From NCBI RefSeq assembly GCF_001439665.1, contig NZ_LMAK01000011.1:1-64000 (forward strand): 64,000 nucleotides of DNA. Reading direction: 5' to 3'. Under the pieces are notes generated by a model. That model searched no databases, had not been told where the DNA came from, and worked only from the letters and a program-made list of their open reading frames with translations. This document shows, in pieces, positions 1 to 64,000 of the stretch (position 1 is its first letter; every line of letters starts with the position of its first letter). The DNA is from Formosa algae (GTDB lineage Bacteria; Bacteroidota; Bacteroidia; Flavobacteriales; Flavobacteriaceae). Made by a program: the position numbers and the translations under genes.

Positions 1-623
1 TTAAAGATATGGCGGCTTTTAAAACCCATTTTAAAACCAACAGTTTTTTGGGGACACACATTGTCCAGGAATATATCGAGGGCTATGATATAGATTGTAG
101 CGTGTTGTGTAAGGCAGGCGAGGTGTTAGCTTACACCATCCAAAAAGGAGTTGTGAATAATTCGTCTGATTTTGCACCTGCCTATGCGCATGTATTTTTG
201 CAAAAACCCAAATTATTTGCGGTGGTACAAAAGTTAATACAAACCCTTGGTTGGTCGGGTATTGCCCACATAGATTTAAGATTTGATGTGAACACCCAAG
301 ATTTTAAAGTAATAGAAATTAATCCGAGGTATTGGTTGTCCTTAGAAGCGTCTTTACATGCAGGCATTAATTTTCCAGATTTACACCATAAACTCAGTAT
401 TGGAGAAACATTTACAGCACCAGAATGTAACGAATCTACTTATTACAGTTTAACGGGTGTCAAATTAAAAGTTAAACAAGGCAAAAGTGTTTTATTCCGT
501 TGGAAATTCTTAAAAACAGATACGGCCATTCAGTTTTTCTTAAAAGATCCGGTGCCCATACTTTACAAATTCTTTGCATTACGATTCGGGAATGTGAATG
601 CTGTACATAATTTTGATGAATGA
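1..623 (+). CDS. ATP-grasp domain ligase, C-terminal part (cut by window edge)
   Basis: The frame is open from the left edge (first whole codon at 3), so the N-terminus is missing; the ATG at 9 has nothing marking it as a real start. About 206 residues remain and look like the C-terminal half of an ATP-grasp ligase: VQEYIEGYDIDCSVL (nucleotide-binding strand), GWSGIAHIDLRFD, and EINPRYWLS, which carries the metal/ATP-binding Glu-Asn pair. Enzymes of this fold activate a carboxylate with ATP and join it to an amine or thiol. The substrate-defining part is not visible. The last 60 residues lie outside the core domain. Fold assignment is firm; the specific reaction is unknown. Confidence 0.8.
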   Translation, partial: KDMAAFKTHFKTNSFLGTHIVQEYIEGYDIDCSVLCKAGEVLAYTIQKGVVNNSSDFAPAYAHVFLQKPKLFAVVQKLIQTLGWSGIAHIDLRFDVNTQDFKVIEINPRYWLSLEASLHAGINFPDLHHKLSIGETFTAPECNESTYYSLTGVKLKVKQGKSVLFRWKFLKTDTAIQFFLKDPVPILYKFFALRFGNVNAVHNFDE

Positions 624-693
624 TATTTAAATTGTAATACTACATGAGATAGGTTGCAAACATGTTGCACAACCTTGTAACTCAGCCTAAGAC

Positions 694-1500
694 TTAGTTA
701 ATAGCGTCAAGAAAGGGTTTCATGTCTAATAATTCTATATCATCACGTTTGCGCAATTCTCTTAAAAACCAACCTTTATGTCCAGCACCATAGGTAATGA
801 GGATGCGCTTACCTTGATAGCGGTGTGTTTCTAAAGCTTTTTCAATGTTCCAATAATGCGCAATATTAATATTTTCCCAGCCACCTAAACCAAGCTCATC
901 ATTAAACAATGTGTTATAGGGTTGTAGTCTAATATCTTGAATACTATCATAGGTGTTAGTATGTATAAAATACGGATCGTTTACTTTTCCGCTCGCTTTA
1001 TATAATGAATCTGAACGTTTATTGCCTTTTACATATGTGGCCCAATCGTTAGCTCTAGACGAATCTTGACGAATAGCTCTTAGTTTTTGTCCGCGTTCTA
1101 CAGCCATCGTTCGTGTCCATCCCGCAGTTGGAATAATCTCAAAATCCATCTCTTTAGATAATGGAAACACCACATCTACATATTCCGGAAACTGTCTGGT
1201 ACGTGGTTCAGAAATACTATCGTCTTTTTTAAATCCGTCCATCGCTATTTTAAAGTGTTTTGGAGGAATTTCGGTGAGTATGTAATCTGGATTGATCTCA
1301 CGAATTAACCGTTTTAAATACTCAACATTGTACACACTATCGGTTAGATGCCCTCCATGGATGGTTCCTAACACTACGACTTCATTTTTTAATGGTGCTG
1401 AAGTGTCTGTGGTGTCACTTTTAGTCTCGGCTTGCTTACAGCTTGAACTTGCAAAAAGGAGAAGGATTACCAAATAGACGTTAATGCTTAGGTGTTTCAT
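694..1500 (-). CDS. Lipoprotein of the TraB/GumN-TIKI-like type (tentative)
   Basis: 268 residues. The N-terminus is a lipoprotein signal (hydrophobic stretch, then ASSSCKQ, with lipidation expected on that Cys), so the protein should sit in the envelope. After a polar linker comes VVVLGTIHGGH at about residue 41, then DYILTEIPP, and near the C-terminus YGAGHKGWFLRELRK. This GTxH / ExP / GAGH arrangement resembles TraB/GumN/TIKI-type putative metallohydrolases. It is transcribed alone; the ATG at 1500 places the signal peptide correctly. The family match is from motif memory, and substrate and activity are unknown. Confidence 0.6.
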   Translation of the reverse strand: MKHLSINVYLVILLLFASSSCKQAETKSDTTDTSAPLKNEVVVLGTIHGGHLTDSVYNVEYLKRLIREINPDYILTEIPPKHFKIAMDGFKKDDSISEPRTRQFPEYVDVVFPLSKEMDFEIIPTAGWTRTMAVERGQKLRAIRQDSSRANDWATYVKGNKRSDSLYKASGKVNDPYFIHTNTYDSIQDIRLQPYNTLFNDELGLGGWENINIAHYWNIEKALETHRYQGKRILITYGAGHKGWFLRELRKRDDIELLDMKPFLDAIN

Positions 1501-1647
1501 GAGAGGATATTTTTTTTAGAATCACTGAAGATATGAAAAACGAAGAGAACAGCCTTAGTGTTTTTGGGTTCTGCGGGATTTTAAGTTTCCTCAATTTTTT
1601 ATATGAATATATAAATTATAAATTAGTTTAGTAATAAACTCTACAGT

Positions 1648-2292
1648 ATGAAAACACTAATATGTTTTGGATTTATAATTATTTCTTTTTGTTCCTATTC
1701 TCAAACCTTTGTTGATGATGTAGATAGGGTAGCAGTTGTTGTTATTGATTATTGCGTAGATGAAAATGGTAAACGATATGATATTAATATTAACCTAGAA
1801 AAAAGCAGTTATAAAAATGAGAGTTGGCAACAAGGTTGTTTAGAGCATTTTAAAAAAGGAGATTTAATATATCCAATGAAAATGATAAATAATTGTTGGC
1901 AATCGGTTTACTATTTTGTGAATGCAAAATATAAAACTTACGATCTACCACAGGAAGATTGGGAAAAATGTAAAGTATTTCATCTTGGGAAGTTTAAATA
2001 TGAAAGTCCTGCTTATAGTGAGACTATAATAAAAAGACGTAAAAAAAGACAAATCGAAAAAGGAGGTGTAGGTGGAAAACAGGTTTATAAAATAAAGTGG
2101 ACTAATGATTACAAATATCAATTAGAGACTGTAAAAATGTCTTTAAAGAAAGATAAACATAAAGAAGGTAATGTCATTGATGTCGAGATTATTGAAGTTT
2201 TAAATGATACTACATATTTATATAAAGCTAATGTTTCTAACGATGATAAAGCAAATATTGTTTTTGGCCTAATAACTAAGTTTGTCAAATAG
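1648..2292 (+). CDS. Secreted protein of unknown function
   Basis: 214 residues starting with a clear signal peptide (MKTLICFGFIIISFCSYSQT, cleavage expected after Ser-Tyr-Ser), so export to the periplasm or beyond is likely. The mature part is polar and Lys-rich, with scattered Cys (DYCVDENG, WQQGCLEH, NNCWQS, WEKCKVF). I recognise no family. It is a single-gene unit; the sequence just after its stop merges with the remnant of a DUF6266 locus. It is more AT-rich than the genes after 11 kb, like the defence-like genes downstream. Coding status is supported by the signal peptide and continuous frame. Confidence 0.6.
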   Translation: MKTLICFGFIIISFCSYSQTFVDDVDRVAVVVIDYCVDENGKRYDININLEKSSYKNESWQQGCLEHFKKGDLIYPMKMINNCWQSVYYFVNAKYKTYDLPQEDWEKCKVFHLGKFKYESPAYSETIIKRRKKRQIEKGGVGGKQVYKIKWTNDYKYQLETVKMSLKKDKHKEGNVIDVEIIEVLNDTTYLYKANVSNDDKANIVFGLITKFVK

Positions 2293-2308
2293 CGCGAAAT
2301 GTTTCTAT

Positions 2309-2480
2309 GGCGATTTACTGCCTACTTGAATGATATACATAACTGATTTTTAGAATATAAAACCGAATATTTTTTAAAGACTTCATTCGATAATCATTCG
2401 GGGATTCTTTGAGAATCCTATGTAAAACAAGGGTTTTTTAAGGGAGAATCCTCAAAGGAATGTGGGAAGAGAGCAGGAGC
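2309..2480. repeat. Deleted remnant of a DUF6266-type locus (repeat copy A)
   Basis: Bases 2309-2328 are identical to 20 bases inside the intact DUF6266 gene (3546-3565). They are followed directly by sequence matching the region upstream of that gene: 2331-2480 aligns with about 3835-3985, sharing CATTCGATAATC, GTAAAACAAGGGTTTTT and GGAATGTGGGA. About 270 bp present in the intact locus, including the start codon, is absent here. This is best read as an internally deleted second copy. Its right end abuts the truncated glycerate kinase fragment. Confidence 0.75.
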
Positions 2481-2841
2481 AGTCGTTTTTTTACAAGGAG
2501 CCTTAGTACCCGGCATCCAACTGATTCAAGACATCGCTCAGTTTGATACGTTTATCCAAGATGCCGATTGGATTATCACGGGTGAAGGACATTTAGATCC
2601 CCAAACCCTCTCTGAAAAAACATTACAAGGTGTTTTATCGTCTGCTAAAAAACAGCATATAAACGTCGCTGCGTTTTGTGGACATATCGATTTGGAACAG
2701 CATAACTTTCAAGACTTAGGTATTATGTATGCAGATGCGATTACGAATCATCCAGAAGATTTAAATGATGCCATATGGCGTGTAAAGCACTATTTAGACC
2801 TTATAACGAAAGCCATTGTGGATCATATAATTAAGCTTTAA
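2470..2841 (+). pseudogene. Glycerate kinase, C-terminal fragment
   Basis: In frame 1 there is no usable early start, but from about 2473 the translation runs AGAVVFLQGALVPGIQ, then DADWIITGEGHLDPQT, VAAFCGHID, and stops at 2839-2841. This is the C-terminal third of the GarK/GlxK glycerate 2-kinase family, which phosphorylates D-glycerate with ATP; the ITGEG-x-(L/I)-D segment is its hallmark. Family members are about 370-380 residues; only about 122 remain. The missing 5' part is replaced by the DUF6266 remnant, so the gene was broken by the rearrangement that placed that remnant. It is very unlikely to be functional. Confidence 0.85.
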
Positions 2842-2960
2842 ATTGATTTAATAACTTCTCGACTCTACTTCGACTTTGCTCAGTACAGGCTGCTCGAAGA
2901 CCATACTATTAAAACCTTGAGCTTCCAAGGTGCTCGAGCGGAGTCGAGAACAAGGTTACT
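2825..2960. repeat. Palindromic repeat, copy 1 of a direct duplication
   Basis: From the last codons of the glycerate kinase fragment (ATAATTAAGCTTTAA) the sequence runs into a CTCGACTCTACTTCGACT arm and, after a spacer, the complementary GGTGCTCGAGCGGAGTCGAGAA arm, which can form a long hairpin. The first about 85 bp are repeated at 3003-3090. Confidence 0.8.
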
Positions 2961-3002
2961 CATAAATAGTATGATTCATTTAAAGTGATAAATATCTATA
3001 AA

Positions 3003-3133
3003 CAATATAATTAAGCTTTAAAGTGATTTAATAACTTCTCGACTCTACTTCGACTCTGCTCAGTACAGGCTGCTCGAAGACCGTTTAAATCATATTTCAT
3101 TTTCTATGGTGTTCGAGCGGAGTCGAGAACAAT
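3003..3133. repeat. Palindromic repeat, copy 2 of a direct duplication
   Basis: Starts with ATAATTAAGCTTTAAA and the same CTCGACTCTACTTCGACT arm as 2825-2910, nearly identical for about 85 bp, then a different spacer and the arm GGTGTTCGAGCGGAGTCGAGAA. It ends just before the stop of the DUF6266 gene, so it may also act as that gene's 3' hairpin. Confidence 0.8.
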
Positions 3134-3142
3134 AAACACCTA

Positions 3143-3781
3143 TCACACCACATAATCCCCCAAATACTTGCTGGTAGCCGTAAGCGCTAAGTCACTATTG
3201 GTAAAGGTTGCCCAGACATGTACGGTTTCGCCATAAAAACGCTCTGGAATAGCGAGCACCTCCTGTCCGTTTTCACGCGAACTTTGACCTATAACATAAT
3301 CGAATTGCTGTAGCCTAGGCGCATACACCACCGCTAAAAAGGCATCGGTTGGGTAGGCCATACCTTGGGTGCTGTTATCGTCCCAAGTAATGTGTAGCGT
3401 ATGTGCAGGAGTCGTTTGTACTGTAGGCTGTTCTACCCCGCATAAACCGCCCATTCCCACCAATACTTTAGCATAATCCATAGTAAAACCAGTAGGGGTT
3501 TGTTTTATAGCCTCCCGCATATGGTACGACATGGCTTGATTATAGGGCGATTTACTGCCTACTTGCTTGCCAAAGGTGTCGTTAAGGAGTTCTTTTATGG
3601 GTGTTAAAAACTGGAGTACCATTTTAAACTTGTCCCGTTGCCGTTGCTGTGCGGCACTTATGGGTTTGGTAGATTTAGTGGGGACAGACCGCAATATGTT
3701 TTTACCACGGTATTTGCTTCCTATTACAGGGCCAACTTTCCCCGAAAACCCACCCAAAATACCTTGATGTAATGTTGCCAT
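3143..3781 (-). CDS. DUF6266 family protein
   Basis: 212 residues. The N-terminus MATLHQGILGGFSGKVGPVI, followed by SKYRGKNILRSVPTK, is the signature of DUF6266, a Bacteroidota family of unknown function that often occurs in several copies per genome. There is no signal peptide or membrane segment. The C-terminal half (from about residue 125) is rich in short beta-strand-like stretches (HTLHITWDD, DAFLAVVYAP, ETVHVWATF). It is a single gene flanked by palindromic repeats. A deleted relative of its promoter-side region is at 2309-2480, so this locus has been duplicated or moved nearby. Confidence 0.85.
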   Translation of the reverse strand: MATLHQGILGGFSGKVGPVIGSKYRGKNILRSVPTKSTKPISAAQQRQRDKFKMVLQFLTPIKELLNDTFGKQVGSKSPYNQAMSYHMREAIKQTPTGFTMDYAKVLVGMGGLCGVEQPTVQTTPAHTLHITWDDNSTQGMAYPTDAFLAVVYAPRLQQFDYVIGQSSRENGQEVLAIPERFYGETVHVWATFTNSDLALTATSKYLGDYVV

Positions 3782-3834
3782 ATACTTGATGTTTAACGTG
3801 TTATATCATCCTAATATAATAAAAAAAAACAACA

Positions 3835-3985
3835 AAAATTATATATACTACTGGTTTTCAAGGCTTAAAATCGAATATTTTTAAAGACCTCATTCGATAA
3901 TCCTTCGGGGATGCTTCGACAATCCTCCGTAAAACAAGGGTTTTTAGGGAGGTTCCTCGAAGGAATGTGGGAGGGGAGTGGGAGG
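3835..3985. repeat. Upstream region of the DUF6266 gene, repeat copy B
   Basis: This stretch, just upstream of the DUF6266 start, matches 2331-2480 over roughly 120-150 bp with scattered substitutions. It ends in a G-rich run (about 3965-3992). It may contain the DUF6266 promoter, but no clear TAnnTTTG box is visible on the minus strand. Confidence 0.7.
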
Positions 3986-4054
3986 AGGTAGGGGGTGTTT
4001 TTTTTGTAAATTTTTAGATATAATATAAAGTATTTGTGGGTTTTTAATTCTGAA

Positions 4055-4130
4055 ATTATTTCAAATAGCTCTGAAATGCGCTATTGTATGATTTATTATA
4101 ATATGTTCTATAATGTTCTGCGTTATGTAA
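4055..4130. repeat. Left bracket direct repeat of the accessory island
   Basis: About 76 bp containing TCAAATAGCTCTGAAAT, GCGCTATT, TTATAAT, TGTTCTATAAT and TTATGTAA. The same blocks in the same order and orientation recur at 10713-10789. Between them lie the STAND-type pair, the transglutaminase-like gene and the tandem array. The remaining bases up to 4337 hold no gene or hairpin that I can recognise. Confidence 0.75.
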
Positions 4131-4337
4131 CTTGAGCTTTGGAAAAAACGAAAGTTGTTACTTCAGTTTCTTAAAAAAAATTATTCTCAAAAGTTTCTTC
4201 TACAATGTTAATGGAACACTCCTTTTACAAAATGACGTAGGAGAGAAATGGAATGTGTGTGGAATGGTAATTATGTTATTTAATTTATTAATTAGATGAA
4301 ATAATCTTATATATTAGGTTGTATAATTAGTTTTAAA

Positions 4338-5372
4338 ATGAGTAAATGCAAATTATGTTTAGTAAACGATGCAAATAAAAAAGGGTCTCATATTGTACCT
4401 GCTTTTATATTAAAAACTTTATTTGAGAGAAATAAAGAATTTGTAGTATCAATAGGACAACAAGTTGTTGAAAATCATGTTGGTAGAGATTTGACACCTG
4501 AAAAAATTCAGGAATTTATGGGAAGAGATTTAACAGATGAGGAAATTGACCAAAACCAAATTCCTTTTATAGAAGACTATATAATCTGTACTAATTGTGA
4601 AAATAGATTTGGACATATAGAATCTATTTATGCCTCCAAAATACATCAAAAGATAAATGATAATGAATGTAAAAGTGATGAAGTAGTAGATTCAAAGAAA
4701 AATGGAGGTTTAATTTCCTTGTTTTGGTATAGCGTAATATGGAGATATTCAATTAATTCAAATAATCCTTTTAATCTTAAAGATAAAGATTTGAAAAAGT
4801 TAAGATGTTATTTAAATGATAATTTAAAAGATACACAAGAAGAATTGAAAACTCAAATACAAGAATGTATTAAAAATAATGTTCCTTACCCAATTGGTGT
4901 TTTTTTTAATTCTAATCAAATCAAAAGGATTTCAAGCAATACTGTAGTTGGCATGCCCAATTATAAAAACCCTTACTTACTTTTTTTTAATGAATATATA
5001 ATTATATTATATTTCAAATCAACCCAAATTAATGGAATGGCACATAGTTTTTATGGATTAGAAGAATCTTTTAGTTATAAAGAATTAATTAATTTCAACT
5101 ATAATGGTTTCAAAATTGGAATTATAAAAAATAAAACTTTCGAAAAAATTAAAGAAAGCATTTTCTTGTTATTTGCTCGTATTAAACATGAAAGATTTGT
5201 AAGTATGTTCACTTTCGTTGCTAATCATTATGAACTAGCTTTTAATGGTGAACATATAAAAGCTTTTATTGATAGAATATTGTCAGATGACACTCATATA
5301 GCTGATAAATATGATAGAACAAGGGTTTTAACTATTTTAATGGAAGAATTGAACAAATTGCCTAAACGATAA
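4338..5372 (+). CDS. HNH-like treble-clef protein, partner of the STAND-type nuclease
   Basis: 344 residues. The N-terminus has CKLC (C4, C7), then SHIVPAF (H18), then CTNCENRFGHIE (C84, C87). CxxC, an H-x-x-P strand and a second CxxC is the metal-binding layout of treble-clef HNH proteins, although Ser replaces the usual Asp before the His, so nuclease activity is uncertain. The remaining about 230 residues are Lys/Asn/Ile-rich with no family I can name; FWYSVIWRYS at about residue 132 is aromatic-rich. It lies 10 bases before the next gene in the same direction, so the two are almost certainly co-transcribed. It is very AT-rich. It could be an effector, a DNA-binding adaptor or a sensor. 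Confidence 0.7.
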   Translation: MSKCKLCLVNDANKKGSHIVPAFILKTLFERNKEFVVSIGQQVVENHVGRDLTPEKIQEFMGRDLTDEEIDQNQIPFIEDYIICTNCENRFGHIESIYASKIHQKINDNECKSDEVVDSKKNGGLISLFWYSVIWRYSINSNNPFNLKDKDLKKLRCYLNDNLKDTQEELKTQIQECIKNNVPYPIGVFFNSNQIKRISSNTVVGMPNYKNPYLLFFNEYIIILYFKSTQINGMAHSFYGLEESFSYKELINFNYNGFKIGIIKNKTFEKIKESIFLLFARIKHERFVSMFTFVANHYELAFNGEHIKAFIDRILSDDTHIADKYDRTRVLTILMEELNKLPKR

Positions 5373-5382
5373 TTATAATTTA

Positions 5383-8300
5383 ATGAGACCATCAAGAAAT
5401 GCATTTATTGGATACACATATCAAGAACAAATAACCTTTTTGTTTTTGGTAATGATGGATGTTCAAAGAAAATTTAATTCATTAGAGATAGAAGCTGATG
5501 TTGAAAATAACCTTGATGATATTAAAATTCAAAATGGTGAGAATTCAATGTTTTTCCAAATTAAAGACTATGATGAAATTACTTTAGAGGATTTGCAATT
5601 TAATGCGAAAGAAGTTTCCATTAAAGGAAAAAAACATCTATTAGCAAGTGATAGTGCCAATGTACTTATTTTCAAAAATATTGATGTTGCCACCAATTGT
5701 AAATATTATGGGTTGCCAGCACTTAAACAAAATAATGTATATATCATTTCATTATCCAGACTTGAGGCTGATAATATGATAAATAAATTGTATGCATTTA
5801 ATCAGAAAAGGAAAATTACTATTGATAGATTCTTTAAAAATCATCTAGATAAAAGAATATTAAAAATCAATAAAGATGATTTACCTATTATAAAAGTATT
5901 CGACACAAAATTACTTGAAGAGACAATTAACATTGGTAAAAAACATTTAGAATTTTCTAATATACTGCATTTAGAAGGAAAGCCTGGAATTGGTAAGAGT
6001 CATTATGTCATTACGCTATCAAAGATATATAACCAAAATATTGTTTATCGTTTTTGGATATCTGAACAAGACAAAGAAAAAAATGCGAGATTAGAATATG
6101 TTAATTTTATATCTGATATTTCAAAAAAACTATTTCATGATTATTCTTTTAAAAGTGAAGTAGAAATAATTAATGAAATAAAAAAATCCAAACGTGTATT
6201 TATTATAGATGGTTTAGACCATGTAGAAAACTATAATAATGAGGATTTAGGGAAATTTGTTCAATTCATTAATAAACTTTCATTAGAATGCAAGACCATA
6301 GTTCTGTCTAGGCCATTAAAATATAATACAAACTGGAATAAACAGATTTTAACAAATTGGAATGAAAGGGAAACTAGAAAAGTATTAATTGAACTATACC
6401 ATATCGATGATTATTCTATTGGAAGTCAGATTTACAATCTAACAAATGGTTATCCAATATTAGTTAGATTTATAAGTGAACATTATAAAGCTTATAAGAT
6501 TATTCCAATTCTTGAGAAATTAAAAGGTATTGAAGATTATTATAGCCAAATATTAAAAGACGTAAAAACTAAAACTGCTTTAACATTATTCTTAACTAGT
6601 AGAAGTTTTTTTATGAAATCGGAATTAAGTCTGTTTTTATCTGGAGAATTCTTAAGTTACATAAATGAATTTATTAACGCATATCCATATTTGTTTGAAA
6701 TAAGATTAAATAGAGTTTCTCTGTTTCATGATAGTTTTAATAAATACTTAAGAGAGTTAAATATTGACTATTCTGAAAGAAAAAACAAAGTAGACAATAT
6801 AGTTTATCAATCTATTTATGATTGCAAAAAAAGATTCATGTCTAGGTTTTCATATTTTGATTTAGAAGCTAAAAAAAAGCTAAGTATTATTAAAAAATTC
6901 TCCTCTATTAAGATATTTAAGGAAGTAGTAAAAGATTGTATAGATTTTGAAGCTATAAGGTCATTCTATTTTCAAATAAGAGAATCGCTTAATGATATTT
7001 TGTATAAAGAACTGAGCATTAATAATTATTATGAATTAACTTTAATACTAAATATTGTAGGTAGAGACCATATTGCAACTTATAATACATTTCTGTATAC
7101 CTATACTAAATCATTGATTTATAATGGTTATGAAATTGAAAATATCACAAGCTCTGAATATTTGTTTGGAATGTTTCATTATGTATTAGAGAATGATTCT
7201 ACAATTCTTTATAATATAACTAGTAATGATAATTATAGTACAAATTACTTTTTAACTAGTTTAGAAAACGATGTTTTTTCTGAAGAGTATTTTTTTGAAA
7301 AGTATAAGAATCCATTTATATTAAAAAAAGATATAGGGTATTATCTTGAAGATGAATATAAAAGAAGAGAGGATGTTATCAATATTTTAGTTAATCTTTA
7401 TATACATGGCACAGTTGAAGAATCATTAGAAAACTTATATAAAAGTATTAAAACATTCATAGATTCTAATGAAAACGAAGGTATTTCTATTATAGATGAA
7501 ATTCTAGAGGAGTATGAATGGAAAAGTTACCATGGTAGATGGATTTTAAATGATTCAAAAAAAATATTATTATCACTTGGTCTAATCACTTCTCATAACG
7601 ATTTCATTAATCTAAGCTTAAAAAAATATATAATCAAAAATGCTCATTTAGGTTCGTTTGATATTTGTACTAATATTTTAAGTTATATCAGATTAACATT
7701 ACACCAAACAAGAAAAACAGATATTTCTAGTATTGGTGATTTTTGGACAATGTATCATAAACACAAAGATTATTCTGTAATTAATATAGATGTTGCATTG
7801 AAAGTTTTTGAGGAAAAAGGTTTTATAACGGAAGAAGAATCTATAAGAAAAGTGGTCTTCACACAATCAATGTCAGACAAAGGTATTAGACATCTTTTAT
7901 CAAGTTATATCAAAATTCATTCTCCAGATATTATTGACAAAATTTTAAAGCAGTATCATTTTAAAGAACTAAACATATCATGGTTAGATTTACCGTCAGA
8001 GTATATTAATGCTTTACCAGATAAAGTGTTTAATTACTCAATGTATCGTTTGTTAGAATATAATGGACATCGAACAGAAATTGATTTTGATAAAATTATA
8101 AATGTTTTTCATTCAAAAAAATGGAGTAAAATATTAAATGAATTAAAGTTTCATAGATATAAAATTAGAATAAATGAAAAAAGTAAAGAGCTAAAAGAAC
8201 TAAAAAAAATAAAAATTACTCTTAACATTTTTAAAGAAGAGGAAAAGGATAACTTTTATGATAGTTCTTATCGATATAATAACGGTATTTTGGGGATAAA

Positions 8301-8628
8301 AGATAAAAGTTATATACATGAAAATAAATTATCTGTATGCGATGTATCAGGTTATTTAGATGGTAATTATTCTGCATTAGCTGAACTAGATATTTATAAA
8401 ATTTTCAATAAAAATGATGTTAAAAAGAATTTAAAAGCTGTTTTCTATAACGCTATTTTAGGCAAAATTAATAGTATAAATATGTTTGGAAACTTGTACT
8501 ATTTTGTTGGGAACTTACCCAAATTAACTGGCGATTACGATGATGTTTCAAATATTAGTGAGTTATACGAAAGTTTTAATACTTTTATAGAACTATCACT
8601 TTTAAATGAACGCAACCAGACCTCATAG
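5383..8628 (+). CDS. Cap4-like nuclease / STAND NTPase fusion, putative antiviral protein
   Basis: 1081 residues. Residues 1 to about 150 look like a PD-(D/E)xK nuclease of the Cap4/DUF4297 type: GYTYQEQ near the start, D45-D46-I47, then Q59-I-K61 as the catalytic core. Residues about 185-450 form a STAND/NACHT-like P-loop NTPase: Walker A GKPGIGKS (199-206), Walker B FIIDGLDHVE (273-282), then VLSRP and a winged-helix-like region. Residues about 480-1081 are Leu/Ile/Tyr-rich and probably helical, the usual place for a target-sensing module in Avs-type proteins, but I recognise no repeat. In the known family, ligand binding drives oligomerisation and switches on the nuclease. Base composition is extremely AT-rich (10 G/C in 7201-7260). 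The last codons lie in a dispersed repeat. Domain calls for the first 450 residues are good; the defence role is inferred. Confidence 0.8.
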   Translation: MRPSRNAFIGYTYQEQITFLFLVMMDVQRKFNSLEIEADVENNLDDIKIQNGENSMFFQIKDYDEITLEDLQFNAKEVSIKGKKHLLASDSANVLIFKNIDVATNCKYYGLPALKQNNVYIISLSRLEADNMINKLYAFNQKRKITIDRFFKNHLDKRILKINKDDLPIIKVFDTKLLEETINIGKKHLEFSNILHLEGKPGIGKSHYVITLSKIYNQNIVYRFWISEQDKEKNARLEYVNFISDISKKLFHDYSFKSEVEIINEIKKSKRVFIIDGLDHVENYNNEDLGKFVQFINKLSLECKTIVLSRPLKYNTNWNKQILTNWNERETRKVLIELYHIDDYSIGSQIYNLTNGYPILVRFISEHYKAYKIIPILEKLKGIEDYYSQILKDVKTKTALTLFLTSRSFFMKSELSLFLSGEFLSYINEFINAYPYLFEIRLNRVSLFHDSFNKYLRELNIDYSERKNKVDNIVYQSIYDCKKRFMSRFSYFDLEAKKKLSIIKKFSSIKIFKEVVKDCIDFEAIRSFYFQIRESLNDILYKELSINNYYELTLILNIVGRDHIATYNTFLYTYTKSLIYNGYEIENITSSEYLFGMFHYVLENDSTILYNITSNDNYSTNYFLTSLENDVFSEEYFFEKYKNPFILKKDIGYYLEDEYKRREDVINILVNLYIHGTVEESLENLYKSIKTFIDSNENEGISIIDEILEEYEWKSYHGRWILNDSKKILLSLGLITSHNDFINLSLKKYIIKNAHLGSFDICTNILSYIRLTLHQTRKTDISSIGDFWTMYHKHKDYSVINIDVALKVFEEKGFITEEESIRKVVFTQSMSDKGIRHLLSSYIKIHSPDIIDKILKQYHFKELNISWLDLPSEYINALPDKVFNYSMYRLLEYNGHRTEIDFDKIINVFHSKKWSKILNELKFHRYKIRINEKSKELKELKKIKITLNIFKEEEKDNFYDSSYRYNNGILGIKDKSYIHENKLSVCDVSGYLDGNYSALAELDIYKIFNKNDVKKNLKAVFYNAILGKINSINMFGNLYYFVGNLPKLTGDYDDVSNISELYESFNTFIELSLLNERNQTS

Positions 8629-8866
8629 AATTTTGGCAAAACAATAGGTGAGTGGAGCGTCCATATTTTAGGGCTTTAGTAATAAAGATTATTAAGAGTT
8701 GAGAATAATATACAAGAACTTCAAAGCAATGTTATCAAGGAAAAAAGAAAATGCTAAAAGGTTAATATTAAAAATGTTATTGTCTATTTAACATGATATC
8801 AAAAGTACTAAACAATAGAAACTTCAATAATATAAGTAAAAACTATCGCGTGTTAATCGTTTAAAT
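8619..8866. repeat. Dispersed element with conserved ends, copy A
   Basis: Starts with GACCTCATAGAATTTTGG, includes GGTGAGTGGAGCGT and CATATTTTAGG, and ends with TAATCGTTTAAAT. The same left and right ends occur at 9935-10186 (248 and 252 bp long), while the middles differ. The left end overlaps the last three codons of the STAND-type gene. The rest of the gap to 8918 holds a small hairpin (GCTACT/AGTAGC, 8868-8883) and no gene. Confidence 0.65.
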
Positions 8867-8918
8867 AGCTACTGTAAAGTAGCATATTTAAAAATAAACT
8901 AAAAAAACCGCAATCTAT

Positions 8919-9764
8919 TTAATACATCATTTCCATATGTAAATTGGTACTCAGAGTGGCATGTGCATCGCCTCGAATAGACCCAGAAACGGGCATTGTA
9001 TTTTCGTAATGTACACTGGAACACACAGGGATATGCATATTGGCTGTCGCGATACCATTACTAGGGTCGAAACCTATCCAACCCGCACCGGGAATAAAGA
9101 CTTCTACCCAGGCATGTAATTCGTAGTGTGGAAATTCAATTTCAATATAATAATACCCGCTTACAAATCGTGCCGCTAAACCTAGGTTACGCAACAGTTG
9201 TATTTGCATCCAACTTAAATCTCGACAAGAACCTGTTTTACCTTGAAAGGTGTCATTGGCATGAAAGGGGATACCCACTTCCCTAATTTCTAAACTGAAA
9301 TCTATATGTATTTGTTTGGTGAGTTGTAATAAAAATGAAATGGTGTTAGATTGGACCGATTTAAGAATGCGCTGTCCATATTCAAATAATGCATTACTAA
9401 TTGGTGTAGCTTCCATATATAGTGACAACATAGGGCGTTGTTGTTCAGGGTACTGAAACGGAATGAGATTACAAGATGTTGGGTGTACTAAAAAGTTAAA
9501 CGCTAAGAAAGGCGCGATGTCTAGTATAGCTTCTGATTTAATTATAATGCTATCATGCATCCCATCGAACCAACAAAAATGGACCACGTTCCCTTCTGCA
9601 TCCAACTGTTCTGAAATACCTGAAGGCGTTACGGAAAGCTGTAGATTATATGATTTGACCTCGAGAAACGGCATGGCCTTGGGTTTAAACCTGAGATAGT
9701 GGGGTTCTAAAAAAACAGCTTTTGTAAAACTATACGTGGTGTCGTGACTAATTTTTATGTGCAT
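8919..9764 (-). CDS. Transglutaminase-like cysteine protease family protein
   Basis: 281 residues from the ATG at 9764. A longer frame to 9875 exists, but MHIKISHDTTYSFTKAV matches the usual family N-terminus, so I prefer the internal start. A beta-rich N-terminal domain is followed by the transglutaminase core with the triad in order: Cys180 (GSCRDLSWM), His217 (YELHAWVEV) and Asp233 (GFDPSNG). Such bacterial proteins (COG1305 type) usually act as peptidases or amide hydrolases; the substrate is unknown. No signal peptide. It often accompanies alpha-E/circularly permuted ATP-grasp genes elsewhere, but none is adjacent here. It sits between two copies of a dispersed element, possibly an inserted cassette. 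Confidence 0.8.
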   Translation of the reverse strand: MHIKISHDTTYSFTKAVFLEPHYLRFKPKAMPFLEVKSYNLQLSVTPSGISEQLDAEGNVVHFCWFDGMHDSIIIKSEAILDIAPFLAFNFLVHPTSCNLIPFQYPEQQRPMLSLYMEATPISNALFEYGQRILKSVQSNTISFLLQLTKQIHIDFSLEIREVGIPFHANDTFQGKTGSCRDLSWMQIQLLRNLGLAARFVSGYYYIEIEFPHYELHAWVEVFIPGAGWIGFDPSNGIATANMHIPVCSSVHYENTMPVSGSIRGDAHATLSTNLHMEMMY

Positions 9765-9934
9765 CCAAGGTGTTTTATACAGAGCAAGACATACTCCTTT
9801 ATTTATACTAGCAATGGTAAAACAAGAATTGTAATTATAACGGGGATATGTTAATAGTCCGAAACTTGGTTTCACTAAATGAATTTACAACTTTTAAATT
9901 ATAATTAGGTTGTTATACTATTAGTATGTAAAAC

Positions 9935-10186
9935 GACCTCATAAAATTTTGGTTAAAATAGTGGGTGAGTGGAGCGTTCATATTTTAGGCTATGCATTTA
10001 AAAAACTTCTACCTCAAATCGTAATTAGTAGTAGAAACTTATAATAAATTCATTAATCTTTTAAAAGCCGATTTCATAAACTATTATGGCAATTCACAAG
10101 AATCGCATAAAATAAGGTTTACTGTATCTTTTATCGAATACGCGATTTATAATCCATAAGAATTATCGTGTTGTAATCGTTTAAAT
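9935..10186. repeat. Dispersed element with conserved ends, copy B
   Basis: Begins GACCTCATAAAATTTTGG, continues with GGTGAGTGGAGCGT and CATATTTTAGG, and ends TAATCGTTTAAAT, matching copy A at both ends. Together the copies flank the transglutaminase-like gene as direct repeats. No open frame of note lies inside. Confidence 0.65.
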
Positions 10187-10236
10187 TATTCTAGATAAAG
10201 AATTCACAATTAAGTACAATATCAAGAATGGTTTGG

Positions 10237-10757
10237 GATAGTTTATTTGTTCTCGACTACGCTCGAACACCGTTATAATCGTATAACTAACTTCACGGAA
10301 AAATACACAATGTACTTGACATAATCACTATCGATATAAAACACTTAGGTGTTGTTATATCTGCGATTATATCAAATAGCGCTGAAATGCGCTATTCCTT
10401 AATAGTTTTGGATAGTTTATTTGTTCTCGACTACGCTCGAACACCGTTATAATCGTATAAGTAACTTCACGAAAAAATACACAATGCACTTGATATAATT
10501 ACTATCGATATAAAACAATGCGTGTAGTTATATCTGCAATTATTTCAAATACCGCTGAAATGCGCTATTCCTTAATAGTTTTGGATAGTTTATTTGTTCT
10601 CGACTACGCTCGAACACCGTTATAATCGTATAAGTAACTTCACGAAAAAATCCACAATGCACTTGACATAATTACTATCGATATAAAACACTCAGGTGTT
10701 GTTATATCTGCGATTATGTCAAATAGCTCTGAAATAGCGCTATTATTGTGTGAATTG
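10237..10757. repeat. Three tandem direct repeats of about 173 bp
   Basis: Units begin GATAGTTTATTTGTTCTCGA at 10237, 10411 and 10584 (periods 174 and 173). Each holds a CTCGACTACGCTCGAACACC half-palindrome, ATAATCGTATAA and TACTATCGATATAAAACA, then a short hairpin: AATAGCGC-TGAAAT-GCGCTATT in units 1 and 2, degenerate in unit 3. They are over 90% alike by eye. There are no coding frames and no unique spacers. Confidence 0.9.
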
Positions 10758-10789
10758 TTATAATGTGTTCTATAATTTATATTATGTAA
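10713..10789. repeat. Right bracket direct repeat of the accessory island
   Basis: The last part of the third tandem unit and its continuation match 4055-4130: TCAAATAGCTCTGAAAT, GCGCTATT, TTATAAT, TGTTCTATAAT, TTATGTAA, same orientation. Confidence 0.75.
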
Positions 10790-10837
10790 AATAGAAAATT
10801 AAGAATGCTCTCGCACTCTTTTTATTCTTAAACACTT

Positions 10838-11092
10838 TTGTTTTCGACTTCGGTTGAACACTTTGGAAATATAAAACGTTATTCTTGTTCTTGACTCTGC
10901 TCGAACACCATGAATTATAATAGTATCTCATAAAAACATTTCAGTTCTTGACTGCGCTCGAACACCGATGTTTCGTGATACAGTCTTTTAGGTTCTCGAC
11001 TGCGCTCGAACACCTTTTTGTTTGAACACTTTGGAAATATTAAATGTTATTCTTGTTCTCGACTCCGCTCGAACACCATGAATTAAAATATA
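10838..11092. repeat. Cluster of CTCGACTCCGCTCGAACACC-type repeats
   Basis: Four motif copies near 10890, 10945, 10992 and 11057 (CGACTCTGCTCGAACACC and variants), downstream of the KDG kinase stop. Around the first and last copies a longer block, GAACACTTTGGAAATAT through CACCATGAATTA, is duplicated (10860-10920 and 11017-11085). No gene is seen from 10790 to 11097. Confidence 0.8.
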
Positions 11093-11097
11093 CACCT

Positions 11098-12102
11098 TTA
11101 GCGATTAACGCGTCCGCCAGTATTTCCAGATAGCAAATGTTCTACATCTTTAACGGTGGCATAATTAATATCGCCAGGAAATGTGTGTTTTAAGGCACAA
11201 GCTGCGCTTGCAAATTCCATAGCTTTAAAATCGTCGTAGTTTAATAATCCGTAAATAATCCCTGCAGCAAAAGCATCTCCGGTTCCAATACGGTCTACAA
11301 TATGTGTAATTTCTATGGCTTCGGTTTCTTTAAATTCTTTACCATTCCACATTCTAGCTTTTATTTTCTGCCAAGATGCGTTTATGGCGATTCTAATCTT
11401 ATCGAATACCTTTTCAACGTTTGGATATTTTTCTATCAGTGCTTTACTGGCTGCTATAAAATCGTCGTTCTCGTAACCGTATTCCGTACCTAGAATTTCA
11501 TTAATTTCATTTACACCTCCAATAAAGATCGTCACGTATTGCATTAAATCTTGTATGGCATCTTTCGGATCTACGCCGTATTTCCATAATCCGCTGCGGT
11601 ATGTTGGGTCTGATGAAATGGTGAATCCTTTTGCTTTGGCATGTTTTAAGCCTTCTTTTAAGGTTTCGTACGCACCACGAGATAATCCTGGTGTAATGCC
11701 CGTCCAATGAAACCAGTTCCCTTTGGCTAAGGCTTTATCCCAATCTACCATATCTGGAGTTACTCCCGAAAACGCAGAATTTGAACGGTTATATGTAATG
11801 GTACTCGGACGCATAACAGCGCCAACTTCTAAGAAATACATCCCTAAAGGTCTGCTGGTTCTGTATATATCGCGGGTATCTACATTGTATTGTCTTAAAT
11901 AGCCTATGGCAGTTTCGCCTATAAAATCGTCTGAAATACATGAAATATGCTTCACTTTATTTCCAAAATTAGCTAAGGAAATAGACACATTTATCTCTGT
12001 ACCTCCAAAATAATATTCTAATAAATTGGTTTGCTTCATCTTTTTATTTCCCAATGGGGAAAGGCGCATTAATACTTCGCCAAAGGTTACTATTCTGTTC
12101 AT
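11098..12102 (-). CDS. kdgK: 2-dehydro-3-deoxygluconate kinase (PfkB family)
   Basis: 334 residues, full length for the family. N-terminal MNRIVTFGEVLMRLSP and YFGGTEINVSISLANFG are the substrate-binding glycine motifs of PfkB sugar kinases, and IGTGDAFAAGIIYG near the C-terminus carries the catalytic Asp and anion hole. The RPSTITYNRSNSAFS segment and overall length favour 2-keto-3-deoxygluconate kinase, which makes KDPG from KDG and ATP in uronate breakdown, over fructokinase. It is cytosolic. No eda or uronate genes are adjacent, so the partner enzymes are elsewhere. Specificity is inferred from overall resemblance. Confidence 0.85.
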   Translation of the reverse strand: MNRIVTFGEVLMRLSPLGNKKMKQTNLLEYYFGGTEINVSISLANFGNKVKHISCISDDFIGETAIGYLRQYNVDTRDIYRTSRPLGMYFLEVGAVMRPSTITYNRSNSAFSGVTPDMVDWDKALAKGNWFHWTGITPGLSRGAYETLKEGLKHAKAKGFTISSDPTYRSGLWKYGVDPKDAIQDLMQYVTIFIGGVNEINEILGTEYGYENDDFIAASKALIEKYPNVEKVFDKIRIAINASWQKIKARMWNGKEFKETEAIEITHIVDRIGTGDAFAAGIIYGLLNYDDFKAMEFASAACALKHTFPGDINYATVKDVEHLLSGNTGGRVNR

Positions 12103-12236
12103 TTCTAAAAGTTTGTTTTGTTTTTTAACAGATAAATATATGCTTTAGTTTAAAGATTTAAAATGTTTGCCGCTATTAATTACGTTAAACTCATCTTAAA
12201 GGCAACTGTAAAAAATGAATGTTTATTCTTTTTTTA

Positions 12237-12244
12237 TACCTTTG
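12237..12244 (+). promoter_or_regulatory. -7 box of the TetR-led redox operon
   Basis: TACCTTTG fits the Bacteroidota -7 consensus TAnnTTTG. It lies 18 bases before the ATG at 12263 and downstream of the ATG at 12215, which supports the shorter TetR start. No clear -33 box is seen. Confidence 0.6.
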
Positions 12245-12262
12245 ACTCATAAATTAGAAATT

Positions 12263-12841
12263 ATGCCAGTTTTAAAGAAAAGTGAAATTAAACGAGCAGC
12301 TTTGGTTAAAGCCACCATACATTTGGTGAATAACCAAGGATTTCACGCGGCACCTATGTCTAAAATAGCCAAAATGGCGAATGTATCTCCGGCGACAATT
12401 TATATATATTTTGAAAACAAACAAGATTTGGTAAATCAAGTCTATAAAGAAGTTAAGGCAGAATACATGCAGTATGCTTTTGAAACATTTAATGCAGATG
12501 CATCTATTGCAGAAGGATTTGAATTGGTTTGGAGACGTATGGCCGAATATAAATTAAAGGATATTGAAAAAGGGTTTTTCTTATCGCAATGTGAAAACAC
12601 ACCTATGATTGATACGAGTAGCCGCCAAGATGGTATTAAAAACCTAAAGCCCCTACTCGACTTGTGGGATCGCGGAATTACAGAAGGAATTATTAAACCT
12701 TTATCGCATCAATTATTATATGCCTTTAGTATTTACCCCCTAGCCTTTTTGCTTAATGCAGAAAAACGAGGTGATCTTAAAATTACAACAGCACATTTAA
12801 ACGAAGCTTACCAAGCCGCTTGGGCAAGTATTACACAATAA
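12263..12841 (+). CDS. TetR/AcrR family transcriptional regulator
   Basis: 192 residues from the ATG at 12263; a longer frame begins at 12215 but would overlap the promoter. Residues 1 to about 60 hold the TetR helix-turn-helix: KRAALVKATIHLVNNQGFHA, MSKIAKMANVSPATIYIYF, ENKQDLVNQVY. The rest is the helical ligand-binding and dimerisation domain. It is the first gene of a six-gene run of redox enzymes (to 17157), with 29 bases to the next start, so it probably represses its own operon and releases on an electrophile or oxidant. The ligand cannot be deduced. Confidence 0.9.
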   Translation: MPVLKKSEIKRAALVKATIHLVNNQGFHAAPMSKIAKMANVSPATIYIYFENKQDLVNQVYKEVKAEYMQYAFETFNADASIAEGFELVWRRMAEYKLKDIEKGFFLSQCENTPMIDTSSRQDGIKNLKPLLDLWDRGITEGIIKPLSHQLLYAFSIYPLAFLLNAEKRGDLKITTAHLNEAYQAAWASITQ

Positions 12842-12870
12842 ATAACTTAAACTATACAAATTAATAACAG

Positions 12871-13503
12871 ATGGAATTATTAGATAAATTAAATTGGAGA
12901 TACGCAACTAAAGCCATGAATGGTGAAGTCATCCCACAAGATAAATTAGACCGTATTTTAGAAGCGGTTCGTTTAGCACCAACGTCTAGTGGTTTACAAC
13001 CTTTTGAGGTTTTAGTAATAACCAATCCAGAGATTAAAGCACAAATTAAACCTGTTGCATGGAACCAATCGGTAGTTACAGATTGTTCTCATTTATTAGT
13101 GTTTGCTGCTTGGGATACATATACAGCCGATCGTATTAACGAAGTCTTCGATTTAACAAATACCGTACGTGGTTATGAAAACGAAGGATTTGAAAATTAC
13201 AGACAGATGTTATTAAATACGTATCCGCAAAAAGACGCAGAAGAGAATTTTATTCACGCTTCTAAACAAGCTTACATTGCATTTGGATACGCGATTGCAG
13301 CGGCAGCTTACGAAGGTGTAGATGCTACACCAATGGAAGGTTTTGATCCAGAAGCCGTAGACAAAATTCTAGGATTAAAAGCACAAGGATTACGAAGTTC
13401 AATTTTATTACCACTAGGTTACAGAGATGAAGCTAATGATTGGTTAGCAAATCAAGTAAAAGTGAGAAAAAGCACTGAACAATTATTTAAAACAATAGAT
13501 TAA
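12871..13503 (+). CDS. NAD(P)H-dependent nitroreductase family oxidoreductase
   Basis: 210 residues, one nitroreductase domain. LNWRYATKAMNG at residues 7-18 is the FMN phosphate-binding start, APTSSGLQPFEVLVI (about 36-50) the flavin/dimer segment, and LGLKAQGLRSSILLPLGYRDE the C-terminal FMN contact. NfsB/YodC-type enzymes are FMN-containing homodimers that reduce nitroaromatics, quinones or enals with NAD(P)H in the cytosol. It is the second gene of the TetR-led operon, 11 bases before the CurA-like reductase. The physiological substrate is unknown. Confidence 0.88.
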   Translation: MELLDKLNWRYATKAMNGEVIPQDKLDRILEAVRLAPTSSGLQPFEVLVITNPEIKAQIKPVAWNQSVVTDCSHLLVFAAWDTYTADRINEVFDLTNTVRGYENEGFENYRQMLLNTYPQKDAEENFIHASKQAYIAFGYAIAAAAYEGVDATPMEGFDPEAVDKILGLKAQGLRSSILLPLGYRDEANDWLANQVKVRKSTEQLFKTID

Positions 13504-13514
13504 AACAGAAAATT

Positions 13515-14513
13515 ATGAATCAGACTATTTTATTAAAAAGCAGACCAGAAGGCGCTCCAAAATTATCAGATTTCGAATTTCAAAAAGACGATAGTACATT
13601 AAACATTTCTGAAGGTGAAATTTTATTAGAGACTAAATATATATCTGTAGACCCGTATTTAAGAGGTCGAATGAGCGATGCTAAATCTTATGTACCACCA
13701 TTTAAATTAAACGAACCGATTGCTTCGGGTGTTGTTGCACAAGTTAAAGCTTCTAAACATGATAACTTTAAAGAAGGCGATTATGTGTCTGGAATGTTAG
13801 ATTGGAAAACAACACAGATTTCTAACGGTGAAGGTTTAAATAAAATCAGTCCAGAGCGTGCTCCTTTGAGTGCGTATTTAGGCGTGATTGGAATGACTGG
13901 ATTGACAGCCTTTTTAGGATTACACGAAATTGGTAAACCCAAAGCTGGCGAAACCTTATTAGTCTCTGGTGCTGCTGGAGCTGTAGGAAGTGTTGTTGGA
14001 CAAATAGGAAAAATACTCGGACTTCGCGTAGTTGGTATTGCAGGTACAGATGAAAAAGTTGAGATGTTAAAAGCGGACTTTGGATTTGACGACGTAATTA
14101 ATTACAACACTACTTCTGATATGGCAGCAGCTATTAAAGAAACATGTCCAGATGGCATAGATGTGTATTTTGATAATGTTGGAGGTCCTATTTCTGATGC
14201 CGCATTATTTAGCATCAACCGTTTTGCTCGTATTATTATATGTGGTGCCATTTCGGTATATAACAAAACAGAAGCGCCAACAGGACTTAGTGTACAGCCG
14301 TTTTTAGTGAAAAACAGTGCTTTAATGCAAGGGTTTATCGTCTCTAATTATGCCGATAAATTCCCAGAAGCCATGACGCAATTATCAGAATGGTTAGGAG
14401 AAGATAAATTAAAATATACAGAAACCATAGTTGAAGGTTTCGAAAACACACCACAAGCATTTATCGATTTATTCAGCGGAAAGAATAAAGGTAAAATGAT
14501 TGTAAAAATATAA
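13515..14513 (+). CDS. NADP-dependent MDR oxidoreductase, CurA/prostaglandin reductase type
   Basis: 332 residues. The N-terminus MNQTILLKSRPEGAPKLSDF and ISVDPYLRGRM are typical of CurA-like, zinc-free medium-chain reductases. The NADPH-binding Rossmann motif is GAAGAVGSVVGQIGK (about residues 153-167), and YFDNVGGPISDAAL follows. These enzymes reduce the C=C bond of alpha,beta-unsaturated carbonyls. In this operon (TetR, nitroreductase, peroxiredoxin-like, alcohol dehydrogenase, DJ-1) that fits removal of reactive enals. Gap of 15 bases to the next gene. Confidence 0.88.
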   Translation: MNQTILLKSRPEGAPKLSDFEFQKDDSTLNISEGEILLETKYISVDPYLRGRMSDAKSYVPPFKLNEPIASGVVAQVKASKHDNFKEGDYVSGMLDWKTTQISNGEGLNKISPERAPLSAYLGVIGMTGLTAFLGLHEIGKPKAGETLLVSGAAGAVGSVVGQIGKILGLRVVGIAGTDEKVEMLKADFGFDDVINYNTTSDMAAAIKETCPDGIDVYFDNVGGPISDAALFSINRFARIIICGAISVYNKTEAPTGLSVQPFLVKNSALMQGFIVSNYADKFPEAMTQLSEWLGEDKLKYTETIVEGFENTPQAFIDLFSGKNKGKMIVKI

Positions 14514-14528
14514 CAGTATATCTAGAAA

Positions 14529-15179
14529 ATGAAAAACTTAAGAGAACAAACGGAAGCTAAAATAGCAGAAGGCCGATTAAAAAATCCAGACTTCATGAAA
14601 GGCGTAGATGCTGCCATTGAAGAGGCTAAATCTTTTGAACAAGGTGATAATGCCATAAAGGTTGGAGAAAAAGCACCAAGATTCAAGTTACCAAACGCCC
14701 GAGGGAAATCGGTGTCGTTAGATAACTTATTAGAAAACGGTCCTGTAGTCATTACCTTTTATCGTGGTGATTGGTGTCCGTATTGCAGCTTACAAATTAG
14801 AGCATTACAAGAAATTTTAGGCGAAATCCATGAGTTGGGTGCCAACTTAGTCGCTATTAGTCCGCAAGTACCAGATCAGAGTTTGACCGCAGATGAAATT
14901 AGTGCTATGGATTTTGGAGTATTGTCTGATCAGGATGCGAAAGTTGCTTTTCAATATGGTGTGGCTTGGGAAGTTCCTGAGTTTTTAGCCGAACATATGC
15001 GTGTAGATCGCGGATTAGATTTAGAACAAATTAATAATGGTAATTCTACAATGTTACCAATCCCAGCAACCTTTGTTTTAAATCGTGAAGGTGTGGTAAA
15101 ATGGAGTTTTGTAGATGTAGATTATAGAAAACGTTCAGAACCAAGTGATATTATAGATGCGTTAAAGCGTTTATTCTAA
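14529..15179 (+). CDS. Peroxiredoxin-like (AhpC/TSA) family protein
   Basis: 216 residues with a thioredoxin fold. After a helical N-terminus of about 45 residues, VGEKAPRFKLPNARGKSVSL starts the AhpC/TSA domain, and ITFYRGDWCPYCSLQIRAL gives the active-site pair C83-P-Y-C86. The CxxC arrangement differs from classical 2-Cys peroxiredoxins and suggests a thiol-dependent peroxide or disulfide reductase. No signal peptide, so cytosolic. Fourth gene of the operon. Confidence 0.85.
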   Translation: MKNLREQTEAKIAEGRLKNPDFMKGVDAAIEEAKSFEQGDNAIKVGEKAPRFKLPNARGKSVSLDNLLENGPVVITFYRGDWCPYCSLQIRALQEILGEIHELGANLVAISPQVPDQSLTADEISAMDFGVLSDQDAKVAFQYGVAWEVPEFLAEHMRVDRGLDLEQINNGNSTMLPIPATFVLNREGVVKWSFVDVDYRKRSEPSDIIDALKRLF

Positions 15180-15264
15180 CGTATTCTAGAGATTATATTT
15201 TCTTAAAGAATCGATGTAGTGCATAAATCAAGTAGGATTAATAACATATAAAAAATTTAAAATC

Positions 15265-16425
15265 ATGAACAATTTTGAGTTTAAGAATCCAACAAAAATA
15301 ATTTTCGGAAAAGATACAATTTCAAAATTATCCGAAGAATTACCAACAGATGCAAGAGTATTAATTCTGTATGGTGGTGGAAGTATCAAAAAGAATGGTA
15401 TTTACGATCAAGTTAAGACAGCCTTAAAAGATATCAGTCATGTAGAGTTTGGTGGAATTCCTGCCAATCCAGAGTATTCGGTTTTGATGAAGGCTCTAAA
15501 AGTGATCAAAGAAGAAAGTATCACGTATTTATTAGCTGTAGGTGGTGGTTCTGTTATTGATGGTACAAAATTCCTATCGTCAGCTGCTTTATATGAAGGA
15601 GATTCACCTTGGGATATTTTAAAAGACAGCAAACGCACTGAAGTTGGAATGCCTTTTGGAACCGTTTTAACCTTACCTGCAACGGGATCTGAAATGAATT
15701 CTGGAGCAGTAATTACCAATGCTGAAACCAAGGAAAAACTAGGTATGGGCGGACCGGGATTATTTCCGCAGTTCTCTATTCTAGATCCGCAAGTGATACA
15801 ATCTATTCCACAACGCCAATTGGTAAACGGAATAACCGATGCTTTTACTCATGTTTTAGAACAGTATATGACTTATCCGGCTGCTGCCCTACTCCAAGAT
15901 CGATTTGCTGAAAGTATCATGCAAACGCTTTTAGAAGTCGCACCAACTATTTTGAAAGATTCGACAGATTATAATGCGGCTTCTAATTTTATGTGGAGTT
16001 GTACTATGGCCTTAAACGGATTAATCCAAAAAGGAGTGCCGACAGATTGGGCAGTGCATGCGATGGGGCACGAATTAACTGCGCTTTATGGTATAGATCA
16101 TGCAAGAACTTTAGCGATAATTGCACCAAGTCATTATCAATACAACTTTGAAGCTAAGAAAGAAAAATTAGCACAGTATGCAGAACGTGTTTGGAACATT
16201 ACTGAAGGCTCTATAGATGATAAAGCCTATGCTGCAATCGAAAAAACAGAATCCTTTTTTAATCAGATGGGTATTGAGACCAAACTCTCTAAATACACTG
16301 ATGATTTTGACGGTACTGCAGAAATTATTGCCAAACGTTTTACAGAACGTGGTTGGCTAGGTTTAGGAGAACACAAATCTCTAAAACCAGAAGATGTCGA
16401 GCATATAGTCCACATGGCCTATTAA
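15265..16425 (+). CDS. Iron-containing alcohol dehydrogenase, YqhD/BdhA-like
   Basis: 386 residues, full length. MNNFEFKNPTKIIFGKDTI is the usual N-terminus; ILYGGGSIKKNGIY and AVGGGSVIDGTK form the dinucleotide-binding site; the metal ligands lie in ITDAFTHVLEQY and in MGHELTALYGIDHARTLA. YqhD-type members reduce a broad range of short and reactive aldehydes with NADPH. With the preceding C=C reductase this gives a two-step route from enals to alcohols. The 85-base gap before it may hold a second promoter, but no box is clear. Confidence 0.9.
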   Translation: MNNFEFKNPTKIIFGKDTISKLSEELPTDARVLILYGGGSIKKNGIYDQVKTALKDISHVEFGGIPANPEYSVLMKALKVIKEESITYLLAVGGGSVIDGTKFLSSAALYEGDSPWDILKDSKRTEVGMPFGTVLTLPATGSEMNSGAVITNAETKEKLGMGGPGLFPQFSILDPQVIQSIPQRQLVNGITDAFTHVLEQYMTYPAAALLQDRFAESIMQTLLEVAPTILKDSTDYNAASNFMWSCTMALNGLIQKGVPTDWAVHAMGHELTALYGIDHARTLAIIAPSHYQYNFEAKKEKLAQYAERVWNITEGSIDDKAYAAIEKTESFFNQMGIETKLSKYTDDFDGTAEIIAKRFTERGWLGLGEHKSLKPEDVEHIVHMAY

Positions 16426-16464
16426 AAGTCAGGCATCTATTTATTAACTTAAAACAGAAATATT

Positions 16465-17157
16465 ATGAATATTTTATTTGTATTAACATCTCACGATACC
16501 TTAGGAAATACAGGCAAAAAAACAGGCTTTTGGATTGAAGAATTCGCAAGTCCGTATTATGCCTTACTAGATAATGGTGCGCAAATTACAATTGCTACGC
16601 CTAAAGGTGGACAAGCGCCGATAGATCCAAGTAGTGATACTGAAGATGCAGCAACTGCAGCGACAAAACGTTTTGAAACAGATGCTGTTACTCAGGATCG
16701 CATTGCCAATACAGTGCCATTATCAACGATAAATGCTGCAGATTATGATGCTGTATTTTATCCAGGAGGTCATGGTCCACTTTGGGATTTAGCCAATGAC
16801 GAAACGTCTATTAAATTAATAGAAAGCTTTAATGCTGCCGATAAACCTATCGGATTTGTATGTCATGCTCCAGCTGCTTTAAAAAGCGTGAAAAATGTAG
16901 ATGGAACACCTTTAGTACAAGGAAAAGAGGTGACAGGATTTTCTAATACTGAAGAAGAGGCTGTACAATTAACAGATGTCGTGCCATTTTTAGTTGAAGA
17001 CATGCTTAAAGAAAATGGAGCAACCTACTCTAAAGGAGATGATTGGGGCGTGCATGTGATTACTGATGGTAATTTAATTACCGGACAAAATCCAGCATCG
17101 TCTGAATTGGTAGCCGAGACGTTATTGAAGATAATTAAGCCTTTACAAAACGCATAG
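16465..17157 (+). CDS. DJ-1/PfpI (class I glutamine amidotransferase-like) protein
   Basis: 230 residues. MNILFVLTSHDTLG opens the fold; Glu26 (FWIEEFASPYY), Cys133-His134 (IGFVCHAPAAL) and PGGHGPLWDL form the DJ-1/Hsp31 nucleophile-elbow site. Hsp31/YajL-like proteins act as glyoxalase III-type or stress chaperone/deglycase enzymes; which applies here is not visible. Last gene of the TetR-led operon, followed by a strong terminator, so it fits a reactive-carbonyl response. Confidence 0.88.
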   Translation: MNILFVLTSHDTLGNTGKKTGFWIEEFASPYYALLDNGAQITIATPKGGQAPIDPSSDTEDAATAATKRFETDAVTQDRIANTVPLSTINAADYDAVFYPGGHGPLWDLANDETSIKLIESFNAADKPIGFVCHAPAALKSVKNVDGTPLVQGKEVTGFSNTEEEAVQLTDVVPFLVEDMLKENGATYSKGDDWGVHVITDGNLITGQNPASSELVAETLLKIIKPLQNA

Positions 17158-17183
17158 TTTATTTAGTACCCAATAATTAATTA

Positions 17184-17218
17184 AAAAGCCTTCATTCTTT
17201 TACAGATTGAAGGCTTTT
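17184..17218 (+). terminator. Intrinsic terminator of the redox operon
   Basis: AAAAGCCTTCA pairs with TGAAGGCTTTT across a 13-base loop, 26 bases after the DJ-1/PfpI stop. The A-rich left and T-rich right arms suit termination. Confidence 0.85.
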
Positions 17219-17242
17219 ATATTTTATACTTGAATATTAATG

Positions 17243-18550
17243 GGCATCGTGCGGAGTGAGATGTAGATTTAATAGCTCTCGACTCCGCTCGAGCATCCTT
17301 TTAATATACTGTATACATATAAGTTCATAACATAACCCAAAAATAAGTTCAGTATAAAGTTTCAAAATTAAAGGTCATCGAGCGGAGTCGAGATGGAGAT
17401 TTAAAGCTCTCGACTCCGCTCGAGCACCCTTTGAGTATATTGTGTATCTGGATATTAATATTTTTACCCTAAACTAAGTTTAGGGTCATACCGATATAAT
17501 TCAGTATTTATTAGAAGGCATTATTAGTGTGATGCTGAAACGAGTTCAGCATGACGAAGAGGTGTTTATATAATTAAGTGAAACTAAAAGCGCTTTTAGT
17601 ATAAAGCTTTCAAATTAAAGGTCATCGAGCGGAGTCGAGATGTAGACTTGAAAGCTCTCGACTCCGCTCGAGCACCCTTTAAGTATATTGTTTATATGGA
17701 TATTCATATTATCACCTTGAATTAAGTATAAGGTCATACCGATATAATTCAAATTTTATTAGAATGCAGTACTAGTGCGATGCTGAAACGAGTTCAGCAT
17801 GACGAAGAGGTGATTATTTAAACAAGTGTAACTAATAGCGCTTTTGAGTATGAAACTTTCAAATTAATGGTCATCGAGCGGAGTCGAGATAGAGATGTAA
17901 AGCTCTCGACTCCGCTCGAGCACCCTTTAAGTATATTGTTTATATGGATATTCATATTATCACCTTGAATTAAGTATAAGGTCATACCGATATAATTCAA
18001 ATTTTATTAGAATGCATTATTAGTGCGATGCTGAAACGAGTTCAGCATGACGAAGAGGTGTTTATGTAATTAAGTATAACTAAAAGCGCTTTTGAGTATA
18101 AAGCTTTAAAAATAAAGGTCATCGAGCGGAGTCGAGATGGAGATTTAAAGCTCTCGACTCCGCTCGAGCACCCTTTGAGTATATTATGTACATGGATATT
18201 AGTATTCTTAACCTAAATTAAGTTTAGGGGCACACCGATATTATTCAGTATTTATTAGAATACAGTACTAGTGTGATGCTGAAACGAGTTCAGCATGACG
18301 AAGAGTGTTTAAGTAATTAAGTGTAACTAAAAGCGCTTTTGAGTATGTAACTTTCAAAATAAAGGTCATCGAGCGGAGTCGATATGGAGATTTAAAGCTC
18401 TCGACTCCGCTCGAGCACCCTTTTAATATACTGAATACATATGAGTTCATAACATAACCCAAAAATAAGTTCAGTATTAAACTTCAAAATAAAGGTCATC
18501 GAGCGGAGTCGAGATGGAGATTTAAAAGCTCTTGACTCTGCTCGAGCCCC
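17243..18550. repeat. Array of palindromic units between convergent genes
   Basis: GGTCATCGAGCGGAGTCGAG or a variant starts at 17243, 17373, 17620, 17869, 18117, 18364 and 18494. Spacings are 130, 247, 249, 248, 247 and 130 bp. Each long unit has a large inverted repeat (CGAGCGGAGTCGAGA with TCTCGACTCCGCTCG), a TAAGTTTAGGG or TAAGTATAAGG stretch, and a second hairpin ATGCTGAA-ACGAG-TTCAGCAT. The short units at both ends share their own spacer (AACATAACCCAAAAATAAGT). Short open frames inside are by-products. The array fills the whole gap between the DJ-1 terminator and the DEAD-box helicase stop. Confidence 0.92.
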
Positions 18551-18557
18551 TTCTATA

Positions 18558-19676
18558 TTATATAGAAATCTCTTTAAATTTAATACCTAATTCTTTATTC
18601 ATTTCATGAATGCGTTTTAATTCACTACCTAAAATTAAGGCAATAGATTGTCCTGTTTTTCCTGCACGTGCTGTACGTCCGCTACGGTGAGTATAATATT
18701 CTATATGTTCTGGTAACTGATGGTGTAAGACAAAAGCCAAATCATTTACATCGATACCACGAGCTGAAACATCTGTAGAAATTAGAACTTGTAAATTTCC
18801 TTTTTTAAAGGCACGCATTACTTTTTCACGATCACGTTGTTGCATATCGCCTTCTAAAGCTTCAACAGAAAACCCTTCTTCTTTTAAAAACTCGGTTAAG
18901 GTGTTTGTTCCTGCCTTTGTTCTACAGAAAATAATACCACGATCGTCTGGTCTGGCTTCTAAAAGTCCAAGAATAACGTTTTGCTTTTGGTCTATAGTTG
19001 TAGTAATATAGGTGTGAGAAATATTCGCGTTTACAAGTTCATTTTTATTAATCACCACACGAACCGCTTTTGGGGACATATAATGATCGATAATGTGTTG
19101 TATACCAGATGGAATAGTTGCAGAAAACAACCACGTATTTTTAGACGTAGGTGTATGATCTAGTATTTTTGTTAGGGCATCTTTAAAGCCCATACTTAGC
19201 ATTTCGTCGGCTTCATCTAAAATCACGGTGTTTACTTTTCTAAGATCGATGACTTTACGGTCTAGTAAATCGTTTAAACGTCCAGGCGTAGCTACAATAA
19301 CATGTGTGGTACGTTTTAAATTCTGAATTTGAATGTCTATTTTTTCTCCTCCATAAACGCCTTCAACAAATATTTTTGCTTCACAGTATTTAGTGAATTT
19401 AAAGAGCTGCTTTTTTATTTGCTGTACAAGTTCGCGTGTTGGTGCTAATATTAAAGCCTGTACATGTTTAGAATTTGGATCTATATTTTGAAGCATTGGC
19501 AAACCAAATGCAGCTGTTTTTCCAGTTCCTGTTTGAGCTAATCCAACAAAATCTGTTTTAGATTTTAATAAAACAGGGATTGCTTTTTCTTGAATATCGG
19601 ATGGGTATTTAATCCCCAGTTCTTTTAAAGCTTGTATATATTCGTGTTCTACACCTAAGTGTTTAAATGTTGCCAT
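18558..19676 (-). CDS. DEAD-box RNA helicase (RhlE/CsdA type)
   Basis: 372 residues from the ATG at 19676. The frame can be extended to a TTG at 19697, but that codon overlaps the -7 promoter box. Motifs in order: Q motif region, GLAQTGTGKTAAFGLP (I), APTRELVQQ (Ia), TPGRLND (Ib), VILDEADEMLS (II), FSATIP (III), IIFCRTKAGT (IV), STDVSARGIDV (V), HRSGRTARAGKTG (VI). It is a core helicase without a C-terminal extension, so RNA-duplex remodelling in ribosome assembly or mRNA decay is likely. Exact ortholog not assigned. Confidence 0.92.
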   Translation of the reverse strand: MATFKHLGVEHEYIQALKELGIKYPSDIQEKAIPVLLKSKTDFVGLAQTGTGKTAAFGLPMLQNIDPNSKHVQALILAPTRELVQQIKKQLFKFTKYCEAKIFVEGVYGGEKIDIQIQNLKRTTHVIVATPGRLNDLLDRKVIDLRKVNTVILDEADEMLSMGFKDALTKILDHTPTSKNTWLFSATIPSGIQHIIDHYMSPKAVRVVINKNELVNANISHTYITTTIDQKQNVILGLLEARPDDRGIIFCRTKAGTNTLTEFLKEEGFSVEALEGDMQQRDREKVMRAFKKGNLQVLISTDVSARGIDVNDLAFVLHHQLPEHIEYYTHRSGRTARAGKTGQSIALILGSELKRIHEMNKELGIKFKEISI

Positions 19677-19694
19677 AATAATTATTTCTGTTTG

Positions 19695-19702
19695 CAAAGG
19701 TA
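19695..19702 (-). promoter_or_regulatory. -7 box of the DEAD-box helicase promoter
   Basis: On the minus strand TACCTTTG fits TAnnTTTG and lies 18 bases upstream of the ATG at 19676. It shows the TTG at 19697 is not the start. Confidence 0.65.
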
Positions 19703-19764
19703 TACTAATTTAAAGTGCATTCTAATACAATTTTCGAATTCTAAAATGTTGCTTAATTTTAGTT

Positions 19765-19772
19765 TATCTTTG
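19765..19772 (+). promoter_or_regulatory. -7 box of the rlmF promoter
   Basis: TATCTTTG fits TAnnTTTG and lies 15 bases before the ATG at 19788, supporting that start over an upstream ATG at 19659 inside the helicase gene. The promoter is divergent to the helicase promoter 62 bases away. Confidence 0.65.
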
Positions 19773-19787
19773 TCGCAAATTATATCT

Positions 19788-20657
19788 ATGCACTCTAATA
19801 ATAAGCATAAAAAATCATACGATTTTGATGCATTAATACAAGCGTATCCTAAACTAAAATCGTTTGTTTTTACTAGTCCGTTAACCCAACAAAAAACCAT
19901 TCATTTCGATAAAAGTGATGCGGTTTTTCATTTAAATAAAGCCCTTCTTATTGCCGATTACGGTTTAACCGATTGGAGGATTCCTAAGGGATATTTATGT
20001 CCGCCCATTCCTGGACGTGCAGATTATATTCATCATATACACGATCTTTTAGAGGTTGAAAAAGATTCTGAAAATGTGAAAGGTTTAGATATTGGTGTTG
20101 GTGCCAATACCATCTACCCTATTTTAGGAGCTCAGATTTACGATTGGAAAATGGTGGGTTGTGATACGAGTTTGAGTGCTGTAGAAAGTGCGAAACACAA
20201 TGTAGGCTTAACACCAGAATTACTTAAAAAGATAGAGATACGTTTACAACCCGATCCGGCACATATTTTTGAAGGCGTGATTAAAGCTGATGAAACATTT
20301 ACGTTTACCATGTGTAATCCGCCATTTTTCGGATCTGAAGAAGAAGCAACACGTACTACTAAGCAAAAGCTTAAGAATCTTAAAAAATCCGGTCCTGCAG
20401 AATTAAATTTTGGTGGTCAAGCACACGAATTGTGGTGTAATGGTGGCGAAGCTTTATTTATAAAACGCATGATTAAGCAAAGTGTAGTTTTTAAATCGCA
20501 AGTGCATTGGTTTACGACTTTAGTCTCTAAACAAGAAAACTTAAGCAAGTTGAAAAAGCAGTTAGATAAACTAAAAGCAACCCATAAAACCATAGCTATG
20601 GAACAGGGTAATAAAAAAAGTAGAATTTTAGCTTGGTCGTTTCCGACAGTAGAATAA
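19788..20657 (+). CDS. rlmF: 23S rRNA (adenine-1618-N6)-methyltransferase
   Basis: 289 residues from the ATG at 19788. SAM-binding motif GLDIGVGANTIYPILG (about residues 99-114) and the N6-adenine catalytic motif CNPPFFGSEEEA (about residues 184-195) identify the RlmF/YbiN family, which methylates A1618 of 23S rRNA using SAM. Length and domain layout are normal. It is monocistronic, divergent from a DEAD-box helicase that may also act on ribosomal RNA, and convergent with a helicase gene across a shared terminator. Confidence 0.93.
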   Translation: MHSNNKHKKSYDFDALIQAYPKLKSFVFTSPLTQQKTIHFDKSDAVFHLNKALLIADYGLTDWRIPKGYLCPPIPGRADYIHHIHDLLEVEKDSENVKGLDIGVGANTIYPILGAQIYDWKMVGCDTSLSAVESAKHNVGLTPELLKKIEIRLQPDPAHIFEGVIKADETFTFTMCNPPFFGSEEEATRTTKQKLKNLKKSGPAELNFGGQAHELWCNGGEALFIKRMIKQSVVFKSQVHWFTTLVSKQENLSKLKKQLDKLKATHKTIAMEQGNKKSRILAWSFPTVE

Positions 20658-20681
20658 GTGTTAAGTTTTTATAACACATAA

Positions 20682-20720
20682 AAAAAAGGTCATTCAGTAA
20701 TAAACGGAATGACCTTTTTT
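20682..20720. terminator. Bidirectional intrinsic terminator
   Basis: AAAAAAGGTCATTC pairs with GAATGACCTTTTTT, between the convergent ends of rlmF and the DEAD/DEAH helicase. It has a T tract on either strand. Confidence 0.9.
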
Positions 20721-20767
20721 ATGTTAATTGGTTTTAGTTTGTTACTAAACCCCTTTATTATGTTTTA

Positions 20768-22321
20768 TTATTCTTCTGGAGGGAATCCGTTAATTTCTTC
20801 AAATAAATCATCAAAATTCTCACGAATATAAGCTCTTAGTTTTTTACGGTAATCGTCGCGTAACCATTCAACAAAGTTAAATGTACTTTTACTAATACAT
20901 TTGGTATAACGCTGAATACGATAATCAATATCGTCTCCTAGTTTTTTAGCTAAATCTAAGGCATCATACATGTCTTCACTGTTTTCAGTACATATATAAG
21001 CATGATGACGAATAGAACGCTCTAAAACTACTTTAGACGATTCCCCTTTTCTAATAGAATCAATGTACGTTTTCTTGACATCGAAATAGACTGAGTTAGA
21101 TTTTCCAAACTCAGCACGTAATTCGTCTGGCATTTCGTATCTAAAATTCTCTTCTAATTCTTCATCACTCATAATTCCATCTAAATAGAAATTAGGAGAT
21201 CTAAATATCTTTTGCCAATCTAAATCTGCTCCCCAAGGTCCGAAACGATGGAAGTTATTACCTAAATCGATCACGTTAAATTTCGATTTGTTCTTCAGAA
21301 TACGAGATCCACGACCAATCATTTGGTAGTATAATGTTAATGATTTTGTTGCACGATTCAAGATAATTGAATCAACTGTAGGCTCATCAAAACCTGTAGT
21401 TAAAATACTTACCGATGTTAGAATTGCATCTGGCGTTTCTTTAAACCACTTTAATATTTTTTTACGCTCTTTTTTAGTATTGGTATTGTCTAAATGTGCG
21501 ACATTGTAACCTGCAGCTCTAAACGTATCGTATACATGAAGCGAGGTGTTAATACCATTATTAAAGATTAGCGTTTTCTTGTGTTTAGAACGTTCTTCGT
21601 AAGCCTGAATTAATTTACCAAGCATATCGCTATTGGTGTACAGGTCTTCAGACGATTTTACAGTATAGTCTCCATTGGCTCCTACAACTAAAGAGGTTAG
21701 TCCAACATTATAAGAGTATACTTCTGCACGGGCTAAAAATTCGTTTTCAATTAGGGATTGAATAGATTCTCCAACGATTAATTCGTTGTAATTATCATTC
21801 ATTGGTAATTTAATATTCGAACTTAAAGGCGTAGCTGTTACCCCTAGAATAAATGATTTTTCGAAGAACTTAAATAATTTAGTGAAAGAGTTGTAATGCG
21901 CTTCATCAATAATCACTAAACCAATATCAGAAATATCTAATTTACCATCATTTAATCTGTTATTAAGCGTTTCAACCATCGCTACAAAACAACTAAAGTC
22001 GGCTTGGTCTTCTAAATTTGCTTTACTATGAATCACTTTATTAGAGACACCAAACTCGGTTAACATTCCCGACGTTTGCTTACATAATTCTATACGGTGC
22101 GTCATTACAAGCACCTTTTTATTATGATGCTTTAGGTATTGCCTCACAATTTCAGAAAAGATTACAGTCTTTCCACCACCTGTAGGTAATTGATATAATA
22201 AATGGTAATCTTCCGCGGCTTCTTCAAAACATTGAAATATCTTGTTTATGGCTCCACGTTGATAACTATATAAATCTTTTCCGGCGTTTCTTTCTGCTAA
22301 ATCTGTAGCTGTAACTGACAT
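20768..22321 (-). CDS. DEAD/DEAH-box superfamily II helicase
   Basis: 517 residues. LPTGGGKTVIFSEI (Walker A, about residues 45-58), MTHRIELCKQ (Ia), VIIDEAHYNSF (II), GVTATPL (III) and YYQMIGRGSRI (VI) mark a type III restriction/UvrB-like SF2 helicase (COG1061 type). A C-terminal region of about 120 residues, rich in charge, has no named domain. It may unwind or remodel DNA or RNA; a repair role is possible but not shown. A TATTTTTG -7 box (22344-22351, minus strand) lies 22 bases upstream of the ATG. Confidence 0.85.
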   Translation of the reverse strand: MSVTATDLAERNAGKDLYSYQRGAINKIFQCFEEAAEDYHLLYQLPTGGGKTVIFSEIVRQYLKHHNKKVLVMTHRIELCKQTSGMLTEFGVSNKVIHSKANLEDQADFSCFVAMVETLNNRLNDGKLDISDIGLVIIDEAHYNSFTKLFKFFEKSFILGVTATPLSSNIKLPMNDNYNELIVGESIQSLIENEFLARAEVYSYNVGLTSLVVGANGDYTVKSSEDLYTNSDMLGKLIQAYEERSKHKKTLIFNNGINTSLHVYDTFRAAGYNVAHLDNTNTKKERKKILKWFKETPDAILTSVSILTTGFDEPTVDSIILNRATKSLTLYYQMIGRGSRILKNKSKFNVIDLGNNFHRFGPWGADLDWQKIFRSPNFYLDGIMSDEELEENFRYEMPDELRAEFGKSNSVYFDVKKTYIDSIRKGESSKVVLERSIRHHAYICTENSEDMYDALDLAKKLGDDIDYRIQRYTKCISKSTFNFVEWLRDDYRKKLRAYIRENFDDLFEEINGFPPEE

Positions 22322-22642
22322 TTATAATAGGTTTTAAGGAATGCAAAAATAAGGCCTTTTCTAGGGTTTTTATGCATGATTCACTAGAAATTATTTGAAT
22401 TGAGACTATTAACGACTTAATTATTTGAAAATCACTCACTAAAAGTTTGTAAATAAAAAGTTAATGGCATACAAATTAATGTATTTAAAGGCTTTACACT
22501 TATGTAATTATATTAACAAAGAGTCATGAAAAAGTTCATAAATTATCGGGGTAAATCTTAGAAATTATTTGTAAGTGTTAGCAGAAAAAGTTGCATGTGA
22601 CTACATATAAACCCTTACATTTATATTTCAAAATACAAGAGT
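22322..22642. other. Divergent intergenic region with promoters
   Basis: 321 bases between two divergent genes. The helicase side has TATTTTTG (22344-22351, minus strand). The DUF1853 side is AT-rich, with TACATTTA near 22615 as a weak -7 candidate. No hairpin, repeat or small gene is evident. Confidence 0.5.
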
Positions 22643-23446
22643 ATGAAATCTGTTTACAAACAATATTTAGGATATCGTGATACACCGCAACTTTGGGAAG
22701 GTATGTCTGAGCAAGGTTTGGAGCAATTTAAGATGCCTATAATCCAAGATGGTAATTTTGATGATATTATAGATGAAAATTTACGTTTAGGAAAACGTGT
22801 AGAGCGTTTTGTAAGTTTTGAATTAAACCAATTACCTGATGTTGAAATAATAGTAGAGAATATTCAAATACAGCAAGAGAAACGTACTTTAGGTGAGCTA
22901 GACTGTATTTTAAAACACGGAAATACATACAAACATCTTGAAATCGTGTATAAATTCTATTTATACGATCCGGAAGTTGGCACAACCGAATACGAACATT
23001 GGATAGGCCCTAATAGAAAAGATTGTTTAGTTGATAAATTAAGTAAATTAAAAGATAAACAACTTCCTTTACTGTATCGTCCTGAAACGTTAAATTATTT
23101 AAATACGCTACAATTAAATACTGATACGGTGTCGCAGCAGGTCTATTTTAAAGCTCAATTGTTTGTGCCTTATATGCAGACTAAAGACGTGTGTAAAGCC
23201 TTAAATCCTGCATGCATAGCTGGATTTTATGTTCATTATGGTGACTTACATCACTTTGCAGATTGTAAATTTTATATCCCAGAAAAAGTAAATTGGTTGT
23301 GCGCTATCGAAACACAAATAGCATGGCTTACGTATTCACGCTTTTTAGAGCTTATAGAATCTGTAATGCGCAATAAAACATCACCTTTATGTTGGGTAAA
23401 ACAACCTAATGGTTTAACTAAAAAATGCTTCATAGTCTGGTGGTAA
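22643..23446 (+). CDS. DUF1853 family protein
   Basis: 267 residues. TLGELDCILKHG (about 92-103) with LEIVYKFYLYD (about 109-119), then HWIGPNRKDCLVDKLSKL and QLPLLY, are the conserved core of DUF1853. The E-L-D ... E-x-x-x-K spacing resembles a PD-(D/E)xK nuclease fold (E94, D96, then E110 and K114), though activity has not been established to my knowledge. No signal peptide. It is a single gene, convergent with the thiamine operon; the gap 23447-23515 shows no convincing terminator. Confidence 0.82.
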   Translation: MKSVYKQYLGYRDTPQLWEGMSEQGLEQFKMPIIQDGNFDDIIDENLRLGKRVERFVSFELNQLPDVEIIVENIQIQQEKRTLGELDCILKHGNTYKHLEIVYKFYLYDPEVGTTEYEHWIGPNRKDCLVDKLSKLKDKQLPLLYRPETLNYLNTLQLNTDTVSQQVYFKAQLFVPYMQTKDVCKALNPACIAGFYVHYGDLHHFADCKFYIPEKVNWLCAIETQIAWLTYSRFLELIESVMRNKTSPLCWVKQPNGLTKKCFIVWW

Positions 23447-23515
23447 CTCCCATACTTTACGCTATTCAACTTTACGATTTATAGTATAAAATATACTGAT
23501 GCTGTGCTAGTAAAA

Positions 23516-24571
23516 TTAGATAGGCTGCTGTAATCCATCTTTTAAATTATACAACTTATTTTTAATTTTTAAAGACTTTAAAATCTCAATCGCTTGAGTA
23601 CTACGTTTCCCAGATTGGCAGTAAACCAAAATGGATTTTTTAGTGTCGATTTCGAAATACCGTTGACTTAATTCTTTAAGTGGAATATGATAATCGTGAG
23701 ACAAATGAAACATATTATGCTCCTTTTCTGTACGGACATCTAAAACAAATAAATTGTCTTTATGCTTTAAATATTCAGAGAAGGTTAGCGATTTCATAGA
23801 CGTATTTACGTTGTAATCTTCTTCGACATCTGCAATATAGGTGACATGAGAATGTACCGTTTTTTCGTAAGTCAACATATTCTGACTCATGCTTAGGGCA
23901 TTAAAAACCAATAGTTTTCCAGAAAGGACCTCCCCGATTTCGCATATCATTTTAATGACTTCGTTAGATTGTAATAAACCTACTATACCTGGCAAAACTC
24001 CCAGAACACCAGCTTCTTCACAATTTAAACTATCTTCTGATGCTTTAGGAAATAAACATCTATATGTTGGTCCGTTTTTATAATTATAAACCGTAACCTG
24101 ACCTTCAAACTTAAAAATAGATCCAAAAACTACAGGTTTTTCTGCAAGAACGGCGGCATCATTTACCAAATAACGTGTGTTAAAATTGTCTGTTCCGTCT
24201 ACAATAATATCGTATTGTTTAAACAGTTTAATAGCATTAGACTTGCTTAAACGTTCAATATAAGATTTGAATTTTACAAATTTATTCAGCTGTTCTAACT
24301 TAGAAATAGCACAGGACACTTTAAATTTTCCTATGTCATTATAACCGTATAATACTTGACGTTGTAAATTGGTTTGATCTACGCTATCATGGTCTATCAC
24401 ACCAATAGTACCCACACCTGCAGCAGTTAAATATTGTAAAATTGGACATCCAAGTCCGCCAGCGCCTACCACTAAAACTTTGGAAGCTTTTAATTTATTC
24501 TGACCCTCTACGCCAATATCCTCTAAAGCTAAATGACGTTTATATTGTAAATGTTCTTCTTTATATAACAT
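23516..24571 (-). CDS. thiF: ThiF/MoeB-type adenylyltransferase fused to rhodanese
   Basis: 351 residues. An E1-like domain (1 to about 245) has VVGAGGLGCPIL (about 34-45), DHDSVDQTNLQRQVL and DGTDNFNTRYLVND. A rhodanese domain follows, with VLDVRTEKEH and ILVYCQSGKRS, whose Cys can carry persulfide. In the thiamine pathway ThiF adenylates the ThiS C-terminus for sulfur transfer, and the rhodanese part would supply the sulfur. The zinc-site cysteines of MoeB are largely missing: TYRCLF instead of CYRC, and no second CxxC. Last gene of the thi operon, 16 bases after thiH, so ThiF rather than MoeB is favoured; it might serve both. Confidence 0.85.
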   Translation of the reverse strand: MLYKEEHLQYKRHLALEDIGVEGQNKLKASKVLVVGAGGLGCPILQYLTAAGVGTIGVIDHDSVDQTNLQRQVLYGYNDIGKFKVSCAISKLEQLNKFVKFKSYIERLSKSNAIKLFKQYDIIVDGTDNFNTRYLVNDAAVLAEKPVVFGSIFKFEGQVTVYNYKNGPTYRCLFPKASEDSLNCEEAGVLGVLPGIVGLLQSNEVIKMICEIGEVLSGKLLVFNALSMSQNMLTYEKTVHSHVTYIADVEEDYNVNTSMKSLTFSEYLKHKDNLFVLDVRTEKEHNMFHLSHDYHIPLKELSQRYFEIDTKKSILVYCQSGKRSTQAIEILKSLKIKNKLYNLKDGLQQPI

Positions 24572-24587
24572 GCTGTAAATTTAATAA

Positions 24588-25700
24588 TTATTGCCAATTG
24601 TTCTCCCAATCTTTCCAAACAACTTCTAAACCTTGTGATTTTAACATGTTTGTAAACGATTCTGTAGAGCGTTCGTCTGAAATTTCAAATTGTTCTAACG
24701 ATTGTTTTTCAACGACATAGCCTCCAGGATTGGTTTTGGATTCGGCACTAATAGAGGTTATGCCTAAGTGTACAATATGATCTCTAAACAGTTCGCTTTC
24801 GCGAGTCGACATCGATAATTCTAAATCTTCATCTAATAATCTAAACGCACAAATAAGTTGAACCAAATCGCGGTCTGTCATTTCAACTTTAGGTTCTAAT
24901 CCGCCTGAAAACGGACGTAAACGCGGAAATGACATAGAATATTTTGTTTTCCAATAGGTTTTCTGAAGGTATTTAAAATGAAGTGCTGTAAAAAAACTAT
25001 CTGCTCTCCAATCTTCCAAACCATACAAGCTGCCTAATCCTATTTTATGAATTCCAGCTTTCCCTAAGCGATCAGGAGTGGCTAAGCGATAATCGAAATT
25101 AGATTTTTTACCTTTAGGGTGATGCTTTCTGTATTCGTCACGATGGTAAGTTTCTTGATATACTAATACGGCATACAATCCATGCTCAATGAGTAATTCG
25201 TACTCATCTTGATCTAGAGGTTGAACTTCAATGGTAATATTTGAAAATTGAGACCGTATTAATTGAATGGCATGTTTCAAATATTCAACACCTACGGTAC
25301 GGTTGGCTTCTCCTGTAACTAATAGGATATGATCATAACCTTTCGACTTTAAATAGGCCGTTTCTTTTAAAATTTCAGCATCTGTTAAGGTTCTTCTCGG
25401 AATCTTATTGGTCATACTAAATCCGCAATACGTACAAATGTTTTGACATTCGTTACTCAGATACATAGGTGCATACATTTGTATGGTATTGCCAAAACGT
25501 TTTTTAGTAATCTGCTGACTGAGTCGCGCCATGGTTTCTAAATGCGGTTGAGCCGCCGGAGAAATTAAAGCTTTAAAATCTTCTAAATCACGAGTCGTTT
25601 TAGCTAATGCTGTTAAGACATTTTGTTCGGTTTTAGCATTAATGCTACCTAAAGTATCTTCCCAGTTATAAGTATCTAAAATGGTTTTAAAAGTAGACAT
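24588..25700 (-). CDS. thiH: 2-iminoacetate synthase ThiH
   Basis: 370 residues, full length. The radical-SAM cluster motif is ECQNICTYCGFS (CxxxCxxC, about residue 95-105), preceded by MYAPMYLSN and followed by LLVTGEANRTVGVEYL. ThiH cleaves tyrosine with an S-adenosyl radical to give dehydroglycine (2-iminoacetate) and p-cresol; dehydroglycine feeds ThiG. Use of ThiH rather than ThiO glycine oxidase is consistent with other Bacteroidota. Three bases separate it from thiG. Confidence 0.95.
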   Translation of the reverse strand: MSTFKTILDTYNWEDTLGSINAKTEQNVLTALAKTTRDLEDFKALISPAAQPHLETMARLSQQITKKRFGNTIQMYAPMYLSNECQNICTYCGFSMTNKIPRRTLTDAEILKETAYLKSKGYDHILLVTGEANRTVGVEYLKHAIQLIRSQFSNITIEVQPLDQDEYELLIEHGLYAVLVYQETYHRDEYRKHHPKGKKSNFDYRLATPDRLGKAGIHKIGLGSLYGLEDWRADSFFTALHFKYLQKTYWKTKYSMSFPRLRPFSGGLEPKVEMTDRDLVQLICAFRLLDEDLELSMSTRESELFRDHIVHLGITSISAESKTNPGGYVVEKQSLEQFEISDERSTESFTNMLKSQGLEVVWKDWENNWQ

Positions 25701-25703
25701 GGT

Positions 25704-26480
25704 TTAGATATTTAGAAAACTTGTTAGCGGACTACTAGCTTCTGCGGTTTGTCTGGATGGAGCTAGTTTAGCATTAAAAGCCATACGTCCAGCTTGAACT
25801 GCCAATTTGAACGATATTCCCATGTCAACTGGGTTTTGAGATACTGCAATAGCTGTATTAACAAGCACAGCATCTGCACCTAATTCCATGGCATGAGCAG
25901 CATGCGACGGACTCCCTATTCCTGCATCTACAATTACAGGGACATTACTTTGGGCAATAATAATTTCTAGAAACTCTAAAGTTTTTAAACCTTTATTACT
26001 TCCAATAGGCGCTCCTAAAGGCATCACGCATTGCACACCCACATCTTCTAAACGTTTGCACAATACCGGATCGGCATGAATATATGGCATAACTACGAAA
26101 CCTTCCTTAACAAGTATTTCAGCAGCTTTTAATGTTTCAATAGGATCCGGTAATAAATATTTTGGATCTGGATGAATCTCCAATTTTATCCAATTTGTAT
26201 TTAAAGCTTCTCGAGATAAATTAGCAGCAAACACAGCTTCTTCAGCTGTTCTTACTCCAGAGGTATTAGGTAATAAATGTATAGATGAATGATTTAAATG
26301 AGTTAAGATATCATCTTTATTATCAGTAGTATCAACACGTTTTAAAGCCACCGTTACTAGTTCACTTTCTGAAGCTAAAATGGCAGATCTCATCAATTCA
26401 GAATTACTGAATTTACCTGTTCCTGTGAATAATCGAGAACTAAAGGTTTTGTCTGCAATGGTTAAATTATCATGCATCAT
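25704..26480 (-). CDS. thiG: Thiazole synthase ThiG
   Basis: 258 residues. [13 protein letters not shown] at the start, [16 protein letters not shown] with the Schiff-base Lys, and [26 protein letters not shown] with phosphate-binding glycines identify ThiG, a TIM barrel that joins deoxyxylulose 5-phosphate, dehydroglycine and ThiS thiocarboxylate into the thiazole phosphate. It overlaps the end of thiE by 11 bases, showing tight translational coupling. Confidence 0.95.
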
Positions 26481-27129
26481 CGTCTGTTTTATTCATTTTA
26501 TAAACTTGTTCTTGTGTACTCGGACCGTTTAAACCAGTATTAAATTGAGAGATGGTATTGAAGTTTTTTGTGATGTCTGTAGATACCGCAACACCATGAA
26601 TACCGGTAGATATAAGTTCTGGTATATCACTTAATGTAATCCCTCCAACGGCAATAATTGGCATGTCGGAATCTAGTTTATTCACAATGTCTTGATACGC
26701 ATTAACACCCAATATTGGTCCCAAATTAGATTTTGTAGTGGTAAATCTAAACGGTCCTAAACCAATATAATCTACTTTTTTATCAATAAGGGTTTTGCAA
26801 TCTTCTAGTGTATTGGCAGTACCACCTATGCGATACCATTTTCCTAGATACTCGCGAACTTCTAGTGGGCAACCATCATCTTTCCCTAAATGCACACCAT
26901 CTGCATTTACAGCTTTAGCAATTTTATAAAAGTCGTTTATAATTAAGCGGGTTTGAAAATGCATGGTGATTTCTCTCGCTTTTTTTGCCGTCTCTAATAC
27001 TACAGCTTCATCAAAATTCTTCATACGTAGCTGAATCCAATCTGCTCCAGAACTACAAGCGTTTTGTATGTATTCTAGGTGTTGTTCTGCTGTATCTCCT
27101 TGTGTAATATAATGTAATTTGCTAATCAT
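26470..27129 (-). CDS. thiE: Thiamine phosphate synthase ThiE
   Basis: 219 residues. [47 protein letters not shown] and [15 protein letters not shown] are the full ThiE signature set: pyrophosphate and metal binding, then phosphate binding. It couples HMP-PP with the thiazole phosphate to give thiamine phosphate. It overlaps thiD by 4 bases and thiG by 11. The canonical active-site residues are all here, unlike the second ThiE-like gene at 28125, so this is the likely true synthase. Confidence 0.94.
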
Positions 27130-27908
27130 AAATTATTGTAATTATGCGTTCCTAATAAGGAATTGTTAGAACTTAAAAAATACTCTGCATACTGTTTTGC
27201 TAATTTGCAAGCATCTTCTAAAGGTAATTGTTTTGCAACATAAGAGGCTAATGCTGCAGATAATACACAACCACTCCCGTGTTTATCATGAACGGCGTGT
27301 GGTCCTGGTTTAAAATTGATTTGTACAATACCACTGTGGTAAATTTCATCCCAGCCTTTTTTATCGTTTCTATGCCCTCCTTTTAAATAAATATTGGTTT
27401 GTGCAGAAATAAAAGCAATAGTTTCTGAAATGGTTTTACGAGGAAACAAATTCTGGATTTCGTTATAATTGGGTGTTATAAAATAACACTTTTCTAAAAT
27501 AGCGCTAAACACATCTATGTCTGTTGACTCATGAAACTCAAAGCCTGAACTCGCTTTTAAAATAGGATCTAAAATAATCTTGATATTTGGATTTAACCTA
27601 ACCACGGTCTCTGTAACCTTAGATAATACAGACCAAGATTCAATAATACCAATTTTAACGACTCCAATTGAAAAGCGCTCAAACAAGGTTTCAATTTGTT
27701 TGATAATAATATGCGATTCAATCCAAACACAATCTTTAAAATTAATATCATTTTGAACTGTTACCGCAGTACACACCGATAAGCCATACAACCCATGAGC
27801 TTCAAATGTTTTAATATCTGACGTAATACCGGCACCGCTGGAAGGATCGAGCCCGGCTATAGTTAGAATACAATTGTTAATGGGTTGCATGGTATTGTTT
27901 TTTATCAT
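27126..27908 (-). CDS. thiD: Hydroxymethylpyrimidine (phosphate) kinase ThiD
   Basis: 260 residues. ILTIAGLDPSSGAGITSDIK near the start, GLSVCTAVTVQND, ILDPILKASSG and KHGSGCVLSAALAS (catalytic GSGC) define the ribokinase-like ThiD, which phosphorylates HMP to HMP-P and HMP-PP. An in-frame ATG at 27890 is an alternative start six codons later. A gap of 216 bases with two palindromes separates it from the upstream ThiE-like gene; a 4-base overlap links it to thiE. Confidence 0.93.
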   Translation of the reverse strand: MIKNNTMQPINNCILTIAGLDPSSGAGITSDIKTFEAHGLYGLSVCTAVTVQNDINFKDCVWIESHIIIKQIETLFERFSIGVVKIGIIESWSVLSKVTETVVRLNPNIKIILDPILKASSGFEFHESTDIDVFSAILEKCYFITPNYNEIQNLFPRKTISETIAFISAQTNIYLKGGHRNDKKGWDEIYHSGIVQINFKPGPHAVHDKHGSGCVLSAALASYVAKQLPLEDACKLAKQYAEYFLSSNNSLLGTHNYNNL

Positions 27909-28013
27909 GTGTTTTTAGCTTTAGTTGGAATAATATGCTCTGTTTTAATATTATATTCTTTCTGTGTTGTGAACTTGAATTCGTTTCAATTCACAATAAT
28001 ATTTCACTTTATG

Positions 28014-28102
28014 TGATGCTGAAACGCGTTCAGCATGACGACGAAAACAACATTCTATTTCTAAAAGTTGAATATACCGTCACCCTGAAAGTTGTTCAGG
28101 GT
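28014..28102. repeat. Two palindromes in the thi operon gap
   Basis: ATGCTGAA-ACGCG-TTCAGCAT (28016-28036) and ACCCTGAA-AGTTG-TTCAGGGT (28082-28102), the same type as the hairpins at 17243-18550. They lie between the ThiE/TenI-like gene and thiD and could stabilise or attenuate the transcript. No gene is in 27909-28124. Confidence 0.75.
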
Positions 28103-28124
28103 CTCATTATTTTGAAATTTAATT

Positions 28125-28709
28125 TCAAAACTGTTTCTGCATTTTTCTAAATACGTCTACAGGACTTTCATTATTCCAAATACCACCCAAAACACCTACA
28201 CCTTTATAGCCTAAATGTTTAAATGTTTCAATGTTTGAATCGGTAACGCCGCCCATACCAATGATTGTTTTATCAATATGATTCACATCGAAGCCGCGAC
28301 CTTCATAACCTTGTTTTGATATAGATGAAAACACTGGGCTTAATAAATGATAATCGAATTCGAAATAACACGTCTCAAGTTGGTCTGGTTCATGAAAGGA
28401 TGAACTTATAGTTTTACCAAACATGTTCAGATTTTTAAAATACTGACCAGGATTATCGATATGATCTATGCGCTTTTGCTCTTGAAAATGAATGCCTTTT
28501 AAAGGATATGTATTTACCAATTCATGATAATAATGCACTACAATTCTGTTGTGATATTGAGCATCTATCTGATTTAAATAAGTTACATGTTCATCAAAAG
28601 TTTTGTTAGGCTTTCTTAGATGGTAATATTCTAAACCCGCTTTAAATAACTGATGTAGAATTTCAATTTCGTTTGGAACATCTGTTTCTGGCGCTATAAG
28701 TACAATCAT
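28125..28709 (-). CDS. ThiE/TenI-like TIM-barrel protein (second copy)
   Basis: 194 residues, shorter than thiE. YYHLRKPNKTFDEH, VVHYYHELVNTYPLKGIHF, FDYHLLSPVFSSISKQGYEGRG and IIGMGGVTDSNIETFKHLGYKGVGVLGG follow the ThiE/TenI pattern, but the ND of the LIINDxxxxA motif is replaced by HYYHEL. TenI-type proteins are thiazole tautomerases that aromatise the ThiG product. By position (between thiC and thiD) it could be that or a divergent synthase. Function within thiamine synthesis is secure; the exact reaction is not. Confidence 0.8.
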   Translation of the reverse strand: MIVLIAPETDVPNEIEILHQLFKAGLEYYHLRKPNKTFDEHVTYLNQIDAQYHNRIVVHYYHELVNTYPLKGIHFQEQKRIDHIDNPGQYFKNLNMFGKTISSSFHEPDQLETCYFEFDYHLLSPVFSSISKQGYEGRGFDVNHIDKTIIGMGGVTDSNIETFKHLGYKGVGVLGGIWNNESPVDVFRKMQKQF

Positions 28710-28742
28710 ATTAAGATATTTTCTATTATAAAGGTTTTGTTT

Positions 28743-28833
28743 TTCTGAGTTTGACTCAGAATCTCACAAGTTTAGGTTGTTTTGATATATTGTTCTTTTT
28801 CTTAATGTGATGCTGAATCGAGTTCAGCATCAC
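28743..28833. repeat. Two hairpins between thiC and the ThiE/TenI-like gene
   Basis: TTCTGAGT-TTG-ACTCAGAA (28743-28761) and a perfect 11-bp stem GTGATGCTGAA-TCGAG-TTCAGCATCAC (28807-28833). Neither is followed by a strong T tract on the minus strand, so read-through with transcript processing is more likely than full termination. Confidence 0.7.
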
Positions 28834-28843
28834 AGATTCGGTT

Positions 28844-30760
<1,917 letters not shown>

Positions 30761-30792
30761 TTAAGTATGTGATATGTAAAAAATAAACGTGT

Positions 30793-30996
30793 CTATCCGC
30801 CCTGAGTCGCTTGTATAATCAGGATGTTATCATTATTAGAAACCTTGACATTGTCCCAATTAGATTTTGGTATAACGGTGTTGTTTACAGCTACAGCTAT
30901 ACCGTTTTGTATTGGACTAAGTTTAGAAATGATGGTTGCTAGAACACTATGTTCGGCAACTTGGTGAATAGCATTGTTTACGTTTATAGATATCAT
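30793..30996 (-). CDS. thiS: Sulfur carrier protein ThiS
   Basis: 67 residues. MISINVNNAIHQVAEHSVLA starts a ubiquitin-like fold, AVAVNNTVIPKSNW is the conserved middle, and the protein ends in GG, the C-terminus that is adenylated and thiocarboxylated by the ThiF-type protein. First gene of the operon, directly after the TPP riboswitch. Length is normal for ThiS. Confidence 0.93.
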   Translation of the reverse strand: MISINVNNAIHQVAEHSVLATIISKLSPIQNGIAVAVNNTVIPKSNWDNVKVSNNDNILIIQATQGG

Positions 30997-31085
30997 AATC
31001 TTGATTTAGATAATTTTCCATAAACTTTTAAAGGATAAACCGAAATTGAATATCGGTTTTAATGAAATGATTTTGAAAAGACTTA

Positions 31086-31162
31086 ACTTTTTCCTCCGGC
31101 TGTATCAACAGCTTCAGGTTCAAAGGATATTTCTCAAACTATTAAATAGTTACTCCTAAAGT
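31086..31162 (-). promoter_or_regulatory. TPP riboswitch (THI element)
   Basis: Read on the minus strand: TTTAGGAGTAAC, a variable P3 stem, TTTGAGAAATATCC, TTTGAACCTGAAGC (matching the conserved CUGAGA ... CCUUUGAACCUGA core), TGTTGATACAGC and GGAGGAAAAAG. This gives the P1, P2 and P4/P5 pairings of the thiamine-pyrophosphate aptamer, 90 bases before thiS. A hairpin AAACCGA/TCGGTTT at 31037-31059 lies between aptamer and gene and may be the expression platform, though no T tract follows it. It should switch off the thi operon when TPP is plentiful. Confidence 0.93.
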
Positions 31163-31175
31163 TTATTTTATACTT

Positions 31176-31208
31176 CAAATTTAAAGGAATTAAATGGAAT
31201 GAAACAAA
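31176..31208 (-). promoter_or_regulatory. Promoter of the thi operon
   Basis: Minus strand TTTG (31208-31205), 21 bases, then TAAATTTG (31183-31176): the Bacteroidota -33/-7 pair, placed just before the riboswitch. Confidence 0.7.
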
Positions 31209-31236
31209 TTATTTCAGTAGAAATTAAAAAAAATGT

Positions 31237-31270
31237 TTTGTTGTTTTATAAGTTGTTTCCCGTAATTTTG
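31237..31270 (+). promoter_or_regulatory. Promoter of recQ
   Basis: TTTG (31237-31240), 22 bases, TAATTTTG (31263-31270), then 19 bases to the ATG. Divergent from the thi promoter. Confidence 0.65.
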
Positions 31271-31289
31271 CGTTTCGAAAATAAAACGC

Positions 31290-33416
31290 ATGCCCATACC
31301 CAATTATAAAAATCTTTTACTTCCCACTTTAAAAAAACACTTTGGTTACGATGGTTTTCGTGCTCAACAGCAAGATATTATTGAATATGTTCTTGAAGGT
31401 AATGATGCCTTGGTTATTATGCCAACTGGAGGCGGAAAATCAATGTGTTTTCAAGTCCCAGCCTTGCTTTTTGAGGGATTAACTATAGTTGTTTCTCCGT
31501 TAATTGCATTAATGAAAGATCAAGTAGACGGACTAAAAGCCAATGGTATTGCTGCTAATTTTTACAATAGCAGCCAGTCTGCAGTAGAACAAGAAGCCAT
31601 TTTAGAGCAAGTAGTAAAGGCAGAATTAAAATTACTGTATGTCGCACCAGAAAGTCTATCGGGGCTCTCTAATATTTTAAATGCCCGTTATGTAAGTTGT
31701 ATTGCTATAGACGAAGCGCATTGTATATCGTCTTGGGGACACGATTTTCGTCCGTCGTACCAACAACTCGGATTTCTAAAAAAATCTTTACCCAATATTC
31801 CAATTATTGCGCTAACGGCTACGGCAGATAAAGCCACGCGTCAGGATATTTTAGATCAGCTTCAAATTCCAAATGCACAACAATTTATTTCGTCTTTCGA
31901 TAGGCAAAATATTTCTTTAGAAGTACGTTCGGGAACAGAAAAAGTGAAACAGATTATCAGTTTCGTCAAAAAACACCCTAATGAATCTGGGATTATTTAT
32001 TGCTTAAGTAGAAAAAACACCGAAGAACTAGCTAAAAAATTAAATAGTAATGGTGTTCCAGCTACGGCTTATCATGCAGGACTTAGCTTTGATGAACGCA
32101 GTAAAGTTCAAGAAGATTTTGTGTACGATACTACTCAAGTGGTTTGCGCCACTGTAGCGTTTGGAATGGGAATTGACAAATCAAATGTCCGCTGGGTAAT
32201 TCATCATAATATGCCTAAAAACATTGAAGGCTATTATCAAGAAATTGGTCGTGGTGGCCGTGATGGTTTACAGGCTCATGCCCTACTTTTTCATAGTTAT
32301 GCTGATGTGATTCAGCTAAGACGATTTGCTTCAGGAGCTGCTAATGAAGATGTTCAAATTGCAAAATTAGAACGTATGAAGCAGTTTAGTGAAGCCACAA
32401 CTTGTAGACGAAAAATTTTACTGAGTTACTTCGGGGAATTGTTAGAAACCAATTGCGGGAATTGTGATGTTTGTAAAAATCCGCCACAAATTTTCGATGG
32501 TACTATCATTGCTCAGAAAATACTATCTGCAGTGTATCGTTTAAAAGAACAAGAAGCGATAGGAACCATTTTAGATGTGCTTCGCGGTTCGCATAATGCT
32601 AATGTTTTAGAGAAAGGTTACGACAAATTAAAAACTTTTGGTATTGGTAAAGATATCGCTTGGAAAGATTGGCAGCATTTTATCATTCAACTTATAAATC
32701 AAGGGTATTGTGAGATTGCCTTCCATAAAAATAATGCCTTACATCTCACCGAATTCTCTAAAAATGTATTATTTAAAGGCGCAAAAGTCTCTTTAACACG
32801 ACCTGTACATATTGCAGAACCTAAAGTTGCAGAAAAACCAAAACGTACTAAAGTGAAGCGTGGTGCTTCTAAAGCTGCCGCAGACTCACTATTTGAGCGT
32901 TTACGCCAATTGCGTTATAAGATTTCTAAGGAAGAAAATATTCCGGCCTATCTTATTTTTAGTGATAAAACGTTGATAGAAATGGAACGCGATCGCCCAA
33001 TGAGCATCATGGATTTAATGGATGTTAGTGGTGTTGGTCAACATAAAGCGGAAACCTATGGAGATGAATTTATAGAAGAAATTATGAAATTCTTGGGTTC
33101 GAAACCCAAGAAAGAGAAAAAACGTGCGACACATTTAGTGACCTACGACTTGTATAAAAAAGGCTTGTCTATAGAAGAAATTTCCATGCAACGTAAACTA
33201 AGAGATACTACTATTTATTCCCATATTGCCAAGCTTCATAGTGATGGGAAAGATATAAATATTTACGATTTTGTATCTAAACGCGAAGTTGAAGATGTTA
33301 AAAAAGCTAAAGCAACTATTGAAGGATCGACTTCATTAAAAGCATATTACGACTACTTTGATGAACAGTTGGATTACTTTAAAATTCGTTTAGCACTAAG
33401 TGTTATAGATAATTAA
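31290..33416 (+). CDS. recQ: ATP-dependent DNA helicase RecQ
   Basis: 708 residues. FGYDGFRAQQQDII and MPTGGGKSMCF (K50) open the SF2 core; AIDEAHCISSWGHDFRP, ALTATADK and QEIGRGGRDG complete it. The RecQ-C zinc site uses CRRKILLSYFGE with CGNCDVC. An HRDC domain lies at about 530-600 (SLFERLRQLRYKISKEE, PMSIMDLMDVSGVGQHKAE). The C-terminus (from about 610) holds a helix-turn-helix-like extension (KGLSIEEISMQRKLRDTTIY) seen in many Bacteroidota RecQ proteins. It unwinds DNA 3' to 5' in recombination and repair; topB follows two genes later. Confidence 0.95.
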   Translation: MPIPNYKNLLLPTLKKHFGYDGFRAQQQDIIEYVLEGNDALVIMPTGGGKSMCFQVPALLFEGLTIVVSPLIALMKDQVDGLKANGIAANFYNSSQSAVEQEAILEQVVKAELKLLYVAPESLSGLSNILNARYVSCIAIDEAHCISSWGHDFRPSYQQLGFLKKSLPNIPIIALTATADKATRQDILDQLQIPNAQQFISSFDRQNISLEVRSGTEKVKQIISFVKKHPNESGIIYCLSRKNTEELAKKLNSNGVPATAYHAGLSFDERSKVQEDFVYDTTQVVCATVAFGMGIDKSNVRWVIHHNMPKNIEGYYQEIGRGGRDGLQAHALLFHSYADVIQLRRFASGAANEDVQIAKLERMKQFSEATTCRRKILLSYFGELLETNCGNCDVCKNPPQIFDGTIIAQKILSAVYRLKEQEAIGTILDVLRGSHNANVLEKGYDKLKTFGIGKDIAWKDWQHFIIQLINQGYCEIAFHKNNALHLTEFSKNVLFKGAKVSLTRPVHIAEPKVAEKPKRTKVKRGASKAAADSLFERLRQLRYKISKEENIPAYLIFSDKTLIEMERDRPMSIMDLMDVSGVGQHKAETYGDEFIEEIMKFLGSKPKKEKKRATHLVTYDLYKKGLSIEEISMQRKLRDTTIYSHIAKLHSDGKDINIYDFVSKREVEDVKKAKATIEGSTSLKAYYDYFDEQLDYFKIRLALSVIDN

Positions 33417-33473
33417 AAATGTGTATTCTTTTAAAAAAGAGTTTATTAAATTCGTAATGCCTATTAATCATAT

Positions 33474-34703
33474 ATGAAAAAGCTTATCAAACCAACTTTT
33501 TATTCATTCATATTCCTTTTGTTCACTACTTTCAGTTACGGACAGGAAGACAATATTCAAACTAATGATTCATCGGCTGTAAAAGAACAAAATATTAACA
33601 TTGAATATACAGACGAAGGATTTGAATTTAAAACTGCCGACGAAAAATTTGCACTTCATATCGAATCACGTTTACAGTTTAGATTCTCCACGCCTAGTGA
33701 TTTAAACCCCGTAACTTACGATGAGATTTACTCGGATAAGGAAACTGTTTTTAAAATTAATAGAGCACGTTTAAAAGTGGGCGGTCATGCGTTTCAATCT
33801 TGGTTAAAATACTATTGGGAATACGAATTATCTGCTAGTAATCTGATGGATTTTAGAGTGATGATTGAAAAGTATTCATTTTTTAACATTAAAGTAGGAC
33901 AATGGAAAACGTATTATAATAGAGAACGTGTAATTTCTTCTGGAAAACAACAAATGGCAGACCGTTCTATTTTAACACGCCCTTTTACGCTTGATAGACA
34001 ACAGGGTGTTGAATTTTATGGTAGAATAGCACCTAGTAAATATACAGATTTTACATACAACGCTTCGGTATTAACAGGAACTGGACGTGGAGCTTCAGAA
34101 AACGACGATAATCATTTAATGTATGTTGGGCGTTTGCAATATAATTTATTAGGGCGTGAGTTAAGTTTTACAGGATCAGACTTGGCTTATCATGATAACT
34201 TCACCGGTTTAATTGCTGTAGCAGCAGCTACAAATAGAAGTCCATACACACGGTTTTCGCAAGCAGGCGGCGGACAATTAGAAGGGTTTGAAGACGGTGT
34301 AGACGGACAATACAAAGCAAATCAATATTTATTAGAAACTGCATTTATGTATAAAGGTTTGTCTTGGCAAAATGAATTTCATTCTAAAGAAATTCACGAT
34401 TTTGTGAATAATGAAACTACAACTTTAAAAGGTGCGTATTTTCAAACAGGATACTTTTTTCATAATATCTGGCCTAAGTTTCCAAAACCATTAGAAATTG
34501 CAGGACGTTATGCGTATTACATTCCAAATACAGATTTATCCAATAATTTAGAAGAAGAATTTGTTTTGGCGTTTAACTGGTTTTTTAAAGGGCATCGAAA
34601 TAAATTAACTTCTGAGGTGACGTATTTCAATTTTCAAGATCCCTTGGGAGTTAATTATGATAACGGATTACGTTTTAGAGTACAATGGGATATTTCCTTT
34701 TAA
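33474..34703 (+). CDS. Porin of the OprO/OprP (phosphate-selective) family
   Basis: 409 residues. A signal peptide (hydrophobic 8-22, then SYGQE) directs export. LHIESRLQFRFS, KINRARLKVGGHAFQSWLKYYWEYEL, RPFTLDRQQGVEFYGRI and a C-terminus ending in RVQWDISF (terminal Phe, beta-signal) fit an outer-membrane barrel of the phosphate-selective porin family. In this phylum the family is not always phosphate-specific. It sits alone between recQ and topB and its substrate is unknown. Confidence 0.82.
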   Translation: MKKLIKPTFYSFIFLLFTTFSYGQEDNIQTNDSSAVKEQNINIEYTDEGFEFKTADEKFALHIESRLQFRFSTPSDLNPVTYDEIYSDKETVFKINRARLKVGGHAFQSWLKYYWEYELSASNLMDFRVMIEKYSFFNIKVGQWKTYYNRERVISSGKQQMADRSILTRPFTLDRQQGVEFYGRIAPSKYTDFTYNASVLTGTGRGASENDDNHLMYVGRLQYNLLGRELSFTGSDLAYHDNFTGLIAVAAATNRSPYTRFSQAGGGQLEGFEDGVDGQYKANQYLLETAFMYKGLSWQNEFHSKEIHDFVNNETTTLKGAYFQTGYFFHNIWPKFPKPLEIAGRYAYYIPNTDLSNNLEEEFVLAFNWFFKGHRNKLTSEVTYFNFQDPLGVNYDNGLRFRVQWDISF

Positions 34704-34807
34704 AACTTAAATATTTTCAACACGAATCAAAGCGCGAAATGGCAGTAATATGTCCGTAAAAATTAGTATTTTTCGCCACCTTTTAAACTCCTTAAATTAT
34801 TACTATT

Positions 34808-37111
34808 TTGAAAGTATGTATCGCTGAAAAGCCAAGTGTAGCTCGTGAAATCGCCTCTGTTTTAGGTGCTAATACTAAGCGTGATGGATATTACGAAGGT
34901 AATGGTTATGCGGTAACCTATACATTTGGACATTTATGTACTTTGTTTGAACCTAACGATTATAAACCACATTGGAAAAGTTGGGATTTAAACAATTTAC
35001 CCATGCTTCCTGAAAAGTTTAAAACTAAGGTGACTTCAGATTCAGGAATACAAAAACAATTTAATATTGTTAAAGGATTATTTGATAAAGCCGAAGTGGT
35101 TATAAACTGCGGGGATGCGGGTCAGGAAGGAGAATTAATACAACGTTGGGTTTTAGATCAAGCGGAATATAAAGGTAAAGTAGAGCGTTTATGGATTTCT
35201 TCATTAACTACAGAAGCCATAAAAGAAGGTTTTGAGCATTTAAAACCCTCTGAACAATACGATAATTTATATTATGCCGGATTTTCTAGAGCGATTGGAG
35301 ATTGGTTATTAGGTATGAATGCCACCCGATTATATACCGTTAAACATGGCGGATATAAGCAAGTTTTGTCTATCGGACGTGTACAAACACCAACTTTAGC
35401 GATGGTGGTTAATCGTTTTAAAGACATTGAAAACTTTAAACCACAACCGTATTGGGAATTACAAACCATGTATCGCGATACGCTGTTTAGTTATGAAGAA
35501 GGTCGTTTCCTTAAAATGGAAGACGGAGAAGTTCTTGCCAATAAGGTTAAAGAAGACGATTTTGAAATTGTATCAATTACAAAAAAGAAAGGTACAGAAT
35601 ATGCCCCTAAATTATTTGATTTAACGGGTTTACAGGTGTATTGCAATACGAAGTTCGGGTTTTCGGCAGATGAAACCTTGAAGATTGTTCAGAAACTATA
35701 CGAACAAAAAGTAGTGACGTATCCTAGAGTAGATACGACATTCTTACCAAATGATGTGTACCCTAAAGTCCACGGTATTCTTCAGAAATTAACAAAATAT
35801 AATACTTTAACCGAAACGCTCTTAGGGAAAAAAATTAAGAAGTCGGCTAAAGTATTCAACGATAAAAAAGTTACCGATCACCACGCTATTATTCCTACGG
35901 GAATTCAGATTAATTTACAATACAATCAGCAACAGGTTTACGATATTATTGTAAAACGATTTATTGCTGTGTTTTACGACGACTGTTCGGTCTCTAACAC
36001 CACCGTTATAGGTAAAGCTGCAGAAGTTAATTTTAAAACCACTGGTAAAGAAATCCTAAAAAAAGGTTGGCGCGTTGTTTTTGAATCTCCCGATAAAGAA
36101 AAGAAAGAAACCGGTATTTTACCCACGTTTGTAAAAGGAGAAAAAGGCCCTCACGAACCGTCGTTTTTAGAAAAGCAAACCAAACCACCCAATCAGTTTA
36201 CAGAGGCTTCCCTCCTACGTGCCATGGAAACAGCAGGCAAACAAGTAGATGATGATGATTTGCGTGAACTCATGAAAGAAAATGGTATTGGAAGACCGTC
36301 TACACGTGCCAATATTATTGAAACATTATTTCGACGTAAATATATAGTCCGTAATAAAAAGCAAATTTTACCCACTACTACAGGTGTACAATTGATTGAT
36401 ATTATTCAAAATGAATTATTAAAATCGGCAGAACTTACGGGACTGTGGGAAAAACAGTTGAAAGATATAGAGAAAGGCAAATACAATGCAGGAACATTTA
36501 TAAATAACATGAAACGCATGGTGGACGAATTGGTTTACGAGGTGAGAAGTGAAACCAAGCGTGCCAATATTTCTTATGAAGCCACGGTTAAAAAGAAAGC
36601 TGCAAAAGTTGAAGCCAATCAAAATGCAGGGATTTTAGCAGAAACTTGTCCGAAATGTAAACAAGGACATTTAATTAAAGGAAAATCAGCTTACGGCTGT
36701 AGTGCTTTTAAATCGGGTTGTAAATTTGTATTACCCTTTGCTTTTAATGATAAAAAAATATCCGAAAAACAATATATTCGATTACTTCAAAAAGGATCGA
36801 CTGTAAATCTAAAAGGCTTTAAAACTGAAGCTGGAAAAGTTGAAGGCTTATTACGTTTTGATGATGATTTTAAATTGGTTTTAGAACCTAAGTTAGGGGT
36901 AAAAAAGGAACCAAAAAAGGAAATTCCGGACACCTTAACCTGTCCAAAATGTAATCAAGGAAACGTTGTGAAAGGAAAAACAGCTTACGGTTGTAGCGCT
37001 TTTAAATCGGGTTGTGATTTTAGAGTGTCTTTTGATGTTATTAGAGAAAAATCTGCCGGAGAAAAACTAACTAAAGATCTAGTATTTAAAATTTTAAAAG
37101 CTTCTGTTTAA
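34808..37111 (+). CDS. topB: DNA topoisomerase III
   Basis: 767 residues starting at a TTG codon (34808); KVCIAEKPSVAREIA immediately after it is the invariant TOPRIM beginning, so no later start is possible. INCGDAGQEGELIQRW gives the acidic metal site; Y305 in TYPRVDTTFLP is the catalytic tyrosine; SIGRVQTPTLAMV and MKENGIGRPSTRANI are type IA motifs. Two C-terminal zinc-ribbon-like units (CPKCKQGH / GCSAFKSGC, and CPKCNQGN / GCSAFKSGC) follow. It decatenates DNA, usually with RecQ. It ends 4 bases before the next gene. Confidence 0.95.
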   Translation: MKVCIAEKPSVAREIASVLGANTKRDGYYEGNGYAVTYTFGHLCTLFEPNDYKPHWKSWDLNNLPMLPEKFKTKVTSDSGIQKQFNIVKGLFDKAEVVINCGDAGQEGELIQRWVLDQAEYKGKVERLWISSLTTEAIKEGFEHLKPSEQYDNLYYAGFSRAIGDWLLGMNATRLYTVKHGGYKQVLSIGRVQTPTLAMVVNRFKDIENFKPQPYWELQTMYRDTLFSYEEGRFLKMEDGEVLANKVKEDDFEIVSITKKKGTEYAPKLFDLTGLQVYCNTKFGFSADETLKIVQKLYEQKVVTYPRVDTTFLPNDVYPKVHGILQKLTKYNTLTETLLGKKIKKSAKVFNDKKVTDHHAIIPTGIQINLQYNQQQVYDIIVKRFIAVFYDDCSVSNTTVIGKAAEVNFKTTGKEILKKGWRVVFESPDKEKKETGILPTFVKGEKGPHEPSFLEKQTKPPNQFTEASLLRAMETAGKQVDDDDLRELMKENGIGRPSTRANIIETLFRRKYIVRNKKQILPTTTGVQLIDIIQNELLKSAELTGLWEKQLKDIEKGKYNAGTFINNMKRMVDELVYEVRSETKRANISYEATVKKKAAKVEANQNAGILAETCPKCKQGHLIKGKSAYGCSAFKSGCKFVLPFAFNDKKISEKQYIRLLQKGSTVNLKGFKTEAGKVEGLLRFDDDFKLVLEPKLGVKKEPKKEIPDTLTCPKCNQGNVVKGKTAYGCSAFKSGCDFRVSFDVIREKSAGEKLTKDLVFKILKASV

Positions 37112-37115
37112 AGTT

Positions 37116-37706
37116 ATGGATCATCACTACAAAATATTTAAACCTTATGGTTATTTAAGTCAGTTTATTATTAATGGGAAGAAAAAAAATAGCAAAAAGC
37201 TCCTTGGTGAATTAGGAGATTTTCCTGAAGGCACCATGTCTATTGGTCGTTTAGATGAAGCGTCTGAAGGGTTATTGTTATTGACCACAGATGGGAAAAT
37301 AAGTTACCTAATAAACAGCTCTAAAATCGATAAAGAATATTATGCACAAGTTGATGGAGATATTACAGAAACGGCTTTAGAAGCTTTAAAACAAGGTGTC
37401 GAAATAGGTATTAATGGGAAGAAATATATAACCAAACCCTGTCCTGCTTTTAAGTTAAATACCATTCCTAATTTTCCGGAACGTGGCAAAAAATTAAGAG
37501 ATGATAGACATGGACCTACGTCTTGGGTTTCCATTACTTTAAATGAAGGTAAGTTTAGGCAAGTTCGTAAAATGACAGCTGCAGTTGGGTTTCCTACTTT
37601 ACGTTTAGTTCGTGTTCGCGTTGGAGATATTCATTTAAACGGATTAGAACCAGGTGAATCTCTACCAATACTAGATATAAAAGCAGAACTAGGTTTAAAC
37701 ACCTAA
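37116..37706 (+). CDS. 23S rRNA pseudouridine synthase, RluE-like
   Basis: 196 residues. KIFKPYGYLSQF and GRLDEASEGLLLLTTDG (catalytic Asp) with EGKFRQVRKMTAAVGFPTLRLVRVRVG define the RsuA/RluB/E/F family. There is no S4 domain, which favours the RluE type that modifies U2457 of 23S rRNA. Its start is 4 bases after topB, so the two are coupled. Its last 12 bases overlap the end of the convergent response regulator. Confidence 0.9.
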   Translation: MDHHYKIFKPYGYLSQFIINGKKKNSKKLLGELGDFPEGTMSIGRLDEASEGLLLLTTDGKISYLINSSKIDKEYYAQVDGDITETALEALKQGVEIGINGKKYITKPCPAFKLNTIPNFPERGKKLRDDRHGPTSWVSITLNEGKFRQVRKMTAAVGFPTLRLVRVRVGDIHLNGLEPGESLPILDIKAELGLNT

Positions 37707-38429
37707 ACGTTCTAAAACCTCTTTTTTAAACGTTTCTCCAATCGGAATTCTCATATCGTTTTGAAGAACAATCTTGGTTTTTTGTAATGCTCTTATAGCA
37801 TTTACATTTACGATAAAGGACTTATGTACACGTAAAAAATGATTGTTTCGAGGTAATTTTTCCAACATATCTTTAAAGCTTAATAATGTAATTACAGCTT
37901 TATTGGTACCTTCAATATGTATTTTAATATAATCTTTTAAACCTTGAATATAAGTAATTTCTTCAGTCTTTATTTTTATATTCTCGTATTCCGATTTCAC
38001 AAAAATAAAATCATTTTCTGGTTTTAAAATGTTTGTTTCAGCATTAGGTGTAGCAATAGCGGGTTTTAGATTTAATAACTCATACTTTTCTTTTGCACGT
38101 GCAACCGCTTTTATAAAGCGATGAAACGGGATGGGTTTTACTAAATAATCTGTAGCATTTAAATTAAAACCATCTAAGGCATATTGCGGGTAAGCTGTAG
38201 TAAATATAAATTGAGGTAAATTTTCAATAGATTTTACTAAATCTATACCGCTAAGGTTTGGCATTTCAATATCCAAAAAGACCAAGTCTACATGTTGCTT
38301 ATTAAGCTGTGTAATGGCTTCTAAAGGATTGGTGCATTTGGCTATAATATCTATACCACCTATTTGATTTAAATACGATTCAACAATATCTATCGCTAAA
38401 GGTTCATCATCTATAATTATACATTTCAT
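37695..38429 (-). CDS. LytTR-family response regulator
   Basis: 244 residues. The receiver domain has acidic IIIDDEP, phosphoacceptor D53 in FLDIEMPNLSG, and conserved Lys in TDYLVKPI. The C-terminal LytTR DNA-binding domain (about 140-244) includes FVKSEYENIKIKTEEITYIQ and HFLRVHKSFIVNVNAI. The pair with the LytS-type kinase is translationally linked (ATGA overlap at 38426-38429). Targets are unknown. Confidence 0.93.
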   Translation of the reverse strand: MKCIIIDDEPLAIDIVESYLNQIGGIDIIAKCTNPLEAITQLNKQHVDLVFLDIEMPNLSGIDLVKSIENLPQFIFTTAYPQYALDGFNLNATDYLVKPIPFHRFIKAVARAKEKYELLNLKPAIATPNAETNILKPENDFIFVKSEYENIKIKTEEITYIQGLKDYIKIHIEGTNKAVITLLSFKDMLEKLPRNNHFLRVHKSFIVNVNAIRALQKTKIVLQNDMRIPIGETFKKEVLERLGV

Positions 38430-39469
38430 ACCGTTAAATTTAAGTTTAAATGTACTATAAATTGATTACTGACTTCTTCTATTTCTAGTTTATGTTGATT
38501 AGGATATAGCAATTGTAAACGTTCTTTGGTGTTTTGCAACCCGATGCCAGAGTTTTCTGGATCTTGTTTTCTATTGCCTATTAAGTTAATACTTTTAAAA
38601 TTTAAATCGTTACCATTAACATTAATTTCTATACATACAAATGTATTTCCTTTAAAATCTGTACCGTATTTAAAGGCATTTTCTATAAACGAAATTAATA
38701 ATAAAGGTCTAATTTTTTGTTGTAACACACTTCCTCTAATGTTTAGTGTGACATCTTGATTACGAGCAATTCTTAATCGCTGTAATTTTAAATAATTCTG
38801 AATATAATCTAATTCGTCACTAAGCTTCACAAAATCATTATCTGCTTGATATAGCATATAACGCATCAACTCTGAAAGAGTAATAACGGCTTCTGGCGCA
38901 TCGTTAGATTTTTTGCTAGTTAAGGAGTAAATACTATTTAACGAATTAAATAGAAAGTGCGGACTCAATTGATTTTTTAAGAAATGTAATTCTGCTGAAG
39001 ATTTCTGAGATTCGATTTCTTTTTGAAGTTGTATATTCTTATCCCATTCAGAATACATTTTAATGGCTGTACCAATAACCACTAAAATGAGGTTGAAAAA
39101 TAAAGGTAAACCAAACCTAAAAAATTTAAAATTTGGCTTATCATAACCATTTAGATCTGCTAAGTGGTGAAGTGTAGACGGTTTTGGAAGAATAAATTCT
39201 AAAAGAATTACACCAAAAAGTACTAAAGCAATTACAGAAGTTAAATAGTATGATTTCTTTTTGTTAAGCAGAAATTTAGGAACTAAAAATAAATAGTTTA
39301 CATAGAATACTATAATCCCAACCACTAAGAAATTTAAAAACGTAATGGGGAAATTACCTGTATTAAAATAGACTTGCAGAAAGAATAAAAACAAAAAAAT
39401 TGCCCATATTACAATATGCATTAAGCCTTCTTTCTTTAAGTTTCTCAATAGATTTATTGATTTACTCAT
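38426..39469 (-). CDS. LytS-type sensor histidine kinase
   Basis: 347 residues with four predicted membrane helices (about 16-34, 42-64, 75-93, 119-137), a short coiled coil, then the His_kinase domain: QLSPHFLFNSLNSIYSL with H171 as phosphate acceptor, and an ATPase end NAFKYG ... NSGIGLQNTKERL. No periplasmic sensor domain is evident, so the signal may be sensed in the membrane. Partner of the LytTR regulator; the small membrane gene at 39482 precedes it by 12 bases. Confidence 0.92.
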   Translation of the reverse strand: MSKSINLLRNLKKEGLMHIVIWAIFLFLFFLQVYFNTGNFPITFLNFLVVGIIVFYVNYLFLVPKFLLNKKKSYYLTSVIALVLFGVILLEFILPKPSTLHHLADLNGYDKPNFKFFRFGLPLFFNLILVVIGTAIKMYSEWDKNIQLQKEIESQKSSAELHFLKNQLSPHFLFNSLNSIYSLTSKKSNDAPEAVITLSELMRYMLYQADNDFVKLSDELDYIQNYLKLQRLRIARNQDVTLNIRGSVLQQKIRPLLLISFIENAFKYGTDFKGNTFVCIEINVNGNDLNFKSINLIGNRKQDPENSGIGLQNTKERLQLLYPNQHKLEIEEVSNQFIVHLNLNLTV

Positions 39470-39481
39470 TCTGGATTATGG

Positions 39482-39814
39482 CTAATTTAAACAATTTAAA
39501 ATAATCTTATTTTCTTTTAATTCAGCTTTAGAAATTGTAGGAGCAATCTTGTTTTCAAGTTTACTAACTACTAAAGAGGCAATAGTATTTGCATTGTCTT
39601 CGTTGCAAAAAGGAATTTCATTTTGGATAGCAGGAATATTATCCTGTTTAATTAAAACTTTATTGTGAATGCTAATTTCGTATCCAAAACCAGAATTTAC
39701 AGGGTAAACTCGTGTAGTATAATCTGAAGATGAACTTTCATTTGTTTGGAAAAATATAACAACTATAATAGCTATTAAACCAATCCCGAAAGCAAATTTT
39801 AAAACATTCTTCAT
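39482..39814 (-). CDS. Small membrane-anchored protein next to the two-component pair
   Basis: 110 residues. The N-terminal stretch KFAFGIGLIAIIVVIFFQT is a membrane anchor or uncleaved signal; the rest is polar, with Cys in PFCNED and a C-terminal NCLN. No family recognised. It is the first gene of a three-gene unit with the LytS/LytR pair, so it may be an accessory or sensed partner. A hairpin lies just upstream. Confidence 0.65.
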   Translation of the reverse strand: MKNVLKFAFGIGLIAIIVVIFFQTNESSSSDYTTRVYPVNSGFGYEISIHNKVLIKQDNIPAIQNEIPFCNEDNANTIASLVVSKLENKIAPTISKAELKENKIILNCLN

Positions 39815-39828
39815 ATAATTATTAATTT

Positions 39829-39864
39829 AATCCCAAGATATGCATCACTATATCTTGGGATTTA
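39829..39864 (-). terminator. Hairpin after the Kelch-type lipoprotein gene
   Basis: TAATCCCAAGATAT pairs with ATATCTTGGGATTTA around an 8-base loop. It is downstream of the Kelch gene and upstream of the small membrane gene on the minus strand, so it probably ends the former. Confidence 0.7.
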
Positions 39865-39925
39865 AAATAAACAAATTAAAAAACAAACAATTAATAGTAA
39901 CCTTATTATTACAGGTTAACAATAA

Positions 39926-40921
39926 TTAATCTTCGTCGTCGTAATCCTCTTGAGGAAACAACTCATAGTTATCATCTAAGTATAAACTTCCACTTCTTCC
40001 TAAAAGGACGAAAGCTCTTGTACCAGTAGAGAATGCTAAAGCATCTTGACGAGAATATCCTTCAAGTCCTGTAATGTCTTCCCACTCGTCTGTTCCTGGA
40101 TCGTATTCCCAAGTACTGTTTAAAACACCACCATTATATCCAGAAACAATATATCCTAAACCATCTACAGTAAATCCAACAGCGTTAGATCTTGTAATGC
40201 TATAGTCATCTTCTTCATCTAAGTCTAATTTACTAGTAAACACTTCTGTGCTAGGATCAAATTCCCAGAAATCAGTTTTATATAAACCATTACTTACACC
40301 TGTTCCGATGTATACTTTATCTCCAATTGTGAACGTTGTTCCAAAACGACGTTTTTCACCTCCAAATCCTACTAACTCAGACCAAGTATCTGAAGTTGGA
40401 TCGTATTTGTAAAAATCTTTTCTATCGTTATCTCCATCGTAACCCGTACCAATATAACCTGTACCGCTAATTCCGAATCCGATAGCTGCTTGTCTCACAC
40501 CTCCTAAGAAATCTGCTTTTTGTGTCCAAGAGTTTGAACCTGGATTGTAAGACCAGAAATCTGTTAATTCGTCTACACCATCATATCCAGTACCTAAGTA
40601 ACCTAAACCATCAAGTGCAAATCCTGTAGCAGAACTTCTTTCTGTACCAGGGAAATCTGCTTTTTGTACCCAGTAGTCACCAGCGATATTATATTGCCAG
40701 AAATCAACTAAATAATCATCTCCGTCGTATCCAGTACCCATATAACCTAATTCATCTATAACAAAACCAACGACATTACTACGTGGTACACCATCGAATA
40801 CAGAGCGTTCTATCCAGTTTCCTCTATCGTTATCATCATCACTAGAACAGTTAAACAGACTTAATGCTAGTGCACACAACACTAAAACTTTTGTTGAATT
40901 TTTAATCATATTTAGAATCAT
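39926..40921 (-). CDS. Kelch-repeat lipoprotein
   Basis: 331 residues; the ATG at 40909 is an equally good start. The lipoprotein signal ends at SLFNCSSDDD. Six blades of about 47-50 residues follow, each with GYxGTGYDG, DFWxY and a W-x-x-K/R element (for example LGYLGTGYDGVDELTDFWSY). This is a beta-propeller of the Kelch/galactose-oxidase type. The protein is acidic, ending in a Glu/Asp-rich tail. Usually surface or periplasmic, a ligand-binding role is likely. The -7-like TAAATTTG (40981-40988, minus strand) lies 60 bases upstream. Confidence 0.85.
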   Translation of the reverse strand: MILNMIKNSTKVLVLCALALSLFNCSSDDDNDRGNWIERSVFDGVPRSNVVGFVIDELGYMGTGYDGDDYLVDFWQYNIAGDYWVQKADFPGTERSSATGFALDGLGYLGTGYDGVDELTDFWSYNPGSNSWTQKADFLGGVRQAAIGFGISGTGYIGTGYDGDNDRKDFYKYDPTSDTWSELVGFGGEKRRFGTTFTIGDKVYIGTGVSNGLYKTDFWEFDPSTEVFTSKLDLDEEDDYSITRSNAVGFTVDGLGYIVSGYNGGVLNSTWEYDPGTDEWEDITGLEGYSRQDALAFSTGTRAFVLLGRSGSLYLDDNYELFPQEDYDDED

Positions 40922-41188
40922 TTATTATAATTTATTGTCGACTTAATTTTAGTTGTCAACTTTGTATTAAATTAGATCTTCAAATTTACACGCTATACAA
41001 GGTGCTAAAAAATAAAGTAGATAGGCTAAGCATTTGTCTATACAAACACTGTTTCACACTCGATGAATAGGGTTATACTATATAATAGTGTAAATGTAAC
41101 AGTTTGAAGATATATTATAGGGTTTTGTCTAACAATTTTCACATCTAAATTATAAGATGTTAAGTTCGCAAGATTTTAAAATTGAAAT

Positions 41189-42514
41189 ATGAATTCTATT
41201 TTTTTTAGAGCGCTCTTCTGCGCGTGTTGTTTTATAACCCTTTTAGCGTCTTGTGAAGCAGATACCACATCTGTTTCTGATGTAGGTGAAGATTGGATTA
41301 ATAATGGCACAAAAGTGTTTTACATAGACACATTTTCTGTAGAAACATCTACTTATAAATTTGACTCTTTAGCTATTACAGGAAATAGCAGATACATTAT
41401 GGGAGCCTATACAGATCCTATTTTAGGACGTATAGAAGCTACACCGTATTTTGAACTCTACACAGATGATTTTGATATTGATGAAGATGCTGTTTTTGAC
41501 TCTGTAGCTTTACTATTAAACTATACAGATTATTATTACAACGATACATTATCAAGACAAAAATTTAATGTGTATAAGGTTTTAGAAGAAATTACTCCAG
41601 ACGATGATGCGAGTTATTTTTATAATACCACAACATTTAAAACAGAGACTACTTCTATTGGTAGTATAGACTTCTTACCTACTCCTATTCGTGAAGATTC
41701 TATTCACTTTACCTTAAACAATGCATTTGGTAAAGAAATTTTTGAAGATATTCAGGATAACGAAATTAATAATACAGACGAGTTTACTCAAAAATATTAT
41801 GGTATCTCTATAGTATCTGATGCTAGTAACTCTGCTGTTTTAGGAATTGCAACAGATTCTAAATTACGTATTTATTATTCTATACCAGATGTGGTTGAAG
41901 ACGATGAGTATTATTACGACTTAACGTTTAACTCTTCCGCGAGTTTCCATAACATAACGCAAACTACAACCAATCCAGATTTAAGTAGTTTAGTCGATCA
42001 ATCTGACGAAATTTCAAGCACAGAAACAGATAACCTTACCTACATACAAGGCGGTAGCGGTTTAGCGACTCGAGTAGATATTCCTTATATAGAAACCATA
42101 AACACGCTAAATGGTTCTGGATCTATTATGGATGCGAACTTGAGAATATCTTTAAAGCATAATTCTAATACAGACAACTTATCTGTAAGAGATTCGTTGA
42201 ATGTATATATTATAGATCAGTTTAATGATACATCTACACAACTGGTAGATTATACAGGAAGTGTTGTTTACGGACTTCAGGTAGAAGATGAATTAAATAA
42301 TGACTATGTTACCTATGTCATATCTATAAAATACTTTCTGGATTTAAAATTAAATGAAGTAAACCCACAAAATTTAATTCTAGGATTTACATGTCAAGGA
42401 TTCAATGAATCTGTAGATAGATATATTTTAGAAGGAGAAGATTCAGACGAATCGGATTTAAAAGCAACATTAGAATTAAACTATGCATTATACGACGATG
42501 AATATGAATATTAA
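41189..42514 (+). CDS. DUF4270 family lipoprotein
   Basis: 441 residues. The lipoprotein signal ends in TLLASCEAD. IDTFSVETSTYKFDSLAITGNSRYIMGAYTDPILGRIEA and AVFDSVALLLNY are the conserved core of DUF4270, a Bacteroidota surface-lipoprotein family of unknown role. Strongly acidic. The next gene starts inside its last codons (ATG at 42498), so the two are co-translated. Confidence 0.88.
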   Translation: MNSIFFRALFCACCFITLLASCEADTTSVSDVGEDWINNGTKVFYIDTFSVETSTYKFDSLAITGNSRYIMGAYTDPILGRIEATPYFELYTDDFDIDEDAVFDSVALLLNYTDYYYNDTLSRQKFNVYKVLEEITPDDDASYFYNTTTFKTETTSIGSIDFLPTPIREDSIHFTLNNAFGKEIFEDIQDNEINNTDEFTQKYYGISIVSDASNSAVLGIATDSKLRIYYSIPDVVEDDEYYYDLTFNSSASFHNITQTTTNPDLSSLVDQSDEISSTETDNLTYIQGGSGLATRVDIPYIETINTLNGSGSIMDANLRISLKHNSNTDNLSVRDSLNVYIIDQFNDTSTQLVDYTGSVVYGLQVEDELNNDYVTYVISIKYFLDLKLNEVNPQNLILGFTCQGFNESVDRYILEGEDSDESDLKATLELNYALYDDEYEY

Positions 42515-43742
42515 TAATATATCAAAATTAATAACTGCACTTTGCCTTTTTATATCTACTGCTGTTTTTTCACAAAGTAATTCATTATCAAGTTCTCCTT
42601 ATTCGTTATTTGGAATGGGAACTTTTAATACGTCTAACACAGGGAAAACTTCAGGATTAGGTAATACAGGTATAGCAAATAGTTCAAGCACGTTTATAAA
42701 CAACTTAAACCCTGCTTCTATGGCGACTATTCCTTTAAAAACATTTTTCTTTGATGTGGGCTTAAAATCGGAATATGGTGTACAAATAGAAGGAGGAAAT
42801 AAAGACACTAAAAATGTAGCAAACTTTTCCAACATGGCATTTGCTTTTCCTGTAACAAAAAAATCTGGAGTAAGTCTTACGTTAATTCCTTACACTAGTG
42901 TTGGGTATAGCCTTTCGAATATTGAAACAGATATTGAAGGTTCTACTGGATATTTTATAAGTAATATAGAAGGTTCTGGAGGTTTAAATAACTTAAAATT
43001 AAACTACGGTTATAAATTATTAGACAATCTTAATGTTGGTGCTACTGGATCTGTATTATTTGGTCAGATTATAGAAAATGAAATAGACTATATAGGTTCT
43101 AATACCTTAACTATTTACGATACGAACAGCTATTCTGGATTTCAATTTGGAGCTGGTATACAATACCAACCCGTAAGTAATGTTACTGTAGGTACCGTGG
43201 TTACTTTTCCAAGCTTATTAGACGGGACTCAAAACCGTACAGTATCTCAATTTTACGATAGTGATATTGAATATGAAAAAGACTTAGACGATTTTAAATT
43301 GCCTTTAGAAGTAGGCTTTGGTGTACAAACAAAATTTAAAGAACAAGTTAGTGTTTCTGTAGACTATACTAAGAAGTTTTGGAATGATACAGACCAAACA
43401 GATCAACTAGGAACGTTTGTAGATCAAAACATTTTTGGATTAGGAGTAGAATTTGACCCTAATGGAAATCAATTGAAATTTTGGAATACAGTAGAATACC
43501 GTGCTGGATTTAATTACGACTCAGGTAACCTAGAAATTAGCGATAAGAAAATTCATAATTACGGTCTTAACTTAGGATTGGGTATTCCGTTAAGATACGA
43601 TGGGTTTTCAATGCTTAACGTAGCCTATACATACGGCAAAAAAGGCCAAGTTTATGATGGCCTTATTCAAGAAAATTATCACATGCTTACACTAAACATT
43701 AGTTTAGCTGGGCAATGGTTTGTTAAGAGAAAGATACAATAG
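42498..43742 (+). CDS. Outer-membrane beta-barrel protein, FadL/OmpP1-like
   Basis: 414 residues from the ATG at 42498 (a weaker ATG at 42483 gives five extra residues before the signal peptide). The signal peptide ends at STAVFSQ. SGLGNTGIANSSSTFINNLNPASMATIP resembles the FadL/OmpP1 start (GxGxxGxA ... NPA). The rest is alternating strands with an aromatic end. It overlaps the DUF4270 gene by 17 bases, suggesting that the two function together at the outer membrane. Confidence 0.7.
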   Translation: MNMNINNISKLITALCLFISTAVFSQSNSLSSSPYSLFGMGTFNTSNTGKTSGLGNTGIANSSSTFINNLNPASMATIPLKTFFFDVGLKSEYGVQIEGGNKDTKNVANFSNMAFAFPVTKKSGVSLTLIPYTSVGYSLSNIETDIEGSTGYFISNIEGSGGLNNLKLNYGYKLLDNLNVGATGSVLFGQIIENEIDYIGSNTLTIYDTNSYSGFQFGAGIQYQPVSNVTVGTVVTFPSLLDGTQNRTVSQFYDSDIEYEKDLDDFKLPLEVGFGVQTKFKEQVSVSVDYTKKFWNDTDQTDQLGTFVDQNIFGLGVEFDPNGNQLKFWNTVEYRAGFNYDSGNLEISDKKIHNYGLNLGLGIPLRYDGFSMLNVAYTYGKKGQVYDGLIQENYHMLTLNISLAGQWFVKRKIQ

Positions 43743-43760
43743 AGATAATAATAAAAAATA

Positions 43761-43808
43761 AATGAATGCGGTTAAGGTTAAATTTTCTTAACTCGCACCG
43801 CATTCATT
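43761..43808. terminator. Hairpin terminator overlapping a coding end
   Basis: AATGAATGCGGT (43761-43772) pairs with ACCGCATTCATT (43797-43808), with inner TTAAG/CTTAA pairing. The right arm lies inside the last codons of the cold-shock gene (stop at 43778-43780), so one hairpin serves both convergent genes. Confidence 0.8.
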
Positions 43809-44230
43809 CCTTTCATTCCACGTTCTAATTCAAATTGAACTTTATCATTTTCAATGATAGTATCCAATAATCCGCTTACGTGACAGAAATATTTTTCAGA
43901 ATTTTCTGCATCAATAATAAATCCAAAGCCTTTAGAGCTATCAAAAAAGGAAACCTTCCCTTTACGTATTGGATCTACTTCTTCAATATCACTATCATCC
44001 TTCTTAGGAATTCCTAAAACGATATCTTCTGCTTCTACTTTAATTTTTTCAGATGGATCTGGTGGCGTATCTGTTAAATTACCATATTGATCTACATAGG
44101 CAAATTGAATACCTTGACTGTCTTTAGATTCGGCCTTACGAGCTTCTTTTTTCTTTAATTTTTCTTCACGCTTTTTTTGACGTGCTTTTTCTTTTTCGAT
44201 TTTATTGTACGTCTGTTGAGACTTAGCCAT
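43778..44230 (-). CDS. Cold-shock-domain protein with a lysine-rich N-terminal extension
   Basis: 150 residues. The cold-shock domain occupies about 85-150: KGKVSFFDSSKGFGFI (RNP1-like KGFGFI) and YFCHVSGLLDTI (RNP2-like). Residues 1-40 are almost all Lys, Glu and Arg, a likely coiled or nucleic-acid-binding extension that most CspA-type proteins lack. It is expected to bind single-stranded RNA or DNA. Single gene, convergent with the FadL-like gene. Confidence 0.9.
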   Translation of the reverse strand: MAKSQQTYNKIEKEKARQKKREEKLKKKEARKAESKDSQGIQFAYVDQYGNLTDTPPDPSEKIKVEAEDIVLGIPKKDDSDIEEVDPIRKGKVSFFDSSKGFGFIIDAENSEKYFCHVSGLLDTIIENDKVQFELERGMKGMNAVRVKKI

Positions 44231-44434
44231 AAATTACTACTTGTTTTAAATTGAAGATTATGTTATTTGAAATGAGTACTTTAACTTAAAGAAAATAAAT
44301 TAAAGTAAATCATATTTTTACAAATATAATGTAAGTATTTGGATTTGATTAACACAAGACAAAAAACTATTTTATTAAATAGTTAAGTAAAAATTAGTTT
44401 TTGTATGTTAAAGCGGTCTGGAAGAGTCTAAAAA

Positions 44435-45136
44435 TTACTGTTGTTTTACAATAATAATGGAACCTTTTACGCCTTTGGCTAAGTTCCAAGTGTTTCCTGC
44501 AATGAAATTACCATCGTCATCTAAAATTCTAAATTCGGCTGTATTTGGTCCAGAACTCCCTGTGTTTAAAGCTTGAAACTCTATTTTATTTAGTCCTGGT
44601 TGCAAGTCTACGGTAATACCACTAAAGCCACTTGTAAGTAAAACGTTAGATTTAATAATATCGTCGTTAACATACACCATCACTCTATCACCATCAAATG
44701 CTTGATGATCTCGATAAATGATATTGACTTTCCCCGATTTTGTTTCGAAATCTCCAAAATACTGATCGACTAAACTACCAACGGCATTAGGATTCACCGC
44801 TTCAGTGTTTGGCATTTCTAGTTGTTTAGATAAATTATCTTGAAATAATTCTGCAGGATTGGCAAATTTCTTCTTATTAAACATAGAAAATTCTTCTTCT
44901 ACATTTAAATTATCACGTTTAGAGACTGTTAACCCATTAACTTTGTTTGAAGCATCTAGTTCGTTTACAGTTGGAGCTTCTAATGGCTCAATGTTTAAAC
45001 TATTTGTTTCTGTCGCTTTACCATTTTCACTCTCAATAGCAGGTATGCTTAAAGATAATTGTGGCTTGTCATCTATCTGAGACCAAACAGATGTTGAGAT
45101 GCATAAAAAAGTAAGAGGTATAAAAACGTGTTTCAT
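44435..45136 (-). CDS. Secreted protein of unknown function
   Basis: 233 residues with a signal peptide ending in TSVWSQ. Residues about 20-110 are polar and low in complexity. The C-terminal part (about 125-233) is beta-rich: GKVNIIYRDHQAFDGDRVMVYVND, GITVDLQPGLNKIEFQALN and FRILDDDGNFIAGNTWNLAKG. That could be an immunoglobulin-like fold, but I cannot name a family. Single gene. Confidence 0.7.
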   Translation of the reverse strand: MKHVFIPLTFLCISTSVWSQIDDKPQLSLSIPAIESENGKATETNSLNIEPLEAPTVNELDASNKVNGLTVSKRDNLNVEEEFSMFNKKKFANPAELFQDNLSKQLEMPNTEAVNPNAVGSLVDQYFGDFETKSGKVNIIYRDHQAFDGDRVMVYVNDDIIKSNVLLTSGFSGITVDLQPGLNKIEFQALNTGSSGPNTAEFRILDDDGNFIAGNTWNLAKGVKGSIIIVKQQ

Positions 45137-45248
45137 TAGGGTGAATTAATCTATCCAAAAATAATTTTTTAATTCTAAACCTAACAACAATCATTCCTAA
45201 AAAGTGTTAATATTTAATGTTAATTAAAACCTAATGCCTTAAAAGATT

Positions 45249-45276
45249 AAAAGTCTGAACATACATTCAGACTTTT
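45249..45276 (-). terminator. Terminator of the S9 peptidase gene
   Basis: AAAAGTCTGAA pairs with TTCAGACTTTT around a 6-base loop, 45 bases after the peptidase stop. Both strands carry T-rich flanks. Confidence 0.85.
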
Positions 45277-45320
45277 AATACGATTATTATATCTATTTAC
45301 TACTGTATGTGTAAACGCAA

Positions 45321-47480
45321 TTAAGTTTGATTTTCTGCTTTAAGTAGAAATGCAAATTGAAGTGCTTTTTGTTTAAAGCGTTCAAAACGTCCGGATGCAC
45401 CTCCATGACCAACCTCCATATTACAGTCCATAATTAATAGATTATCATCTGTTTTAAGTGCTCGTAATTTTGCTATCCATTTTGCTGGTTCCCAATATTG
45501 CACTTGGCTATCCCAATATCCTGTTGTAATTAATAGGTTTGGATAGGCTTTTGCTTCAACATTATCGTAAGGGGAATATGATTTCATATAATCGTAATAT
45601 GTTTTATTTTTTGGATTTCCCCACTCATCAAATTCAAAAGTTGTTAAGGGAATACTTTCATCGAGCATGGTAGATACAATATCCACAAATGGTACGGCAG
45701 CAATCACACCGTTCCATAACTCTGGTTTCATATTCACAATAGCACCCATTAATAGACCTCCAGCACTTCCGCCATAGGCATATAAATGGTCTGCACTTGT
45801 AAAACCTTCGGCTATTAAAAATTCTCCACAATTAATAAAATCTGTAAATGTATTTTTCTTTTTTAATAATTTTCCATCCTCATACCAATCACGTCCTAAT
45901 TCTTGTCCGCCACGAACATGAGCAATAGCATATACAAATCCACGATCTAATAAACTTAAGTTACTGGAACTAAAATACGGATCGGAATTAGAGCCGTAAG
46001 AGCCGTATGCATACAAAAGCAACGGATTAGAACCATCTTTAGTGATTCCTTTTTTATAGACTATAGAAATCGGCACTTGTGTACCATCTGTAGCTGTAGC
46101 ATAAAGCCGTTCTGAAATATAATGATCTGGAGAAAAATTAGAGTCCAATACTTCTTCTTGTTTTAATAAGACCTGCTCCTTACTATCCATATTATAATCG
46201 AAAGTACTATTAGGAGTCGTTAAAGATGTATACCCATATCTTAATATATTGGTGTCAAACTCTAAATTAGACGTGGTATAAGCTAAATATGTTGGGTCGT
46301 TAAAGGAAATATAGTGCTCGCCTCCACTCCACTTCATCACTCTAATAGTTGGTAAACCTGCTTTTCGTTCGCTAACAACTAAATGATTTTTAAATAAATC
46401 GAAATCTTCAATAAGCACGTCGTCTCGATGTGGAATAACATCTACCCAATTCGATTTTTCTGTGGCATGAATTGGCGTTTCTACCAATTTAAAGTTTTTA
46501 GCGCCATCGTCATTAGTACGAATGTAAAAATGATTGGCATAATGATCGACATAATACTCTAAGTTTTCTGTTCTTGGTTGCACCACCTTCCACGTATCAT
46601 TTGGTGTATTGGCATCTAAAAATCGATATTCTGTATATAAAGTATGAAAGCTTCCTATAAATATGTAAGCATTAGATTTCGATTTAAAAACAAAACTTCT
46701 AAAGGTGTCGTCTTTTTCTTCGTAAACCAAAACATCATCGGCTTGAGTTGTTCCTAAAACATGTTTAAATATTTTATTAGAGCGTAAAGTTTCAGGATCT
46801 TTAGTGGTGTAGAAGACTGTTTTATTATCATTAGCCCAAACTGCACTTCCTGTGGTGTTATCTAATTTATCTTTTAGCAGCTTACCGGTTTTTAAATCTT
46901 TAAAATAAATGGTGTACTGCCGTCTTGAAATTGTATCTATAGCATAAGCCATTAATTCATTATTGATACTTACATCTTGACTTCCAAGTCCGAAATACGC
47001 ATGATCTTTTGATAATTCTGGACCATTTAAAATAATGTCTTCTTTAGTTTCTCCTAGTTTTTTTCTACAATAATAAGCATAATCATTTCCGGCTTCATAG
47101 CGGGTGTAATAAGAATAGCCATTATTAGTAACGGGAACAGAAGCATCATCTTTCTTAATCCTGTTTTTAATTTCCTCAAACAATACAGTCTGCAAGGAAT
47201 CTGTATCACTCATTACTGCTTTCAGATAGTCGTTTTCTGCATTTAAATACGATACAACATCTTGTGTTTGCTGGTCTAAAGTATCTGCATTTTTCTGTTT
47301 ATCAGACAAACGCATCCAAAAATAATTATCTATACGCACATCGCCATGAGTGATTAAAGTATCGGGTTTAATACTCGCCATAGGTGGTTTTAGAGCCAGA
47401 TCTGGCGGCATGTTACTTTCCTCTTTACAACTTATAAAGCCTAATAAAAGAGGAATAATGAGTTTAAAATACAGTTTCAT
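45321..47480 (-). CDS. S9 prolyl oligopeptidase family lipoprotein, oligopeptidase B-like
   Basis: 719 residues. The signal ends in LLGFISCKEE (lipobox Cys), so it is envelope-anchored. An N-terminal seven-bladed propeller (about 60-430) is followed by the alpha/beta-hydrolase: YGSYGSNSDPYFSS, nucleophile S572 in YGGSAGGLLMG, an Asp near LITTGYWDSQVQYWEP, and His in EVGHGGASGRFERF. That is the oligopeptidase B pattern, which cleaves short peptides after basic residues. Specificity is by family resemblance. Confidence 0.9.
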   Translation of the reverse strand: MKLYFKLIIPLLLGFISCKEESNMPPDLALKPPMASIKPDTLITHGDVRIDNYFWMRLSDKQKNADTLDQQTQDVVSYLNAENDYLKAVMSDTDSLQTVLFEEIKNRIKKDDASVPVTNNGYSYYTRYEAGNDYAYYCRKKLGETKEDIILNGPELSKDHAYFGLGSQDVSINNELMAYAIDTISRRQYTIYFKDLKTGKLLKDKLDNTTGSAVWANDNKTVFYTTKDPETLRSNKIFKHVLGTTQADDVLVYEEKDDTFRSFVFKSKSNAYIFIGSFHTLYTEYRFLDANTPNDTWKVVQPRTENLEYYVDHYANHFYIRTNDDGAKNFKLVETPIHATEKSNWVDVIPHRDDVLIEDFDLFKNHLVVSERKAGLPTIRVMKWSGGEHYISFNDPTYLAYTTSNLEFDTNILRYGYTSLTTPNSTFDYNMDSKEQVLLKQEEVLDSNFSPDHYISERLYATATDGTQVPISIVYKKGITKDGSNPLLLYAYGSYGSNSDPYFSSSNLSLLDRGFVYAIAHVRGGQELGRDWYEDGKLLKKKNTFTDFINCGEFLIAEGFTSADHLYAYGGSAGGLLMGAIVNMKPELWNGVIAAVPFVDIVSTMLDESIPLTTFEFDEWGNPKNKTYYDYMKSYSPYDNVEAKAYPNLLITTGYWDSQVQYWEPAKWIAKLRALKTDDNLLIMDCNMEVGHGGASGRFERFKQKALQFAFLLKAENQT

Positions 47481-47682
47481 AGCAATTAACTTTTTGGTTA
47501 GACACTAAATATAACTATTTGTTAAACAATATAGTATGCTTTATTTTAATTAGTTAAAAATAAGAATACTTTAAAATAGATGGCGTTCTATTTAAATACA
47601 TGTAAAAGTAAATGAGATTCTAGTTGTACTGTAATCCTAATACCATCACAAAATTGTTTTTAAAATACTACTATTGTTTTTG

Positions 47683-47690
47683 TACATTTG
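47683..47690 (+). promoter_or_regulatory. -7 box of the oxygenase-SUI1 operon
   Basis: TACATTTG fits TAnnTTTG, 28 bases before the ATG at 47719. It lies downstream of the extended frame start at 47674, so the later ATG is used. Confidence 0.6.
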
Positions 47691-47718
47691 TAGAAATAGC
47701 GTAGTAAAACTGATATAT

Positions 47719-48669
47719 ATGAATAGTATCCCTAGTGTAGATTTAAACGATTTTATTTCTAATAATCCCATTAAGAAACAACAATTTGTAGACCAAATAG
47801 GTAAAGCTTATGAAGACATAGGTTTTGTAGCTTTAAAAGGTCATTTTTTAGATGAGCAATTGGTGTCAGATTTATATTCTGAAGTAAAATCCTTTTTTGA
47901 TTTATCTGAAGATGTAAAAGCGAAATACGAAATTGAAGGTATTGGTGGTCAACGTGGATATACCTCTTTTGGAAAAGAACATGCTAAAGGGAAAAAAGAA
48001 GGCGATTTAAAAGAATTTTGGCACTTTGGACAATATGTAGAAGACGATGACAAATTAGCTCAGGAATACCCAGATAATGTGATGGTTTCTGAACTTGAAA
48101 AATTTAATGCTGTTGGTGAAGAAGCTTTTAAAATGCTTGAAAAAACCGCACAATATGTATTAAGAGCATTAGCATTATACTTAGGCCTAGAAGAAACTTA
48201 TTTTGATGGCTATATTAAAAATGGTAATTCTATTTTACGTCCAATTCACTATCCTCCTATCCATACAGAACCTAAAGAAGCTGTTCGTGCAGCAGCACAT
48301 GGAGACATTAATTTAATTACTTTATTAATGGGAGCTCAAGGTCGTGGCTTACAAGTACAAAACCATGAAGGCGAATGGATAGATGCCATTGCACAAGCAG
48401 ACGAATTAATGATAAATGTTGGAGATATGTTATCTAGACATACCAATAACAAATTAAAATCTACCATTCACCGTGTTATTAATCCACCTAAAGAATTGTG
48501 GGGCACGTCTCGTTATTCAATTCCATTTTTTATGCACCCTATAAGTGACATGAAATTAGATGTTTTAGATAAGTGTATTGATGATGAAAATCCGAAACAA
48601 TTTGAAGATATTACTGCAGGCGCATTTTTACATGAACGCTTAGTAGAATTGGGTTTAATAAAAAAGTAA
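47719..48669 (+). CDS. 2-oxoglutarate/Fe(II) oxygenase, isopenicillin N synthase family
   Basis: 316 residues. IPSVDLNDF is the usual N-terminus; the iron ligands are H194 and D196 (AAHGDINLITLL) and H251 (KSTIHRVINPP); RYSIPFFMHP supplies the Arg that binds the co-substrate. GYTSFGKEHAKG is a conserved internal segment. These enzymes hydroxylate or cyclise small molecules; the substrate is not evident, and there is no biosynthetic cluster nearby. First of four genes in one direction (gap of 15 bases to SUI1). Confidence 0.88.
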   Translation: MNSIPSVDLNDFISNNPIKKQQFVDQIGKAYEDIGFVALKGHFLDEQLVSDLYSEVKSFFDLSEDVKAKYEIEGIGGQRGYTSFGKEHAKGKKEGDLKEFWHFGQYVEDDDKLAQEYPDNVMVSELEKFNAVGEEAFKMLEKTAQYVLRALALYLGLEETYFDGYIKNGNSILRPIHYPPIHTEPKEAVRAAAHGDINLITLLMGAQGRGLQVQNHEGEWIDAIAQADELMINVGDMLSRHTNNKLKSTIHRVINPPKELWGTSRYSIPFFMHPISDMKLDVLDKCIDDENPKQFEDITAGAFLHERLVELGLIKK

Positions 48670-48684
48670 TATATTGTCCTTGCT

Positions 48685-49011
48685 ATGGATTTAAAAGATC
48701 AACTTAAAAACCTGTTTCCCGAACACGAAGAAACACCACAAGATACTACTAATGTCGAATCTAATTTATGGATTCAAGACGATCCTATTAGTTGTAAATA
48801 CGAAAAGAGAAAAGGGAAACCTATAACGATACTTGAAGGGTATACAGGTGCTACAGAAGATTTTAAAACACTGGCAAAAGACCTTAAAAAAGAATTAAGT
48901 GTTGGGGGAAGTTTTAAAGACGATAAAATAATCATCCAAGGCGATTACCGTGATAAAATTATGGCAATCTTAAAAGAAAAAGGGTTTAATGTTAAACGCG
49001 TTGGAGGTTAA
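48685..49011 (+). CDS. SUI1/eIF1-like translation factor
   Basis: 108 residues. After a variable N-terminus of about 40, KYEKRKGKPITILEGYTGA, LAKDLKKELSVGGSFKDDKIIIQG and DYRDKIMAILKEKGFNVKRVGG are the full SUI1 fold. Bacterial homologues (YciH) are thought to check initiation fidelity. Two bases separate it from the DUF1835 gene. Confidence 0.92.
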   Translation: MDLKDQLKNLFPEHEETPQDTTNVESNLWIQDDPISCKYEKRKGKPITILEGYTGATEDFKTLAKDLKKELSVGGSFKDDKIIIQGDYRDKIMAILKEKGFNVKRVGG

Positions 49012-49013
49012 TT

Positions 49014-49955
49014 ATGGGAGCTAAAACTTTACACATTACAAATGGTAGCTCGCTTACTACCTACCTAAACGAACTAGAATTTGAAGGCGATATTCTAACA
49101 TGGCACGAAATGCTATGCGAAGGTCCAACTATAGAAGATATTAACTCGAGTAAATTTATTCAAGTCAGGCAACAGTTCTTACAAGAATTTTACGACATCG
49201 AGGCAGATATAATAAAAGTTAAACAAGACTTAGATAAGCTAGATTGTGCCGAGTGTTATAACGAAATTATACTGTGGTTTGAATACGATTTATTTTGTCA
49301 TATTAACCTCATTGCTGTAATTAGTTTACTAGTTCAGAAAAAAATTAAATTACCTGTTTTTTTAGTCTGTAGTGGTCGTGTTCATGGTGTAAAGGATTTA
49401 AAAGGCCTTTCAGAATTAAGTTCTTCTCAACTTACAGATCATTATGAAGCTCGCGTAAGATTAACTGCAGACGATATCGATTTAGCAAGAACCTTATGGC
49501 AACTTTACAATGGCAAAGATCATAATTTATTAAAACCTTATATTGTTAAACACTCATCTTTCGATTATTTAAGTAATTGTTTAAAAGCACACTTGCAACG
49601 TTTTCCTAATTCTTTAAATGGTTTAAGTGAATTAGAACTTAATATTCTTAAAATTATTAATTGCAGAGAAATTCATTCTAGAAATCATTTATTAGGCTAT
49701 GCCTTAAATTACCAAGGCTATTATGGTTATGGTGATTTACAATTTGAACGTATTATTGATAGACTGTCTATGTTTTTCTCAGAAACTGATGAATATTTAG
49801 CGTTAAATGAAGATGGACTGAAAGCTCTAAATAATGAAAAAAATTATGAAGCAGAGATTTCTGACCAAATGGTTTATGGCGGTGTACATAAAAAAGACTT
49901 TAATTTTGATACCAAATTAAATAAACTAGTAAAAGCTACAGATTATGCCAATTAA
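49014..49955 (+). CDS. DUF1835 domain protein
   Basis: 313 residues. KTLHITNGSSLTTYLNELEF and DILTWHEMLCEGPT (about residues 24-38) are the signature of DUF1835. The C-terminal part (about 180-313) includes LSELELNILKIINCREIHSR and YGYGDLQFERIIDRL, resembling the associated helical DUF3658-type domain. Biochemical role unknown. It overlaps the next gene by 11 bases. Confidence 0.88.
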   Translation: MGAKTLHITNGSSLTTYLNELEFEGDILTWHEMLCEGPTIEDINSSKFIQVRQQFLQEFYDIEADIIKVKQDLDKLDCAECYNEIILWFEYDLFCHINLIAVISLLVQKKIKLPVFLVCSGRVHGVKDLKGLSELSSSQLTDHYEARVRLTADDIDLARTLWQLYNGKDHNLLKPYIVKHSSFDYLSNCLKAHLQRFPNSLNGLSELELNILKIINCREIHSRNHLLGYALNYQGYYGYGDLQFERIIDRLSMFFSETDEYLALNEDGLKALNNEKNYEAEISDQMVYGGVHKKDFNFDTKLNKLVKATDYAN

Positions 49956-50817
49956 AGACTCTGAATTAATTTTAAATCCAGATGGTAGTGTTTATCATTT
50001 AAATTTAAGACCTGAACATATTGCCAATACCATTATATTGGTTGGAGATCAAGATCGTGTGAGTAAAATTTCTAAACATTTTGATACGGTTGAATACTCC
50101 ATACAAAAAAGAGAATTTAAAACAGAAACAGGCGTATATAAAGGCAAACGCCTTAGTGTGGTATCTACAGGAATTGGTTGCGATAATATAGATATTGTAT
50201 TAAACGAATTAGATGCCCTAGTAAATATCGATTTTGAAACACGTACATTAAAAACAGACTTAACATCGTTAAATATTATTCGTGTAGGAACGTCTGGTTC
50301 TTTGCAAAAAGAAGTCCCTGTAGATTCTTTTGCATTAAGTGCTTACGGCTTAGATTTTTCTGGAATGCTTCATTTTTATGATATTGAACGTATAAGACAT
50401 AAACCTTTTGAAGATGCTTTTGTAGCATTTACAAAATGGAATTCAAATAAATCTCATCCCGTTTTAATTCAAAATAGTAAAACTTTAGAAGCTATTTTTG
50501 CTTCTGAAGAGACAAATTCTGGCGTAACAGCTACAGCAAGTGGTTTTTATGGTCCGCAAGGCAGAGTATTGAGATTAACTACAGAAGATCCTATTCTTAA
50601 CGACCGCTTACACGATTTTGATTATGACGGATTAAAAGTGGTGAATTTTGAAATGGAAACGGCAGCTATTTATGGCTTGTCTGCACTTTTAGGTCATAAT
50701 GCGTTATCGTTAAATGCCATTATCGCTAATCGTGCTACTGGACAGTTTAGTGAAAATCCAGGACTATTAGTAGAACGATTGATTTCATATACACTGAATA
50801 GAATTTTAAGCTTATAG
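49945..50817 (+). CDS. Nucleoside phosphorylase (uridine phosphorylase-like)
   Basis: 290 residues. IILVGDQDRVSKISKHF and VVSTGIGCDNIDIVLNELDAL are the phosphate-binding motifs; IRVGTSGSLQKEVPVDSF and NFEMETAAIYGLSALLGH (nucleoside/ribose site) complete the Udp/PNP fold. It cleaves a nucleoside with phosphate; the substrate (uridine or another) is unclear. Last gene of the four-gene unit. Confidence 0.88.
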   Translation: MPIKDSELILNPDGSVYHLNLRPEHIANTIILVGDQDRVSKISKHFDTVEYSIQKREFKTETGVYKGKRLSVVSTGIGCDNIDIVLNELDALVNIDFETRTLKTDLTSLNIIRVGTSGSLQKEVPVDSFALSAYGLDFSGMLHFYDIERIRHKPFEDAFVAFTKWNSNKSHPVLIQNSKTLEAIFASEETNSGVTATASGFYGPQGRVLRLTTEDPILNDRLHDFDYDGLKVVNFEMETAAIYGLSALLGHNALSLNAIIANRATGQFSENPGLLVERLISYTLNRILSL

Positions 50818-50943
50818 TTTAAAATTCTATTCATTTTTTGAATTTAAAAGCGTTCAAAATTAAATCGATTACATCAATTAACATTTAAAAATTAGGTCAT
50901 TTAAAAAGTAATTCTTAATTTTATTATCCCAACTACTTTATAC

Positions 50944-51132
50944 ATGATACTAACCATTTCTACAATTATATGCGGATTAATAATAATAAATGTATTGTTA
51001 TTAATTTTCAGTTGTAATAAAACAAGTGCCGTTTTAAAAACAAAGAAAATAGATTCTGTTAAAAACATTACTCCAGAAAAATCAGCTACCAATTCACCTG
51101 AGACTGTGTATTACGCTGCAACAGGGAGTTAG
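50944..51132 (+). CDS. Small single-pass membrane protein
   Basis: 62 residues. ISTIICGLIIINVLLLIF is one membrane helix, then a Lys/Thr/Ser-rich tail ending TGS. It starts at an ATG after an AT-rich region, and its last 47 bases overlap the end of ung on the other strand. Conservation cannot be judged here, but the hydrophobic layout supports coding. It could also be chance. Confidence 0.5.
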   Translation: MILTISTIICGLIIINVLLLIFSCNKTSAVLKTKKIDSVKNITPEKSATNSPETVYYAATGS

Positions 51133-51751
51133 TTTTACTAAAATGTTTATTACCAAACCAATATCCTCTATTCGCACTTAAAGGTGATGGATGTCCGGAC
51201 GTTAAAATGTGATGTTTTTCTGAATCTATTAATTTAGATTTTTGCTTTGCATACCCACCCCATAATAAAAACACAACGCCTTCCGTTTTAGAATTTATAA
51301 GAGATATGACACGGTTTGTGAATGTTTCCCAACCTTTTTTCTGATGACTACCGGCTTCATGTTCCCTTACCGTTAAAGTAGCATTTAAAAGTAATACACC
51401 TTGTTTAGCCCAACGTTCTAAGTTTCCACTTTCAGGATAAGATTTTCCTATATCCGATTCAATTTCTTTAAATATATTTTTCAGTGAAGGCGGATGTGAG
51501 ATACCATCTGCCACAGAGAAACACAAACCATTGGCTTGTCCAGGACCATGATATGGGTCTTGCCCCAAAATAACAACTTTAACATCTTTAAGAGCACAAG
51601 CATTAAACGCATTAAAAATTTCGATTTTTGGCGGATAACATACATGAGCAGCATATTCTTCTTCTACAAAACGCCATAAGTCAATAAAGTAAGGTTTGTC
51701 AAATTCTTCTTGTAAAAGAGAAAGCCAATCTGGGTTTATATTTTTCTGCAT
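51086..51751 (-). CDS. ung: Uracil-DNA glycosylase
   Basis: 221 residues, normal length. D65 in ILGQDPYHGPGQANG is the water-activating residue and H187 in TSGHPSPLS the catalytic histidine; LLLNATLTVRE and VVFLLWGGYAK are family 1 motifs. It excises uracil from DNA as the first step of base excision repair. Its stop region overlaps a small membrane-protein frame by 47 bases. Confidence 0.96.
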   Translation of the reverse strand: MQKNINPDWLSLLQEEFDKPYFIDLWRFVEEEYAAHVCYPPKIEIFNAFNACALKDVKVVILGQDPYHGPGQANGLCFSVADGISHPPSLKNIFKEIESDIGKSYPESGNLERWAKQGVLLLNATLTVREHEAGSHQKKGWETFTNRVISLINSKTEGVVFLLWGGYAKQKSKLIDSEKHHILTSGHPSPLSANRGYWFGNKHFSKTNSLLQRNTQSQVNW

Positions 51752-51816
51752 AATTTATAATCTTGAAAGTTCAAACGTAAAAATAGTGTTACCTTTCCAC
51801 TTATAAAAAATTAAAA

Positions 51817-53322
51817 ATGTCTTTTATGAAAGCCATTCAATTCCCAACAGCTTTAACTGTTTTACTTCTAATAGCAGCCGTTGTTGCTTTATTAACTTAT
51901 ATTATTCCTGCCGGTAAATACGATAGATTAAGCTATAACAAAGATTCAGATACATTTACACAAGTTAAAAAGACTGAAACCGTAGAATTAGCGGCCACTC
52001 AAGAAACCTTAGAGCATTTTGATATTAAGATTCCGATAGAAAAATTTAAAAATGGAGATATTTGGAAACCCATTAGCATACCAAATACATACCATACTTT
52101 AGATGCTCAACCACAAGGTGTCATGGCTTTTATTCAATCGCCTATTAAAGGTATTATGGAAGCCATAGACGTTATACTCTTTGTATTAATTATAGGAGGA
52201 TTTATTGGAATTATGAATTTTAGTGGAGCATTTGAAGCGGGAATTTCTGCTTTAGCGCAAACCTTAAAAGGTCGAGAATATATTCTTATTATTGTTATAA
52301 CATCACTCATTGCTATTGGAGGTACAACATTTGGTCTGGCCGAAGAAACCATAGCCTTCTACCCTATTTTAATCCCTGTATTTTTAGCGGCTAAATATGA
52401 TGCTATGGTGGCATTGGCCTCTATTTATATTGGATCATGTATTGGTACGTTAGCTTCAACTGTAAATCCGTTTTGTACCATTATAGCATCTGATGCTGCT
52501 GGGATAAATTGGACAACAGGACTTACTACACGATTAGTTGTTTTGGGTTTAGGTTTAATTATTTGTTTAATATATATTATTAGATATGCGCAACAAGTAA
52601 AAACCGATCCTACTAAATCTATTATTTACGATCAGAAGACAGAGATTGAAAATCAATTTCCGATAACAAGTTTAGATAATGCGCTACGTTTAACACTTAA
52701 ATATAAAATTATTTTAGTGCTGTTTTTAATGTGTTTTGTGGTCATGATTTATGGGGTGTCTCAATTAGATTGGTGGTTTTTAGAAATGACAACCGTGTTC
52801 CTTGTAGGCGCTGTTATTATTGGTATAATTGCACGTATTAAAGAAGCTGTCTTTGTAGATACCTTTATAAAAGGAGCCAATGATTTATTAGGTGTAGCTT
52901 TTATTATTGGCATTGCTCGTGGTGTAACAGTTTTAATGGAAGATGGCCTAATTAGTGATTCTTTATTGTTTTATGCAAGTTCGCTAACAGAAGGCATGAA
53001 CAAAGGGATATTTATTAATGCTATGCTCTACATTTATAGTGCATTATCGTTTTTTATTCCTTCATCTTCAGGAATGGCAGTTTTAACCATGCCCATTATG
53101 GCGCCTTTAGCAGATGGTGTTGGTATTGGCAGAGATTTAGTAGTTAATGCTTATCAATTTGGAATGGGATTATTTGCTTTTATAAATCCAACAGGATTAA
53201 TTTTAGCTTCTCTAGCCATAGTAAAAATTGGTTTCAATAAATGGTTACGTTTTGTTATGCCATTATTTGGAATGCTATTAATTTTCATCATGATAGTATT
53301 AACAATTTCAGTCTATATTTAG
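51817..53322 (+). CDS. YfcC/C4-dicarboxylate anaerobic carrier-type transporter
   Basis: 501 residues with about a dozen membrane helices. PTALTVLLLIAAVVALLTYIIPAGKYDRL is the conserved start; a periplasmic loop follows (to about 110), then LFVLIIGGFIGIMNFSGAFEAG, GTTFGLAEETIAFYP and SFFIPSSSGMAVLTMPIMAPL, which are typical of YfcC/ArcD-like carriers. The substrate may be a dicarboxylate, arginine or ornithine and is not decided by sequence. Single gene. Confidence 0.85.
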   Translation: MSFMKAIQFPTALTVLLLIAAVVALLTYIIPAGKYDRLSYNKDSDTFTQVKKTETVELAATQETLEHFDIKIPIEKFKNGDIWKPISIPNTYHTLDAQPQGVMAFIQSPIKGIMEAIDVILFVLIIGGFIGIMNFSGAFEAGISALAQTLKGREYILIIVITSLIAIGGTTFGLAEETIAFYPILIPVFLAAKYDAMVALASIYIGSCIGTLASTVNPFCTIIASDAAGINWTTGLTTRLVVLGLGLIICLIYIIRYAQQVKTDPTKSIIYDQKTEIENQFPITSLDNALRLTLKYKIILVLFLMCFVVMIYGVSQLDWWFLEMTTVFLVGAVIIGIIARIKEAVFVDTFIKGANDLLGVAFIIGIARGVTVLMEDGLISDSLLFYASSLTEGMNKGIFINAMLYIYSALSFFIPSSSGMAVLTMPIMAPLADGVGIGRDLVVNAYQFGMGLFAFINPTGLILASLAIVKIGFNKWLRFVMPLFGMLLIFIMIVLTISVYI

Positions 53323-53381
53323 TCACGATAACCTATTTATTTCCTTAAATTTGCTTCTTTTTAAAAGTCTCAAAATTTAGG

Positions 53382-55547
53382 ATGATAAACATTCATAAAA
53401 AAACCTTACAAGATTTAGAATTTCAAACTGTTTTAGAACAAGTTAGTGAATATTGTATCACTGCTTTAGGTCATCAGGCTGCTTTAGAAATTTCTCCTTT
53501 TAAACACAAAGAAGACGTCATACACGAGCTTCAATTAACTCATGAATATGTATCGTCCTTTTATAACGATAACCGTATACCTAATCATGGGTTTGATGAA
53601 ATCACTAAAGAATTAAAACTTCTAAAAATTGAAAACACCTATTTAGAAGTCCATAGTCTCAAAAAGATTGTGACCATTTCTCAAACAACAAACGAAATCA
53701 TCGTCTTTTTAAAAAAGTTTGAGGAGTATTATCCTAATCTATATCAGAGTGCTTCACATATAGAGATTACAAAAGTAATTATTGAAAAAATTAATGCTAT
53801 TGTAGATCGTTTTGGCGAAATAAAAAATAATGCTTCCCCTTTATTGTACGAGTTAAGGCAATCTATGAACAAGTTAAAAGGGCAGATCAATCAAAGTTTT
53901 ACTTCCGCTTTAAATATGTATCAGGGATTTGATTATCTGGATGATATTCGTGAATCTGTTGTAGAAAACAAACGTGTTTTAGCCGTTAAAGCCATGTATA
54001 GACGTAAAGTTAAAGGCTCTATAATGGGAAGTAGTAAAACCGGAAGTATTGTATTTATAGAACCAGAAGCTACTTTAAAATATACGCGCGAATTACACAA
54101 TTTACAGTTTGAAGAAAAAGAAGAAATTGTAAAAATTCTTAAAGATTTAACCAATTTTATTCGTCCGTTTATCACCTTACTTCAAGATTATCAATCTTTT
54201 TTAATCAATATAGATCTTATTGCTGCAAAATCGCAATATGCAAAATCTTTAAATGCCATTCTTCCTGAAATCACAGAAGAGCGTCATATGTTTTTAAGAG
54301 ATGCCTATCACCCATTATTATATTTAACAAATACTAAAAAGAATAAAACTACTTACCCACAAACCATTACGTTAAATGAAGACAATAGAATTATTGTCAT
54401 CTCAGGACCTAATGCAGGTGGTAAAAGTATCACCTTAAAAACGGTTGGTTTATTACAAGTGATGCTACAAAGTGGAATGTTAATACCTGTACACGAACGT
54501 AGTAAAACCTATGTTTTCGATCGTGTATTAAGTGATATTGGAGATAATCAATCTATAGAAAATCATTTAAGTACCTATAGTTACCGATTAAAACAAATGA
54601 ACTATTTCTTGAAAAAGTGTAATAGCAGAACGTTGTTTTTAATAGATGAATTTGGTACCGGAAGTGATCCTGAATTAGGTGGTGCACTAGCAGAAACGTT
54701 TTTAGAAGAGTTTTATGAACGGGAGGCTTATGGTATTATTACAACCCACTACTCCAACCTTAAAATTCTAGCCAACGAATTGCCACATATGCAAAATGCC
54801 AATATGCAATTCAATAATAAAACGTTAGAGCCTATATTTAAATTGGTTTTAGGGCAAGCCGGAAGTTCGTTTACATTTGAGGTTGCTCAGAAAAACGGTA
54901 TTCCTTACAGTTTAATCAATAAAGCTAAAAAGAAAATTGAGGGCAGTAAAGTGCGTTTTGATGCTACAATTGCTAAACTTCAAAAGGAACGTAATAAATT
55001 AGAAAAAACAGAACGTTCGCTTAAAGTAAACGAGCAGAAAAAATTATCTGAGGCCGAAAAATTAGAAGAAATTAATACAAAAATTCAACGTAAGCTTGAA
55101 AGCTATCAAGAGTTATATGATAGTAATCAGCGTTTGATTTATTTAGGACAGAAACTTAATGATATTTCAGAAAAATATTTTGAAAACAAGCGCAAGAAAG
55201 CCATGTTAGATGAAGTATTTAAAGTGGTTCAGATTGAAAATTCTAAACGTAAACGTGTAACAGCCAAAGAAAAAAAGGTTCAGAAAGCGAAGACACAAAA
55301 AGTAGTACAAGAAGCAGAAAAGAAAGTTGAAGTTATTCGTCAGAAAAAGAAAATTGCAAAACAAAAAGCGATAGAAAAACCAAAACCTAAAGTTGCTTTA
55401 AAGATTGGAGATCGTGTGCGTTTAATAGATGGGAAAGCTGTGGGAAGTATTGATATTATTGAAAAAAATAAAGCCATTGTAAATTATGGCATTTTTACAA
55501 CGAATGTCAATTTAGATCAATTAGAACTTGTAGAAGCTAAAAAGTAA
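53382..55547 (+). CDS. MutS2-type DNA mismatch-repair ATPase without Smr domain
   Basis: 721 residues. An N-terminal MutS core and clamp region (about 1-325), then ATPase: VISGPNAGGKSITLKT (Walker A at 342-349), LFLIDEFGTGSDPELGGALAE (Walker B), and TTHYSNLKILA. A long coiled coil (about 500-640) and a Lys-rich linker precede a small beta domain (VALKIGDRVRLIDGKAVGSIDII). MutS2 usually ends in an Smr nuclease domain; the present protein stops without it. Its role may be in recombination control or ribosome rescue. Confidence 0.92.
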   Translation: MINIHKKTLQDLEFQTVLEQVSEYCITALGHQAALEISPFKHKEDVIHELQLTHEYVSSFYNDNRIPNHGFDEITKELKLLKIENTYLEVHSLKKIVTISQTTNEIIVFLKKFEEYYPNLYQSASHIEITKVIIEKINAIVDRFGEIKNNASPLLYELRQSMNKLKGQINQSFTSALNMYQGFDYLDDIRESVVENKRVLAVKAMYRRKVKGSIMGSSKTGSIVFIEPEATLKYTRELHNLQFEEKEEIVKILKDLTNFIRPFITLLQDYQSFLINIDLIAAKSQYAKSLNAILPEITEERHMFLRDAYHPLLYLTNTKKNKTTYPQTITLNEDNRIIVISGPNAGGKSITLKTVGLLQVMLQSGMLIPVHERSKTYVFDRVLSDIGDNQSIENHLSTYSYRLKQMNYFLKKCNSRTLFLIDEFGTGSDPELGGALAETFLEEFYEREAYGIITTHYSNLKILANELPHMQNANMQFNNKTLEPIFKLVLGQAGSSFTFEVAQKNGIPYSLINKAKKKIEGSKVRFDATIAKLQKERNKLEKTERSLKVNEQKKLSEAEKLEEINTKIQRKLESYQELYDSNQRLIYLGQKLNDISEKYFENKRKKAMLDEVFKVVQIENSKRKRVTAKEKKVQKAKTQKVVQEAEKKVEVIRQKKKIAKQKAIEKPKPKVALKIGDRVRLIDGKAVGSIDIIEKNKAIVNYGIFTTNVNLDQLELVEAKK

Positions 55548-55604
55548 ATCTATACGGTACTTGTTATAAATTTATTTTGTAATTTAAGTACATATTATTA
55601 AATT

Positions 55605-56348
55605 ATGAAAACTGCATTTTATTTCTTAATTACCTTAGGGTTATGTTGTTATAATTTACAAGCTCAAGATGTGAATTATGATACCAATACCATGTATCCT
55701 AATTATAAAAATGAAATCTCATTTGAAATTCCACAGGTTATTAATGGTGTTTATCAATTTTCTTATGAACGTTATATCTGGAAAAACATCAGTGCAAATT
55801 TAGGCGTTGGTTATAAAGGCAAAGAAGGTCTTGTAAAAATTTCTGGGCTTAATGGTGATTATATTAAAACCGATGAAATTTTTTATACCGGATTTCAAAT
55901 CATTCCGGAAATCAGATATTATATCAAAAATACAGCTCGTAAACCTTTAACAGGTTTTTATTTTGGGGCCTATCTAAAATATTCTAATTACAATAGTGAT
56001 TTTGATGGCGATTATATAAGCCGTGAAGGTGAACACTACACTTTCGAATTTGATATGAGTGCTACAGTATCCTCTGTAGGATTAATGTTTGGTTATAAAT
56101 TACCTATTTCTAAACACTTTAATATTGATTTTATGATTGCTGGTCCGGGAACAGGTCATTATAAATTTAAATTTAAGAACGAAAAGGATTTACCAGACGC
56201 GTTTTATGACCATTTAAATACTGCCTTAGAGGATTATACATTATTAGATTTGATAAATTCAGATTTTAAGTTTTCTAAAGTAAATCGGAGTTCAAAATTT
56301 TCAGCTTTGTCGTTTAGATATGGTATTGCTATAGGCTATATATTTTAA
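55605..56348 (+). CDS. Outer-membrane beta-barrel protein, unknown family
   Basis: 247 residues with a signal peptide ending in YNLQAQD. GFYFGAYLKYSNYNSDFDGDY, VSSVGLMFGYKLPISKHFNIDFMI and the C-terminal FRYGIAIGYIF are alternating amphipathic strands ending in an aromatic residue, the pattern of a small barrel resembling the DUF3575 type. Function unknown. It ends 21 bases before the next gene. Confidence 0.75.
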   Translation: MKTAFYFLITLGLCCYNLQAQDVNYDTNTMYPNYKNEISFEIPQVINGVYQFSYERYIWKNISANLGVGYKGKEGLVKISGLNGDYIKTDEIFYTGFQIIPEIRYYIKNTARKPLTGFYFGAYLKYSNYNSDFDGDYISREGEHYTFEFDMSATVSSVGLMFGYKLPISKHFNIDFMIAGPGTGHYKFKFKNEKDLPDAFYDHLNTALEDYTLLDLINSDFKFSKVNRSSKFSALSFRYGIAIGYIF

Positions 56349-56369
56349 TTAAAACTTAATGATAATATT

Positions 56370-56786
56370 ATGACTACTCTTAACGCAAATCAAAAACTTG
56401 TCCTCTTTGACGGTGTATGTAATTTATGCGATAGTTCTGTACAGTTTATCATTAAACACGATAAGAAAAACGTCTTTTTGTTTACCACACTTCAAGGCGA
56501 AACAGCCAAACCTATAATATCATCCTTTAAGATAGACACAGAGAAGACAGATTCTATCTTATTATTTACCCCTAAACGTAGGTTATATACAAAATCTACT
56601 GCAGCATTGCGAATCGCAGCTCAGTTACAGTTTCCAATAAATTTACTAAGTGTGTTTTTAATAATTCCAAAATTTATTAGAGATTATGTTTACGATTTTA
56701 TTGCTAAAAACAGATACCGTTGGTATGGAAAGAAAGAAGCCTGTATGATACCAACTAAAGCCTTAAAAGTTAAATTCTTAACTTAA
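56370..56786 (+). CDS. DCC (DUF393) family thiol-disulfide oxidoreductase-like protein
   Basis: 138 residues. LVLFDGVCNLCDSSVQFI, with the DGVCNLC motif (C17, C20), marks the DCC family; FTTLQGETAKPII and STAALRIAAQL follow. CxxC suggests a redox role, though substrates are not established. Probably co-transcribed with the barrel gene before it. Confidence 0.88.
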   Translation: MTTLNANQKLVLFDGVCNLCDSSVQFIIKHDKKNVFLFTTLQGETAKPIISSFKIDTEKTDSILLFTPKRRLYTKSTAALRIAAQLQFPINLLSVFLIIPKFIRDYVYDFIAKNRYRWYGKKEACMIPTKALKVKFLT

Positions 56787-56880
56787 AGCATAACTATTCT
56801 AAGTTTTTTCTTTTAAATAAACTTAGAACCTTATACATTTGAATATTATAATAAATCAAATTATTTAATTTAAAACGTTT

Positions 56881-57549
56881 ATGAAAACATCAAATTATTC
56901 ATTTTTAATACTTGCAGTAGCTTTAGTTTTAAGTAGTTGTTCTAGTGTTAAAGTATTAGACTCTTGGAAAGGAGACAACGCACCTTCTTTAAAAGAAAAA
57001 AATATTTTAGTCATTGCTCGTACAGACAATAAACAAGCACGTATTGCCTTTGAAGAAGAAATAGCAAACCAATTACGTGATAGTGATTTTAAAGCGACAG
57101 AAAGTTTTAAAAAATTACCAAATATAGATCCTGATAGAAAATTAGATGAAGCTCAAACTAAAACTCTAGTTGAGACGATTAAAAGAGAAGGTTTTGATGG
57201 TATTGTTTTAAGTGTTGTAAAAGATTACTCTGAAGCAACTAGAACTTCTACAGATGGTGGTTATTACGCTGGTGCTTCTTATGGTGCTTTTTATCCTGGT
57301 TACTACGGTGGATTTTACGGTTACTACAGTCACCCAATGACATATGTAAGTACTGGAAGCTATATGCCTATGACATCTACGACTACAACTGTTAAAACGT
57401 ATGTAATAGAAACAGTGGCTTATAATTTAGACGAAGAAGATGGAAAACAACTTGTAGCAGTTGTAACATCTAGTCTTGAAAACCCTACAAATATTAGTAG
57501 TAACGCTGCTGAATATGCTAAAAAGATCAAGAAAGCTTTAAAAAATTAA
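56881..57549 (+). CDS. Lipoprotein with Gly/Tyr-rich segment
   Basis: 222 residues. The lipobox is VLSSCSS. An alpha/beta N-terminal half (NILVIARTDNKQARIAFEEE, TLVETIKREGFDGIVLSVVKD) resembles DUF4136-like envelope lipoproteins. A central GGYYAGASYGAFYPGYYGGF segment (about 119-142) is unusually Gly- and Tyr-rich. Single gene with a strong terminator; function unknown. Confidence 0.75.
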   Translation: MKTSNYSFLILAVALVLSSCSSVKVLDSWKGDNAPSLKEKNILVIARTDNKQARIAFEEEIANQLRDSDFKATESFKKLPNIDPDRKLDEAQTKTLVETIKREGFDGIVLSVVKDYSEATRTSTDGGYYAGASYGAFYPGYYGGFYGYYSHPMTYVSTGSYMPMTSTTTTVKTYVIETVAYNLDEEDGKQLVAVVTSSLENPTNISSNAAEYAKKIKKALKN

Positions 57550-57568
57550 GCCTTTTTAAAAACTCATA

Positions 57569-57601
57569 AAAAAAGCCTCATACTAAATATGAGGCTTTTT
57601 T
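57569..57601. terminator. Bidirectional terminator
   Basis: AAAAAAGCCTCATA pairs with TATGAGGCTTTTTT, between the convergent lipoprotein and DsbA-like genes. T tracts on both strands. Confidence 0.93.
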
Positions 57602-57620
57602 ATTTATATAACGTTTGTTA

Positions 57621-58268
57621 CTAGGTGGTTTGCAACATGTCTTTTAAAACATCCTTAAACACACTTATAGGCTGTGCCCCAGTTACAGCACTTGTTCTAT
57701 TAAATACAATTGTGGGTACAGAAGTTACCCCCATATTTTGCCAATAAGCTTCTTCTGTTCTAACCGTGTTACGCGCGTTTTCATTATCTAATAAAGCCAA
57801 ACCATCTTCCGCATTCAAACCTACGTCTAATAAGGCTTGTTTGAGTATAGCTCTGTCCGATACATCTTTTCTTTCACTAAAGAAAGACGCTGTTAATCGC
57901 ATCTTTAATTCGGTTTGTTTACCAAATTGTTTAGCATAGTCAAGTAAAATATGAGCTTCAAACGTATTTACCATACGCATGTCATCGTAATAATCAAAAG
58001 TGAAACCAAGCGCTTCACCAGCATCTGCCATTTGTTCCTGAGACGCTTTCTGTTGTTCTATAGAAGCACCATATTTTTCCTCAATATGTTCTTGAACATT
58101 CTGACCTTCTGCTGGCATTTTAGGGTTTAACTCAAATGGTTGCCATTCAATTTCTATTTGATCTTCAACGCCTAATTCTGAAATGGCTTTTTCAAGACGT
58201 TTATAACCTATAGTACACCAAGGACAAACCACATCTGAAACGATATCTATTTTTAATTTTTTAGTCAT
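57621..58268 (-). CDS. DsbA-family oxidoreductase, FrnE-like
   Basis: 215 residues. The active site is VVCPWCTIGYKRLEKAI (C15, C18); a helical insert follows, and GVTSVPTIVFN carries the cis-Pro loop of the thioredoxin fold. No signal peptide, so unlike DsbA it is cytosolic, as with FrnE. It probably handles thiol redox or a stress substrate. Confidence 0.9.
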   Translation of the reverse strand: MTKKLKIDIVSDVVCPWCTIGYKRLEKAISELGVEDQIEIEWQPFELNPKMPAEGQNVQEHIEEKYGASIEQQKASQEQMADAGEALGFTFDYYDDMRMVNTFEAHILLDYAKQFGKQTELKMRLTASFFSERKDVSDRAILKQALLDVGLNAEDGLALLDNENARNTVRTEEAYWQNMGVTSVPTIVFNRTSAVTGAQPISVFKDVLKDMLQTT

Positions 58269-58355
58269 TTTTTAAAGTCTTATATGTGTTGAATTACATC
58301 TTTATAAAGTAGTCTATATTTAGATCCAAAAATTACACTATGTTATAAAATAAAT

Positions 58356-58383
58356 AAACCTTCTGCGGTTGAGCAGAAGGTTT
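58356..58383. terminator. Hairpin upstream of the DsbA-like gene
   Basis: AAACCTTCTGC (to 58366) pairs with GCAGAAGGTTT (58373-58383). It lies about 90 bases before the DsbA-like start and could be a second terminator for the symporter transcript. The rest of 58269-58634 has no gene. Confidence 0.65.
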
Positions 58384-58563
58384 AGTGACATTAATTTAGT
58401 TGTAAAGGGGATTACGCGTATTATTAGTATTACTTGATAAAAGTCTTAAACATAGCACAAAACTAAACAATCGGTTAGTTATAATATTATTTTTAACGTT
58501 TTGTTAAGTGTTTTAGAATTTACAAGCTGACGTTAGATTTTTAAAATATTAAATTAAAACTTA

Positions 58564-58600
58564 AAACAGCTTCATGTAAGAGTTTGACATAAAGCTGTTT
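58564..58600 (-). terminator. Terminator of the symporter gene
   Basis: AAACAGCTTCATGT pairs with ACATAAAGCTGTTT (one unpaired base per arm), 34 bases after the symporter stop; minus-strand sequence continues T-rich. Confidence 0.75.
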
Positions 58601-58634
58601 GTATGTTTTGTAAGAATAAAAAGAATTAAGATTC

Positions 58635-59945
58635 TTATTGTTTGGATTTTTTATAATTATCGTCCCAATCTTTAACTTTTGGTTCGCCTAATCTGCCTTC
58701 TGAATGTGCAACAAGCATAGACACGGCTGCATCGCCAGTGATATTTACAGTTGTACGACACATATCTAAAGGTCTGTCTACCGCAAAAATTAGTGCTAAA
58801 CCAGCTTCAGGAATTCCTGCTTGTGCAAGAACAATCACTAACATAACCATACCTGCTCCAGGGACAGCTGCACTACCTATAGACGATAAAGTGGCTGTAA
58901 CAATAATTCCCAATTGAGCAGCTAAACTTAATTCTATACCAAAAGCTTGTGCGATAAATACGGCTGCAATGGCTTGGTATAAACTGGTACCATCCATATT
59001 AATAGTTGCTCCAATAGGTAACACAAAACTCGCTACTTCTTCTTCTACTCCTAGATGTTCTTCTACACGTTCCATGGTTAAGGGTAAAGTGGCAGCACTA
59101 CTACTGGTTGAAAAGGCAAGTAATTGTGCTGGCGAAATCCCATTAAAAAAGAATTTAGGAGTACGTTTAGTAAAAATGTATACAATTATGGAATAGGCAA
59201 TCATCATAATCATTAAACCTAAAACAACACTAAATGCATACCATCCTAAGGCTTTAAATAAATCGGCACTAGGCGCTTCCACAACCAGGGCCGCTAGTAA
59301 AGCGAATACACCATAAGGCGCGGCTAACATAATAATGTCAATCAGTTTTAAAATGACTTCGTTGAAGCCATCAAAGAATTCTTTTACAGGTTTAGCTTGT
59401 TCTTCAGGAATAAGTATTAATCCAATACCAAAGAAAATAGCAAAGAAAATCACCTGAAGCATATTTCCATTATCAGATGCGGCTTGAAAAATATTACTTG
59501 GTACAATATCTTCTAAAGCTTGTAATGGTCCTGCTTGTTTTTGTTTCTGAGCTTGTTCTATTCTAGAATCTGCATCACTTTTATAATTTTCTACAAGTTG
59601 AGCTCTTGTTTCCTCAGTGATTGAATGACCTGGTTTAATAATATTTACAATAGCTAAACCAATACAGACTGCAATTACAGTAGTAATAATATAAGTTCCA
59701 ATGGTTTTTCCTCCCATTTTAGAGAGTTTAGAAATATCCTTTAAATCTGAAACTCCTTTTATTAAAGAGGCTAAAATTAATGGTACTGCTATAAGTTTTA
59801 AGGCATTTATAAACATGTTTCCAAAAGGCTTAACCCAATGTGCAATAAATGTTGCTCCCCATTCAAATTGATTCATTAATAAGGCGAAAACAACCCCTAA
59901 AACCATTCCTAATAAAATTTGCCAATGTAATGCGAGTTTCTTCAT
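58635..59945 (-). CDS. Dicarboxylate/amino acid:cation symporter (DAACS family)
   Basis: 436 residues with about eight membrane helices and two hairpin loops. SPAQLLAFSTSSSAATLPLTM (serine-rich hairpin), LPIGATINMDGTSLYQAIA (NMDGT cation site) and AVDRPLDMCRTTVNITGDA (substrate Asp/Arg region) define the DctA/GltP family, which imports glutamate, aspartate or C4-dicarboxylates with Na+ or H+. A loop of about 60 residues (about 120-180) is charged. Exact substrate open. Confidence 0.92.
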   Translation of the reverse strand: MKKLALHWQILLGMVLGVVFALLMNQFEWGATFIAHWVKPFGNMFINALKLIAVPLILASLIKGVSDLKDISKLSKMGGKTIGTYIITTVIAVCIGLAIVNIIKPGHSITEETRAQLVENYKSDADSRIEQAQKQKQAGPLQALEDIVPSNIFQAASDNGNMLQVIFFAIFFGIGLILIPEEQAKPVKEFFDGFNEVILKLIDIIMLAAPYGVFALLAALVVEAPSADLFKALGWYAFSVVLGLMIMMIAYSIIVYIFTKRTPKFFFNGISPAQLLAFSTSSSAATLPLTMERVEEHLGVEEEVASFVLPIGATINMDGTSLYQAIAAVFIAQAFGIELSLAAQLGIIVTATLSSIGSAAVPGAGMVMLVIVLAQAGIPEAGLALIFAVDRPLDMCRTTVNITGDAAVSMLVAHSEGRLGEPKVKDWDDNYKKSKQ

Positions 59946-60090
59946 AGTGTAATTTTAGTGTGTTTTAATATTATTAATTTAGTGAACTTATAAGTTTAAC
60001 AAAAGATTGAAAATATAATGTCATGTCGGCAATTAAGCGACCAAACAAGTGTATTCAATCTTAAAAAAATGATGATTTAAATATATAAAT

Positions 60091-61152
60091 TTATTGATAG
60101 ACTTTATCTAACAATAAATAATCTGCGATTACTAATGCAGCCATGGCTTCTACTATAGGCACGGCTCTTGGAACAACACATGGATCATGTCTTCCTTTTC
60201 CATCCATTTTAACAATGTTACCGTCTTTATCAATAGTATCCTGTGTTTGCATTATGGTTGCTACTGGTTTAAAGGCTACTCTAAAATAAATATCCATACC
60301 ATTACTAATACCACCTTGTATACCTCCAGAGAGGTTTGTTTTTGTAGTACCGTCTGTATTATATAGGTCGTTATGATCGCTACCTTTCATTTTAGCACCA
60401 CAAAATCCACTACCATATTCAAAACCTTTAACCGCATTAATAGATAACATGGCTTTTCCTAGTTCGGCATGTAACTTATCGAATACGGGTTCTCCTAATC
60501 CAAGCGGAACATTTTTTATCACACAAGTTACAGTACCTCCAATAGTATCTCCTGCCTTTCTAATCTCTTTAATCCTAGAAATCATTTTTTCAGCAGTATC
60601 TGCATCTGGACAACGCACTATATTACTTTCAATATTTTTAAAATCGATGTCTTGGTATGGTTTTTCCATGAAGATATCGCCTACAGACGATGTAAATGCA
60701 TGAAACTCTATACCTTTTAAGACTTGTTTAGCAACGGCACCTGCCACAACACGACAAGCTGTTTCTCTTGCAGAACTACGACCTCCACCTCTGTAATCGC
60801 GAACGCCATATTTCTTTTCGTATACATAATCTGCATGCGATGGACGGAACGAATCTTTTATATGTGAATAATCGTGGGATTTCTGATTAGAATTTTCAAT
60901 AATAAATCCGATAGAAGTTCCTGTTGTTTTACCTTCAAAAATACCTGATAAGAATTTTACTTCGTCTGGTTCTTTTCGTTGTGTTACAATTGCAGATTGA
61001 CCAGGTTTTCTACGGTTCATTTCAGTTTGTATAGCGTCTAAATCTATAGTGATTCCTGCAGGACATCCGTCTAGAATTCCTCCTAACGCAACACCATGAG
61101 ATTCACCAAAAGTGGTCAGTTTAAATAATTTTCCAAAGGAATTTCCAGCCAT
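60091..61152 (-). CDS. aroC: Chorismate synthase
   Basis: 353 residues, full length. [19 protein letters not shown] and [19 protein letters not shown] at the N-terminus, [30 protein letters not shown] in the middle and [19 protein letters not shown] near the end are the diagnostic flavin- and EPSP-binding motifs. It makes chorismate in the shikimate pathway with reduced FMN. Single gene, no other aro gene close by. Confidence 0.97.
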
Positions 61153-61349
61153 AACAAATACTATTTTTTTGCTAATTTAAATTTATTATTACGAAAAATA
61201 AAATAGAATGTGATGAATCGCTAAATAAAATGAACAGAGATGGTAACAATAACTTTACAAAAAACTATTTATTAATTAATTAGGTCTTTAAGTTTAAGTA
61301 ACATTTGTTTAGGTATTTTGTATAAAATAATCTGTAACCCCCTATTTTA

Positions 61350-62213
61350 TTGAAAATTAAACGAAAAATTGAAGTCGCCGTTATATCAGATGTGCATTTA
61401 GGCACATTTGGTTGTCATGCTAAAGAACTGTATGCGTATTTAAATAGTATTGATCCAACCAAACTCATTCTTAATGGAGACATTATAGATGTTTGGCAAT
61501 TTAACAAACGCTATTTTCCAAAATCACATATGCAAGTCATCAAGAAAATTATGGATATGGCTTCAGATGGTGTAGAAGTAATATATATTACAGGAAATCA
61601 CGACGAAATGTTAAGACGATTTAGCGACTCTACTATTGGTAATTTTTCTATAGTCGATAAATATATTACTGAACTAAACGGAAAAAGTGCTTGGTTTTTT
61701 CATGGCGATATTTTCGACGTTTCTATTCAAAATGCAAAATGGTTAGCCAAACTTGGAGGCTATGGCTACGATTTTTTAATTCTAATAAATCAGGTTGTCA
61801 ATTGGGGATTAAAGAAAATGGGGCGAGAAAAATATTCAATATCTAAACGTATTAAAAATGGTGTGAAAGGCGCTATAAAATATATTAATGATTTCGAAGC
61901 TGTAGCCACAGATCTAGCCATAGAACAAGGTTATGACTATGTAATTTGCGGACATATTCATCAACCAAAAATGTTAATCAAAGAAAACAAGTACGGCAAG
62001 ACAATGTATTTGAATTCAGGAGATTGGGTTGAAAATTTTACAGCTTTAGAATATCAATTTAAACGTTGGAAAATTTACAACTATAATCATGATAAATTAT
62101 CCCCTTTTTTTGTCGATGAAGCATTGAAAGACATGGATATGCAAGATTTAATAGCTGCCATTACTATAGTAGATAAAAAGAAAAAGAAAGCTAAAAAGAA
62201 AAAATCAGATTAA
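61350..62213 (+). CDS. UDP-2,3-diacylglucosamine diphosphatase-like metallophosphoesterase
   Basis: 287 residues starting at a TTG codon. VAVISDVHLGTFGCH, LILNGDIIDVWQF, YITGNHDEML, WFFHGDIFD and VICGHIHQPK give the complete dinuclear metal site of LpxH-type calcineurin-like phosphoesterases, which split UDP-diacylglucosamine in lipid A synthesis. The tail is Lys-rich. Its last 9 bases overlap the convergent FAD oxidase gene. Assignment as LpxH or the related LpxI-independent paralogue is by resemblance. Confidence 0.85.
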   Translation: MKIKRKIEVAVISDVHLGTFGCHAKELYAYLNSIDPTKLILNGDIIDVWQFNKRYFPKSHMQVIKKIMDMASDGVEVIYITGNHDEMLRRFSDSTIGNFSIVDKYITELNGKSAWFFHGDIFDVSIQNAKWLAKLGGYGYDFLILINQVVNWGLKKMGREKYSISKRIKNGVKGAIKYINDFEAVATDLAIEQGYDYVICGHIHQPKMLIKENKYGKTMYLNSGDWVENFTALEYQFKRWKIYNYNHDKLSPFFVDEALKDMDMQDLIAAITIVDKKKKKAKKKKSD

Positions 62214-64000
62214 AGCACGTCTTAAAATTGTTACAGGGTGTAGAGCTACTTTAGCTGTGCCATCTTTAATTTGATGACGGCAACTCGTTCCGTTTGCGGC
62301 GATAATCACATCTGGTTTTGCTTTTCTAACGGCAGGAAACAACGTTTGCTCTCCAACAGCCATACTTACTTTATAATGTTCTTTCTCGTACCCAAAACTT
62401 CCAGCCATACCACAACAACCACTAGGAATAATAGTTGCTCTATATCCTTTAGGTAGATTTAATAATTTGAATGTAGATAATTGATTACTCATGGCTTTCT
62501 GGTGGCAGTGTGAATGAATTTTTATCACTTTTTCTTCTGCATGAAATTGTTCTGCTGTAATGTTTCCTTTTTCTATTTCAGCATACAAAAAATCTTCAAT
62601 TAAAAAAGTGTGTTTTGCAATGTGCTTTGCAGCGATTTTATCTTCCGCCAACATAATATATTCATCTTTAAACGTAAATATTGCTGAAGGTTCTATTCCT
62701 ACCAATGGAGTGTTTTCAGATATTAAATCTTTGTAAGTATTTACATTTTTAGTAGCACATTCTTTAGCTTGCTCTAAAAAGCCTTTAGATATAAATGCTC
62801 GTCCAGATTCTTCATGTTTCACAAACTTTAACTCATAATTTAAACCTTGTAATAAGGCAATAGCATCTAAACCAATTTCAGTATCTAAAAGGTTTGTGAA
62901 CTCATCTACAAAGAAATGAATTGTTTTAATTTTATTTTTAACTAACTTATTTTCAATAGATTTAATATGTTTGTTTAAACTTTTAGAAGAGACTAACGGC
63001 ATGCTTCGCTCTTCAGCAATACCAAAAGCTTTTTTAATGACATCAGAAGTAAATTTCGTCTTAAAAAAGAAATTTGTCAATCCAGAAACATGAGTCGACA
63101 ATTGGTTGGCTTTATTGTTATAAGCAAAGATTTTAGAACGTAAACTAAATCCGTTTTCTTTCTGATATTGGTATAAAAATTCCGATTTCATAGTAGAAAT
63201 ATCTACAGTACTCGGACATTCATTAAAGCAGGCTTTACAGCTTAAACATAAATCTAAAATATCTTTTAGTTCTTCATGATTAAACGGATTTTTACCAGGT
63301 TCTGTATGTGTTAAAAATTCGCGTAATGCATTTGCTCGAGCGCGAGTAACGTCTTTTTCATTTTTTGTAGCGCGATAACTTGGGCACATGGTACCTCCTA
63401 ATTCTGCTGGTTTTCTACAATCTCCGCTCCCATTACATTTTTCTGCTTGTCTTAAAATCCCTTCAGATGCAGAGAAATCCATCAATGTTTTAATGTCTGG
63501 TTCTTTACGATCTGGAACATAACGTAAAGCCTCATCCATAGGAAATGCATCTACAATTTTTCCCGCGTTAAAGATGTTATTCGGATCGAAAACCGTTTTA
63601 ATACGCTTAACAATAGTATAATTATCCTCACCAATCATTAACGGAATAAATTCTGCACGTACAATTCCATCGCCATGTTCTCCTGACATTGATCCGCCGT
63701 ATTTCTTCACTAAATGTGCAACATCGGTGGTTATTTTTCTAAACAAAGCAACATCTTCACTTAACTTTAAATTTAAAACCGGACGTAAATGCAGTTCGCC
63801 TGCACCAGCATGTGCATAATAAATGGCTTTCTGATTGTAGCCTTTCATTAAGGCTGTAAACTCATTAATATAGTTAGCAAAATCAGGTAAAGCTACAGCT
63901 GTATCTTCTATACAAGCAGCCGATTTTTTATCGCCAATAATATTACCTAATAAACCTAAGCCCGCTTTACGCAACTCAATAGCTTTATCGATATCCTCTA
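62205..64000 (-). CDS. FAD-binding/Fe-S oxidoreductase, D-lactate dehydrogenase-like (cut by window edge)
   Basis: The frame runs to the right edge, so the N-terminal FAD PCMH domain is missing; a TTG at 63974 is not the start. About 598 residues remain. The FAD-oxidase C-terminal domain has YAHAGAGELHLRP and GGSMSGEHGDGIVRAEF; then two ferredoxin-like clusters (CNGSGDCRKP, CPSYRAT and CLSCKACFNECPSTV); then CCG-type motifs (HSHCHQKAM, PSGCCGMAGSFGYE). This is the GlcD/Dld-type fusion that oxidises D-lactate, glycolate or a related 2-hydroxyacid and passes electrons to the quinone pool. Confidence 0.92.
   Translation of the reverse strand, partial: EDIDKAIELRKAGLGLLGNIIGDKKSAACIEDTAVALPDFANYINEFTALMKGYNQKAIYYAHAGAGELHLRPVLNLKLSEDVALFRKITTDVAHLVKKYGGSMSGEHGDGIVRAEFIPLMIGEDNYTIVKRIKTVFDPNNIFNAGKIVDAFPMDEALRYVPDRKEPDIKTLMDFSASEGILRQAEKCNGSGDCRKPAELGGTMCPSYRATKNEKDVTRARANALREFLTHTEPGKNPFNHEELKDILDLCLSCKACFNECPSTVDISTMKSEFLYQYQKENGFSLRSKIFAYNNKANQLSTHVSGLTNFFFKTKFTSDVIKKAFGIAEERSMPLVSSKSLNKHIKSIENKLVKNKIKTIHFFVDEFTNLLDTEIGLDAIALLQGLNYELKFVKHEESGRAFISKGFLEQAKECATKNVNTYKDLISENTPLVGIEPSAIFTFKDEYIMLAEDKIAAKHIAKHTFLIEDFLYAEIEKGNITAEQFHAEEKVIKIHSHCHQKAMSNQLSTFKLLNLPKGYRATIIPSGCCGMAGSFGYEKEHYKVSMAVGEQTLFPAVRKAKPDVIIAANGTSCRHQIKDGTAKVALHPVTILRRALI

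Follow-up and report, generated by a model that had tools for sequence, protein, structure and literature searches.

A conserved C-terminal half without a known repeat family in a predicted Avs-like STAND nuclease of Formosa algae

STAND proteins are described as tripartite, and Avs1-4 among them as sensors of terminase or portal proteins (PMC12931631). The same source assigns an nSTAND3 domain to Avs5 (PMC12931631), and a second source describes bNACHT25/32 (clade 6, PD-(D/E)XK-NACHT-NCH1) as joining a PD-(D/E)XK effector and a STAND NTPase to a helical C-terminus (PMC12169576). The stretch of Formosa algae DNA analysed here (64,000 nucleotides, hereafter the window) contains a gene at 5383..8628 (+ strand, stop codon included) that encodes a protein of 1081 aa with 36 related loci in Bacteroidota and Bacillota and has a comparable three-part architecture: a nuclease, an NTPase with a winged helix, and a long C-terminal half. 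The initial annotation had proposed that the interval 6820-8628, which runs from residue 480 (position 6820 lies within codon 480) to the stop, serves as the sensor, and this half does sit behind the STAND switch, at the position expected of a target-recognition module. We find that the C-terminal half is confidently modelled, conserved and without a known repeat family, in a protein whose overall likeness is to terminase-bound Avs3, and we consider it probable that the protein is an Avs-like immune nuclease whose C-terminal half senses a conserved ligand and keeps the switch off.

The 31 members counted below are the window protein and the 30 relatives whose full length aligned with it; none of the 31 departs from the others at the nuclease-motif and Walker residues. 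The N-terminal PD-(D/E)xK / Cap4-like nuclease domain (5383..5862, + strand; residues 1-160) carries the invariant D45 D46 and Q59-x-K61, which we take to be the nuclease active site (D...QxK); the Pfam family Cap4_nuclease matches only six of the 31 members, weakly (best E 0.0026), and LmuA of PADLOC two (best E 2.5e-7). The STAND NTPase core (5863..6372, +; residues 161-330) follows, with Walker A GKPGIGKSH at 199-207, Walker B IIDGLDHVENYN and SRP at 309-311, and then a helical portion of the switch with a presumed winged helix (6373..6822, +; residues 331-480), which was placed by secondary structure and consensus; we take GYP (356-358) and HDS (449-451) to be the GxP and (M)HD motifs. Membership among STAND NTPases is borne out by Pfam matches at E<=0.1 to NPHP3_N in 31/31 members, AAA_22 in 30/31, NACHT in 20/31 and nSTAND3 in 13/31 (best E 1.7e-6), with the window protein itself scoring 23.7 bits against NPHP3_N (cut-off 24.8) and 12.4 bits against NACHT (cut-off 26.7). 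The motif consensus and a whole-model structure search in which STAND proteins come first point the same way. As judged from these motifs, both the nucleotide-binding and the nuclease sites appear intact.

The relatives were reached only with a two-row profile: scans of viral contigs and genome contigs with the window protein as a single query gave no match, nor did phage and plasmid records queried with the window protein or with the member from locus L061, which itself lies within a prophage-like contig. Viral contigs likewise yielded nothing to the two-row profile, and two loci to a 31-row profile. Six of the 36 loci were dropped because they were split between two frames (L012), short (L038) or truncated (L040-L043), and L002, apparently the same locus as L039, was kept out of the alignment; L018 and L031 were retained though shorter (1044 and 1047 aa). 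Several further candidates were set aside: two judged by eye to be chance or NTPase-only matches (L004, a TonB-receptor-like ORF, with L005 repeating the same match, and L006, a different STAND-type ORF), one whose match lay inside a 70-aa frame containing a stop (L007), and one whose match was confined to the NTPase (L010). When 395 genomes from the phylum of the window were searched with the C-terminal half, three gave a match, all of the same family (two complete, one ended by a contig edge), and viral contigs gave one full-length locus, so that in these scans, which depend on seed pattern and sample, no C-terminal half was seen in modular reuse apart from the switch.

At 24-25%, the GC content of the cassette is lower than that of the whole window (33%), which is consistent with lateral acquisition. 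Ten bases upstream of the STAND gene lies a gene for a 344-aa Cys/His protein (4338..5372, +), a possible operon partner. Among the relatives' loci examined, tblastn (E<=0.1) found this neighbour only in its own locus, and it was thus rejected as an obligatory partner; relatives of the 344-aa protein occur in six of 296 genomes besides that of the window, with no STAND ORF next to them by eye within 3-4 kb. Defence genes adjoin some relatives of the STAND gene (GajA by L020, a GmrSD-like gene by L026 and ThsB by L046, picked by eye). In a wider scan of 129 of 131 neighbouring ORFs, no single PADLOC family exceeded 2/129. Because that scan provides only per-family counts, has no control set and takes in generic enzymes (its first ORF, a Pfam methyltransferase, matches 'mad2'), it does not demonstrate that the family is enriched in defence islands.

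The C-terminal half (6823..8625, +; residues 481-1081), a predicted sensor/autoinhibitory domain, had been read as free of evident TPR, WD40 or LRR motifs, and this reading held up. In the window protein its sole Pfam match, below the family's cut-off, is BLM10_N, a proteasome-regulator segment (E 0.26 with the whole protein, 0.014 with the half scanned alone). Across the 31 C-terminal halves, 31 Pfam families were touched at E<=1; among the 25 of these families that were listed, the commonest is Cpf1_PI-like (4/31, best E 0.087) and the strongest matches are to IQ_SEC7_PH (3/31, best E 5.3e-5) and PglD_N (2/31, best E 5.8e-4), neither of which is, to our knowledge, a repeat family. HEAT-type matches are single and weak (HEAT_5MP1_2, 1/31, E 0.006; SDA1_HEAT, 1/31, E 0.025), and no repeat family of the TPR, HEAT, WD40 or LRR kind is common to the 31 halves among the 25 of 31 touched families listed. 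The confident repeat-family match that the initial annotation named as grounds for abandoning the idea is thus absent from the Pfam scan. Compared with itself, the profile showed no sign of internal repetition (off-diagonal matches no better than E 0.19), and no solved chain matched it below E 0.35.

Modelled alone, the half is mostly helical, with 35 helices and three short strands (model m0fb55ea62f15; mean pLDDT 90.7, pTM 0.90), as anticipated from its irregularly spaced Leu/Ile/Tyr-rich helices. The accompanying suggestion of a solenoid is not supported, because there is no repeat signal and the best structural match by VIA, to CRM1 (Z 6.1), spans only 78 residues at the start of the half; other exportin and importin rows cover 191-214 residues at 5.6-8.1 Å (Z 4.2-5.5). 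VIA rows fall mainly on residues 1-446 of this model, and its last 155 residues are therefore barely tested there. Foldseek returned no match at E<=0.001 in either the PDB or the BFVD viral models, and PDB coverage may be one cause of the former. A DSR2-tube entry appears in the Foldseek list at rank 29 (E 8.1), at noise level. Profile, Pfam, PDB, BFVD and VIA comparisons together gave no significant sequence or structural match of the C-terminal half to a known sensor.

The region is kept end to end in the 30 relatives, at 565-622 residues, and for that reason its presence is not a matter of chance. We observe purifying selection over the C-terminal half and correlated divergence of all regions of the protein: in six close pairs, three of which are combinations of just three sequences, dN/dS is ~0.1-0.3, like that of the N-terminal half. 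The identities of the different regions correlate with one another at 0.75-0.92, and this half holds 17 of the 69 invariant columns. The arms-race diversification that had been expected of it is therefore not supported. Two blocks, 481-600 (6823..7182, +; relative rate 0.80, 5/119 columns invariant) and 721-840 (7543..7902, +; relative rate 0.85, 10/120 invariant, including the consensus stretches YxxRKDY at 791-797 and SEKGxR at 831-836), evolve as slowly as the switch. Block 841-930 (7903..8172, +; relative rate 1.17, 2/90 invariant) is intermediate, and blocks 601-720 (7183..7542, +; relative rate 1.50, 0/115 invariant), the fastest and a candidate specificity surface, and 931-1081 (8173..8625, +; relative rate 1.29, 0/145 invariant) are faster, by 1.5x and 1.3x. 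Equal conservation of the two halves, which had been proposed to argue against a sensor, is too strict a test, because Avs3, a validated sensor family, also shows only a mild drop (identity 23.0% against 28.9% in two Avs3 proteins, the C-terminal part being the less conserved).

In structural comparisons of the whole model, Foldseek places Avs3 bound to phage terminase first (E 5.4e-11), ahead of the STAND-TPR protein 6mfv (8.0e-9) and Avs4-portal (1.5e-7), and then ORC, MalT and plant NLRs. Aligned by VIA, residues 9..1080 match 10..1533 of Avs3 over 750 residues (Z 12.2, rmsd 37.8). This match is carried chiefly by the N-terminal half: normalised to the length of the query, the TM-score is a low 0.21, and Avs3 ranks only 22nd by VIA Z, after MuB (14.8), ORC/Cdc6, NRC and other NTPases that align over the switch. 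Avs3 (SeAvs3, PDB 8dgc; AVAST type 3) shares the order of N-terminal nuclease, STAND NTPase and long C-terminal region, and its NTPase profile aligns weakly (E 0.0015, HHalign probability 17%), but it is ~2090 residues long rather than ~1080, and Avs3a is not one of the 11 PADLOC families to which any of the 31 members gave a match at E<=0.1, whereas two genuine Avs3 proteins match the Avs3a model at E 0 and 1.1e-210. For Avs3b, a search at E<=1e-10 of the genome that holds the window gave no match. Just one of the 31 members matched the Avs2 model of PADLOC, and no better than E 0.056, which does not place the family in Avs2, and no Avs2 protein for comparison was found in 20 relatives. Avs4 (PDB 8dgf; AVAST type 4), among the first five whole-model Foldseek rows by structure search only, is longer (~1540 residues in solved chains) and missing from the Foldseek list of the C-terminal half. 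With Avs5 our family shares the nSTAND3 match, but its N-terminus is nuclease-type rather than SIR2, and no TPR or Sel1 match is common to its C-terminal halves. By description bNACHT25/32 are alike in all three parts, but the NACHT match here is below its cut-off.

How far the likeness to Avs3 extends into the C-terminal half bears on whether that half is a compact, highly diverged Avs3-type sensor directed at the large terminase subunit, a special case of the Avs-like explanation with which its probability overlaps. Residues 8..600 of the half align with 625..1534 of Avs3 chain B over 225 residues at 4.9 Å, and the whole-model alignment stops at the same place in Avs3; the Z of 4.0, however, is inside the tool's stated noise level, neither Avs3 nor Avs4 is among the 32 Foldseek matches up to E 10, and the profile of the half finds the two Avs3 proteins only at E 0.58 over 30 columns, so that we regard this special case as unlikely. 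Both the profile and the structural evidence for homology to the Avs3 sensor are weak.

Purifying selection at dN/dS ~0.1-0.3, with slow blocks that match the NTPase in rate, would also be explained if the C-terminal half guarded a host factor or cell state disturbed by phages, an idea that overlaps with an invader-altered ligand and for which bNACHT25, a PD-(D/E)XK STAND protein that requires host DnaJ, offers a precedent (PMC12169576). Spread over two phyla would demand an equally conserved host factor, and no constant partner gene lies alongside by eye, which leaves guarding a doubtful reading. Ten of the 17 invariant residues of the half are listed as polar (R488, D521, R561, S590, R770, K795, D796, S831, K833 and G834, each in 31/31), as might be expected if it bound nucleic acid or a nucleotide, or were catalytic, but neither an enzyme family nor a nucleic-acid-binding fold is convincingly matched in Pfam, Foldseek PDB or VIA searches, and we hold this to be very unlikely. 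A conserved polar centre also figures in a bolder and quite improbable proposal. By this, residues 481-1081 would represent a novel class of pattern-recognition domain found in two phyla, free of the repeats from which the sensors of Avs proteins and NLRs are built, and would recognise a chemically invariant ligand, for instance a nucleotide or nucleic-acid intermediate, or a phage enzyme site that does not vary.

According to the Avs-like reading that we favour, the C-terminal half would act as both sensor and autoinhibitor, keeping the STAND switch closed at rest. Binding of an evolutionarily constrained ligand, invader-derived or invader-altered, would lead the NTPase to swap its nucleotide and the protein to oligomerise; the Cap4-like nucleases, thereby brought together, would cut DNA and stop infection, presumably by phages. 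Specificity would most likely reside on the surfaces of blocks 601-720 and 931-1081, and transmission of binding to the switch is the likelier role of the slow blocks, 481-600 and 721-840. Since the half shows good conservation and not rapid change, its target may be one that is hard for invaders to modify. The case also cautions against hypervariability as a criterion for a sensor, given that conservation of the C-terminal half, here as in the two Avs3 proteins, is only mildly below that of the switch. If the C-terminal half is a sensor, a recognition domain without known repeats joins those of the bacterial counterparts of NLRs, and from its conservation in Bacteroidota as well as Bacillota one would expect a conserved trigger, open to direct screening.

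The STAND gene (5383..8628, +) encodes 1081 aa, and the region under study, from codon 480 to the stop, forms a C-terminal half (C-half, residues 481-1081) in which no TPR, WD40 or LRR motif had been evident from the sequence alone. This holds: the C-halves of family members share no Pfam repeat family, and comparison of the C-half with itself revealed no repeats within it (all off-diagonal matches at E 0.19 or worse), nor was there a PDB sequence match to it under E 0.35. Structure prediction reached pLDDT 87.6 and pTM 0.73 at full length and pLDDT 90.7 and pTM 0.90 for the C-half alone, which in the model consists of helices from 481 to about 893 and largely of helices beyond that point, apart from three short strands (899-901, 927-931 and 947-950). 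Foldseek searches with the C-half returned 32 matches up to E 10 in the PDB (best E 1.2, with no probability over 0.09) and 53 among viral models (best 0.53), with zero at E<=0.001 in both libraries, and a second look with VIA against 655 chains yielded four first-pass matches at Z>=5 and zero at Z 8. Because the top VIA match, CRM1 (Z 6.1), is limited to 78 residues at the start of the C-half, a HEAT-like start is possible in the model. Within the range of solved structures, the proposal of a new or highly diverged module thus stands; a solenoid is not supported, given the lack of an internal repeat and the short span of the CRM1 match.

When the species genomes were searched with a profile of the window protein and its first relative, 36 loci were recovered, presumably, from genus names in titles, 16 from Bacteroidota, 17 from Bacillota or Tenericutes and 3 from unnamed bacteria; the sampling favours near kin, because the search was seeded with two short peptides close to the window's own sequence. 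Thirty of the loci aligned end to end with the window protein, giving 31 rows, and the other six were left out; the relative at L012 (7995-11238) is split over two reading frames, by either sequencing error or decay of the copy. The window's genome holds one copy of the gene, which is rare among kin: matches came from 1/148 related genomes (the window itself), from 2/397 of a family sample (the window and one NTPase-only match) and from 7/395 of a phylum sample. Besides the window, these seven were a complete relative, a genome carrying two fragments at contig ends, and four others that, with two inspected, were judged chance or NTPase-only.

All 31 rows keep a single layout, with 475-503 residues before residue 481 and 565-622 (median 601) after it. 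The 69 invariant columns (31/31) are split 52 to 17 between residues 1-480 and 481-1081; they include nuclease residues D45, D46, Q59 and K61, Walker A residues G199, G202, G204, K205, S206 and H207, the Walker B and downstream stretch D276, G277, D279, H280, V281, E282, N283, Y284 and N285, and R310, P311, G356, Y357, P358, H449, D450 and S451, among which we take the QxK, GxP and MHD-like motifs to be represented. In the window protein, NPHP3_N (23.7 bits) and NACHT (12.4 bits) fell under the Pfam model cut-offs, BLM10_N was weak (E 0.26), PADLOC gave a single weak model (HEC-03A, 0.0032), and there were zero NCBIfam models at E<=0.1 and zero sequence matches to solved chains at E<=1. Across members, the Pfam families listed (25 of 46) included, at E<=0.1, NPHP3_N in 31/31, AAA_22 in 30/31, NACHT in 20/31, nSTAND3 in 13/31 and Cap4_nuclease in 6/31, and PADLOC matched mad8 in 17/31, MkoA in 9/31, SAVED3-SAVED_PDDEXK in 3/31, LmuA in 2/31 (best 2.5e-7) and Avs2 in 1/31 (0.056).

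Avs1-4 were reportedly defined together in one study. With the whole model, the first Foldseek match was Avs3 with bound terminase, and by VIA Z, other NTPases aligned over the switch outranked it (MuB 14.8; Avs3 12.2, rank 22). The C-half aligned with Avs3 chain B at Z 4.0 over 225 residues at 4.9 A (8..600 against 625..1534), a Z level that is common per the tool, and this was the longest alignment in its VIA list. Two Avs3 proteins, located beside Avs3b hits and matching the Avs3a model, one of them checked against SeAvs3 of 8dgc, were compared by profile: the C-half reached E 0.58, and with the whole protein the NTPase alone aligned (E 0.0015, probability 17%). Identity between these two Avs3 proteins drops from 28.9% over residues 1-600 to 23.0% over 601-2091, so that a mild drop in the C-terminal part is what a validated sensor shows.

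Conservation across the 31 rows was 0.565 (1-150), 0.610 (170-480) and 0.503 (481-1081). On one tree, relative rates were 0.89 for the nuclease, 0.79 for the NTPase and 0.87 for the winged-helix part, and 0.80 (481-600), 1.50 (601-720), 0.85 (721-840), 1.17 (841-930) and 1.29 (931-1081) along the C-half. For the six closest pairs, dN/dS (NG86, rounded; pairs 3-5 drawn from the same three sequences) was 0.03/0.10, 0.04/0.16, 0.07/0.60, 0.07/0.72, 0.09/0.82 and 0.14/0.62 over 481-1081, and 0.02/0.09, 0.08/0.28, 0.05/0.53, 0.06/0.49, 0.07/0.76 and 0.12/0.57 over 1-480. The expectation of a sensing module under arms-race selection is therefore not borne out, with dN below dS across the C-half in all six pairs; at these region-level values, single sites may be under positive selection. 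Only 1/48 region-by-pair cells had dN above dS (0.04 against 0.03), and it overlaps an exchanged tract. Pairwise identities correlate between regions at 0.75-0.92, so there has been no free swapping of C-half against N-half. The genes at L035 (5132-8437) and L046 (8001-11327) differ by about 10% at most places and by 5 bases in 900 over window-equivalent residues 631-930, which reads as a clean, gene-conversion-like exchange tract within the C-half; the L030 and L044 proteins share 52% identity in residues 931-1081 and 70-86% in other blocks, which suggests a replaced or fast-diverging end module.

The STAND gene lies in a two-gene cassette (4338-8628) of 24-25% GC, against 33% in the window, 10 bases after a gene (4338-5372) for a 344-aa Cys/His protein with CxxC...SH..P and second CxxCE motifs, zinc/HNH-like by eye, and a weak PHROG match (phrog_26326, 3.3e-7). 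Relatives of this protein occur in 6 other genomes of 296, one of which has both genes, about 91 kb apart. Just upstream of the STAND relative at L022, a different 246-aa Cys/His protein (7203-7940; CxxC...EHVPPK) recalls it and has no PADLOC or Pfam family match. Neighbours otherwise mostly vary between relatives by eye; similar-looking 748- and 746-aa proteins sharing an LWGGR.xPIIPV motif (by eye) lie on opposite sides of the STAND gene at L011 (5755-7998) and L013 (10073-12310), with no PADLOC match and no Pfam match above cut-off. Among ten neighbours chosen by eye, 4/10 matched PADLOC at E<=0.001: GajA (L020), HEC-06/Orf5 (L026), and ThsB and a weak SIR2 (both L046). For 129 of 131 neighbour ORFs, PADLOC output, as counts by family, comprised 173 families at E<=1e-15, generic enzymes included and with no control set; the families listed (25 of 173) contained 2 GajB, 2 type I REase, 2 PDC-S50 and 2 PDC-S07, and Pfam gave 3 ResIII, 3 AAA_21, 3 phage integrases and 2 recombinases. 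As uncontrolled counts that measure no enrichment, these matches fit defence and mobile neighbourhoods. Two viral contigs (IMG/VR) carry the gene, with ORFs assigned by eye: L060 (4692-7916), with an adjoining SIR2-like ORF and an integrase-like ORF further on, and the prophage-like L061 (7989-11222), where it follows two recombinase-like ORFs and adjoins tail/lysis-like ones.

STAND proteins combine a central NTPase with a C-terminal sensor and an N-terminal effector, as outlined in PMC12931631. By analogy with this scheme, the C-half would hold the switch in its closed state at rest, and ligand binding to it would permit oligomerisation and so activate the nuclease. Judged by rates alone, coupling to the switch would fall to the slow blocks (481-600 and 721-840), with 601-720 and 931-1081 as the candidates for specificity. 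The C-half may sense a phage protein directly, may guard a host factor, for which bNACHT25 with DnaJ offers a precedent (PMC12169576), or may sense a nucleic acid or nucleotide. Our literature search, including the parts consulted of PMC12931631, PMC12169576 and PMC8195603, found no published description of the family; since it used no family-specific accession, an earlier description is possible. The initial annotation was right in what it observed of the C-half, and the 1081-aa protein is a variant of the Avs/NLR-like kind whose C-terminal domain is unassigned.
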